Notes under the pieces: generated by a model
The model's database searches: none
Told to the model about the DNA's origin: nothing
What the model saw: only the letters and a program-made list of their open reading frames with translations
Shown here: positions 1 to 36,829 of the stretch, piece after piece
How positions within the stretch are numbered: the first letter of the stretch is position 1
Layout: every line of letters starts with the position of its first letter
Source: a virus
DNA: 36,829 nt
Direction: 5' to 3' (one strand)
IMG/VR virus record: IMGVR_UViG_3300044821_000165
Location: 1-36,829 of that record
Made by a program: the position numbers and the translations under genes

Positions 1-141
1 GGCGCCGATCCCGACGTTGCCCAGGCCGGCTGGGAGCAATTGCAATTGCGCAGACGCGCGCTGCTCTACACGCCGGAACTTCCCCCCGGCGACGAGGGCG
101 AAGTGCTTCCGCCCGCCAGGCGCCTGCGCGAAGCCAGCTAG
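1..141 (+). CDS. C-terminal fragment of an unknown plus-strand gene
   Basis: The frame that starts at base 1 is open for 46 codons and ends at TAG 139-141. It reads as protein-like sequence with a charged, proline-rich end (for example the stretch LYTPELPPGDEGEVLPPARR). The start lies left of the window. It converges on the last phage gene, and the two share the palindrome CTAG (138-141), which supplies a stop codon to each strand. It could be a host gene next to a prophage or a phage gene of the opposite transcription unit. No family is recognised. Confidence 0.5.
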   Translation, partial: GADPDVAQAGWEQLQLRRRALLYTPELPPGDEGEVLPPARRLREAS

Positions 142-365
142 ACTTTCTTTGCGGCCGCGTCGAGCGCGCTCTTGGCGTCGGCGCGAGCATCGGCGATGGC
201 GCCCGCGAGTTCCGCTCTCACATCACTCACCGCGGCGGTGACGTGTGCTTTCACGGACGAGGCCTCGGCCGAAGCGTGCGCGGCCAACTGGTGGCCGAAC
301 AGCGCACCCAGCGGGAAAAAGACGACGGCGGAAACTGCGATCGAAACGGCGATGGTTGAGAACAT
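138..365 (-). CDS. small membrane-anchored coiled-coil protein, possible lysis accessory
   Basis: A 75-residue protein with one N-terminal membrane segment (about residues 3-25), followed by an alanine-rich, heptad-like helix with alternating D/E and K/R up to the basic end AAKKV. The start at 365 is chosen because AGGAG lies about 10 bases upstream; the longer frame starting at 395 would place this ribosome site inside the gene. It is the last gene of the late transcript, directly after endolysin and holin. A membrane anchor plus a periplasmic helix would suit an inner-membrane spanin or a second holin, but no family motif is visible. Its end overlaps the convergent plus-strand gene fragment. 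Confidence 0.7.
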   Translation of the reverse strand: MFSTIAVSIAVSAVVFFPLGALFGHQLAAHASAEASSVKAHVTAAVSDVRAELAGAIADARADAKSALDAAAKKV

Positions 366-401
366 GTTGGTTACTCTCCTGATTGAGTGATTCACAAAAA
401 T

Positions 402-947
402 CTATTTCGAGATGGCCGGCGCCTGCGCCAGCAGCTCCGTCTTGCGGTCGCTGCCGGCCGAGCTGCCGAAGTAGTAGGCGATGATCGAGGTCCACGCGGT
501 GCCGAGGCTTCCCAGCAGCAACAGCATCGTGTCGTGGCTGGCCGCCGGCACCTGGTGTGTCAGCATGTACCAAAGCACGCCGAAGAAGCCCACCGTGACC
601 AGCATGGCCAGCAGCGCGGGGATCTTGTCCTTTAACGCCACTTCGCGACCGCGGGCGCTGGCGCGATCGGCGGCGTCGGTGGCAGCCAACTCTTCGGCAT
701 TCTTGTAGCCGAGCTCCGCCATCTGCGCCTGGAACTGCTGCTCGGCCTGGATGAGCGCGGCGCGTTGCGTCGGGTCCGCAAACGCGGTTGCGATCGCGTT
801 CGAGATTCCATCGGCGGTTGGCGAGATCTTGTCGACGCCGATCGCTTTTCCAACCAGCGACGCTGCGATCGTTCCGACCGGGCCGCCCAACGACGCCGCG
901 GCAGAAATGAAAGGGAAGCTCTTTTTCAGAACGTCAGAAAAGCTCAT
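402..947 (-). CDS. holin, 3-TM holin-like family
   Basis: A 181-residue protein. The N-terminal half is amphipathic (residues 1-60), followed by a charged helix (60-110) and two strong hydrophobic segments at about 109-130 and 139-161, ending in the typical short tail with YYFGSSAGSD. This C-terminal layout matches the family of 3-TM holins from gene transfer agents and phages (GTA_holin_3TM). It would permeabilise the inner membrane so that the endolysin can reach the peptidoglycan. The start at 947 has AGGAG eight bases upstream and overlaps the endolysin stop as ATGA, so the two are translationally coupled. Confidence 0.85.
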   Translation of the reverse strand: MSFSDVLKKSFPFISAAASLGGPVGTIAASLVGKAIGVDKISPTADGISNAIATAFADPTQRAALIQAEQQFQAQMAELGYKNAEELAATDAADRASARGREVALKDKIPALLAMLVTVGFFGVLWYMLTHQVPAASHDTMLLLLGSLGTAWTSIIAYYFGSSAGSDRKTELLAQAPAISK

Positions 948-1414
948 CGTGGTGGCTCCTGGCGGCAGAGTGCCGCATACTCGTCGTAGATCGAAATGAT
1001 TTTCTCGGCGCGTTGCGGATCCGTCGACCAGGTCTTTGAAACTTCGGTGACGAAGGTCTTCGCATCGCTCGCGCGCAACGCGGCCGCATAGTGCGGGTAA
1101 TAGCTGGCCAGGCGTTCGAGCGTGGCCAGGCGATCGGCAAAGCACGCGCGCCAGTCGGGATACTTCACCCAGTCCGCCTCGCAGGGCTTCCAGCGGCCGT
1201 CGAGAAACTCCTGTGTGGGCAGCGTCATGGTGCCGCACACCGGATGCCGGTGCTGCTTCATGCCGAACAGATTGCAGGCGTCGCGTGCGAGCGCGCTATT
1301 GCCCCAGCTCGACTCCAGCGCCGCTTCGCACGCTGCCATGCGCGCAAAGGGATGGTTCGCGCGCACCGCTTCCGCCGTCGCGCGATCGAGAAATTCACGC
1401 TGAGGTTGGTTCAT
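944..1414 (-). CDS. endolysin, glucosaminidase (GH73-like) domain
   Basis: A 156-residue single-domain protein resembling phage and flagellar N-acetylglucosaminidases. The conserved core AALESSWGNS (about residues 30-39) holds the presumed catalytic glutamate, followed by NLFGMK and, further on, the aromatic WVKYPDWRACFADR and SYYPHYAAAL segments seen in this family. It would cut the glycan strands of peptidoglycan at lysis. No signal peptide or membrane arrest segment is visible, so export should depend on the holin, whose start overlaps its stop. A ribosome site (GGAG) lies eight bases before ATG 1414, inside the end of the tail-tip gene. Confidence 0.85.
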   Translation of the reverse strand: MNQPQREFLDRATAEAVRANHPFARMAACEAALESSWGNSALARDACNLFGMKQHRHPVCGTMTLPTQEFLDGRWKPCEADWVKYPDWRACFADRLATLERLASYYPHYAAALRASDAKTFVTEVSKTWSTDPQRAEKIISIYDEYAALCRQEPPR

Positions 1415-3508
1415 CTACTCCACTCCCGTCATCACTCCGGTGATTCCCCACGGCGAGTACTCGCCAAAGTTTGTGGAGCTGCTCGGCGGGGTGAAGGTGT
1501 ACACGCTGGCATAGGTTTGCCGAGCCACCAGGTCAATCGCGATCGCGGGTGCGTCTTTGTTCGAGTTGTCGAGCACCACAGAGCACTGCTCGGCCAGGAA
1601 AGACTGCGCCAGAATTCCCCAGCGTGAGTGCGTGAAGCTGAACGTGTCGCCGGCTTCGAGCGTGAGCGCCGTCAGCTTGCAGGGCAGCGTGAGCGTCTGC
1701 TGGAAGCGCAGGCGCATCAGCGCGATCTTCGCCAGGCGTTGCGCCATCCACAGAGACTTCGTGAAGTCGAGCTGCAAATCCTGCCACAGGATCTGCCCGC
1801 CATCTTCGAGAATGTAATTCGGTTTTCCCGCGAGGCCGTTGGCCTGGTAAGCCGGGAAGCTGGAGGTCTGCCACGAGGGCGGAGCCTGCTGCAAATTCGC
1901 CGCGGCCGTGGGATTCGGTGGCAGGTATCCAGGCACGTATGTGCCTTTGATCGAGTTCGCCACGTCGCGCCGCGAGAGCCGGAAGTCGCCTTTGATGGGC
2001 GCGCGCATGTCGCCATCGCCCAGCCCGATCGTGGGCGTCACATAGCTGCCGGCGAACACGTGCCACAGGTCGCCGGGAGGAATCACCCAGCCGGCCATGC
2101 TGCCGCACAGCGCTGTAAGTACATTGCCGCGCGTCGACGACTGGTCGAACATGCCATCGCAGGCGTAAAGGTTTTCATAGACCACGCTGTTGTCGGCGTT
2201 CCAGATGATGAGTGTCTGCTCTTCGCACACGTTGGCCGCGGCGATCACGCTGGTCTGGTCAATGGTGGCGAGCGGCGCGGCCATGCCCCAGTCGGAGTTT
2301 TGCAGGTAGTCGAAAACCACGAGCGCCGAGTTCGATGGATTGATGGCGTGGCGCGATCGGCCCAGGCACACCCAGGCCTGCGTGCCATCGGTGGTGGTGC
2401 CGCCGAGCGTGGTGTTGAATGCGGGCTCGGTCGTGCCCGTGGTGCCGCTGGCGGAAGTTTGCTGCTGATAATAGCCGAGCGGCGCTTCAATCACGCTGTT
2501 CTGCGCGTAGCCCGCGCCGGCTGCCCATGAGTCGTTCACCAGGCGGCCGTTCACCAGGTGCCCCTGGGGAGATCCGTCGGTGCCTTGCTCTATCTGAGTG
2601 GCACTCTGGCCCTGCGTCGTCCAGCTCAGCGTGTTGTCGGCCACGGTGACGGGCCAGCCCGTGCCCGCGCCTTCAAAGTTCGGCCGCGTGGCGCTGCTGG
2701 TGCCGCTGCTGTTGGTTTGCACCCACAAAATGCCGCGCGTGTCCAGAAACCACTGATACTTCGAATAGCTGGTCGAGGCCTGCCATGCGGTCTGCACCCG
2801 CGGATCGATCAGCTTTTTGCCCGTGATCAGAAATTGAATGTTGGGCTGCTGCCCGCCAGGGAACAGCGCAGTCCAGCCAGAGTCGGAACGCAGCACCACG
2901 TGCACCTTGGCGCAATTCTGCTGGATGCAGGCGCTCGTCCAGGTCTGGTCGTGGAACGCGAGAGAAGGGAAGGGCTGCGCGTTCGAGTTGCGGCCGAAGT
3001 CAAACTCGAAAAACATGTGCTGCCAGTAAAAGTCGTTGTAGCTTCCGGAAGCGAGCGGAACGATCACCCAGCGCTGGTCGGCAACGCTCCACTGAATATC
3101 GGTGCCGAAGTTGTAGATGGTGCCATCGATCACCACCGCATCGAAGGAGCTGATCTCATGGCCCGTGAGCGTGTAGACCAAGTGCAGATACTCGGAAGTC
3201 GTGGCCAGGTTCTCGCCCGCGGGAAAACTCACGTAGGTGAGCACGCCGGCAGCCTGCGTGCGGCCGTATGCGACGCGCCGCGGCGAAGGGCCTTGCGTGA
3301 ACGAAAGCGCGCTCTGTCCCGCGATCGGCGTCGTGGGCTTTGGACGAAGAGCCAGCCCCACGCCGCTGAGAGCTGTGGTAAGGCCGATGCCGATCATGGC
3401 GTTCATGGCTTGCAGGCTCTGGAAAAATCCAATGCCCACCGGCCCAGCCAGCAACGCCAGCGCGATGCCGCCGACGATCAGCCCGACTTCTTCAATGGTT
3501 TTCGACAT
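1415..3508 (-). CDS. tail tip attachment protein (lambda J-like), with two carbohydrate-binding-like modules
   Basis: A 697-residue tail-tip protein. The hydrophobic glycine-rich N-terminus (8-54) followed by SPRRVAYGRTQAAG, with a later region around DMRAPIKGDFRLSRRDVANSIKG, is typical of the J/central tail-tip family (phage-tail_3 region), which sits at the tail end and contacts the host. Two copies of a W-to-G module, residues 242-300 and 328-383, are inserted in the middle; similar modules occur in the connector and, shorter, in the 1051-aa protein of this window. The protein is shorter than lambda J (over 1,100 residues) and lacks its fibronectin-like C-terminus. The gene follows the peptidase-like tail gene and abuts the endolysin gene. 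Confidence 0.85.
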   Translation of the reverse strand: MSKTIEEVGLIVGGIALALLAGPVGIGFFQSLQAMNAMIGIGLTTALSGVGLALRPKPTTPIAGQSALSFTQGPSPRRVAYGRTQAAGVLTYVSFPAGENLATTSEYLHLVYTLTGHEISSFDAVVIDGTIYNFGTDIQWSVADQRWVIVPLASGSYNDFYWQHMFFEFDFGRNSNAQPFPSLAFHDQTWTSACIQQNCAKVHVVLRSDSGWTALFPGGQQPNIQFLITGKKLIDPRVQTAWQASTSYSKYQWFLDTRGILWVQTNSSGTSSATRPNFEGAGTGWPVTVADNTLSWTTQGQSATQIEQGTDGSPQGHLVNGRLVNDSWAAGAGYAQNSVIEAPLGYYQQQTSASGTTGTTEPAFNTTLGGTTTDGTQAWVCLGRSRHAINPSNSALVVFDYLQNSDWGMAAPLATIDQTSVIAAANVCEEQTLIIWNADNSVVYENLYACDGMFDQSSTRGNVLTALCGSMAGWVIPPGDLWHVFAGSYVTPTIGLGDGDMRAPIKGDFRLSRRDVANSIKGTYVPGYLPPNPTAAANLQQAPPSWQTSSFPAYQANGLAGKPNYILEDGGQILWQDLQLDFTKSLWMAQRLAKIALMRLRFQQTLTLPCKLTALTLEAGDTFSFTHSRWGILAQSFLAEQCSVVLDNSNKDAPAIAIDLVARQTYASVYTFTPPSSSTNFGEYSPWGITGVMTGVE

Positions 3509-3511
3509 GCT

Positions 3512-3937
3512 CTAGCCGACGTGCCATGCGCGCTTCCAGCGGGCGATGCGCACGTTCACAATTCCTTTGTCGCTCATGCAACTGGCGAAGCGGCCGTCGA
3601 GGCTCACAACGCCCAGCGCTCCATGCGCGGTCCCGTTGTCGACGAAGACGACGTCGCCGCGTTGCGCCATGGTGATGGGAACTTCGGCAAAGCCGAGCGC
3701 CGCGGCCGTGGTCGCCGCGAAGGCTGCGAGATCGCCGCCGAACCGGGCCACAGCACCGGCTTCGTCGGCATACTGCCCGCGGTGCGCGGCGCCGGGATCG
3801 ATCTGCTCGCCCGTCATCGCCTTGATGCAGTTGCAAACGTGCAGCGCGCAGTCCAGCTTTCCCCACTCGAAGGGAAGCTGCCGTGTGCTGTCGAGGATCT
3901 GCGCCAGCCGCCGCGGCCAGTCATGAACTCTTGGCAT
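3512..3937 (-). CDS. tail assembly peptidase-like protein (NlpC/P60-related, DUF6950-like)
   Basis: A 141-residue protein with an N-terminal FEWGKLDCALHVCNCI segment whose cysteine would be the nucleophile of an NlpC/P60-type fold, and a later GDVVFVDNGTAHGALGVV segment supplying the histidine. This matches a phage family placed just before the tail-tip gene, equivalent to lambda gpK, which processes or supports tail-tip assembly and can help local cell-wall opening. It lies between the Ig-domain tail protein and the J-like protein, with gaps of only a few bases. Catalysis is inferred from residue placement, and a purely structural role is possible. Confidence 0.75.
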   Translation of the reverse strand: MPRVHDWPRRLAQILDSTRQLPFEWGKLDCALHVCNCIKAMTGEQIDPGAAHRGQYADEAGAVARFGGDLAAFAATTAAALGFAEVPITMAQRGDVVFVDNGTAHGALGVVSLDGRFASCMSDKGIVNVRIARWKRAWHVG

Positions 3938-3942
3938 AACTT

Positions 3943-4884
3943 TCAGCTATGAACGATCAGAGAAGTGACGGCGCGCAGTTGCATGTTCGGTGAGCCCGAT
4001 GCCGGCGCGGGGATTCGGACCATGATGTTGCACGTGCCAGGGCTCACGCCGATCACGTTGAAATTTGTGCCAACGTTCGGATCAATCCGCGCGACCGAAG
4101 GATCGGAAGAAGCGAAGTCGCTGATGATGAACAGAGGGCCGCTGCCCGTGGGGCCTCCAGCCGCGCGCTGGTAGTAGCTGCCATCGGAGTAGGTCACGCG
4201 CACCGTCATCGATTGCGAACCGCCTACGGCAATGTCGGCGCCGCTCGGCGTGAACGCCAGCGTGACCGGATAAGGCGTGCTATTGGCGAACGGTGAAGGC
4301 CAGAAGAGTTCCGTGTTCGCGAGCGCGTCGACGAAGCTGAAGCCCAGGTCGCCGGGCGTGTAGATCTGCTGATCGCAGTCTTCGAAGCGCCGGTTGGGAG
4401 CCTGGTTCAGCGTGAGCAGCGGATTCTCGCAGGTGATTGAAATGTCGCAGGTTTCGCCGCCATCGGTGAGCGTGGGCACATCGAGCGCGCCGGAGAAAAG
4501 CTGCACCGGATCCAGAATCAGATTTCCGTTGCTATCAAAAAATCCCAGCCAGATGGTGGCCACGCCGTTCATGCGCACGTGCTGGCTGGCGTCGAGCATC
4601 AGTTCGCTCGGAATGCCGCTCAGGCTCAGCGTCACGTTCTGTGCCTGGATCTTGGTGGTCTGTGGAACGCCGCTGATTTTTCCCAGCCAGCCCAGGCCCG
4701 TCCAGGTCTGCCCATAAGGAAATGTCGCGGCCGGGTTCGATGCCGGGCCAGTAGGAGTGATGGTGCCGACGCCGCCGAACATGTAGAGCGTTTCGTTCGC
4801 GAACGCAATCTCGACAAAAATAATCGGCGAGACAGTCGCGGCCGCGATCGCGGCGAGTGCGGCGGTGGAGAGAAGTCTGGGCAT
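3943..4884 (-). CDS. minor tail protein with C-terminal Ig-like (Big_2-type) domain
   Basis: A 313-residue tail protein. The N-terminal half (about 1-200) resembles the phage tail family with LSTAALAAIAA, WTGLGWLGKISG and the late motif NRRFEDCDQQIYTPGDLGFSFV, which corresponds to the tail-hub position of gpL-type proteins. Residues 206-292 form an Ig-like module (VTLAFTPSGADIAVGGSQ, DPSVARIDPN, VIGVSPGTCNIMVRI) of bacterial Big_2 type, often used for weak surface binding. The start at 4884 is chosen because the earlier frame is poorly protein-like and the family begins here. No clear Shine-Dalgarno is seen. The fused Ig domain is unusual for this position. Confidence 0.75.
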   Translation of the reverse strand: MPRLLSTAALAAIAAATVSPIIFVEIAFANETLYMFGGVGTITPTGPASNPAATFPYGQTWTGLGWLGKISGVPQTTKIQAQNVTLSLSGIPSELMLDASQHVRMNGVATIWLGFFDSNGNLILDPVQLFSGALDVPTLTDGGETCDISITCENPLLTLNQAPNRRFEDCDQQIYTPGDLGFSFVDALANTELFWPSPFANSTPYPVTLAFTPSGADIAVGGSQSMTVRVTYSDGSYYQRAAGGPTGSGPLFIISDFASSDPSVARIDPNVGTNFNVIGVSPGTCNIMVRIPAPASGSPNMQLRAVTSLIVHS

Positions 4885-4914
4885 GAAATAAGAATCTGGT
4901 GATCTTTGATCGGG

Positions 4915-4964
4915 CCATCGGGTCATCTGAAAAAACATCACCCGATGAACCGATCACCCGATGG
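4915..4964. repeat. interleaved inverted repeats of CATCGGGTGAT type
   Basis: The 80-base gap between two tail genes holds one copy of CCATCGGGTCAT (4915-4926) and two inverted copies (4936-4947 and 4953-4964), separated by a run of six A on the plus strand. Either right arm can pair with the left arm with one mismatch, giving alternative hairpins; read on the minus strand the inner one has a T-run in its loop. This may act in RNA processing or partial termination, or be a host-type intergenic repeat carried into the phage. Confidence 0.6.
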
Positions 4965-5177
4965 TCAGATAGACCTTGCGGCTTTTGCGGCTTCGATCCA
5001 GGCGGCGCGGATGTTGCTGGCCTGTTCTTCCCAGTTGGCGACGACGGTGATGTTGCGCACGCCCGCGACGAACGGCCGCATGCGCGTGTAAAACGCTTCA
5101 TAAGCCGCGCGGCCCGCGGCTTCGTCGATTTCGGTTTGAGCTGAGGGCTGAGAGCTGACGGCTGACGGCTGCTTCAT
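4965..5177 (-). CDS. small unknown tail-module protein
   Basis: A 70-residue hydrophilic protein. The first 15 residues come from a heptamer DNA repeat and read as two runs of QPSA. The rest is a probable two-helix protein with the conserved-looking WEEQASNIRAAWIEAAKAA end. The start at 5177 overlaps the stop of the upstream tail gene by one base (TGATG), which supports it over the longer frame. No family is recognised. Proteins of this size and position in other phages usually have no known role. The gene is flanked on one side and entered on the other by simple repeats. Confidence 0.6.
   Translation of the reverse strand: MKQPSAVSSQPSAQTEIDEAAGRAAYEAFYTRMRPFVAGVRNITVVANWEEQASNIRAAWIEAAKAARSI
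5138..5172. repeat. five tandem heptamers, consensus SRGCTGA
   Basis: Five consecutive 7-base units (GAGCTGA, GGGCTGA, GAGCTGA, CGGCTGA, CGGCTGC) cover the start of the 70-residue gene. Because seven is not a multiple of three, the encoded peptide repeats every 21 bases. Such heptamer runs occur as host intergenic repeats in some acidobacterial genomes (general knowledge, not checked here). Confidence 0.75.
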
Positions 5178-5923
5178 CAGATCGCTTCCTTCCCCTTGAA
5201 GCTGATGCTGTAGGTTTTGTCTTTCTCTTCCTGCCATATGCGCGCGTTCTCGCTCAGGCGGAATGTGCCGGCAGTGTTCGCGAGCACGATGGTGGTGCCG
5301 TCGCTCAGGCTTTCGCGAATGCTGGGAAAAATCTGCAGCGTCGAGTTGCCGGATCCGTCGCTGGCCGCATCCTGCACCAACTTGTGCAGGCGTTGCGGCT
5401 GTCCGCTGGCCGTCACCTGGATATAGTCGCCCGCTTTCAGAATGCCGGCGACGCTGTGCGTCCAGCCTTTTGTATTGAGCTGGCTCGCACCATTCAGGTT
5501 CGATCCGTTCACCAGCGGCGTGCCCGTGGCCACACCTTGCGGCGCCGGCGAGAGCGGATCGCCGAAGAGAAACGTTCCCAGCTTGCCGTGCAGGCCCGCG
5601 AGAAAAGCGTTCCACTGCTCGGCCTGCGCGCGCGTCATGCGCGGCATGGTGGCTTCGAATTCAAACCACTGGCCCGGCCACTGCTGCACCTGCTGGCCAC
5701 CGGTGAAGGGCGAGACCGTCTCCCCAACCAGGTCCATCATGGTGAACTTCAGCGTCTGCGGGCCGATGCCCGAGATCGCCGGCGGAGTGAGCGGATAAGT
5801 GAGGCTCATGGAAGTGGGCGCATCGATTTCAAAAACGAGAACGTCTTGCGAGACGCGGATGTTGCCGGCGCCCACGCTGTCGACTTCGACGACGAGAATA
5901 TCCTGCGTGTCGCGCAGTGCCAT
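5177..5923 (-). CDS. phage tail protein, distal-tail-like position
   Basis: A 248-residue beta-rich protein lying between the LamG-like gene and the tail hub gene, where siphophages encode the distal tail protein. Residues 40-130 hold SGIGPQTLKFTM and the aromatic stretch WPGQWFEFEATMPRMTRAQAEQWNAFLAGLHG, followed by GTFLFGDP, a pattern common in acidobacterial and proteobacterial phage tail proteins. The middle part (LNGASQLNTKGW, ILKAGDYIQV) is a small beta module. The first 38 residues (RVSQDVLVFEID) look like a short adhesion strand repeat, so the longer start is kept. It directly follows the stop codon of the upstream gene. Confidence 0.7.
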   Translation of the reverse strand: MALRDTQDILVVEVDSVGAGNIRVSQDVLVFEIDAPTSMSLTYPLTPPAISGIGPQTLKFTMMDLVGETVSPFTGGQQVQQWPGQWFEFEATMPRMTRAQAEQWNAFLAGLHGKLGTFLFGDPLSPAPQGVATGTPLVNGSNLNGASQLNTKGWTHSVAGILKAGDYIQVTASGQPQRLHKLVQDAASDGSGNSTLQIFPSIRESLSDGTTIVLANTAGTFRLSENARIWQEEKDKTYSISFKGKEAI

Positions 5924-7045
5924 CTAGCTGGCCTCATACTTCAGGTGTTGCGCGGCGTCGGCCGTCGCGGCCGTCCAGGCGATGGATCCGTTCGGGTCGA
6001 GCGGGATGCAGGAACTGAAATAAGCATAGGTCGAAGTCACGGTATAAGTTCCGCTGCCCAGGCCGTTCGTGCTGGAGCTGCGCACGCCGTTCTGGAAGGT
6101 GCGCGTGTTCGCGTCATCCTTGCGCACCAGCGATCGTGCCACCACCATGGTGGGCGCGTTGCCGGTGAAGCCGGCCGAGGGCATCGCGTAAGAATCTAAA
6201 TTCGTGCCGGTGGAAGAAACGTAGCTGGTGTCGCCATCGGGCGGCGTTTCGTCCACGCACTGCCAGTTGGCCGCTGCGCCGTTCGGCGTCCACGTGGTGA
6301 GCGCGCCTGCGCCGGTCGGAACCTTGGCCACCAGGCGGCGATCGCGGCCCACCAGCGCGTTCTGCGTGCTGCCCGTTGTATCCCACACGCGGAAGTCATC
6401 GAGCATCGCGCCATTCAGTCCGTTGTTGTTGATGTCGCCGATGGCGACCTGGTTGCCCCAGGAGTTTCCGCTCTGCTGCGTGTTCATGTTGGTGGCGTTG
6501 ATGATCTGCACACCGCCCAGATAAACCTGCGCAGCTCCGAGAGTCGAGGCCACTGTGACCTGCAACTCGATCCCGTACCACTGCCCCGTGGCCACCACTC
6601 CGGGCCCGGTCTGGGTCTGCACCGCGCCGGTGTTGCCGCGGATGATGCCGAGCGCGCCGGAAGAGAAAACCACCAGGCTCCACTGCGAAGTTCCGCTGTC
6701 GTAGACGGTGAGGAAGGGATTGCCACCAGCGCCCGAGCTGCCCAGGCTGGCGAAGTTCACCGCGAGGAAGATGACGAACGCGCCCTGGTTCGACTGCATG
6801 TTTTTGCGAACATAAGCGCCGAAGGAATTGATCTTGATGCCCTGGCCGGGCAGGCCCGCGGGCGGCGCGAAGCGTGCGTAAGAACTGGAATAAGCGATGG
6901 TGCCGCTCACCGTCTCGTATACGGTGGAAGCGGTGTTGTAGGTGTCGAAGGGATCGTCGAACTGGTAAGCCTGGCACGCGCGCGCGCGCGCCGGCCGGAC
7001 GTCGAACACGGCTCGATCCCAGACTGGAGTTCGCATTTCTCTCAT
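5924..7045 (-). CDS. LamG/concanavalin A-like minor structural protein
   Basis: A 373-residue secreted-looking but signal-less beta protein. Residues 25-220 fit a LamG-type jelly roll: INSFGAYVRKN, FVIFLAVNFAS, GQWYGIELQV, AAQVYLGGVQII and the late AMLDDFRVWDT motif are the usual strands. The C-terminal part (230-373) is another beta region with TTWTPNGAAANWQCVDETPPDGDTSYV split across strands, often seen in phage proteins exposed on the tail. It probably binds glycans at the tail tip. The start may be 7045 or 7036; the second has GAGAGA just upstream, and neither has a strong ribosome site. Confidence 0.7.
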   Translation of the reverse strand: MREMRTPVWDRAVFDVRPARARACQAYQFDDPFDTYNTASTVYETVSGTIAYSSSYARFAPPAGLPGQGIKINSFGAYVRKNMQSNQGAFVIFLAVNFASLGSSGAGGNPFLTVYDSGTSQWSLVVFSSGALGIIRGNTGAVQTQTGPGVVATGQWYGIELQVTVASTLGAAQVYLGGVQIINATNMNTQQSGNSWGNQVAIGDINNNGLNGAMLDDFRVWDTTGSTQNALVGRDRRLVAKVPTGAGALTTWTPNGAAANWQCVDETPPDGDTSYVSSTGTNLDSYAMPSAGFTGNAPTMVVARSLVRKDDANTRTFQNGVRSSSTNGLGSGTYTVTSTYAYFSSCIPLDPNGSIAWTAATADAAQHLKYEAS

Positions 7046-7074
7046 CTCATGAACTGCATGGCACGAAGGTGGGT

Positions 7075-7106
7075 TTGACGGGCGGTTCGCGGCGTGGCAC
7101 TATGCT
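7075..7106 (+). promoter_or_regulatory. candidate promoter of the plus-strand cargo gene
   Basis: TTGACG (7075-7080) matches five of six -35 positions. TATGCT (7101-7106) is a fair -10 box but with a long 20-base spacer; CACTAT at 7098-7103 gives a 17-base spacer with a weaker match. It sits 20-50 bases before a plus-strand gene inside a minus-strand operon, so a private promoter is expected. Confidence 0.5.
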
Positions 7107-7125
7107 CGACGCCGGAGGTGGCGTC

Positions 7126-7665
7126 ATGAAGCTTGCTTTTCGATGTGGGGCCCCGGTTCTCGCTCTGCTGTTCTCGATCGCTATACATGCGCAAACACCG
7201 GCGGTGGCCGAAGTTCGCAAAGGGCCGACAGTGCTCATCCGTGGCAATGGCGGCGTCACGGCAACTGGATCTACCGCGTTTGGGTTGAGCAGCGCGCAAG
7301 CCTCTAAACATGACCAGACGATGGAGATGGCGCAGCAGCTTTTGAAGCACTGCCCTGAAATCACGCTGGTCGTCGACGATGTGGAGGCTCATCCCGACTA
7401 TGATCTGTTGCTCAACCGCGAAGGGTTGGGCTGGTTCGATGAGGGCATCAGTCAGATCATGCTGGTACGCGCCAGAGATAAAGTCGTGCTCTACGCGAAC
7501 AAGAAAAGCACCGTAGCGAAGGCTTCGAAAGACGGATGCAAACACATCCTTGCCGACTGGAAAGAGCGCGAGCCGGGTCCGAGCGCATCCCCGAACGTGG
7601 CCCCGTCCGCCGTTCAGAAAGAGCAGTGGTGGCACGGAACGCCGGCGCAAGACGCGAAGAAATGA
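7126..7665 (+). CDS. secreted cargo (moron) protein
   Basis: A 179-residue protein on the strand opposite to all its neighbours. It starts with a clear signal peptide (basic MKLAFR, hydrophobic core to about residue 20, then HAQ before a likely cleavage site). The mature part alternates strands and helices (TVLIRGNGG, TLVVDDVEAHPDYDLLLNREG, DKVVLYANKKST, DGCKHILADWK), a layout I associate with small exported proteins of acidobacteria that carry a peptide stretch like CEAILKDWK near the end. The ATG at 7126 has GGAGGTG six bases upstream. It probably changes the lysogen's periplasm or surface and is not a virion part. The function is unknown. Confidence 0.8.
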   Translation: MKLAFRCGAPVLALLFSIAIHAQTPAVAEVRKGPTVLIRGNGGVTATGSTAFGLSSAQASKHDQTMEMAQQLLKHCPEITLVVDDVEAHPDYDLLLNREGLGWFDEGISQIMLVRARDKVVLYANKKSTVAKASKDGCKHILADWKEREPGPSASPNVAPSAVQKEQWWHGTPAQDAKK

Positions 7666-7670
7666 AAGCA

Positions 7671-7687
7671 TAGTTTGTCGCGAACTA
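7671..7687. terminator. short hairpin between convergent genes
   Basis: TAGTTTG and CGAACTA pair over seven bases (one G-T) around a three-base loop, between the cargo gene and the end of the tape measure gene; it includes the tape measure stop codon. No T-run follows on either strand, so it would be at best a weak bidirectional terminator. Confidence 0.3.
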
Positions 7688-10165
7688 GCCGCCCACGCTG
7701 CGTTTGTGGATCTCGCTGCTTTCGGTGATGGCCTGAAGAATCATTCGTGGGGCGCTGTCCTGCAGCATGCGCGCAATCTTCGCTTCCACTCCAATTTCGC
7801 CACCCTTCGCGTCGATGTTGATGTTTACGATGTGGCCAGTGCTGCGCAGGGAAGAGTTCGGAGTGACGGAGCTGCCCGTGGGCAGGTTCACCAGCTCCGG
7901 GCCTTGCTCGCCGACAATCGCCGAGCCGCCGGGCGCCCAGTCGGTGCCGCTGGCGTACAGGGCAGGGACACCGCCGCCGCCTAGGACCGCGCCCACTATC
8001 CCGCTCCCGCCCGCGCCAGCCGTGCCTCCCATTGAAGTCAAAGCCGCCGCAGCCGCAGCCGCCGCGCTCGTGAGATCTCTCATGGCCAGAGTGCCAAGCC
8101 CGACGGCGAGTGTGTTGTCTTTTCCCGCTAGGGTGTTAGCGACAACGGTTGTAGTGCCCTTGAGTAGCGCGGCTGTCGCCGCTGTTTCCCCAGTGGTGTT
8201 CACGCCACGAACCGTGGTGCCAGAGACTACTGCGGCGGTCTCTGCGATTTTCGCGGACGTGTTGGCAGCCTCCGCCGCGGTGTTCGCGGATGTAGTGGCA
8301 GTCTTCGCCGCATCCCCGGCCGCCCCAGTTATGCCGCCGGTCGCGCTCCCTAGCCCTAAACTCTTTCCAATGCCGGTCCCCGCGAGGGCCTGCATGCCCT
8401 GCGCGATTTCTTTGTTCAACAAAAACTTGAAAGCGGACTCGGACAGACTGCGGAAGTAGTCCTCCCACTTCGCTTTGCCGGTGAAGATGGCCGCGGTGAC
8501 CTGGTCCTCGAAGCCCTTCACGCCTTGATTCAGAATTTCAAAGGTGAACTTGCCCGTGTTGGTGCTCTGCTGCATCTCCTGGAAGAACGATCGCAGGCCA
8601 TCTTTGGCGTGCACGATCTTGATTTCGGCCGACGCCATTTCGTCGGCCGCTTTTTGCACCGCGGCGGTATAGGCGGCGTGATCGATCAGGCCTTCCTTCA
8701 GCAGGATGTTCAGCTCGCCCAGCGCGATCTTGTAGCGGTCCTCGGGCGTGAGCAGGTCCTGATAAGCTTGCGCGGCCGCCTTGAGCTGCGCGGTCTGGTC
8801 ATTCGAGAACACGCTGAGCTGCGCGGCGGCCGTGCCGCCGCTGCCCAGCTTTGGCAGGACGGGCGTGCCGGAGGGAAGGGCAGGACCGGCGCCCGCGGGC
8901 AGCGGAATCTTGATCTCAGGCGGCGTGAGCTTTGCGGCATCGAACGCGCGCAGGTCGGCGAGCACCTGCTGCAGCGATTGGTGGAACTTGAGGTAGAAAT
9001 CCTTTTCGCCGATCAGCGCATTCAGCCGCGTGAAGCTGATGGTCTGCTTCAGCACTTCGGCGTCGAACTCCGCGAACATGTCCTTCGCCGGCACAGCGGA
9101 GGCGTGCAGCTTCACCAGCGTCTGCGCGAAGTGCTCAGTCGCCGCGTCGTCGGCCTGTATAGCGGAGATCTCTCGCTGCAGCGCCGCGGCCGCTTCCGCC
9201 GCGCGGGCATCGCGTTCGCGCCCGCCCTGGTCTTTTCCGCCCGCATCAATGACGGCGCGAATCTTCTGCAGGTTCTCTAGAAATTGTTTCTGCGCTTCGA
9301 GTTCCTGCGGCGTGATCGCGGGAATGGCTTCCGGCGCCGCTCCCAGCCCGACCGAAGGCACCACCTTGAACTGCCCGGCTTTCGACTGCATGTCGAGCAA
9401 AGTGGCGCGCGCCTTTTCCAACTCAGTAGCGATCGCGGCCGCGGCATAGTGCGTCTGGTTCAGGCCGTCGATGCGCGAAAGCTCGTCGACGCGCTTGCGG
9501 ATCTCGCCGAATTGTTTTTCGATCGCTTCCGCGCCGAGCGTGCCCTGCGTGCTGAAGCCCTGGTGCAGCGTGTCGCCGATTCCGGCGAGCAGTTCCGTGG
9601 TCCACTTCTTGGCCTCGATCGCGGCTTTGCCTTCGGCCTCAAGCGCGCCGGCCAGCTCATCGACTTTCTTGCGCGTCTCTTCCACCGCGCTCGAATCGAT
9701 CTCGAACAGCTTCTTGTCGAGCCCGGTCAGCGACCGCAGCGTGGCCGCTTTTTCATAGCCGGCCATGATGTCGGAAAAAACGGTTTTGCTCTTCTCTCCT
9801 GCCTTGGCGTATTCCTCTTCCGCGTGCTGCGCCTTCTCGATGCTCTTTGCGACCTTGTCGAAGAACTCAAACGCAGCCACGCCGATCGCGCCGGCGGCGC
9901 CGACGCCGAGAACTGACTGCAAGCCTTTCGCGAGCGAGGGGAATTCCTGCGTGAGCAACCGCGTCAGCGGCCGCGAGAGGTGAATGCCGAGCGCTTCATC
10001 GATGAGGCGCAACGACTCTGCACCTTCTTTCGAGGCGCGTTTCATCTCCGACGACATGCCGAGCGTCTGCTGGTTGATCAGCCGAAACGCTTCCGGAGCG
10101 CCCTTTTCGAGGCCCGAAAGGTCGTAGCCGAGCCCGACCAAAATGCTTGCGAGGTTCTGAGACAT
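7685..10165 (-). CDS. tape measure protein
   Basis: An 826-residue protein, the longest gene of the tail module, in the standard place between tail chaperones and tail-tip genes. It has long helical stretches with many A, E, K and Q (residues 100-330), a hydrophobic patch around 88-106, an A/T-rich helix (620-680) and the usual C-terminal part ALYASGTDWAPGGSAIVGEQ followed by PELVNLPTGSSV. It sets tail length and fills the tube before DNA ejection. At 0.15 nm per residue it would predict a tail of about 120 nm. A run of short alanine/threonine repeats near 640-720 is probably a flexible length region. Confidence 0.92.
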   Translation of the reverse strand: MSQNLASILVGLGYDLSGLEKGAPEAFRLINQQTLGMSSEMKRASKEGAESLRLIDEALGIHLSRPLTRLLTQEFPSLAKGLQSVLGVGAAGAIGVAAFEFFDKVAKSIEKAQHAEEEYAKAGEKSKTVFSDIMAGYEKAATLRSLTGLDKKLFEIDSSAVEETRKKVDELAGALEAEGKAAIEAKKWTTELLAGIGDTLHQGFSTQGTLGAEAIEKQFGEIRKRVDELSRIDGLNQTHYAAAAIATELEKARATLLDMQSKAGQFKVVPSVGLGAAPEAIPAITPQELEAQKQFLENLQKIRAVIDAGGKDQGGRERDARAAEAAAALQREISAIQADDAATEHFAQTLVKLHASAVPAKDMFAEFDAEVLKQTISFTRLNALIGEKDFYLKFHQSLQQVLADLRAFDAAKLTPPEIKIPLPAGAGPALPSGTPVLPKLGSGGTAAAQLSVFSNDQTAQLKAAAQAYQDLLTPEDRYKIALGELNILLKEGLIDHAAYTAAVQKAADEMASAEIKIVHAKDGLRSFFQEMQQSTNTGKFTFEILNQGVKGFEDQVTAAIFTGKAKWEDYFRSLSESAFKFLLNKEIAQGMQALAGTGIGKSLGLGSATGGITGAAGDAAKTATTSANTAAEAANTSAKIAETAAVVSGTTVRGVNTTGETAATAALLKGTTTVVANTLAGKDNTLAVGLGTLAMRDLTSAAAAAAAALTSMGGTAGAGGSGIVGAVLGGGGVPALYASGTDWAPGGSAIVGEQGPELVNLPTGSSVTPNSSLRSTGHIVNINIDAKGGEIGVEAKIARMLQDSAPRMILQAITESSEIHKRSVGG

Positions 10166-10166
10166 G

Positions 10167-10352
10167 TTAGGGTTTCGCGATTACGACGGTCTTGCCCGCG
10201 CGCCCGGCGGCGATGCACGAGCGGTTCAGGCTTTTGCCCTTGGCTCTGCGCGCCATTCGCTCCAGGCGTCGCATCCACGCGCTGTCGGGCTCCTGGTGCA
10301 CGATCTGCAGCCGGCGGTGCAGGAACTCGAGGAAGGCTTTTTCCGAGAGCAT
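10167..10352 (-). CDS. small basic protein before the tape measure gene
   Basis: A 61-residue, arginine/lysine-rich protein (WMRRLERMARRAKGKSLNR in its middle). Its start overlaps the stop of the gp10-like gene by one base (TGATG) and its stop is one base before the tape measure start, so it fits tightly in the operon. No family is recognised. The position in other phages is taken by chaperone or small tail-assembly genes, but its basic character argues for nucleic-acid or scaffold contact. Confidence 0.6.
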   Translation of the reverse strand: MLSEKAFLEFLHRRLQIVHQEPDSAWMRRLERMARRAKGKSLNRSCIAAGRAGKTVVIAKP

Positions 10353-10909
10353 CAGCGGATCAGTGTGTCGATCCGGTCGAGCGCGTCTTTCGTGCGCGCG
10401 ACGAGGACGTCGACCGCGGCTTGTGAGGAACTGTCGAATGCGGGCTTCAGCCAGGGATGCGGTGGAACGTCGTGCGAGCCCAGCTCAATCTGCCGTCCCG
10501 ACCGGCGCCGCTGTTTTGCGGATCCGAATCGGGAGGCCCAGGAGTAGCCCGGCATGCCGTGGCCGCGTTCGACGAAGCCGCCATAGATGCCCGGCGACGT
10601 CGTCGTATCGGCGCGCCCGGCATAACGCCCGCGCTTGCGGGTTCTCAATGCGCTGGCATCATAGCCGGGCCCAACGACAACACGCGCGGTGCGGAGATCG
10701 CCCGTCGCGCGAACTTCTACGATAATGTCTTCGGCGAGATCGCCCGACTTGCGCGGCGCGCTGGCTTCCGCGGCTGCCTGAATCACTTCGCCCGCTTCCT
10801 GCAGCCCATCGCGCGCGACTTCGCGCGAAAGCACAAGCGGCACCTGGTCCAGGCGCCGCAGCAATTCTTCCAGGCCACGCACGCTGGTGACGGTTATTCC
10901 ATCGGGCAT
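10352..10909 (-). CDS. HK97 gp10-like tail/neck protein
   Basis: A 185-residue protein of the HK97 gp10 family. Typical features are the N-terminal VRGLEELLRRLDQVP helix, REVARDGLQEAGEVIQAAAEASAPRKSGDLAEDI (given here in parts: AEASAPRKSGDL is the signature) and, after an insert, YGGFVERGHG with PPHPWLKPAFD near the end. The family is a tail-completion or minor tail component. The insert at 88-140 holds many arginines. In most siphophages this gene comes before the tail terminator; here it lies after the tail chaperones, an order change worth noting. Confidence 0.85.
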   Translation of the reverse strand: MPDGITVTSVRGLEELLRRLDQVPLVLSREVARDGLQEAGEVIQAAAEASAPRKSGDLAEDIIVEVRATGDLRTARVVVGPGYDASALRTRKRGRYAGRADTTTSPGIYGGFVERGHGMPGYSWASRFGSAKQRRRSGRQIELGSHDVPPHPWLKPAFDSSSQAAVDVLVARTKDALDRIDTLIR

Positions 10910-11163
10910 AGCCGCACCCCATCGTGGTCGGATTGGTCGATGTGATGCTCGCCATCGAGCGGCTCGAACGCGGTCAGCTCTGAATCTGCGACATAGCCGC
11001 CGAAAGCTTCGTCGTGGCGAACGCCCACCATCAGATCCTGCGTGGAATTAGACACGCGGACCACCACGCCTTCGTTGGGAATGATCGTGACCACGTGGCA
11101 GAGCAACTGCGCCAGGCCGCCCTCGCGAATCGTGCCCCCGTTGATGTCAAGCATTCGGTTCAT
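10894..11163 (-). CDS. unknown 89-residue protein of the tail module
   Basis: A small beta-rich acidic protein (VTIIPNEGVVVRVSNSTQDL, then VGVRHDEAFGGYV). It overlaps the gp10-like gene by 16 bases and begins in an ATGA overlap with the end of the chaperone T frame. MNRM and the internal ATG three codons later are both possible starts. No family is recognised. The tight overlaps support expression. Confidence 0.6.
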   Translation of the reverse strand: MNRMLDINGGTIREGGLAQLLCHVVTIIPNEGVVVRVSNSTQDLMVGVRHDEAFGGYVADSELTAFEPLDGEHHIDQSDHDGVRLCPME

Positions 11164-11585
11164 TTTAACGACTTAGGCTCATCCGCCAAGTTGCCGAAGC
11201 TGGCCTGCATCTGCCGGCGAAAAGCTGCGCTCTCTTCCGGATCCGCTTCGAACGTCTCGCCGCGGGCGACGGCTTCGGCAAACTCGCGCATCTCGTCTTC
11301 TTCCGTTTTTGCGCCGGGCAGAAAGTCGGCGGTGGTGAAGGGCTCGCTGCGCTTGTCCGGATCGCGGTTGATGTTCGCCAGAACCGCGCACACCAGCGCG
11401 GCCGGCGCAAACCGTTCGCGGTCGATTTCCTGCTGCTCGCTGAACAAAACATCCAGCTCGCGCGGAGAAGTGGCTAGGAATAGTTCGCGGGTAAGGGAAA
11501 GTCTTCGACTGGATCGCGCCCAGAGCAGAACGAGGTCGTCGACGGGATTGGTTCCACTTCCGCGATCGTGATCGGCGCCGGAGCT
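11160..11585 (-). CDS. tail assembly chaperone T-like part, expressed as a GT fusion
   Basis: This frame is open from before 11588 to TGA 11160 but has no ATG or ribosome site. It encodes LVLLWARSSRRLSLTRELF, then ERFAPAALVCAVLANINR and PFTTADFLPGAK, which closely follows the lambda gpT/DUF4035 pattern (W..R, A.I..NINR, F...DFLP). It lies in the -1 frame relative to the upstream chaperone G frame and overlaps its last 36 codons. The fusion would be 323 residues. GpG and gpGT hold the tape measure protein in a soluble form and recruit tail tube subunits. A TTG start at 11447 is an alternative but would remove the first conserved motif. Confidence 0.75.
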   Translation of the reverse strand, partial: SSGADHDRGSGTNPVDDLVLLWARSSRRLSLTRELFLATSPRELDVLFSEQQEIDRERFAPAALVCAVLANINRDPDKRSEPFTTADFLPGAKTEEDEMREFAEAVARGETFEADPEESAAFRRQMQASFGNLADEPKSLK

Positions 11586-12130
11586 TTTCGAGCTTCCGGC
11601 GCGGCGGCGTTTGGGTCAGGAGCCTTGGCCTTCGGCATCCAGGCCGTCATCGCCTCGATCATCTTGTCGGAGATCTGCCGCGTCTCCTGACACAGCCCGA
11701 TGCTGTATTCCAGTTCCACCCTGGTGAACGGAGCTTTCCAGGTTTCGCCATCGGCCTGCAGTTCGTGCATGCCGCACCACAGGCAGGCCAGCCAGCGCTC
11801 GGGATCGGAATTGAGATCGATGCGCAGCCAGCTCTCCGCCAGGAAGAGACTATCGCCCTGCAGCGGATCCTCTTTGCGGAATCCGGAGCACAGCAGTTTG
11901 TCGGCTTCGCCCAGCCAGATCAGGCTGGCGCCTTTGTGAGTGGACCGCGGCGCGCCGCAAACACAGCGCGGGTCGGGATCCGCCGGCTGCGGCCGCGAGC
12001 GTTCGATGCGCGCGGTCTCGGCCCGGTAGAGGATGACCGCGTGCATCGGATAGGAAAGCCGGCACGCGCGGCCCGCGATGGTGACTTCGACGGGCGCGGC
12101 GATCTGCTGGGAAAGTACGTCCTGGGGCAT
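11474..12130 (-). CDS. tail assembly chaperone G-like protein
   Basis: A 218-residue protein between the tail tube genes and the T-like frame, the standard place of chaperone G. The N-terminal half begins AAPVEVTIAGRACRLSYPMHAV, a beta hairpin like those of phage chaperones that act on the tape measure, and has two cysteine pairs (RCVCGA near 57 and LWCG near 119) that may bind zinc. The C-terminal 50 residues are rich in A, P and K and lead to the frameshift zone. ATG 12130 is chosen because the longer frame merely runs antiframe through the tail tube gene. Only a weak AGG ribosome site is seen. Confidence 0.75.
   Translation of the reverse strand: MPQDVLSQQIAAPVEVTIAGRACRLSYPMHAVILYRAETARIERSRPQPADPDPRCVCGAPRSTHKGASLIWLGEADKLLCSGFRKEDPLQGDSLFLAESWLRIDLNSDPERWLACLWCGMHELQADGETWKAPFTRVELEYSIGLCQETRQISDKMIEAMTAWMPKAKAPDPNAAAPEARKAPAPITIAEVEPIPSTTSFCSGRDPVEDFPLPANYS
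11584..11590 (-). other. candidate -1 ribosomal frameshift site CGAAAAG
   Basis: In the chaperone G frame the codons read CGA AAA GCT. The lysine tRNA on AAA can slip back one base and pair with AAA again (A AAA tetranucleotide), entering the T frame, which stays open from here to 11160. No perfect X XXY YYZ heptamer exists in the overlap, so this is the best but not the only possible site. Confidence 0.45.
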
Positions 12131-12138
12131 GAGCCTTT

Positions 12139-12702
12139 TTACCACGCCGCCGTGATGTTGCCGACGATCTTGATGGCGCCGCTGAAGGTGATGGCTTTGT
12201 TGTACTCGACGCCCAGCTTGTAGTCCTGCACATAGCCCTGGAAGATGAGCGTGCTCCCGTTGGTCAGCGAGATCTTCCAATAGTTCAGCGCGGCGCTGCC
12301 TGCGGTGCCGATGTTGGAGAGAAGAGCCTGGCTCGTCGGGTCGGCAGGATTCAGCACGCCGTCGAACTGCACGGTGTCGCCATCGACGATGGTCTTCATC
12401 CACTCTTTGAAGATGTTGGGCGAGTCCAGGTTGGTGATGTCATCGAACTCGGCCTTCAGCCCCGAGAAGTTGATCTTCTTGAGCTGAGCCACGTTGGTAT
12501 AGCTGGCGCCGGTGGTTCCGCCATTGGCCAGCTTCGAGCCATAGCCGGGATAAGCGATGGTGGTGCCGAACAGCGCGAAGGACGCCGCGGCGGCAAGCCA
12601 CAGGCAAAGGCTCTTGAGCTTGATTGCGCTCACGAGCAGCAAGGCCGCCAACACGATGCCGGCGGGAGTGAAAGCGGTGGCGAAGAACAGGAAAGCGAGC
12701 AT
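12139..12702 (-). CDS. tail tube protein paralogue with hydrophobic N-terminal extension
   Basis: A 187-residue protein. Residues 47-187 are clearly homologous to the next-door tail tube protein: both share AYPGYGSKL, AQL(K/R)KI, a D-TNL segment, GVL(D/N)P, and NKA(I/L)(T/G)F near the end. Residues 1-46 are extra and form two hydrophobic segments (1-26 and 31-46). The start at 12702 has AGGAG eight bases upstream, and no ATG, GTG or TTG occurs between the hydrophobic part and the tube domain, so the extension is real. A membrane-anchored or exported tube subunit is not expected, and its role is open. Confidence 0.75.
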   Translation of the reverse strand: MLAFLFFATAFTPAGIVLAALLLVSAIKLKSLCLWLAAAASFALFGTTIAYPGYGSKLANGGTTGASYTNVAQLKKINFSGLKAEFDDITNLDSPNIFKEWMKTIVDGDTVQFDGVLNPADPTSQALLSNIGTAGSAALNYWKISLTNGSTLIFQGYVQDYKLGVEYNKAITFSGAIKIVGNITAAW

Positions 12703-12724
12703 GGGGTTTTCTCCTAGTTGGAAA

Positions 12725-13159
12725 TCAGGCGGCGCCGGCGGGACTGGTCATGGCCCCGACGAGGCTTAGTTTTGCGGTGAATCCGAGAGCTTTGTTGTGT
12801 TGCACGGTGAAGGGCACGTACTCGGCAACCCGAGCCTGAAAGCTATAGACGGTCACGCCATCGGAAAGCAGCAGCACCTGCCACCAAGCAAGCGTGAGTG
12901 CGGCGTGCAGCGTGCCGAGTTGCAACTGGCTGCCGTTCTGCGGATCGAGGACGCCTTCGATCTCGATCTGGCCGGCATCGATGAGCGTGGCCAGCGGCCG
13001 CGTGAAACTGTCGGGCGTGAGCAGGTTGGTCTGGTCGACCGTGCTCTGCTTCGAGCCGGAAGGAATGATCTTGCGCAGCTGCGCGATCGAGAAATAATGC
13101 ACCGCATCGGTGGAGCACTGCAGCTTCGAGCCGTAGCCGGGATAGGCCTTCGTGGTCAT
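12725..13159 (-). CDS. major tail tube protein
   Basis: A 144-residue beta protein placed right after the tail terminator, in the usual place of the tube subunit that polymerises around the tape measure. It begins directly with MTTKAYPGYGSKL and has no leader. It shares roughly a third of its positions with the following gene (AYPGYGSKL, AQLRKI, GVLDP, NKALGF). Its start overlaps the terminator stop as ATGA. Compared with lambda gpV it lacks a C-terminal Ig domain. Which of the two paralogues is the main subunit cannot be told from sequence, but the leaderless one is the likelier. Confidence 0.8.
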   Translation of the reverse strand: MTTKAYPGYGSKLQCSTDAVHYFSIAQLRKIIPSGSKQSTVDQTNLLTPDSFTRPLATLIDAGQIEIEGVLDPQNGSQLQLGTLHAALTLAWWQVLLLSDGVTVYSFQARVAEYVPFTVQHNKALGFTAKLSLVGAMTSPAGAA

Positions 13160-13569
13160 GAAGTCTCGGTGTAGAGCGCGCGGACGCGCAGGATGGCGCG
13201 GAACACGTAGCCGCCGCCGCCCAGTTCGTAAGGGTCATCGGCGTTCATGGTGACGTCGCTGAACTGCATCACCGTGCCATCGGGCAGCGCGCCGGTGAAG
13301 TCCTGCACCAGGTTGCGAACGGTTTGCGCCAGCGTGCGCGCCGTGGGCTGGTCGTTGGCGTAGCAGTCGAACTGAATCTCGCCCTCGGTGAGTGCGCTGG
13401 ATCCGTCGAGCGTGTTCTCGGCCGAGGGCGCGTTCACCACATGCAGCACCACGTAGGGCGCCAGGGCCTGCTTCTGCGCCAGGCTAAAGAAAACGTTGGT
13501 CGGAGCGCCGAGCAGTTTCTTCACCGCCGGCGTCGTGGTGAGCAGCGTCCACAGGCCTTGCAGAATCAC
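13156..13569 (-). CDS. tail terminator / tail completion protein (DUF3168)
   Basis: A 137-residue protein matching the DUF3168 family: N-terminal WTLLTTTPAVKKLLG, then PYVVLHVVNAPSAENTLDGSS, QFDCYANDQPTARTLAQTVR and the C-terminal beta strand GYVFRAILRVRAL. The family caps the finished tail and joins it to the head. It starts with GTG at 13569, one base after the stop of the 1051-residue gene, and overlaps the tube gene as ATGA. No separate ribosome site is obvious, which points to coupling with the long gene upstream. Confidence 0.9.
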   Translation of the reverse strand: MILQGLWTLLTTTPAVKKLLGAPTNVFFSLAQKQALAPYVVLHVVNAPSAENTLDGSSALTEGEIQFDCYANDQPTARTLAQTVRNLVQDFTGALPDGTVMQFSDVTMNADDPYELGGGGYVFRAILRVRALYTETS

Positions 13570-13570
13570 G

Positions 13571-16500
13571 CTAGTGCGATCCCCGCGCCACGCCGTATCC
13601 CGCGGGCGTGGGCACGCCTGCCCAGAAGAGCTGCTGGAAGAGCTGCTGGTAGGTTACATAGGGCGCCAGGCCCGAGGTGCACAGCGTGTCAATGTAGGTC
13701 TCATAAGCGCAGCGGTAATCCTGCGCATAGATTTCGAGGTAGAGCGGCTCGCCGAAGCGCAGGAACGCGCCCAGTGGAAGAAGCTTGTCGAGGCAGCCGG
13801 TCGAGGAAGTTCCGGTGCTGCACGTCGGATCGCTCTGCGCGAAGGTCTGCAACTCGAAGAGCTGCGTGCGGCCGTTGTAGGTCTTGAAGAGCGCGCACCA
13901 GTCGTCGGTGCAGGCCGTGCCCGCGGCGAAGGCCGTGAGGTCCGAGTACTGCATGCCCTGCGCGCCGAAGCTGAGGCCGTTGGCGACGGCATTGGCCGCC
14001 ATCGAGTCGGCATTCGCGTTTGTGAGCCCGAGCGCTCCGCCCGAGATCGACGTCATGCCGACGAAGGTTGCATTCGCAGGCTTGCCCGCGGCCGTGCCGG
14101 CGGCGATCTGCGAGACGCCCTGCACCCACGCATTCTGCAGGCAGGTGGAGCTGTTGTTGCAAACCAGCTGAAGCTGCGTGTTGTTGCGCGTGAAATTCTC
14201 GCCACCGGATCCGAGCGAGTTGCGCAGATAAACAACCTGGCTGGCATAGGGCGCGTTGGCCACATGCGTCATCACGTTGTTGATCCAGTTCACTTTCGCC
14301 TGCAGGCACGGAGTTTCCCAGCATGCGGGAAAGCCCGCCTGCAGCAGCGTGTCGGTGCAGGCGCTGCCACCGCATGCAGTGGCCGAGTTGATGTTCGCCG
14401 TGGTGCTGACCGGCCAGTTGGGATTCGTGGTGCCAGGGTTGCTCGAAGAGAAGCTCGCATCCTGCGGCGGTGCGGTGGATCCAAAGCTCGTCCAACTGCA
14501 GGCGCCGGCGGTGGTGGGCGGAACTGCGCCTGCGCTGCACGTACCGCTGGCGGGCTGAGCCTGGTAGTAGTTGCCGCCATAGGTGACGGTCCAGCCATAG
14601 CTGTAAGTGGAATTCGCAACCCAGGGATTCGGCGCAGCGTTGGCCCAGGGCTGGTCGAAAACATAGAGCGGCGTGTTCGCGTTCACCGTGGCCGAGCTGG
14701 CGCTGCCATCGACCAGGCCCACCAGGCAAGGCGTTCCGCCGCCGGGCAGGCTGGCGCCGCAGGTTTGCGAAGTGTAGCCGGTGATGACAGTGTCGAGATT
14801 GACGAAGCTGTAGCTGCCGGGAACGGTGTTCGATTCCACGCCGAGATCGAGGCCGTTCGTCACCTGGTTCTGCGCCCAGCGCATGATGATGACGACGCCG
14901 CGCACCCAGGGAAGGTCGTTGGCTTGAACGGCGCAATAGCCCGGTGAGCCACCAGTTCCGCTGGGGCATCCGCCCGTAGTCGGCACCAGCGGCGGCGTGG
15001 CCATCATGGGAATCACGTTGCTGGCCGGAAGTTTGCTGCTGCTGGTGGAAGCGCCGAGATACTGATACGCGCCCTGATCCCACGTGGTGCGCGTGTTGGG
15101 CGTGTAAGCCGAGGGTCCGACAACATATCCGCCTTCGCCCACCACTTCCGTGGGTCCGAGCGTAGTGCCGAGCAAGCATGCGGCCGCGGCCGTGGTGTCG
15201 GAGATGAGCGCACAGATGGAAGCTTCGCTGGTGCCGGCGTGCACGGTCGATCCACCGGTCATGGGGGAGAAAGGGAAAGCTTCAGACAGGCTATAGCCGC
15301 TCGCGTTCCATGTGGCCTGCGACTGCACCGAGTTGGTCGTTCCCGTGTTGAGCGTGCGGGATCCGCCGGTGCCGATGGTGTTATTGAGAGATCCGCCGGT
15401 GATGCCCTGCGTGTTGTACAGGTTGAACGTGGCGCTGGTGGCCGCGTAGTCGAGTGTATAGATGGGCGTGGTGATCGACCCGCCATCGGGTCCAGGCTCG
15501 CGCGTGTTGTTGAAGGCGTTCCAGGTGATGCCTGAAGAGCTGGCGACGCCCTGCAAAAGCCAGCCCTGCGCATTGCTCGCGTTCTGGTTCAGCATGACGG
15601 TGTTGAACACGTAGCCCGTCGCGCCGGAAGACAGCTCGGGGGTGAAGGGCGAGTTGCAGCCGCCGATGCTGGGCACGAAAACGTTATAGAAATAGAGCCC
15701 GCTGCTGCCGATGTTGTTCTGGTAGACGTTGGCATGGGTGACGCCGTCGAAGTCGCACTGCGGATCGATCACCGCGAGGTCATGGTGGTTGACCACACCG
15801 GTGATGTTCTCGTTGATCGCGTTGGCCACGCCCGCGATGTAATTGCTGTACTGGATGCCCGGTCCACCGCCGAAGGCCGCGCCGCTGTGGCAGGCGCCAG
15901 CGACCACGGCGTGCGAGCAATCGGGCTCGGCCACGTCGCGGCCGTCGATGACGGAATTGTGTACGGAGCTGAGCGCGTTGTTTTGCCCGTTGATGTAGAA
16001 CACCGCCACGCCGTCGGAACAATAGGGAATGTTGCAGGTGCCGTTGTTGCATGTGCCGCCGGGCGGGGGATAGAGCGGTGTGGTGCAGTGGCTCCATCCG
16101 TGGGCATAGACATCGGTGGCTTCAAAGTCGACGCAGGTGCTGGTGTTGTTGCACGCCACCATGCCTTCGGTGGTGGTGCCGCTGTTGCCGGTGTTGGTGA
16201 CGCTGAAGCCGGTGATCTCGACCGTCTGCAGCTTCCAGTGCGGGCAGTAGCCATACTCGAGCATGGCGGACGATGGCGCGGTGCGCGTGCCGGGATAGGT
16301 GCCGCCGCCGGAAAAAATCGGCCGCGTGAAATACGAGCCCACGAACCAGGTCTTGTCGAGCCCGCCATCGATGATGGGAACGCCGACGCTGCCGCAGGCG
16401 TTGGTGCTGTTATCCATGCGCGCCGGCCAGCTCGCTGCGCCCCAGGTGTCGCCGCCGCGGAAAATGAATTCGTCACCCGGTTGCGGAGAGTAAGCGCCCG

Positions 16501-16726
16501 CGGTGCCGGTGGCGTTGTTCATCCCAGGACGATGCACCCAGGCGGTCAGCTTGCTGGTGCCGGTGTTTGAATCCGAGCAGCCGGATCCGCCACAGCCCGT
16601 GGCGCTGTTGTCGATGTAATAGACCGTGCCGGTGGTCTTGCCTGTTGGCACGATCAGCAAGAGAACGCAGATCGCGATCAGGAAAACCAGCAGCGCGGCC
16701 CAACCGATGAAAGAAACTTTCTTCAT
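13571..16726 (-). CDS. large membrane-anchored beta-helix and TIM-barrel-like protein
   Basis: A 1051-residue protein. It starts with a lysine pair and a single strong membrane segment (about residues 6-26), then TGTVYYIDNSATGCGGSGC, the usual start of right-handed beta-helix proteins (pectate-lyase fold), which runs to about 590. From about 600 (PWVRGVVIIMRWAQNQVTNG) to 1040 the pattern fits a glycosidase-like TIM barrel (VVYLRNSLGSGGENF, FGEPLYLEIYAQDY). A shortened W-to-G module lies at 702-749. Many paired cysteines suggest folding outside the cytoplasm. ATG 16726 overlaps the upstream stop as ATGA. It may be a polysaccharide-degrading fibre or a surface enzyme of the lysogen; activity is inferred. 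Confidence 0.7.
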   Translation of the reverse strand: MKKVSFIGWAALLVFLIAICVLLLIVPTGKTTGTVYYIDNSATGCGGSGCSDSNTGTSKLTAWVHRPGMNNATGTAGAYSPQPGDEFIFRGGDTWGAASWPARMDNSTNACGSVGVPIIDGGLDKTWFVGSYFTRPIFSGGGTYPGTRTAPSSAMLEYGYCPHWKLQTVEITGFSVTNTGNSGTTTEGMVACNNTSTCVDFEATDVYAHGWSHCTTPLYPPPGGTCNNGTCNIPYCSDGVAVFYINGQNNALSSVHNSVIDGRDVAEPDCSHAVVAGACHSGAAFGGGPGIQYSNYIAGVANAINENITGVVNHHDLAVIDPQCDFDGVTHANVYQNNIGSSGLYFYNVFVPSIGGCNSPFTPELSSGATGYVFNTVMLNQNASNAQGWLLQGVASSSGITWNAFNNTREPGPDGGSITTPIYTLDYAATSATFNLYNTQGITGGSLNNTIGTGGSRTLNTGTTNSVQSQATWNASGYSLSEAFPFSPMTGGSTVHAGTSEASICALISDTTAAAACLLGTTLGPTEVVGEGGYVVGPSAYTPNTRTTWDQGAYQYLGASTSSSKLPASNVIPMMATPPLVPTTGGCPSGTGGSPGYCAVQANDLPWVRGVVIIMRWAQNQVTNGLDLGVESNTVPGSYSFVNLDTVITGYTSQTCGASLPGGGTPCLVGLVDGSASSATVNANTPLYVFDQPWANAAPNPWVANSTYSYGWTVTYGGNYYQAQPASGTCSAGAVPPTTAGACSWTSFGSTAPPQDASFSSSNPGTTNPNWPVSTTANINSATACGGSACTDTLLQAGFPACWETPCLQAKVNWINNVMTHVANAPYASQVVYLRNSLGSGGENFTRNNTQLQLVCNNSSTCLQNAWVQGVSQIAAGTAAGKPANATFVGMTSISGGALGLTNANADSMAANAVANGLSFGAQGMQYSDLTAFAAGTACTDDWCALFKTYNGRTQLFELQTFAQSDPTCSTGTSSTGCLDKLLPLGAFLRFGEPLYLEIYAQDYRCAYETYIDTLCTSGLAPYVTYQQLFQQLFWAGVPTPAGYGVARGSH

Positions 16727-18894
16727 TGCACGTAACTCAAGACGCCCACCGCCGTGGGCGAAGTGCCGGCCAGCTGCGTACAGAGTGCGTTCGCCACCGC
16801 GGTGACGCCCACGGAAAACGGCGAGGCGACGGGCGCGGTGGTGGAAAGCGGAATCGCGCCCATGAGCGTGGTGGTGCCGGTGCCGCAGTTGGTTCCGGTG
16901 CCGTAGACCAGGGAGAATGTCGGCGAGGTCCCGCCGCCGATCACGATGAACGAACACACGTAAATCTTCTTGCCCGCAGCCAGTGCGATCAGCTGCACCG
17001 CCGACGTGGTGGAAGCGTTGATGTTGATCGAGGCATAGCTGGAGTTGTTGCCCATGCAGCCGTTCGACGTGGTGCGGAAGCTGACCGAGAGGTTGCCGGA
17101 AGCGTCGAGCTGCAGGGGAAGAGTTTGCCCAGTGGTGGGCGCGGGCGCGGCGCTGTTATAGATTCCGCCGGCGACGTCGGTGTAAACCGGAGCGGCGCCG
17201 GGCACGGTGCCCACCATGGCGGTGGCTGGCACGTTGAACGTCGGCGCGCCTGGCAGCGTGGCCCACTGCGGCGTGATGCTGCCTGTGCCGGTCATCAGCG
17301 TGGTCAGGTTGGCGCGCACGTTCACATAGCCCTGCGCCAGCAACAGGAAGGGCTGGTTGGTCGACGCGACGAAGGTATAGGGGTTGGTGAGCTGCGCCAA
17401 CGTGTTCGGGTTCAGCACCTGCGCCACCGGGATCGTCACCCAGTTCACGTTGTCATAAGTTCCCTGGAAGGTGACGGCGCCGCCGGTGACGGTGGTGGTC
17501 TGGTCGAGTTGCACCAGTACCGCGGGCGCGCCCGCGAGCTGGCCCTGCGTAGCCGTGCCCGTGGGATACTGCAGCGTGTTGATGGTGGTGGCGTTGTTCC
17601 ACGCCGTGCCCGCCTTGAACTGCACGCCGGGAAATTCAAGCGTGTTCCCAGCCTGGTCCGCCTGGATGGCGACGGTCTGCGCGGCGGTGGGCGCGGGCAT
17701 GGTGGTGTTGTACTGGCTGAGTGTGGCGAGTGCGTTGGTGGGCGCTGCGCCGGCCGCGACGGTGGCATCAATGGAAGCGCCGCCGCCGCCCGAGACTCCG
17801 ACTTTCTGAATGCCGGCGGCCGCGAGCGTGACGGCTTTGCCGCCGATAAGTTCAACGTCCGCCGTCACCTGCCCGACGCCTGGCGTGGCATTCACCGTGA
17901 CGACTGCGGTGCCGGTGGCAACGGTATTGCCGCAAACTTCGGCGCTGGTCGCGCCCTGGGGAACGATGTTCCATTGCCCATTGGCGGTGATGGTGGCTGC
18001 GCTCGAAGCCGCGGGGAATGTGGCATAGACGAGAGCGTTGGTGTAGTTGGTTCCATCGATCGAAACTTTCGGCTGCAGCGTTCCGGTCCAGGTTCCGCTG
18101 ACAACGACTCCGATCTCGCTCGCGCCGCCGACGGCCACGACGGCGCACTGCGAGGCCGTGATGTTGGTTGCGCCCGAGGTGGCAGTGACGTTCTGAATAT
18201 TCACGCCAACGTTGCCGCTGCTGTCGGTGGCGATCGCCTGCTGGTTCCCGCTGCCGTTCTTTCCGGCGACCAGCAAGGCTTTCGAGGGTACGGCGGAACC
18301 GGTGGATCCATCGGCCGCGTCGGTAGTAAGCCAGGGAGTGCTGTTGGCGGTGTTGCCCGGCTGCACGGTCCATGTTCCCGACTGCGCAACATTCTGAGGG
18401 TTGGGGAAGTTGCTAACCGTGACGTTGCCGCCGCCACCACCGCCGCTGCTCGATGGTTGGCTCACATAGCCGAAAAGCATGACGGTGACCGAGCCCGAGC
18501 CTGTGATGCTCGGCGTGAGCTGACCGTAGAGTGTGGGCGTGGTCGCAGTGGTGTTGCTGTAGGATCCGGCAGCCGCCGCCGATCCGATGGTGGCCGCGGC
18601 GATAATGCCGCCCGTGGTCCAGGACGTGCCGGTGGCCGAAGAGTCCAGCGACAACGTAGCCGCAGAGACTGTGCCCGTGGGGACGAAGAGGACCTGCCAA
18701 AACGTGAGCCCCTTCACCGAAAACGCGCCGGTCGCGGTTGACGACGAATTGAAGGTGCAGGTGAGCCCCAGTTGCCACGGCTGGGACGATCCGGAAATGG
18801 GCGTGCACCCGGTCTGCGCCTGGCCGCTGGGAACGAGACACAGCAACAGGAAAAGGGCGAGGCCGAGCGGAACAAAATAGCGATTCGGTTTCAT
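16723..18894 (-). CDS. secreted fibre-like beta protein
   Basis: A 723-residue protein with a standard signal peptide (MKPNRYF, hydrophobic core, then SGQAQ before a likely cleavage site near residue 27). The rest is low-complexity beta sequence rich in T, S, G, A and V, with repeated GTW(T/N) units, a glycine run near 155, and phrases such as TDSSGNVGVNIQN and LPLQLDASGNLSVSF that recur in phage structural proteins. AAGGA lies about nine bases before ATG 18894. It is coupled to the 1051-residue gene by ATGA, so the two are probably made in fixed proportion. A surface fibre or adhesin is the best guess; no enzyme motif is seen. Confidence 0.65.
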   Translation of the reverse strand: MKPNRYFVPLGLALFLLLCLVPSGQAQTGCTPISGSSQPWQLGLTCTFNSSSTATGAFSVKGLTFWQVLFVPTGTVSAATLSLDSSATGTSWTTGGIIAAATIGSAAAAGSYSNTTATTPTLYGQLTPSITGSGSVTVMLFGYVSQPSSSGGGGGGNVTVSNFPNPQNVAQSGTWTVQPGNTANSTPWLTTDAADGSTGSAVPSKALLVAGKNGSGNQQAIATDSSGNVGVNIQNVTATSGATNITASQCAVVAVGGASEIGVVVSGTWTGTLQPKVSIDGTNYTNALVYATFPAASSAATITANGQWNIVPQGATSAEVCGNTVATGTAVVTVNATPGVGQVTADVELIGGKAVTLAAAGIQKVGVSGGGGASIDATVAAGAAPTNALATLSQYNTTMPAPTAAQTVAIQADQAGNTLEFPGVQFKAGTAWNNATTINTLQYPTGTATQGQLAGAPAVLVQLDQTTTVTGGAVTFQGTYDNVNWVTIPVAQVLNPNTLAQLTNPYTFVASTNQPFLLLAQGYVNVRANLTTLMTGTGSITPQWATLPGAPTFNVPATAMVGTVPGAAPVYTDVAGGIYNSAAPAPTTGQTLPLQLDASGNLSVSFRTTSNGCMGNNSSYASININASTTSAVQLIALAAGKKIYVCSFIVIGGGTSPTFSLVYGTGTNCGTGTTTLMGAIPLSTTAPVASPFSVGVTAVANALCTQLAGTSPTAVGVLSYVQ

Positions 18895-18912
18895 GATGGG
18901 GATTTCCTTCTT

Positions 18913-19305
18913 TTAGCTCGCGCCACCGGCGTTCGAGTTGATTTCGAAGCAGTAGATCTTGAGCTGCATGTGCATCTCGTCGGGATCGACGACTGCGGCG
19001 ATCTGAAATGTGCGGGTGGATCCCGCTTCGTTGAACTGCATCGTCATGCTCTCCAGCACTCCCAGCCGGTAGGTGATGACGGCCAGGTGAGAGACTCGCT
19101 GCGCGATCTGCTGCGCTTTGTCGAGTTCGTCGCCGGCCACGGCGTAGAGAGCGGCCCACGTGGTGAAGGCCGGGCTGGCCGGCCCGACGATGCCGCCAGC
19201 GCCCGCGGCGCCAGGCGAGCAGAACGTGACCTGGCGGTTGAGCGCACCCGGCGGCACGAGCTGGCCTGCGCGCGGCAGGCCAGCGGAAAGCCTTCGTAGC
19301 GACAT
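18913..19305 (-). CDS. head closure / head-tail adaptor protein
   Basis: A 130-residue protein like the head-tail joining family (SPP1 gp16 / HK97 gp7 type). It has the family's order: an N-terminal LNRQVTFCSPG strand, TTWAALYAVAGDELDKAQQIA, the SHLAVITYRLGVLESMTMQF strand and FQIAAVVDPDEMHMQLKIYCFE at the end. It closes the filled head and forms the tail docking site. Its start overlaps the upstream stop (TAATG). It is followed by the two large secreted-protein genes and not, as usual, by gp10 and the tail terminator. Confidence 0.85.
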   Translation of the reverse strand: MSLRRLSAGLPRAGQLVPPGALNRQVTFCSPGAAGAGGIVGPASPAFTTWAALYAVAGDELDKAQQIAQRVSHLAVITYRLGVLESMTMQFNEAGSTRTFQIAAVVDPDEMHMQLKIYCFEINSNAGGAS

Positions 19306-19754
19306 TAGTTGGTCTGAAGCACCGCAAACTTCACGGCCACGTTGCTGCAGGTCATCTGGATCGTCCCGCCCTGCTGCCAGCCGGTGAGGTTCTTCATTTG
19401 CACCGCGGCGATGACGCCGGCGGCCACCGAGTAGCTGGTGAGGGAAGTGTCGAGACGGTTGAGGCTGTCGGCCACGCTGGTGACGGTGAAGGTGTAAGTG
19501 CTGCCGCCGGTGTTGTTGACCAGCAGCACCTCACGGCCCGTGGACGCGAACGAGTTGCCGTTCGTCGTATCGCAGGCGGTGAAGGTGAGGTTGAGCGAGC
19601 CCGCGGTGATGGGCGCATTCGCCGATCCGTTGATGAGCAGCACCTGGGTGCTGAGCAGCGTGGGTGTGGCGAAGGCGGCGATGCTCGACATGGTGACGAG
19701 CAGCAGCACGGCGGTGATGCGCGTGAACAGCGAAGGCTTTTTAGTCGGGTGCAT
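19305..19754 (-). CDS. neck-region structural protein with a signal peptide
   Basis: A 149-residue protein. The part after residue 28 follows a small phage structural family found next to connectors (TPTLLSTQVL, GREVLLVNNTGGSTYTFTV, SVADSLNRLDTSLTSYSV, VAVKFAVLQ at the end). Here it is preceded by a signal-peptide-like leader (KKPSLFTRITAVLLLVTMSS). ATG 19754 has AGGAG 11 bases upstream; an internal ATG inside the leader has no ribosome site, and the longer frame from 19784 would include the ribosome site as coding. It lies between connector and head-closure genes. Cytoplasmic assembly and a signal peptide do not fit together, which makes it a key gene to test. Confidence 0.7.
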   Translation of the reverse strand: MHPTKKPSLFTRITAVLLLVTMSSIAAFATPTLLSTQVLLINGSANAPITAGSLNLTFTACDTTNGNSFASTGREVLLVNNTGGSTYTFTVTSVADSLNRLDTSLTSYSVAAGVIAAVQMKNLTGWQQGGTIQMTCSNVAVKFAVLQTN

Positions 19755-19793
19755 AAGGGTGAGTTCTCCTGTTGTAAATTGCATCGAAATCGA

Positions 19794-20693
19794 TCAGCCT
19801 CTGGTGCCGCTGAGCTGAGGAACGCGCCAGCGCCAGAGCATCCGCTCCAGCGCGGGATTCTTGGAAACGGAACCAGCGACGGACGCTTCGCGGTTGTAGT
19901 AGCCATCGGCAATGATGATCCGCATGGCCTGGCGCAAGGCCGCGGGCGCTGCTTTGCCGTCGTTGCCATAGCCCGCGGTGAAGTGAATCTGCACGGCGTT
20001 CGGAACGTAGAGCACGGGCGGCCAGGTCTGCCCTGGCATGGGGAAAATTCTCGGCGGGCAACTGTCGGCGTCGTAAATAAAATCGCCGGTATCAGGCAGT
20101 GCGCCCATGCACGTCCAGGTGAGCATGCCGTCGACGGTGGTGCTGCCCGAAAGCGTTGCCCACGTGGGCTGGGTTGTGCCCGACATGGAAGTGGAATCCT
20201 CGTCGCCTTCGCTGACGGCCGTGACCTGCTGCAGGTTGCCGTGGGAATCCTGAATCTGATCGCCGAGCGAATACTCGTGCAGCGGCTGCCAGTTGAACTG
20301 CGCGGGATAGAGCGCCTGGATCTGCTGGGTGACGCTGTCGGTGTAAGTGATTTTCGAAACCGACTGCAGCGGCGACCGCATCAGCTTGATCATCTGCGAA
20401 TAGTTCCACAGCGTGGTGGAGTACCGGGGCAGCGAGTAGTAGCTGGGCGGGTAGGCCATCTGCGACATCATGGAATCGACAAAATAGGGGAAGGAGTCGA
20501 GCGACTGCCGGTAGCCCTTGTTGACGATCGAGCGGCCAGTGAAGCCTTCCACTTCCTCACGCGCCGACTGAATGAGATCGGCGATGTAGAGATCGTCGCC
20601 CGTGGTGGCGCCGTCAACTTTCAGGAAGTTCTTCACCGCGGCAACGGTGAGCGGTTCGGCGACCGGCGCGACTTCTTCGACTAGATAGGCCAT
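19794..20693 (-). CDS. gp6-like head-tail connector with inserted carbohydrate-binding-like module
   Basis: A 299-residue protein. The ends match the HK97 gp6/SPP1 gp15-type connector: LTVAAVKNFLKVDGATTGDD and LIQSAREEVEGFTGRSIV at the start, SPLQSVSKITYTDS in the middle, and PNAVQIHFTAGYG with ALRQAMRIIIADGYYNREA at the end. Residues 135-198 (W to G, with SHGNLQQVTAV, TTQPTW and DGMLTWTCMG) are an insertion shared with the tail-tip protein. The family is usually about 100-200 residues, so the insert explains the extra length. The connector forms a ring below the portal; an outward-facing module there would decorate the neck of the virion. Confidence 0.85.
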   Translation of the reverse strand: MAYLVEEVAPVAEPLTVAAVKNFLKVDGATTGDDLYIADLIQSAREEVEGFTGRSIVNKGYRQSLDSFPYFVDSMMSQMAYPPSYYSLPRYSTTLWNYSQMIKLMRSPLQSVSKITYTDSVTQQIQALYPAQFNWQPLHEYSLGDQIQDSHGNLQQVTAVSEGDEDSTSMSGTTQPTWATLSGSTTVDGMLTWTCMGALPDTGDFIYDADSCPPRIFPMPGQTWPPVLYVPNAVQIHFTAGYGNDGKAAPAALRQAMRIIIADGYYNREASVAGSVSKNPALERMLWRWRVPQLSGTRG

Positions 20694-20706
20694 GAAGGGT
20701 CAGTTC

Positions 20707-20889
20707 TTAGCGGCGTTGCTTCGGGCGCGCTCCGGCTTGCGCAGGCGCGACGGCGCGTTCGGCGGATTGCGCCACGGCCATCGATTCAACCTCGTCGGCG
20801 GTGCCGCCGAGGATCATGGCGCGGGCAACGTCAGGCACCATCTCGGTGACCTGGCCAGTTTCGCGAATGCGAATGGTGATAAAGCCCAT
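20707..20889 (-). CDS. small unknown head-module protein
   Basis: A 60-residue protein with the beta start MGFITIRIRETGQVTEMVPDVA (in short: an amphipathic strand pair followed by a helix ARAMILGGTADEVE) and a basic tail PKQRR. The start at 20889 is fixed by GGAGG eight bases upstream, which also overlaps the end of the preceding gene. This type of short protein after the capsid genes is common in HK97-like phages, but no function is known to me. Confidence 0.7.
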   Translation of the reverse strand: MGFITIRIRETGQVTEMVPDVARAMILGGTADEVESMAVAQSAERAVAPAQAGARPKQRR

Positions 20890-20893
20890 GGGT

Positions 20894-21160
20894 TCAGCCT
20901 CCAAACAGTCTTTCGAATTCTTCCGCGAGCTGGTCATCGTTCAGCGGAAAGTCGAACGCGAGTTGCAGCTCGTCTCGGCGATTTTTCTTCCTCGGCACGG
21001 GCGCAAGCCGCGCCGGCCCCGAGATGCCGGGCGAGGGCCTTTTGTTCGGACGGTAAAACGCGCCGCCCTCGGTGGCAGCGAGCACGCGATCGGCGAGGGC
21101 GTGGCCGCCGCCCGCCGATCGCACGGCTCGAAGGTGATACTGCCGGTTGAACAAGAGCAC
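20894..21160 (-). CDS. unknown 88-residue head-module protein
   Basis: The protein begins at a GTG (21160), five bases after the stop of the decoration-like gene. Its middle is basic (RKKNRRDE) and its end is acidic and helical (FPLNDDQLAEEFERLFGG). The acidic end and the nearby strong ribosome site of the next gene support translation of this frame. The start is uncertain (TTG two codons later is possible). No family is recognised. Confidence 0.55.
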   Translation of the reverse strand: MLLFNRQYHLRAVRSAGGGHALADRVLAATEGGAFYRPNKRPSPGISGPARLAPVPRKKNRRDELQLAFDFPLNDDQLAEEFERLFGG

Positions 21161-21165
21161 CTCTT

Positions 21166-21699
21166 CTAGGTGATGGTGACGCCGCTCGATGCTTCCACCA
21201 GCCAGAAGCCGGCGCGGGCTACGAGGGTGACAAAACTTCCCCTTGTGCCGTTGAAGGTAACCACGTGGTGAGCAGGAACAATCTTGCTTGCCGCCGTGGT
21301 GACGGTGTGGGCGTTGCCGCTGTTGTCGAAAATGGTGATCGACAGCCCATCGTTTCCGCCGGCAGAGGGAGCGCCCGCCACAGGCGTGGCCAGAGTAGTC
21401 GCGTCGACGCCGGCAGTTTCGATGAAGGAAGTTCCGCAGATGGGCGGTACTGCGTTTGCGCCCAGGACTCCGCCGCCGCCGGTGATGACGTCGGTGGTGC
21501 CAGTGAGAACTTCATATTGGAAGGGAACGTTGGCGGCCTGGCCGAGGATGGTGTCCTGGTCAGGCGAACTGGGTCCGACGAGCGGACTCTGATTCTGCAC
21601 GGTGATCAAGGTGCCGAACGCCACGAGACCGAGCGCCAGCAAAGCCTTCATCGTGCCCGCCAGAGTGATGGAAGCGAACATCAAAGCTGCGAAGTGCAT
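21166..21699 (-). CDS. decoration-like structural protein with N-terminal membrane segment
   Basis: A 177-residue protein just downstream of the capsid gene, the usual place of head decoration proteins. Residues 110-177 carry a beta pattern common in phage structural proteins: GNDGLSITIFDNSGNAHTVT, then HHVVTFNGTRGSFVTLVARAG and WLVEASSGVTIT. Residues 1-34 are extra and hydrophobic (MHFAALMFASITLAG and LLALGLVAFGTLITV). ATG 21699 has AGGAG eight bases upstream, and its 91-base leader is longer than most gaps here. ATG 21651 inside the leader (MKALLALG) would still leave a membrane segment. Capsid decoration is inferred only from position. Confidence 0.7.
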   Translation of the reverse strand: MHFAALMFASITLAGTMKALLALGLVAFGTLITVQNQSPLVGPSSPDQDTILGQAANVPFQYEVLTGTTDVITGGGGVLGANAVPPICGTSFIETAGVDATTLATPVAGAPSAGGNDGLSITIFDNSGNAHTVTTAASKIVPAHHVVTFNGTRGSFVTLVARAGFWLVEASSGVTIT

Positions 21700-21790
21700 A
21701 AAGATTTCTCCTGTTTCTGAAATTTGTGGGGAAGGGTCGACCAGATCAGCCGCCAGCGGGATCCGCCGGCGGCTGAGAACTGGGCGGCGT

Positions 21791-23221
21791 TTAGCTCGCG
21801 GCCTGCTGCAGGTAGTTCACCGGGTGCGTGCCGGCGTCGAGCAGGTTTCCGTCATAGCGGGCGAAGCCGATGTAGGCCACCTGGCCATAGTCGGCGAAGC
21901 GCTCGTTCAGGGTGAGGACCCCGAGTTCTTTCACGCGCCGCACGATGTACTTGTCGAGACGGCCGAACAGCATCGTCTTCGCGTTCAACGCGATCTGCGC
22001 CATGTCGTTGTTGATGGCGTAGGGATAGCCGTTGAACGTGTTGGGATCGCCGGCAGCCAGGCCCGACTTCCACAGCGGGCGGCCATATTTGTCGAGCAGG
22101 CCCTTGCCGAAGCGCAGCACCTGATCGTGCATCATGTACTTCGCCCCGAGGCGATAGGCGGGATCGACCGTGTGTTCGAGGTTGATCACGTCTTTGGAAC
22201 CGTAGGACGTGCCGCCGGTTTCAGCGCCGCTCGTGTTGGCGGAACTGCCCTGCGCGATCAGGCCCACGCCATACGCCGGCGTTGCATTGGCCGCGCCGTT
22301 GTTGGCGACCACCGCGGTGACGATGCCCAGCGGTTCGGTGCTGCCCGCGCCCACCGTGAACTTGGTGTTCAGGATGCGGCCGAGGCGAATCGCGAACAGC
22401 TTGACCAGAAAGGATTTCACATCGAACGCGGAATCCTGCAGCAGTTCGAGCGAGACCTTCGTCATCTTGGTGGAGAATTTGTAAGCGCCGAAGAGCACCT
22501 GTCCGATGTTCACGTCGGCGTCGCTGACCTGCTGACCTTCGCCCACCAGCTCGCCGGTTACAGCAGTGTCGTTGGCGGTCGGGTAAGGCAAGGGCTGGCC
22601 GGTGGCGGTGTCCATGATTTCAGCCACTTCGAGCATGGATCCGTACCACTTCATGGCTTCCTCGACTTCGTAGACGAAACCTTTGGGCACGAAGTAGCCG
22701 CCGAGGGTGTTGGTGCCGATGCCCATGTCGCGGTATTCCGGCGCGGCGCCCATCACGATGCTGCGCGAAGCGGAGTCTCCGCCGTCACGCTGCGAGCAGC
22801 GGACAAATGCCTTCCAGAATTCGTCGTCCATGGCCTCGACCGTGCTGCGCACGTCGGCGGGCACGTTCTGCAGCGCTTTCACGCCGTGACGCTTCAGGCT
22901 GCGGTTGTAGACGGCGACGGCCGAGCGGCGGGCTTCCACGTCGACGCTGCCAGTGATGGAGCCTTCGCGGCGGCCGCTGGGGTCGGTGAAGCTGGCCAGG
23001 CGCGACTCGCGGTTCAGGTCGTCCTGCAGTTGCTTGCGCTCGTCTTCGAGCACCTGCATGCTGTCGAGCACGAGATCGACCTTCGCGCCGATAGCACGCA
23101 CTTCGGAGAGGTTGTTGTTTTTCCGCGCGGCTTGCAGCTGCGTGCGGAGGCCTTGCAGTTCGGACCCTTCGTTGATCTGGGCGATCTGCTGAGACAGTTC
23201 GCGGATGCGAGTGAGACTCAT
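21791..23221 (-). CDS. HK97-type major capsid protein with delta scaffold domain
   Basis: A 476-residue protein. Residues 1-75 are a coiled-coil (RIRELSQQIAQI, LEDERKQLQDDLNRES), the built-in scaffold (delta domain) that the prohead protease removes. The shell domain begins near residue 150 (SIVMGAAPEYRDMGIGTNTL, GGYFVPKGFVYEVEEAMK) and shows HK97-fold segments: YKFSTKMTKVSLELLQDS, FAIRLGRILNTKFTVGAGSTEP (in part) and DPAYRLGAKYMMHDQVLR, with the FNGYPYAINNDM motif. It follows the protease gene as expected. ATG 23221 has AAGGA about nine bases upstream. The long leader (about 150 residues) is at the upper end for this family. Confidence 0.95.
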   Translation of the reverse strand: MSLTRIRELSQQIAQINEGSELQGLRTQLQAARKNNNLSEVRAIGAKVDLVLDSMQVLEDERKQLQDDLNRESRLASFTDPSGRREGSITGSVDVEARRSAVAVYNRSLKRHGVKALQNVPADVRSTVEAMDDEFWKAFVRCSQRDGGDSASRSIVMGAAPEYRDMGIGTNTLGGYFVPKGFVYEVEEAMKWYGSMLEVAEIMDTATGQPLPYPTANDTAVTGELVGEGQQVSDADVNIGQVLFGAYKFSTKMTKVSLELLQDSAFDVKSFLVKLFAIRLGRILNTKFTVGAGSTEPLGIVTAVVANNGAANATPAYGVGLIAQGSSANTSGAETGGTSYGSKDVINLEHTVDPAYRLGAKYMMHDQVLRFGKGLLDKYGRPLWKSGLAAGDPNTFNGYPYAINNDMAQIALNAKTMLFGRLDKYIVRRVKELGVLTLNERFADYGQVAYIGFARYDGNLLDAGTHPVNYLQQAAS

Positions 23222-23367
23222 AGGAGTTGTTCCTTGGGTTGGGTGAATTCGGCCTCGCCGGCGGGCGCCGCCCGCGCGGGTTGCACGTTTCGGGAATCAC
23301 ACTTCGGCCATCACGCCAGGCCCCGTTGGGCGTGGGATTTCCCGGTCAATCGGTGTGTCGGAAGTCT
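23222..23367 (-). other. structured leader between protease and capsid genes
   Basis: This 146-base non-coding gap is the longest in the head module. It contains a GC hairpin GCGGGC/GCCCGC (23261-23275) and a CACGCC/GGCGTG pair (23312-23334). It may set the high capsid-to-protease ratio by RNA stability or processing. No promoter boxes are evident. Confidence 0.4.
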
Positions 23368-24189
23368 TCAGGCCCCGGTGGGCAGGAAACCGGCGCGGCG
23401 CAGGCGCTCATCGATGGCGATGACGGTGCTGGCGATTTCGGCTTCAGCCGGCTGCGCGTTGCGACTATCCATGCAGCGGCAGTTCGCTTCGTCGCCGCAG
23501 TCGACCATGTGATCGGCGCAGGCCTCGCAATTGCTATCGCGGGCGCAGGCCACGCAGCGGCAGTCGCACTGGGCCGCGTCTTTCTTCTTTTTGCCGCGCT
23601 GCTGCTGATCGGGAGAATCGAGCGCGCTGCGAACTTCTTTGGGCAGGCCGTCGATCGACAAGACCTGCGCGCGCATTTCGGAACGTGCGCCGACGCTGGT
23701 GCCGCTGTAGGCGGGATAGGTGACCGGGCCCACGTCGAACAGGTTCACCTCTTCGATTTCGCGGGTGCTGATCGTCTGGCCGTCTTTTTCCTCTTCGCGC
23801 CAGGTCTGCTTGGTCACGGTGAAGGCAAAGCTGCAGCCGTCGAGATCGCCACGTTCGATCGATGTACGTACATCGCGGCCGAGCTGCGTGTTGGGCAGAT
23901 CGTTGGTGAAGCTGAGGCCTTTATCGTCCTGCTTCAGGCGGAGAGTGCCGGCGGCGCTGCGGCCGAGCAAGTGGTTCGCGTCGTGATTGAAAAGGCAGCG
24001 CACATCCTGCTTTTCTTTCAGTGCGCGGGTGAACGTGCCCGGCTTCACCGTTTCAACGACGCGGTAGTTGGGCGTGTCCCACAGAACATATTCTTCGTTG
24101 AACACCGAGGCGTAGCCCTCGATGGCGGGCTTCTCGTCTGTGCTGCTGGCGCGCACAACGGCGCTTTTGATGAAACGACGTTCGATCAT
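23368..24189 (-). CDS. HK97 family prohead protease with cysteine-rich tail
   Basis: A 273-residue protein. Residues 1-170 match the HK97 protease: EGYASVFNEEY, the His site in CLFNHDANHLLGR (H69), the Ser site in DGCSFAF (S120), and DVGPVTYPAY. It cleaves the capsid scaffold domain during maturation. After a lysine run (200-203) comes a tail with nine cysteines (208-239: CDCRC, CARDSNCEAC, CGDEANCRC), which could bind two zinc ions. It then ends in a short conserved helix and GFLPTGA. The gene starts at 24189 behind a 51-base gap. The tail is not part of the classical HK97 enzyme, though cysteine-rich ends occur in related phage proteases. Confidence 0.93.
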   Translation of the reverse strand: MIERRFIKSAVVRASSTDEKPAIEGYASVFNEEYVLWDTPNYRVVETVKPGTFTRALKEKQDVRCLFNHDANHLLGRSAAGTLRLKQDDKGLSFTNDLPNTQLGRDVRTSIERGDLDGCSFAFTVTKQTWREEEKDGQTISTREIEEVNLFDVGPVTYPAYSGTSVGARSEMRAQVLSIDGLPKEVRSALDSPDQQQRGKKKKDAAQCDCRCVACARDSNCEACADHMVDCGDEANCRCMDSRNAQPAEAEIASTVIAIDERLRRAGFLPTGA

Positions 24190-24240
24190 GGGAAATCGGC
24201 TCCTCTGTTTTCTTGGCCTGTCTTCTTGCGCTTCGAGTCC

Positions 24241-24453
24241 CTAGCTTTGCGCCGGCGCGGGCGCTGCGGCTGCCGGATCTGCTGGCGGCGCGGGCGCTGC
24301 GGGCGGTGCGGCGGCGGCAAGTGCCGCGTCGATGACGCGCTGCCATCCGCCGAGAATGTTCTCGCGCACTTCCGGTTCGAGCGGGCCGAGGATCTCGGCC
24401 GTGGGGGGATTACTGACAAGTCCGGCGATGATGCTTGCGGTTACAGGATTCAT
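24241..24453 (-). CDS. small head-module protein with Ala/Pro tail
   Basis: A 70-residue protein with one helical domain (TASIIAGLVSNPPTAEILG, then EVRENILGGWQRVIDAAL) and a low-complexity alanine/proline tail of about 28 residues. The start at 24453 overlaps the portal stop as ATGA; the longer frame to 24561 lies over the portal gene. It is placed between portal and protease, where small morphogenesis or inhibitor proteins can sit. No family is recognised. Confidence 0.65.
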   Translation of the reverse strand: MNPVTASIIAGLVSNPPTAEILGPLEPEVRENILGGWQRVIDAALAAAAPPAAPAPPADPAAAAPAPAQS

Positions 24454-26273
24454 GGCGTCACCTCTGGGAGTTCGGTTTGTTGCTTGGCTGCGAGAGTTGC
24501 GGAGTTGCGAAACGCTTCCACGGCCAGCGCGCGCACGGCGCGAGTGAGTTCGCGCTGGCATATTTGCTCCGAAGAACCGTTGGCCTGCGGCCAGCCTTCC
24601 GTCTGAAAGCGGTGGAACATGGTTCCCAGGTAGCCGGTGAGGAACTTTGAGCCTTCGATCCCGTCAGGGGTCGCTTCGGCGCCATAAAGAGCAGCCGAGT
24701 GGTGCTCAAGTTCCTCAGCCAGGCTAACCAGGACCGGCGAGAAAACCTGCCGGAACGTCGCGAGATCGGCTTCGGAACGGTGACAAATGCGACCGAAAGC
24801 GTCTCGAAACAGTCGTGAATAGCAGCGGGAAAGCCGCCCTGCGAGCGCTCCCGCACGGCTGCTGGTGTCTTTTGTTTTGGGATCGGCGCCGTCTCCGCCG
24901 GCGTCAGAGTTGTCACCGGCGCCGGGCAGCGCGGGCGTGGCGAAGAGTTGGTCGACGGGCGCCATGTTGATCTGCATCCAGGTGGAGTCGGCCGCGGGCG
25001 TTTCGAGCGGGTTCATGTTCATGCGCTCGCGCGCATCGTTCGGCTCCCACACGCCCCACTGCACCATGGCCTGCACGAATGCACGCAGGTCGCTGGCCGA
25101 GGGCGTGACCAGCGGCCAGGTATCGAAAAACACGCCGAAGCGCTTGCCGGCATTGCGGCCCACGGTGGGACGCGGAAACATCTTGCGCTTGATTTCCTGC
25201 TCCCAGGCGCGAAGATCGGGAGCGAGCGAGAAGCTCACAAACTCCTGGCCGATCTGCTCGGTGTTCGCCCGCGATGTTTTTTCGGTGACGCCCACCATGT
25301 GCGGCGGCACGCTGAAGATGCGGCAGATTTCGGTGATCTGGTGCTGGCGCGTTTCCAGAAACTGCGCTTCGTCCGGTTTGGTGGAAGTTGGCGAATACTC
25401 CATGCCCGCTTCGAGCAGCAACGGACGGTTCACGTTTTCGCCGCCCCAGGCTTCCTGCAATTCCTTGCGCAGGTTCTGCAGATCCTCGGTCGCCATGGTG
25501 CCGGGAATCTTGAAGACTCCGTAGCCGACGGCGCCATTGCCGAAGAACTTGCCCGCGAACTTCTCGGTGGCGAGCGCCAGGCCCACGGCATTGCGCGCGA
25601 GCTGAATGACGTCCTGGCCAACGCGGCCGTCGAGAGAGAGGCCGGGAATGTGCAGCATGTCGGCGGGCAGAATGTAGCGCTCGTTGTGCGGGCCGGAAGG
25701 ATCGGGCGTCGGGCTCTCGGGATCGATGCTCTCGGTTTCCATGCCCTCGGTGGTGGCATAGACCATTTCGCCAGGACGGACTGGAACTTCGACGCCGTCT
25801 GAAGTTGTGATCCGCATTCCCTGGAGCGCGCGCCGCGGCTTGATGCGAGCCGGGTTGCGCGGCCAGAGCGCGACGATGCGGCCGGCCCGGTCGCGCTGCA
25901 TCTCGATGTAGCCGTTGCCCCAGAGCATCCGGTGGGTCTGCACGGTCTTGCGCAGGCTGAAGGACGTCATCTCGGGGTTGGGTTCGTGCTCCAGCAGATC
26001 CCAGTAGTCGTGGTCATGAGCGATGCGGCGCTTCACGCGGCCGTCATCGTTGAGAATCTTCTCGAAGATCTTCAGATCGAGCGCGCCCATCGCGCCGGCC
26101 TTGATTTCGCAGCAGCAGTAAACGGTCGTGACCTGGAGAGCCGTCATCTCCGAGACGCGCATCCCGGAGTCGGTGCGGCCACCGTTGAAAATATCGAGCA
26201 GCCACTCCGCCGGGTAGGAAAGCGGTGTCTGCGGGTTTTCGAGCGAGGTGCGCGTTTCGGAAATTAGGCCCAT
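24450..26273 (-). CDS. portal protein, HK97 gp3-like
   Basis: A 607-residue portal. Typical segments are SEMTALQVTTVYCCCEIKA near residue 43, HDYWDLLEHEPNPEMTSFSLRK (in part), LWGNGYIEMQRDRAGRIVAL, the YILPADMLHIPGLSLDGRVG segment, TRQHQITEICRIFSVPPHMVG and the late LETPAAD loop. It forms the dodecameric ring through which DNA enters and leaves. The C-terminal 130 residues (from about 475) are an extra helical part, longer than the usual 400-450 residue family. Start 26273 (MGLISETRTSL) is chosen by homology; no ribosome site is seen. Confidence 0.93.
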   Translation of the reverse strand: MGLISETRTSLENPQTPLSYPAEWLLDIFNGGRTDSGMRVSEMTALQVTTVYCCCEIKAGAMGALDLKIFEKILNDDGRVKRRIAHDHDYWDLLEHEPNPEMTSFSLRKTVQTHRMLWGNGYIEMQRDRAGRIVALWPRNPARIKPRRALQGMRITTSDGVEVPVRPGEMVYATTEGMETESIDPESPTPDPSGPHNERYILPADMLHIPGLSLDGRVGQDVIQLARNAVGLALATEKFAGKFFGNGAVGYGVFKIPGTMATEDLQNLRKELQEAWGGENVNRPLLLEAGMEYSPTSTKPDEAQFLETRQHQITEICRIFSVPPHMVGVTEKTSRANTEQIGQEFVSFSLAPDLRAWEQEIKRKMFPRPTVGRNAGKRFGVFFDTWPLVTPSASDLRAFVQAMVQWGVWEPNDARERMNMNPLETPAADSTWMQINMAPVDQLFATPALPGAGDNSDAGGDGADPKTKDTSSRAGALAGRLSRCYSRLFRDAFGRICHRSEADLATFRQVFSPVLVSLAEELEHHSAALYGAEATPDGIEGSKFLTGYLGTMFHRFQTEGWPQANGSSEQICQRELTRAVRALAVEAFRNSATLAAKQQTELPEVTP

Positions 26274-26281
26274 GTTGGGGT

Positions 26282-26518
26282 TTAGCGGCGTGGGGCACGA
26301 ATGCCGCGGATGAAGCTGGTGGCGATGCCCGTCAGCGGGAAAATCAGACAGAAACTTCCTGCCGCGATGAGCGCAAACTTCAGGCCGGCGGCGAGGCCGA
26401 TGCCGGCAGTGACCAGCAGCGCGCCGCTGATGTAGAGCAGATCCTGGTGAAGCTCGGCGCGGCGCTTCGCCTTTGCGAGTTCTTCCGGCTTGGGGAAGGG
26501 AACTGTCTGCGCGCTCAT
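26282..26518 (-). CDS. small two-TM membrane protein between terminase and portal
   Basis: A 78-residue protein with a charged N-terminus (EELAKAKRRAELHQDL) and two hydrophobic segments at about 29-46 and 48-65, ending in the basic RGIRAPRR. Its start overlaps the large terminase stop as ATGA. Membrane proteins at this point of a packaging operon are not part of the standard HK97 set. It could be an extra holin, an exclusion factor or a membrane tether for packaging; there is no sequence basis to choose. Confidence 0.7.
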   Translation of the reverse strand: MSAQTVPFPKPEELAKAKRRAELHQDLLYISGALLVTAGIGLAAGLKFALIAAGSFCLIFPLTGIATSFIRGIRAPRR

Positions 26519-28269
26519 AGAACATGCACCCGCGGGCGGCCCGTGACCGGTGTTGCGATCGAACGGCCGATCGCCATGATGAGTGCGACGATGCCGTCGA
26601 TCTTTTCCCGCGCCTTCGCCTTGTCGGGCTTCAGATTGCCGGCGGGATCCTGCGTGACCACCAGGTTGTCAGCCATCCAGGTCAGCACGGGGTTGTTACC
26701 GTGATCGAACTCGGCCGCCACAATCATCTTCAGCAGCTCTTTGGTGGGCGCGCTCATCGACTGATAGCCCTGGCGGTGCTCGATCATCGACAAGCCGTCA
26801 CTGGTGAGCTGCGTGGAGAGTTGCGTCGCATTCCAGGGATCGAAAGCTACATCGACGAGGCGGAACTCGCGGGCCAGCTTGCGATGCTGCTCGCGGATGA
26901 ACTCATAGTCGATGACGTTGCCGGGCGTGGCGGTGATGAATCCCTGGCGAACCCAGACGTCGTAAGGCACGCGGTCTTTCTTGGCGCGCTGCTCGATCGA
27001 CTCCTGGGGAACAAAGAAAAACGGCAACACGCGCGCGCGATCGAGGCCGGACTGCTTCGGGAAAAACAGCACGGGTGCCGCGGCGATGTCGATGGTGTTG
27101 GCGAGATCGTCGCCGGCGAAACACGTCTTGCCCTTCAATTCCTGTAGCCAGCGGCTGCGGGTTTCGATGGGATCCGCGTTTGCGGCCGAGCTGCAGGCCG
27201 CCCACTTGTGCGGGAGAATTGCGCGCTCATCCTGCGATGTCCAGACGTTGAGGTGGAGCCGAAGAAACGAGTTGAGCGCGGTGGGATCGTTCTTCGCCCG
27301 CTGCGCCTGTTCGCGCAGATACTCGACCTTCACCGACTTGCCGAAATTCGGGTTGCACTTCTGCCACTCGATCTCGCTTTCCCAGTTGGCGCCGTCGTCG
27401 AGCATGGCGATGAATGCAAAGAACGTGTCGTCTTCGAGGATGCCTTCGAGGATCTTGCGGCCGTACTCATACTGCGCATAGCAGAACGACTGGCGATCGT
27501 AGCCGTGCGTGGTGATCGCGATCATTAAAGGCTGTCGGCGGGCGGCCTGCGACGTGGCGATCACATCCCAGAGGTCGCGGCTCGGATGCACGTGCACTTC
27601 GTCGGCCAGTCCCGCCGAGGCGTTGAGGCCGTGATGGGTTTCATCGTCGGCCGAGAGCGGCATGAATCGTGAGTTGGTCGCGAGCACGTGAAGATTATTT
27701 TTCACATGCCCCACGCGCTTCAGCAGCGCGGGTGAGGCGTCGCGCATCTGCTTCGCTTCGTCGAAGATCAGCTTCGCCTGGTCTTTCGTGCTGGCGAAGG
27801 TGTAGACCTCAGCGCCAGGCTCACCATCAGCGACCAGGAGGTAAAGGCCAAGCCCGGATACTTCCGTACTCTTGCCGTTCTTTCGCGGCAACGCGATGTA
27901 GGCAACGCGAAAGCGCCTGGTGCCGTCGGCGCGCTTCCAGCCGAAGATCATCGCGACCTGGAATGCCTGAAACAGTTCCAGCGCGAACGGCTGGCCAGCC
28001 CACTCGCCTTTGGAGTGCGAGAGAAATCCGAAAAACGCGATCGCGCGGCGCGCTGCCGCGGCGTCGAAGCTCAGCCCGCGCTTCGGACCGTCGATGAGAT
28101 CGCGCAGATGCCGTTCACACGCCAGGCGAATGAGCCGGTTGGCAGGGATCTCGCCGGAAAGCACACCCTCAACGTAAACGTCCCAGGGGGCGCTAGTTTG
28201 GCTTGCGGGTTTCTTTGCCCGATTCGGTGAGGAAGGCTTCGAACGGGTCGACATCGTCGCTGTCGGCAT
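26515..28269 (-). CDS. terL: terminase large subunit
   Basis: A 584-residue terminase of the Terminase_1 type. Walker A is LPRKNGKS (residues 127-134), Walker B is LADE (221-224), and the coupling motif follows in ITTHGYDRQSF. The nuclease half has FAGDDLANTIDIAA, VAFDPWNATQLS and a late KIDGIVALIMAIG aspartate. It translocates DNA into the head and cuts it. The first aspartate motif is slightly unusual: DDLANTID where DLSSTTD is the common form. The start at 28269 overlaps the small terminase by 77 bases; MSTRSK at 28254 is an equally possible start, as neither has a ribosome site. Confidence 0.95.
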   Translation of the reverse strand: MPTATMSTRSKPSSPNRAKKPASQTSAPWDVYVEGVLSGEIPANRLIRLACERHLRDLIDGPKRGLSFDAAAARRAIAFFGFLSHSKGEWAGQPFALELFQAFQVAMIFGWKRADGTRRFRVAYIALPRKNGKSTEVSGLGLYLLVADGEPGAEVYTFASTKDQAKLIFDEAKQMRDASPALLKRVGHVKNNLHVLATNSRFMPLSADDETHHGLNASAGLADEVHVHPSRDLWDVIATSQAARRQPLMIAITTHGYDRQSFCYAQYEYGRKILEGILEDDTFFAFIAMLDDGANWESEIEWQKCNPNFGKSVKVEYLREQAQRAKNDPTALNSFLRLHLNVWTSQDERAILPHKWAACSSAANADPIETRSRWLQELKGKTCFAGDDLANTIDIAAAPVLFFPKQSGLDRARVLPFFFVPQESIEQRAKKDRVPYDVWVRQGFITATPGNVIDYEFIREQHRKLAREFRLVDVAFDPWNATQLSTQLTSDGLSMIEHRQGYQSMSAPTKELLKMIVAAEFDHGNNPVLTWMADNLVVTQDPAGNLKPDKAKAREKIDGIVALIMAIGRSIATPVTGRPRVHVL

Positions 28270-28708
28270 TGATTTGGAGTTTCGAACGGGAAGCCGGCGT
28301 GAGGCCGAACTCGCCCTCGAAGCTGCGCATGTGGCGAAGCGCGTCAGACTTCACGCGCACTGCAGGATTGGTTTTCAGAACGCTGGTGCCGGTCAACTCG
28401 TCCAGCTCAGCGAGCAGAATTCCGTACTTCGCGATCGCGCCCTCAGCCATGGCCCATTGCGCGATCGCCGAACAGTAGGCGCCGAGCGCATCACCATCGG
28501 CCACCGTGAGAACTTTCATGTCCGTCAGGATCGGGACCAGGCGCTTCCATGCTGCCACCGCGATCTTCGAGAGATGCGACGGCATCGCCGGTCGCCCGAT
28601 CAGAGGCTTGGGCTCGCGAGCGTTTAACTTTCGCTTGCCTGCGTTGCCCTGCAGCTTCTTGATGGCCGTTGGCTTGCGATTTCGGCCGCCAGAGTTCTTA
28701 CCACCCAT
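28193..28708 (-). CDS. terS: terminase small subunit, P27 family
   Basis: A 171-residue protein of the phage P27-like small terminase family. It has the basic glycine start MGGKNSGGRNRKPTAIKKLQGNAGKRK (in part), PAMPSHLSKIAVAAWKRLVPIL, VADGDALGAYCSAIAQW and a helical segment ending NPAVRVKSDALRHMRSF, then FGLTPASRSKL, all in family order. It recognises phage DNA and regulates the large subunit, whose gene overlaps it. Confidence 0.93.
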   Translation of the reverse strand: MGGKNSGGRNRKPTAIKKLQGNAGKRKLNAREPKPLIGRPAMPSHLSKIAVAAWKRLVPILTDMKVLTVADGDALGAYCSAIAQWAMAEGAIAKYGILLAELDELTGTSVLKTNPAVRVKSDALRHMRSFEGEFGLTPASRSKLQINADSDDVDPFEAFLTESGKETRKPN

Positions 28709-28794
28709 TTTTGACCGAAAAATCTTTTGCTGCGGCGGTGTGTGTTTGGCTGAAAAGCGGTCGCAGGGCGCCCATCCGGCGAAACCCGCCCCCC

Positions 28795-29127
28795 CTACCC
28801 CCCGCGGGCTGTCTTCGCGGTGTGATCAGCGTGGCAGCTTCCTTGTAAGTTGTTGGTGTCGTAGAAGAAACTCCAGTCGCCGCCGTGCTGCGCCACATAC
28901 TCGGCCGCTGGGATGATGTGGTCGACGTCGGTGCTGGCCGCGTTGCCCTCGCACAGCTTTGCAATCTTGCAGATCGGATCTCGCGCGAGAACGAAGGGAC
29001 GAGTTCGGTTGCGCCACTGCGCTGAGTCATACAAACGACGCAGACCGCCAGCGCGGCGAGAGCGCTCGCGATCGCGAGCAGCGTGTTCGGATCCCGCGGG
29101 CTTGGCGACTGGTGCACGGTAAGGCAT
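28795..29127 (-). CDS. HNH endonuclease next to the terminase genes
   Basis: A 110-residue protein with the HNH pattern: an RRLYDSAQWRN start motif, cysteines in DPICKIAKLCEG, the catalytic DVDHIIPAAEY and the closing DTNNLQGSCHADHTAKTA. HNH enzymes beside terminases in HK97-type phages help terminase cut the genome at cos ends. This fits a cos-type packaging mechanism, not a headful one. It overlaps no neighbour and is followed by an 86-base gap to the small terminase. Confidence 0.88.
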   Translation of the reverse strand: MPYRAPVAKPAGSEHAARDRERSRRAGGLRRLYDSAQWRNRTRPFVLARDPICKIAKLCEGNAASTDVDHIIPAAEYVAQHGGDWSFFYDTNNLQGSCHADHTAKTARGG

Positions 29128-29137
29128 GTGGCGGAGT

Positions 29138-29539
29138 TCATCGCGGTGTGTGCATCAAATACTTGATTACTTCCCAGGCGACGATCAGCGCGCTGGTGGT
29201 GAGCCATCGCTTCAGGCGCTCGAACCGCACGGTGCTGTGCAGTTCCGTGATCTTGTGTTCCTGCTGATCGTTGTGCTTCTGCAGCAGCTTGATGCGGTCC
29301 CAGGCAACGTTCAGATCCTGCAGTTGCTGGTCGGGGCTGCGCCGGTTGTAATCGGAAAGAGTTTGCATGCTCGCGGTGACGCGGGATTCTGCCCAGTCTA
29401 AGAACGAAGGCTGTCGCTGGATGGTTGCGACGACGGAAAGAAATCGCTCGATGACGGCATTGTCTTTGCGGTGCTGTTCGGCGAACCAGCGCGAGATGCG
29501 CGCTTCAACGTCTTCACGCCTTGAGGAAGGCTGCTGCAC
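29138..29539 (-). CDS. membrane-anchored coiled-coil protein
   Basis: A 133-residue protein starting at GTG 29539 without a clear ribosome site. It is helical with a long coiled coil (about 60-105: LNVAWDRIKLLQKHNDQQEH) and one C-terminal membrane segment (RWLTTSALIVAWEVIKYLM). A tail-anchored topology with the bulk in the cytoplasm is likely. It resembles i-spanin-like or XhlA-like coiled-coil proteins only in layout. It lies just before the HNH gene and is far from the lysis cassette. Confidence 0.65.
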   Translation of the reverse strand: MQQPSSRREDVEARISRWFAEQHRKDNAVIERFLSVVATIQRQPSFLDWAESRVTASMQTLSDYNRRSPDQQLQDLNVAWDRIKLLQKHNDQQEHKITELHSTVRFERLKRWLTTSALIVAWEVIKYLMHTPR

Positions 29540-29585
29540 TGTTTTCTGCTGGATGGGCGGATCATCGGTGGGCGGGGCGAGGAGC

Positions 29586-29960
29586 CTACTGTAACGCGCC
29601 TGGCTGCTTTTCGGGAAGCCAAAAAGCTTTGGACGCCAGGAACTGAAACTCTTGGTGCGAATGATCCCAGTGCCAGCGGATCAGGGTCATATTGCGAGCG
29701 CTCGCCGATGCCGGCTGGATAAAACGCAGTCCGGGCAGCTCGATCGGAGCGGTGAGCCCGACTCCGATCGATGGCGATGCAGGGTTGTGTTCGGGGTGGA
29801 TGGGCAGGAAAACCGATTCAGGAGGGACAGCGCGAATCAGTTTTTGCGAGATGCGTTCAGCGGCGAGGCGTTTCACTAGAAGCTCGGCAACGTCCTTCGA
29901 CAAAAACGTCGAAGGGCGCGAATTCAAAGGCTGGTAGTGAGCTAGGAATCCGACTCGCAT
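29586..29960 (-). CDS. unknown 124-residue protein
   Basis: The protein has a clear globular composition: RPSTFLSKDVAELLVKRLAAERIS (in part, a helix), IGVGLTAPIELPGLRFIQPAS and the aromatic LIRWHWDHSHQEFQFLASKAFW. No signal peptide, membrane segment or known motif is seen. It is the first gene after the 137-base gap (29961-30097) that separates it from the early operon; that gap shows no convincing promoter or terminator. Confidence 0.55.
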   Translation of the reverse strand: MRVGFLAHYQPLNSRPSTFLSKDVAELLVKRLAAERISQKLIRAVPPESVFLPIHPEHNPASPSIGVGLTAPIELPGLRFIQPASASARNMTLIRWHWDHSHQEFQFLASKAFWLPEKQPGALQ

Positions 29961-30097
29961 GAATACACGTCTGGCAGGGGCCTTAGATCACCGCATGGCG
30001 CGGGAAGTGCCGTTGAGAACTTTGGGCGGGACGAGTGCTAGTGTAGGGCCGTTTCGCAGCGCGAAGAAAGTTACCAACGTGTGAGACCTTCCGGGGA

Positions 30098-30379
30098 TTA
30101 GGCGAATGGAGTGCTCAGCAGCATCGAGCGGATCGCCTTGTCGATCGGCCCGATCATCATGGTGATCGCAAGAATCGCGAGAACGCAAAGCAGCACCTGG
30201 GCGGCGATCCTCAGTCCCACGTACACGCGATCCTGCAGCGATTCTCCGCACACGTGGCGATCGCACGCAAACTTACTGGCAAACACCGCGCCACAGCACC
30301 GGCAGGCATGGGCGCGCCGGCCAGCTCGGCCAGGCAGCAGGCAGCGGGAAATCTCGGCAATCCATGCAATCGTCATCAT
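30098..30379 (-). CDS. zinc-finger-like membrane protein
   Basis: A 93-residue protein with a Cys/His cluster at 26-44 (C26, C28, C29, C39, H42, C44, in CRCCGAVFASKFACDRHVC) followed by a membrane segment (about 56-76: YVGLRIAAQVLLCVLAILAIT). The start overlaps the stop of the preceding membrane protein as ATGA. The cluster plus one or two membrane spans suggests a cytoplasmic zinc knuckle on a membrane anchor. It is the last gene of the coupled early operon. Confidence 0.65.
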   Translation of the reverse strand: MMTIAWIAEISRCLLPGRAGRRAHACRCCGAVFASKFACDRHVCGESLQDRVYVGLRIAAQVLLCVLAILAITMMIGPIDKAIRSMLLSTPFA

Positions 30380-30618
30380 GGCCAGCGGTCTCCCCAGGGC
30401 TCGTCTCCGCCCTTCACCGCTTCGCGCCAGATCGCACGCAGCGATTCGTTGGCTTGCACTTCCGCCTCGGTCCACCACTTGTCGCCGTCTCTGCGGCCTT
30501 TCTCGTAGCCCGAGCGGAAAGCGAATTTCTGCAAGTCGTTCACCAGGCTGAGGGTGAGCGGCACCGCCACCGCCAGCGCCGTCAGAAAAAGAGCAACCGC
30601 AATCAGCGCGTTGATCAT
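30376..30618 (-). CDS. small membrane protein
   Basis: An 80-residue protein with one N-terminal membrane segment (INALIAVALFLTALAVAVPLTLSL) and a charged C-terminal domain (GYEKGRRDGDKWWTEAEVQANE). The start 30618 has GGAGG seven bases upstream and overlaps the upstream stop as ATGA, so the longer frame is rejected. Its partner directly downstream is also a membrane protein, and the two may form a complex. Confidence 0.7.
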   Translation of the reverse strand: MINALIAVALFLTALAVAVPLTLSLVNDLQKFAFRSGYEKGRRDGDKWWTEAEVQANESLRAIWREAVKGGDEPWGDRWP

Positions 30619-31001
30619 GCCGGCACCTCCATCTCGCAGCGGCAAGTGCGGCCTCCGCCAATGTGCGCGCCACACTCCGCGCTGCCTTCATGAACGTGTC
30701 CACAGCGCGGGCAGGGATTGTCGATCAAGCGCCGGCAACGCGGGCCCGTGGTTACTCCCGTCCATGTCCGGATTTCCTCCTCCGATGGCACGTTTGGGCT
30801 TTGGAAACATCGCCCGGTCACGTCGCCGGCGGAAGCTTCGCCCAGTTCGCGCAGCCACATCATGAAGTCGGTGGCGTCTCGCAATCGCTGCCCATTGCTC
30901 AGGCGCGCATCGTAAACGCGATCGGCCAGTAGGTTGAAAAACACTTTCGCGTCTTGCTTTCCCAGGGCGCGCAGGTCTGCGATCAGCTCTTGACTGTTCA
31001 T
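30615..31001 (-). CDS. zinc-ribbon-like early protein
   Basis: A 128-residue protein. The first half is helical (ELIADLRALGKQDAKVFFNLLADRVYD in part, then RDATDFMMWLRELGE). The C-terminal end has C97, C100, H102, H104, C110, H113, C120 and C122, in CPRCGHVHEGSAECGAH, a likely zinc-binding fold. It overlaps both neighbours by ATGA. No named family is recognised; such proteins in early phage regions often act on host transcription or nucleases. Confidence 0.7.
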   Translation of the reverse strand: MNSQELIADLRALGKQDAKVFFNLLADRVYDARLSNGQRLRDATDFMMWLRELGEASAGDVTGRCFQSPNVPSEEEIRTWTGVTTGPRCRRLIDNPCPRCGHVHEGSAECGAHIGGGRTCRCEMEVPA

Positions 31002-31249
31002 GCCGCCAGTCCCTCCGTGAGAAGTTGTTCCACCAGCTCCCAGCGCTCTTTATAGCCACGTTCCACGCATCCGGGCGCCGAGCAGATCTCCGGAGCGATC
31101 CAACTGCAGGCCAGCGTGAAGTTGGCAACCTGTCCTGGTGCCGCCAGAGTGAATTCGTCGTCGCTGAAGTCGTCGACGCCCTTGCGGATAATCACCATCG
31201 GGATCAGGCAAGGCCGCTTGTCGCTGCAACCGCAGAATTTGCATTTCAT
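30998..31249 (-). CDS. small cysteine-rich early protein
   Basis: An 83-residue protein starting MKCKFCGCSDKRPC, with further cysteines at 48, 56 and 61 around SWIAPEICSAPGC. This matches a widespread but unnamed phage microprotein pattern (CxxCGC....C....CSW...P..CS), presumably binding one or two zinc ions. It is coupled to both neighbours by ATGA. The loop at 18-46 is longer than in the usual form. Confidence 0.75.
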   Translation of the reverse strand: MKCKFCGCSDKRPCLIPMVIIRKGVDDFSDDEFTLAAPGQVANFTLACSWIAPEICSAPGCVERGYKERWELVEQLLTEGLAA

Positions 31250-31656
31250 GGCTGCACCGCCGTTCGCACCGCGGTCGGGTCCGGGGAATAGTCGTCGAGG
31301 TATTTCCGCAGGCCGTATTCCTCGATCACCAGCAACGCGCCGGCACGCAGCCGCGCAAAGTTCACGGGATCCGCACGCAGCATCGTGTCCGCCAGGCTGC
31401 GCAGAAAATCTCCATGCTTCCCACGGCCGTAAGCGATCCCCGTGAAGATGTGGCGGATGTAAGCGTCATAGTGATCCGGCGGAAGCGGCCGCTCGCAGAT
31501 TGCCATCAGCGCTAGGGAATAGCTGGCAATCGCCGTCTGCAGTTCACAGCGGTCCGTGCTGCTCAGGAACGCGCCTGTCATCTGGGGCAGGTTCAGGATG
31601 GAATCGATCAGCGCATCGCGCTGGGCGACGAAGCGGCTGTCCTCGGGATTTGTCAC
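31246..31656 (-). CDS. unknown helical early protein
   Basis: A 136-residue, mostly helical protein (DRCELQTAIASYSLALMAICE, HYDAYIRHIFTGIAYGRG, FARLRAGALLVIEEYGLRKYL). No metal cluster or membrane segment is seen. Its start overlaps the previous stop as ATGA and its stop overlaps the next start in the same way. No family is recognised. Confidence 0.7.
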   Translation of the reverse strand: MTNPEDSRFVAQRDALIDSILNLPQMTGAFLSSTDRCELQTAIASYSLALMAICERPLPPDHYDAYIRHIFTGIAYGRGKHGDFLRSLADTMLRADPVNFARLRAGALLVIEEYGLRKYLDDYSPDPTAVRTAVQP

Positions 31657-31949
31657 GCGGCCTCCTCAAACAACGATCGTTGTTGTTCGACGGTGAAGCG
31701 GCGCTCGGGATGGCGCAGCTTCCAGGCGTCGAACTGTTTCTGGTGCTCGGGGCAAAGGTGTTTCATCGGTGCAACCTGCCTGGAGTGGCGCGAGCAGATG
31801 GGGTTGTCGCACGTGCCCGACTTCCGCGCGGAAACTTTCCAGTCACAAAGAAAGTCCGCCTGCCGGCCGCACGCGCAGAACTTGCGAAACGCGCGCAGGC
31901 CACAGACGAGGGCCGATCCGCCGCCAGGAAGATCGATGCGCTCACACAT
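31653..31949 (-). CDS. cysteine/histidine-rich early protein
   Basis: A 98-residue protein with likely ligands C25, C27, C35, C47, C52, H55, H64, C66 and H69, enough for two zinc ions (FCACGRQADFLC, CDNPICSRH, HLCPEH). A helical end follows (FDAWKLRHPERRFTVEQQ). This CxC...C...C...H...C..H order is common in unnamed phage proteins beside replication or restriction-evasion genes. It overlaps the upstream gene by eight bases and the downstream one by ATGA. Confidence 0.75.
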   Translation of the reverse strand: MCERIDLPGGGSALVCGLRAFRKFCACGRQADFLCDWKVSARKSGTCDNPICSRHSRQVAPMKHLCPEHQKQFDAWKLRHPERRFTVEQQRSLFEEAA

Positions 31950-32145
31950 GGCTCACTCCAAATAGGAATGACTGCTGCGGCTCAGGTTCGGGCGCATGGC
32001 TCAGCACCGGGCGCAGGTCGTACTTCTCGATGCAGTCCAGGCACGGCCCCTTGCGGCCGCTGTCGATGCGGTGCTGGGTGAACTTCTTGCAGCGGCCGCA
32101 GTAGAACGAGGCGGAGACGGTGTTGCGGGAGAAGTGTTCGCTCAT
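31942..32145 (-). CDS. four-cysteine zinc ribbon microprotein
   Basis: A 67-residue protein with one classical ribbon: C16-x2-C19 and C35-x2-C38 (FYCGRCKKFTQH, GPCLDC). The start ATG 32145 overlaps the upstream stop as ATGA. Its first five codons after the start match the beginning of the next gene up the operon (SEHFS), see the repeat noted under findings. No catalytic residues are evident. Confidence 0.75.
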   Translation of the reverse strand: MSEHFSRNTVSASFYCGRCKKFTQHRIDSGRKGPCLDCIEKYDLRPVLSHAPEPEPQQSFLFGVSHV

Positions 32146-32465
32146 GGCTTCACCTTGGCCAGAGCTACATCGATAGCATCCGCGATTTCTTCAGCGAGAG
32201 CTGGAGCGGCGTTGCCATACTGATAGCTTCGGAACCCATGCGCCGCAGCTTCCAAGAGTTTGACGAGTTTACTCATCGGGTGCTCCGGGCAATTCGCGAC
32301 GTGACGGGTGAGTACTTCCGCCATCGCCACCGGGACTTCGCCTTCGCGGCCGTAGCGATGTCCGCAATAAACGCAGTTCACGAACATGCCTCGTTGGAGG
32401 TCGCGCACCCACTGTTCTAGGCGGGCAAGCTTTTCGCTGTTTGACTCGGAGAAGTGTTCGCTCAC
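32142..32465 (-). CDS. C2HC zinc-finger-like early protein
   Basis: A 107-residue protein starting with GTG at 32465. It has a leading helix (KLARLEQWVRDLQRG), a C31-x2-C34...H55-x3-C59 cluster (NCVYCGHRYG, TRHVANCPEHP) and a C-terminal helical half (ALAEEIADAIDVALAK). Proteins with the NCVYCGHRYG...H..NCP order are frequent in phage early regions. It overlaps both neighbours (GTGA upstream, ATGA downstream). Confidence 0.75.
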   Translation of the reverse strand: MSEHFSESNSEKLARLEQWVRDLQRGMFVNCVYCGHRYGREGEVPVAMAEVLTRHVANCPEHPMSKLVKLLEAAAHGFRSYQYGNAAPALAEEIADAIDVALAKVKP

Positions 32466-32695
32466 GCGTGACCTCCCTTAAAGGCCGCGCGGCACAAGTC
32501 TTCAATCGGAGCCGGAACGAATCCGCGATCTTTGCCGCGACGGAGGATGTCTTCACAGCGTGCCGTGTCGAGCCGGAAGTCATGCTCGACCAATCCGTAG
32601 AGGCGCGCCGATTCCAGTGCAAGGAAAAACTCGGCCGCGTTCACGGCCCCCTGCCACTCCTGCTCGTTGTTCGGATCGCGCGGATCGTCGCTCAC
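32462..32695 (-). CDS. unknown 77-residue early protein
   Basis: It starts with GTG at 32695 (GTGA overlap). It is acidic at the front (MSDDPRDPNNEQEW) and helical behind (AAEFFLALESARLYGLVE, then RCEDILRRGKDRGF). It may be a small helical bundle. No family is recognised. Confidence 0.65.
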   Translation of the reverse strand: MSDDPRDPNNEQEWQGAVNAAEFFLALESARLYGLVEHDFRLDTARCEDILRRGKDRGFVPAPIEDLCRAAFKGGHA

Positions 32696-33207
32696 GCATA
32701 CCTCCGTTCTTTCCGGGGCGAGCTTGTTGCCCGGTTCGACGTCGCTATCGGTGTCGGAACCGCGTCTCCCGCGGTCGAACCGTGACTCGTGGCTAACTGC
32801 TCGCCCCCGGAAACTTGTTTGGCTTCAACGAAGCGCGCGAGTGCCCACGCCACTTCGAGCACCGCGCCTGTCCGCACGCGGACGAATTCGTGATCGCCAT
32901 TGTGGAAGTCTTCGCGCACGCACTCTGGATACGAGCAGCGGTTCTGCACGCGCGGAAACGGGCGCAACGGATCGACAACGCGCACGTGCACCGTGTCGCG
33001 GTGCACCGCTTCGACTTCGCCGATGAAGTCACCTGTGTGGTAGCCCACGATGCGATAGAGGCCGCCCATCTTCACCGGAAGAACCTGCGCGGCGGCGCGC
33101 GGCCCGAAGAACGCGAGAGCGATGCCCGGCCCGAGTCCGGTCATCAGCGCGGCCTTCACGATCACGCAGACGAAGAGCCAGATGTTGGAGAGTTCGGAGT
33201 GCATCAC
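32692..33207 (-). CDS. early protein with N-terminal membrane segment
   Basis: A 171-residue protein with one hydrophobic segment (about 9-35: IWLFVCVIVKAALMTGLGPG), a beta-rich domain (YRIVGYHTGDFIGEVEAVHR, VHVRVVDPLRPF) with a YPECVREDFHNGDHEFVRV stretch that may hold a metal, and a low-complexity S/T tail. ATGA overlap with the repeat-protein gene. The middle part resembles the SH3-like barrels that bind DNA or proteins, but this is only a pattern impression. Confidence 0.6.
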   Translation of the reverse strand: MMHSELSNIWLFVCVIVKAALMTGLGPGIALAFFGPRAAAQVLPVKMGGLYRIVGYHTGDFIGEVEAVHRDTVHVRVVDPLRPFPRVQNRCSYPECVREDFHNGDHEFVRVRTGAVLEVAWALARFVEAKQVSGGEQLATSHGSTAGDAVPTPIATSNRATSSPRKERRYA

Positions 33208-33986
33208 TCGCCCCCTTCTTGCCGACTTATTGAAGTCGGCAACGAAGAAGGGCTCGACGCGCTAGCGGCGAGCACTTCGAGCAAAAGATCGGCGAGATCG
33301 GCGAGATCGGCGAGATCGGCGAAATAGGCGAGATCGGCGAGATCGGCGAGATCGGCGCGATAGGCGAGATCGCCGAGATAGGCGCGATAGGCGAGATCGG
33401 CGCGATCGGCGCGATAGGCGAGATCGGCGCGATCGGCGCGATAGGCGAGATCGCCGAGATAGGCGCGATAGGCGAGATCGGCGCGATCGGCGCGATAGGC
33501 GCGATAGGCGAGATCGGCGCGATTACGGACAGCATCCGGCGCGGCCGTGGGCAAAGGCTCTGCCACGCCACGCCGCAAAAAGTCGACAAGCTCGGCGGCC
33601 AGTTGTTTCGTTTCCTCATTTTTGATTAGAGGAATCAAGCCGCGCTTCTCGTCGGTGAGCAGCGCCAGCACTAACCGTTTGTTGATGTGCGTCGCACGCA
33701 GATCGACGCCAACTGGAATCGCCTGAAGAAATTGTTCCGGCCACATCATGGCCGCGCCGTTGTCGAGACCTTCAAAGATTCGATCTTCGAGGAAAGCCAA
33801 CTCGATGGGGATTCCCAGTTCGGTCTCGTAGGCAGCATGAGTTCCGCTATGGATGGTGCAGCCGACGGCACAGCCCTTGCCATCCTGCCAGTACTGGCCT
33901 TTTACCAATTGATCGGCGAGGCGATGAGCGCGCACCTGGGCGATGCGTTGATCCTTCAACTCCTGATTTCCGTGAAAGGTCAGCAT
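33204..33986 (-). CDS. repeat protein with tripeptide (xAD/LAY) array
   Basis: A 260-residue protein. Residues 1-150 form a globular domain with QYWQDGKGCAVGCTIHSGTHAA, ETELGIPIELAFLEDRIFEGL and PEQFLQAIPVGVDL, a family I know from other phage and bacterial proteins that also end in A/D/Y-rich repeats. Residues 155-233 are built of 26 tripeptide units (RAD, LAY, RAY, LGD, LAD), encoded by a 9-base minisatellite. The tail ends in S/P-rich sequence. The alternation of alanine with D/Y could give a long regular helix. Unit number is likely to vary by slippage, so function may be tuned by length. Confidence 0.75.
   Translation of the reverse strand: MLTFHGNQELKDQRIAQVRAHRLADQLVKGQYWQDGKGCAVGCTIHSGTHAAYETELGIPIELAFLEDRIFEGLDNGAAMMWPEQFLQAIPVGVDLRATHINKRLVLALLTDEKRGLIPLIKNEETKQLAAELVDFLRRGVAEPLPTAAPDAVRNRADLAYRAYRADRADLAYRAYLGDLAYRADRADLAYRADRADLAYRAYLGDLAYRADLADLADLAYFADLADLADLADLLLEVLAASASSPSSLPTSISRQEGGE
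33287..33522. repeat. 9-bp minisatellite with 81-bp higher-order period
   Basis: About 26 units of the type ATCGGCGAG/ATAGGCGCG run in tandem inside the 260-residue gene. A longer pattern of nine units (starting at 33364 and again at 33445) recurs after 81 bases, which shows that blocks were duplicated after single units had diverged. Since the unit length is a multiple of three, no frame is interrupted by a change in copy number. Confidence 0.9.
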
Positions 33987-34228
33987 AGGCGTAGTTGCTC
34001 CGTTTCTCGCGCTTCCGGGCGCGGCGCAAATGTTGGTTGTTTTCGCGGCGCGGGTTGATTAGTCGAGTGCTTCACTGCCGCGAGGAAGCAGGACGAACAA
34101 AGCGGCTTACGGACGCCGGTTCTGAGATCGGTCAGGAAGCCCGGAGTCATGGCGCGGCACTGAAGGCAGCTCCGCTCGCGCACGCGCGTTGAGAAGGTCC
34201 ACTCGAAAGCACGAGGTCGCTTGTTCAC
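33980..34228 (-). CDS. small zinc ribbon early protein
   Basis: An 82-residue basic protein starting at GTG 34228 (GTGA overlap, with GGAGG four bases upstream). C21-x2-C24 and C44-x2-C47 (SCLQCRAM, PLCSSCF) form a probable ribbon. The rest is basic and low in hydrophobics. It overlaps the next gene by seven bases. The longer frame from 34369 would run over the upstream gene and is rejected. Confidence 0.65.
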   Translation of the reverse strand: MNKRPRAFEWTFSTRVRERSCLQCRAMTPGFLTDLRTGVRKPLCSSCFLAAVKHSTNQPAPRKQPTFAPRPEARETEQLRLC

Positions 34229-34560
34229 GCCACCTCCGAGTTCGCCCGCGTGAAGGGCGCGATCCGCTCGTCGCCGCATCCGGTGCACTCGCCGATTAAT
34301 CCGGCGATGCAAAAGCGGTCCGCCACGAATTTCACTTCCACCTCGCAGCGTTCGCAGAATCGATTCCACTCGACAGGCACGGCCAGTCGCGCGATCTGGA
34401 ACGTTGCCAGCGCGTCGATTTCCGCGTGGCTCAGGTCTACGCGGCGCAGTTCTGGAGTTTCGAGGACGGCGGTACTCCCCCGAGCATGCGCGCCGTCCTC
34501 TCCCCCCAGACCGACTGAGTTGGGGAAGGCTGCTGTGGGATGCTCAGTCGGTAAGTTCAT
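34225..34560 (-). CDS. cysteine-cluster early protein
   Basis: A 111-residue protein with a disordered front (1-40), a short helix (DLSHAEIDALATFQIARLA) and a C-terminal cluster C69, C72, C84, C92, C95 (FCERCEVEV, ECTGCGDE). It is ATGA-coupled to the upstream gene and GTGA-coupled to the downstream one. No family is recognised. Confidence 0.65.
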   Translation of the reverse strand: MNLPTEHPTAAFPNSVGLGGEDGAHARGSTAVLETPELRRVDLSHAEIDALATFQIARLAVPVEWNRFCERCEVEVKFVADRFCIAGLIGECTGCGDERIAPFTRANSEVA

Positions 34561-34901
34561 CGGATCCCCGCAAGCTCCGCGATCAGGCGCGGGCAGTGGT
34601 CGGGATCGCGGCGCGCTTCATCGAGCGCATCGCTCACTTCTTCAAAAATATCCGCAGCGATCACGCGGTCGATCTCGAAGCAGATGGCATGGTGCTCCGC
34701 CAGGCGCCGGTCGATGAACGCGGCATCGAATTTTGGTTGCGCGGGGGGAAGGGAAGCGAACTTCGCCGGCATGCGGCGCTGCATGGCCTGCTCGACCAGT
34801 TGCGCGATCGAGAGCTGCGGCGGTGCGGGAAGCGTGATCAGGTTATCCGGCGAAGCGTTCGCCGGTGCTGCGGGCATCTGACGGCAAGAGGCTGAGTCCA
34901 C
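34557..34901 (-). CDS. early helical protein, related to its neighbour
   Basis: A 114-residue protein starting with GTG at 34901; GGGAG lies seven bases upstream. Residues 58-89 (FDAAFIDRRLAEHH, then DIFEEV) match the first 35 residues of the next protein up the operon (FNAEFIERRMTEHR, then MIEEI), so the two genes share a helical domain by duplication. The front is proline/alanine-rich. No known family. Confidence 0.65.
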   Translation of the reverse strand: MDSASCRQMPAAPANASPDNLITLPAPPQLSIAQLVEQAMQRRMPAKFASLPPAQPKFDAAFIDRRLAEHHAICFEIDRVIAADIFEEVSDALDEARRDPDHCPRLIAELAGIR

Positions 34902-34911
34902 TGTTCTTCTC

Positions 34912-35029
34912 CCTTTGAGCGGGGTTTGTTAACAAACAGCTAGAAAACTTTTTCGCGGTTTTCGCTTTCGGCGATCTCCGGGTTGCGATATGCTGTGGCT
35001 GTTGAGGCCAAGGATCCTTTGAGCGGGGT
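34912..35029. repeat. 14-bp direct repeat and 12-bp palindrome
   Basis: CCTTTGAGCGGGGT occurs at 34912-34925 (upstream of the 114-residue gene, including part of its ribosome site) and at 35016-35029 (inside the neighbour's end). Next to the first copy lies the perfect palindrome TTTGTTAACAAA (34925-34936), directly after a stop codon. The copies may be remains of the duplication that gave the two related proteins; the palindrome could bind a dimeric regulator. Confidence 0.6.
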
Positions 35030-35278
35030 CGAGTTCTCACAGCGGCGCGGAATGTAGATTCCGCGCCGTTTGCTTTTCGGCTCCAGGTCCGCAGCGATCG
35101 TCGCCTGCACATGCGGTGGAAGAAGATCGAACAGCCTGCCCGTTCGCGGTTGACGTTTGGGCAGCGCCTGTATCTCTTCGATCATTTCCTCGACCAGGCA
35201 GTGCTCGGCTTCGTGCTGCCAGCGGCGATGCTCGGTCATCCGCCGCTCGATGAATTCCGCGTTGAAGCTAGTCGCCAT
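34940..35278 (-). CDS. early helical protein, paralogue of the next gene
   Basis: A 112-residue protein. Its first part (FNAEFIERRMTEHRRWQHEAEH) is shared with the 114-residue downstream protein. The rest is basic (RQPRTGRLFDLLPPHVQ, PKSKRRGIYIPRRC) and lies over a strong DNA hairpin (35043-35068). ATG 35278 overlaps the cold-shock-like gene by 11 bases. No family is recognised. Confidence 0.65.
   Translation of the reverse strand: MATSFNAEFIERRMTEHRRWQHEAEHCLVEEMIEEIQALPKRQPRTGRLFDLLPPHVQATIAADLEPKSKRRGIYIPRRCENSTPLKGSLASTATAYRNPEIAESENREKVF
35043..35068. other. perfect 11-bp hairpin within coding sequence
   Basis: CGGCGCGGAAT and ATTCCGCGCCG flank the loop GTAG. The stem closely resembles that at 36070-36100 (both built on GGCGCGG(G)AA). 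No T-run follows on the minus strand; on the plus strand the sequence TTTGCTTTT follows, so it could terminate plus-strand (antisense) transcripts. Confidence 0.5.
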
Positions 35279-35546
35279 TGACCGCCGCCTTTCTTAACTC
35301 CTGCACGGGTGCGTAACTGCGTTTGCTGATGGGCCGCATCCAGAGGGCGCGTAGCCAGGGGCAGTGCGGCACCAGTTCGTATTCAACCTCCGCGCCCTTC
35401 TCGGGAATCCTGCTACCCGCTTCAAGGTCGGTCTCGTGAAAGAAAACCTGCGAGGTTTTGTCATCGACCTTCTTACCCTCGGGCACGATGTGGCCGTAAA
35501 GTCCGCCATCCAAACCCCTTTTCAGGTACTTCACGTGTCCGATCAC
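35268..35546 (-). CDS. cold-shock-like OB-fold protein
   Basis: A 92-residue protein with the cold-shock pattern: GHVKYLKRGLDGGLYGHIVP at the front (RNP1-like), QVFFHETDLEAGS (RNP2-like), then AEVEYELVP. The loop GKKVDDKTS between the two motifs is longer than in CspA. It probably binds single-stranded RNA or DNA, as an antiterminator or RNA chaperone in the early transcript. It starts with GTG at 35546 in a GTGA overlap. Confidence 0.7.
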   Translation of the reverse strand: MIGHVKYLKRGLDGGLYGHIVPEGKKVDDKTSQVFFHETDLEAGSRIPEKGAEVEYELVPHCPWLRALWMRPISKRSYAPVQELRKAAVNGD

Positions 35547-36049
35547 TCGCGCACCTCACAGCGAGGCGCATCCAGTTTTTCGCGAAGCTCTCTGACGCGC
35601 GCGTGCTGCTCGGGGTGCGCCATCCCGCACCAGTCGTCATGCGTTCCATCGGTACGCGTACAGCCATCGCAGGGAGTCCACGTGCTCGGCAGGCCGTGGA
35701 CGCTGATATTGAACCGCAGCTTGTCGCGCTCCCGGTAGCTGAGCTTCGGGTTCCGCCAGCAACAGTCCTCAAACCAGAAATAGTTCAGGCATTCGCCGCC
35801 AAGAAGAGCGATGCGCGCGAGGTCAATAATTCGGTCGGTGGCTTCCTGGAGAGAGATCGAAGAGTAGTTGCTCTCGGATGTGATCGCGAGTTCAACGATG
35901 TGCAAGTTGCGGAAGCTGGGAACGAGTCCGAGGTGCTTGATGAGGCGGCAGGCCGCGGCTTTCGAATCCGTCATGGCAAAGCGATTTCGGCCCGCTTTTC
36001 CACTTGAACGCACAGCCGGATTGTGGGATTCTGACGGTTGAGTAGCCAT
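35543..36049 (-). CDS. unknown early protein with C-terminal Cys cluster
   Basis: A 168-residue protein. A helical part (AAACRLIKHLGLVPSFRNLH, SISLQEATDRIIDLARIA), an aromatic stretch NYFWFEDCCWRN and a cluster C127, C130, C141, H145 (TPCDGCTRTDGT, WCGMAHPEQH) are visible. The FWFEDCCWRN stretch recalls small proteins near replication genes in other phages, function unknown. The start may be 36049 or the methionine at codon 26; neither has a clear ribosome site. Confidence 0.65.
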   Translation of the reverse strand: MATQPSESHNPAVRSSGKAGRNRFAMTDSKAAACRLIKHLGLVPSFRNLHIVELAITSESNYSSISLQEATDRIIDLARIALLGGECLNYFWFEDCCWRNPKLSYRERDKLRFNISVHGLPSTWTPCDGCTRTDGTHDDWCGMAHPEQHARVRELREKLDAPRCEVRE

Positions 36050-36069
36050 GGCCGGTTACTTGTTTTGTG

Positions 36070-36100
36070 TCGGCGCGGGAACTTCGAATTCCCGCGCCGA
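36070..36100. terminator. perfect 12-bp hairpin between first and second early genes
   Basis: TCGGCGCGGGAA and TTCCCGCGCCGA flank a seven-base loop (CTTCGAA). The minus-strand flank after the stem is CACAAAACAAG, without a T-run, so it may act as an attenuator, processing site or pause site in the early transcript; on the plus strand ATGTGTTTCT follows. It fills most of the 59-base gap. Confidence 0.45.
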
Positions 36101-36108
36101 ATGTGTTT

Positions 36109-36633
36109 CTAGGCAGCCTTCTCGCGCTGCAAACCTTCCATCCCAACCGAGCGCACCGGCTTTTTCGGCGACGAAGCACTGCCGAAGAAATCCGCGTACT
36201 CGCTCATGAGCACCGCTTGCCGTCGCGCCACAATGCGCGGCCACACCTGGTCCGGGTGAATGCCCAGAACGGCGTAGCAGGCTTCGATGTGCGGGATCGG
36301 GCTTCCTTGGCGGGCGAGGCCTACGGTCACGCGCGCGATGCGGTAATCGTCGCGGTACCAGGCGTCACACTCTTGCGCTTCGGCTTCAACCAGGCGGATG
36401 AGCACACGTTCGCTCAGTTCCAATCGGGGCTCCTGGGGAAGCTCGGCAAAGGTTATACGCGGAGAGCCCTCACTCGGTAAAGCCTGCTCAGAGGCCCATG
36501 GGAGCGGTGCGGGGGGAAGAGGGAAAAATGCGGCGAAGGGGATGAGCGCCGCCTGGTCGACAAACGATTGGACCATCGGCGAGCCGACGAAGAGCGTTAG
36601 GCCGAGCACCAGGCGCGTGAGCATTCGGCTCAT
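36109..36633 (-). CDS. first early gene: protein with N-terminal hydrophobic segment
   Basis: A 174-residue protein. It starts MSRMLTRLVLGLTLFVGSP with a membrane or signal-like segment (4-22), then a proline-rich linker, then a mostly helical domain (ELSERVLIRLVEAEAQECDAWYRDDYRIARVTVGLA in part; IPHIEACYAVLGIHPDQVW; ARRQAVLMSEYADFFG). The helical part has the look of a small DNA- or protein-binding fold (GLARQGSPIPHIEACYAVLG), but there is no clear family. Its ribosome site is poor (GGCGGTGG). It is the first good gene behind the promoter at 36735-36763. Confidence 0.6.
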   Translation of the reverse strand: MSRMLTRLVLGLTLFVGSPMVQSFVDQAALIPFAAFFPLPPAPLPWASEQALPSEGSPRITFAELPQEPRLELSERVLIRLVEAEAQECDAWYRDDYRIARVTVGLARQGSPIPHIEACYAVLGIHPDQVWPRIVARRQAVLMSEYADFFGSASSPKKPVRSVGMEGLQREKAA

Positions 36634-36734
36634 GCGGCCACCGCCGCGCGCTTGATGTTGGACCGCTGTGAGGCTGGAACTGCGGGCTTGCGTTTGTCCG
36701 GCCCGGGCGCGACTTCCGGTGTCCGATAACAGGT

Positions 36735-36763
36735 ATTATGTAAATAAAGTCGGGCCCGGCCAA
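36735..36763 (-). promoter_or_regulatory. early promoter, sigma70-like
   Basis: Read on the minus strand: -35 TTGGCC (36763-36758), a 17-base spacer and -10 CATAAT (36740-36735), five of six at the -10 and four of six at the -35. The AT-rich patch stands out in GC-rich surroundings. A start near 36728 would leave about 95 bases of leader before the first early gene. A short ATAA...TTAT inverted repeat over the -10/+1 region might be an operator. Confidence 0.6.
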
Positions 36764-36829
36764 TCGCCACCCGGGCGGACCGCCTGTTCGCCCTCTCGCT
36801 CTTCCTCCGCTATTTTCGCGTCTCGACGG

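Follow-up and report, generated by a model that had tools for sequence, protein, structure and literature searches.

Hydrophobic leaders on virion-type proteins of uncultured tailed phages and their possible connection to the inner membrane

Background

Head and tail assembly of tailed phages is considered a cytoplasmic process. In M13/fd, the major coat protein is made as a procoat (gene 8 product), whose removable leader places it in the inner membrane before the particle is assembled, and in T4, prohead initiation is membrane-bound (gp20/gp40), with an assembly factor anchoring the portal. Phages are also known to export lysis proteins via Sec-type signals, e.g., SAR and exported endolysins (PMC8951688).

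Here, we analyzed a virus record of 36,829 bases (the whole stretch is referred to as the window) in which a tail tube protein (tube2), a decoration-like protein, a neck-position protein and two large proteins (p723 and p1051) begin with hydrophobic leaders. The likeness to the M13/fd procoat lies in a putatively removable leader on a coat protein before assembly; we do not claim membership in the M13 kind, as M13 is filamentous and extruded through the membrane, whereas the leaders described here belong to the tail tube, decoration and neck of a tailed phage, and those ending in FG-T (hyphens mark leader junctions throughout) have no N-terminal charge. With T4, the locus would share a tailed-phage morphogenesis beginning at the inner membrane, but the T4 shell proteins themselves have no leaders. 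Similarly, tube2 shares fold and family (PF16461) with lambda gpV, although the gpV domain has no hydrophobic leader and tube2 has 46 extra N-terminal residues. The neck and p723 leaders show the canonical three-part layout of Sec/SPase I signals and of SAR and exported endolysins, while the passenger here is a virion-type family protein and not a lysis enzyme. Leaders on tailed-phage shell proteins were not described in the literature searched (subscription journals were largely outside its scope), no recognizable homologue of tube2, neck or decoration was found in 50,697 phage records, and no related isolate phage was found for any of the three. The first-pass annotation, which knew of no described tailed phage with this pattern, is borne out by both searches.

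Results

The genes of the window lie on the minus strand. Those identified for morphogenesis were the terminase (PF20441/PF03354), the S78 prohead protease and the major capsid protein, together with a connector (PF05135), a head closure protein (PF05521), a tail terminator (PF11367) and two tail-tube paralogues, as well as tape measure, tail tip and lysis genes. The features considered in this study are as follows:

26282..26518, minus strand: small membrane protein with two helices, encoded between terminase and portal; its gene overlaps the terminase stop
21166..21699, minus strand: decoration-like protein, 177 aa; open reading frame with an AGGAG site, next in line after the major capsid gene; relatives have orthologues in the corresponding position
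21613..21699, minus strand: decoration-like leader, MHFAALMFASITLAGTMKALLALGLVAFG, with the end VAFG-TLIT; missing from orthologues starting MTQITAQ/MTLITSP at the same column
19305..19754, minus strand: neck-position protein, 149 aa, between connector Ad1 and head closure Hc1; matches PHROG_16194 'tail protein'
19668..19754, minus strand: neck signal peptide, predicted as canonical Sec-type, MHPTKKPSLFTRITAVLLLVTMSSIAAFA-TPT, with positive n-region, hydrophobic core and AFA before the junction; missing from orthologues starting MSQTALT
16723..18894, minus strand: p723, secreted-type protein with a predicted signal peptide at about 18817..18894 (..LLLCLVPSGQA-QTG)
13571..16726, minus strand: p1051, with a predicted N-terminal membrane anchor or signal at about 16637..16726; 35 cysteines, ATGA overlap with p723
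12725..13159, minus strand: tube1, leaderless tail-tube paralogue (MTTKAYPGYG..); PHROG_158, 38% identical to the tube2 body
12139..12702, minus strand: tube2, lambda gpV-type tail tube protein with leader, 187 aa; PF16461, PHROG_158, Foldseek
12565..12702, minus strand: tube2 leader, 46 aa, with the end ALFG-TTIAYPGY; 14 leadered and 14 leaderless orthologues

All five starts proposed by the first-pass annotation were present on the minus strand and each protein opened with a hydrophobic leader. The strong ribosome sites it had reported for four of them were likewise found: AGGAG at 8 nt (21699), AGGAG at 11 nt (19754), AGGA at 10 nt (18894), and AGGAG at 8 nt (12702). The start of p1051 at 16726 has no good ribosome site and is probably coupled to the translation of p723, because its ATGA overlaps the p723 stop. 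The best 19-residue Kyte-Doolittle means of the leaders were 2.24 for tube2, 1.86 for the neck and 1.74 for the decoration-like protein, and the N-termini of p723 and p1051 were strongly hydrophobic (15-residue maxima of 2.86 and 3.73, respectively).

Relatives were gathered with the capsid, tube2, decoration-like and neck proteins as queries. The leaders go beyond chance: start, ribosome site and leader were found together again in homologues of tube2 (14 distinct), of the decoration-like protein (about 17) and of the neck (about 43). Every leadered tube2 relative had an ATG behind AGGAG and a leader of 33–62 residues ending in FGTT. Codon comparison of close pairs of tube, decoration-like and neck genes gave leader pN/pS values of 0.2–0.8, thus below 1 in every close pair, from which it follows that the leaders are translated and constrained. 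A start codon with a ribosome site at the leader end was found in none of the leadered genes inspected. Judged by this sequence comparison, the leaders are genuine and not annotation errors, and the earlier statement that they are not wrong starts stands, given the conserved upstream ATG with AGGAG and the protein-level constraint.

In alignments of tube2, the decoration-like protein and the neck, the leader ends at the column of the ancestral start Met. Leaderless tubes beginning MTTTAYPG or MATIAYPG align with ..LFG-TTIAYPG, the leaderless decoration-like MTQITAQ with ..LFG-TTITAQ, and the leaderless neck MSQTALT with ..AFA-TPTALT or ..AFA-SQTPLT. The codon aligned to the leaderless start Met encodes glycine (GGN) in 30/30 leadered tube and decoration-like genes, and the residue before this glycine is Phe in 14/14 tubes and 13/16 decoration-like genes. 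With the leader end falling on this ancestral start column, a cut there would match the leaderless relative after a presumed Met loss. The comparison of starts across relatives, which had been suggested as a possible refutation, cut both ways: some homologues do begin after the leader, but these have no leader DNA, and the leadered genes carry GGN with no Shine-Dalgarno-backed start at this position. The first-pass annotation had overlooked the leaderless orthologues, the junction exactly at the ancestral start Met, and the existence of two leader classes.

Leader states can be mixed within one phage, as in the L050/L062 contig, where decoration and neck are leadered and tube2 is leaderless; in L013 the neck is the only leadered protein, and the necks of L121/L126 are leaderless. 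Two decoration-like genes (L046:967-1488 and L059:3960-4484) have an odd short leader (MITRL..TKFMTQITA) in which the Met of the ancestral start is retained; they may be intermediates or forms with two starts.

Over their first 12 residues, all 23 neck leaders listed have a net charge of +1 to +4; a hydrophobic core follows and, in nearly all cases, an AFA-type junction. With a positive n-region, a hydrophobic core and small residues at -3/-1, as in Sec/SPase I substrates, the neck leader qualifies by its sequence as a Sec signal peptide of the canonical kind. Those of tube and decoration end in (L/I/A)FG-T, have no acidic residue and a net charge of 0 in the first 12 residues (27/27). The positive n-region of Sec/SPase I signals was sought in them and was absent in 27/27, and because of this zero N-terminal charge they were not classed as canonical Sec signals. 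The similarity between tube and decoration leaders depends on residue order, as 0/400 joint shuffles, in which entire alignment columns are permuted, reached it, either with or without the last four residues; the tube and decoration-like proteins themselves are unrelated. We read the tube and decoration leaders as one putative module with one recognizer, compatible with either a common origin or convergence. The structural model of the tube2 leader has helices at 2–10 and 13–44 and a low-confidence linker at 41–52. A lipoprotein signal on p723 (..LLLCLVP) was rejected, as Leu precedes the Cys instead of the G/A/S of a lipobox.

The mature neck domain contains a cysteine pair in 36/42 leadered homologues in which the site was readable vs. 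0/31 leaderless ones (Fisher 2e-14, a statistic that ignores relatedness), with six leadered necks having no such pair. The pair never occurs without the signal, which fits disulphide formation outside the cytoplasm. On the tree of the mature neck domain, the signal changes nine times and the cysteine pair five times, but no more than one change is required by the branches with support; the idea that signal peptide and cysteines were gained together many times independently was considered and dropped, since the tree cannot bear it out. Export of the neck protein by Sec and its cleavage are likely by these sequence features. Its AlphaFold model is beta-rich (pLDDT 87.5), and the fold search with this model gave no confident match. 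At L109:10001-10856, two neck genes lie side by side, of which only one encodes a signal peptide. No cysteine shift accompanying the leader was found in the tube2 or decoration bodies; the latter often have a single cysteine.

As had been proposed, the leaders lie on virion-type proteins; for tube2 this holds by family and fold, while the decoration is named by position only and the neck by position and PHROG match. For tube2, the PF16461 profile gave 27.4 bits (curated cut-off 26.1), PHROG_158 an E-value of 3.8e-14, and Foldseek retrieved lambda gpV (7t2e; E 2.3e-6, prob 1.00, TM 0.42–0.49 on a moderate model). It is the sole leadered protein with a firm structural assignment, secure by family and predicted fold, with a virion tube role predicted from these. 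Of the tandem tube paralogues (12139..13159), tube2, the second, is probably the major tube protein, as its ribosome site is stronger and it matches the profile better. The 39.9 kb contig that holds L043 contains one recognizable tail-tube gene by profile search, the leadered one (the record may be incomplete), whose product presumably forms the tail tube of this phage. None of the 26 decoration-like homologues had a Pfam or PHROG family, and the 'decoration' name comes solely from the position after the capsid gene, while the 'neck' name is based on position and on the PHROG 'tail protein' family (PHROG_16194) matched by 13/28 neck homologues. Sequence searches of solved structures gave no match. 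In p723, the leader and first ~120 aa are conserved among phages and the remainder is variable; segments of p1051 recur in proteins from two Acidobacteriota genomes. By sequence, both look like secreted-type accessory proteins. Large secreted-type proteins recur within the head-tail operons of related contigs, e.g., three in tandem with signal peptides just upstream of the connector gene (L107:15-7594).

In control proteins, with starts picked by the same method as for the leadered ones, a hydrophobic N-terminus was found in 0/84 connectors, 0/48 head closure proteins, 0/53 portals, 0/56 proteases, 0/29 tape measures and 0/25 chaperones, as well as in 3/42 tail terminators, none of them a leader extension. 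Low-copy and inner morphogenesis proteins carry no such leaders. Among the relatives, two lineages (L106/L195 and L008/L009/L016) have major capsid proteins that are extended ahead of the usual start by a positively charged N-terminus with a transmembrane segment, behind AGGAG sites; such capsid genes are located at L106:6611-8314 and from L008:2788, L009:7943 and L016:5387 onwards. Homologues of the two-helix membrane protein (23 distinct sequences) occurred in related contigs of leadered and leaderless phages alike. The absence in controls, the capsid leaders and the two-helix protein together point to a possible membrane-coupled morphogenesis in this group. No phage protease besides the S78 prohead protease was recognized among the proteins scanned.

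A host search with the tube profile against species genomes returned nothing. The capsid profile retrieved nine loci, most of them in Acidobacteriota-type MAGs and the others in one archaeon-labelled record and alphaproteobacterial records; the Acidobacteriota capsid loci inspected carry leaderless tubes. The 396 Acidobacteriota genomes gave one weak match each for tube and decoration and none for the neck. As the capsid relatives are mostly in Acidobacteriota MAGs, these sequences make an Acidobacteriota host likely.

Discussion

We give roughly an even chance to the explanation that removable export or membrane leaders bring abundant virion-shell subunits to the inner membrane and couple their maturation to it. 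The neck would be exported by Sec, cleaved after AFA and usually disulphide-bonded in the periplasm, while the leader of tube2 and the decoration-like protein would be inserted as one or two membrane helices (likely from its composition) and removed at FG-T (plausible). In all three, removal would leave the same mature N-terminus as in the leaderless relatives after Met removal, and the particle need not change; the change would concern the place in which subunits are kept or put together, either at the membrane or, until lysis, on its far side. For tube2, assembly at the membrane or release upon cleavage is more likely than periplasmic assembly, since a tail tube polymerizes on a non-exported tape measure and full export is hard to reconcile with this. 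Counting against the explanation are also the tube and decoration leaders with no Sec-like positive n-region, the S78 enzyme as the sole phage protease recognized among the proteins scanned, a cysteine-signal association with few resolvable events and six exceptions, decoration bodies with no cysteine shift, and nearest homologues that are metagenomic. Of the first-pass suggestions, membrane-coupled assembly or export is better supported now and stays one candidate reading among several. A more tentative proposition, on balance doubtful, is that in one lineage of tailed phages particles are built or completed at the inner membrane or on its far side, by means of swappable leaders on decoration, neck, tail tube and sometimes the major capsid protein that are cut to the leaderless mature form.

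Should the tube and decoration leaders instead be retained, hundreds of hydrophobic hairpins would cover the exterior of tail and head, and the particle could bind or carry host lipid or attach to the inner face of the membrane for assembly. Their resemblance to one or two helices rather than to a Sec signal, the expected location of both proteins on the outer surface and the membrane protein encoded beside the portal agree with this; nonetheless, we regard it as unlikely, as a junction with an invariant Gly and an almost invariant Phe is more readily explained by processing and the leaderless orthologues need no such surface. Slightly less probable still, the leader would act in the cytosol, as a propeptide or a handle for chaperones, preventing early polymerization and being cut at FG-T by a cytosolic protease. 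This would account for the exact junction and for leaders chiefly on high-copy self-assembling proteins, but ~45 residues that are mostly hydrophobic and include no acidic one should enter the membrane, the features of the neck leader clearly mark it as a Sec signal, and no leader-linked protease or chaperone was found.

The first-pass annotation had also considered exported copies as decoys or for exclusion. In the fuller form of this reading, the leadered proteins would be non-virion copies (decoys, exclusion or a surface coat), with leaderless paralogues such as tube1 building the particle. Despite the leaderless tube1 adjoining tube2 in the window, the one leaderless and one leadered neck gene of L109 and the resemblance of p723 and p1051 to secreted accessory proteins, this has lost ground and appears improbable: the sole recognizable tube gene of the L043 contig is leadered, a second decoration or neck gene was not found in most contigs, leaderless and leadered tube2 occupy the same locus, and the major capsid protein of other members, in two lineages, is itself leadered. 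Mis-called starts, with translation beginning internally after the leader, would explain why leaderless orthologues begin exactly at the junction, and they are by far the least credible reading. The junction codon is GGN with no Shine-Dalgarno-backed start, and the upstream ATG with AGGAG is conserved in front of a leader constrained as protein; barring a non-standard start, leader pN/pS and junction codons refute mis-calling for tube2 and the decoration-like protein.

The shared FG-T leader is a candidate new protein-targeting module. Leaders that have come or gone repeatedly on tail tube, decoration, neck and even capsid proteins, with a junction at which the leaderless mature end would be restored, challenge the cytoplasmic-assembly view for a widespread uncultured soil group. 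By adding membrane or export leaders to shell and tail proteins, these phages may make, hold or finish parts of the particle at the membrane and not free in the cytoplasm.
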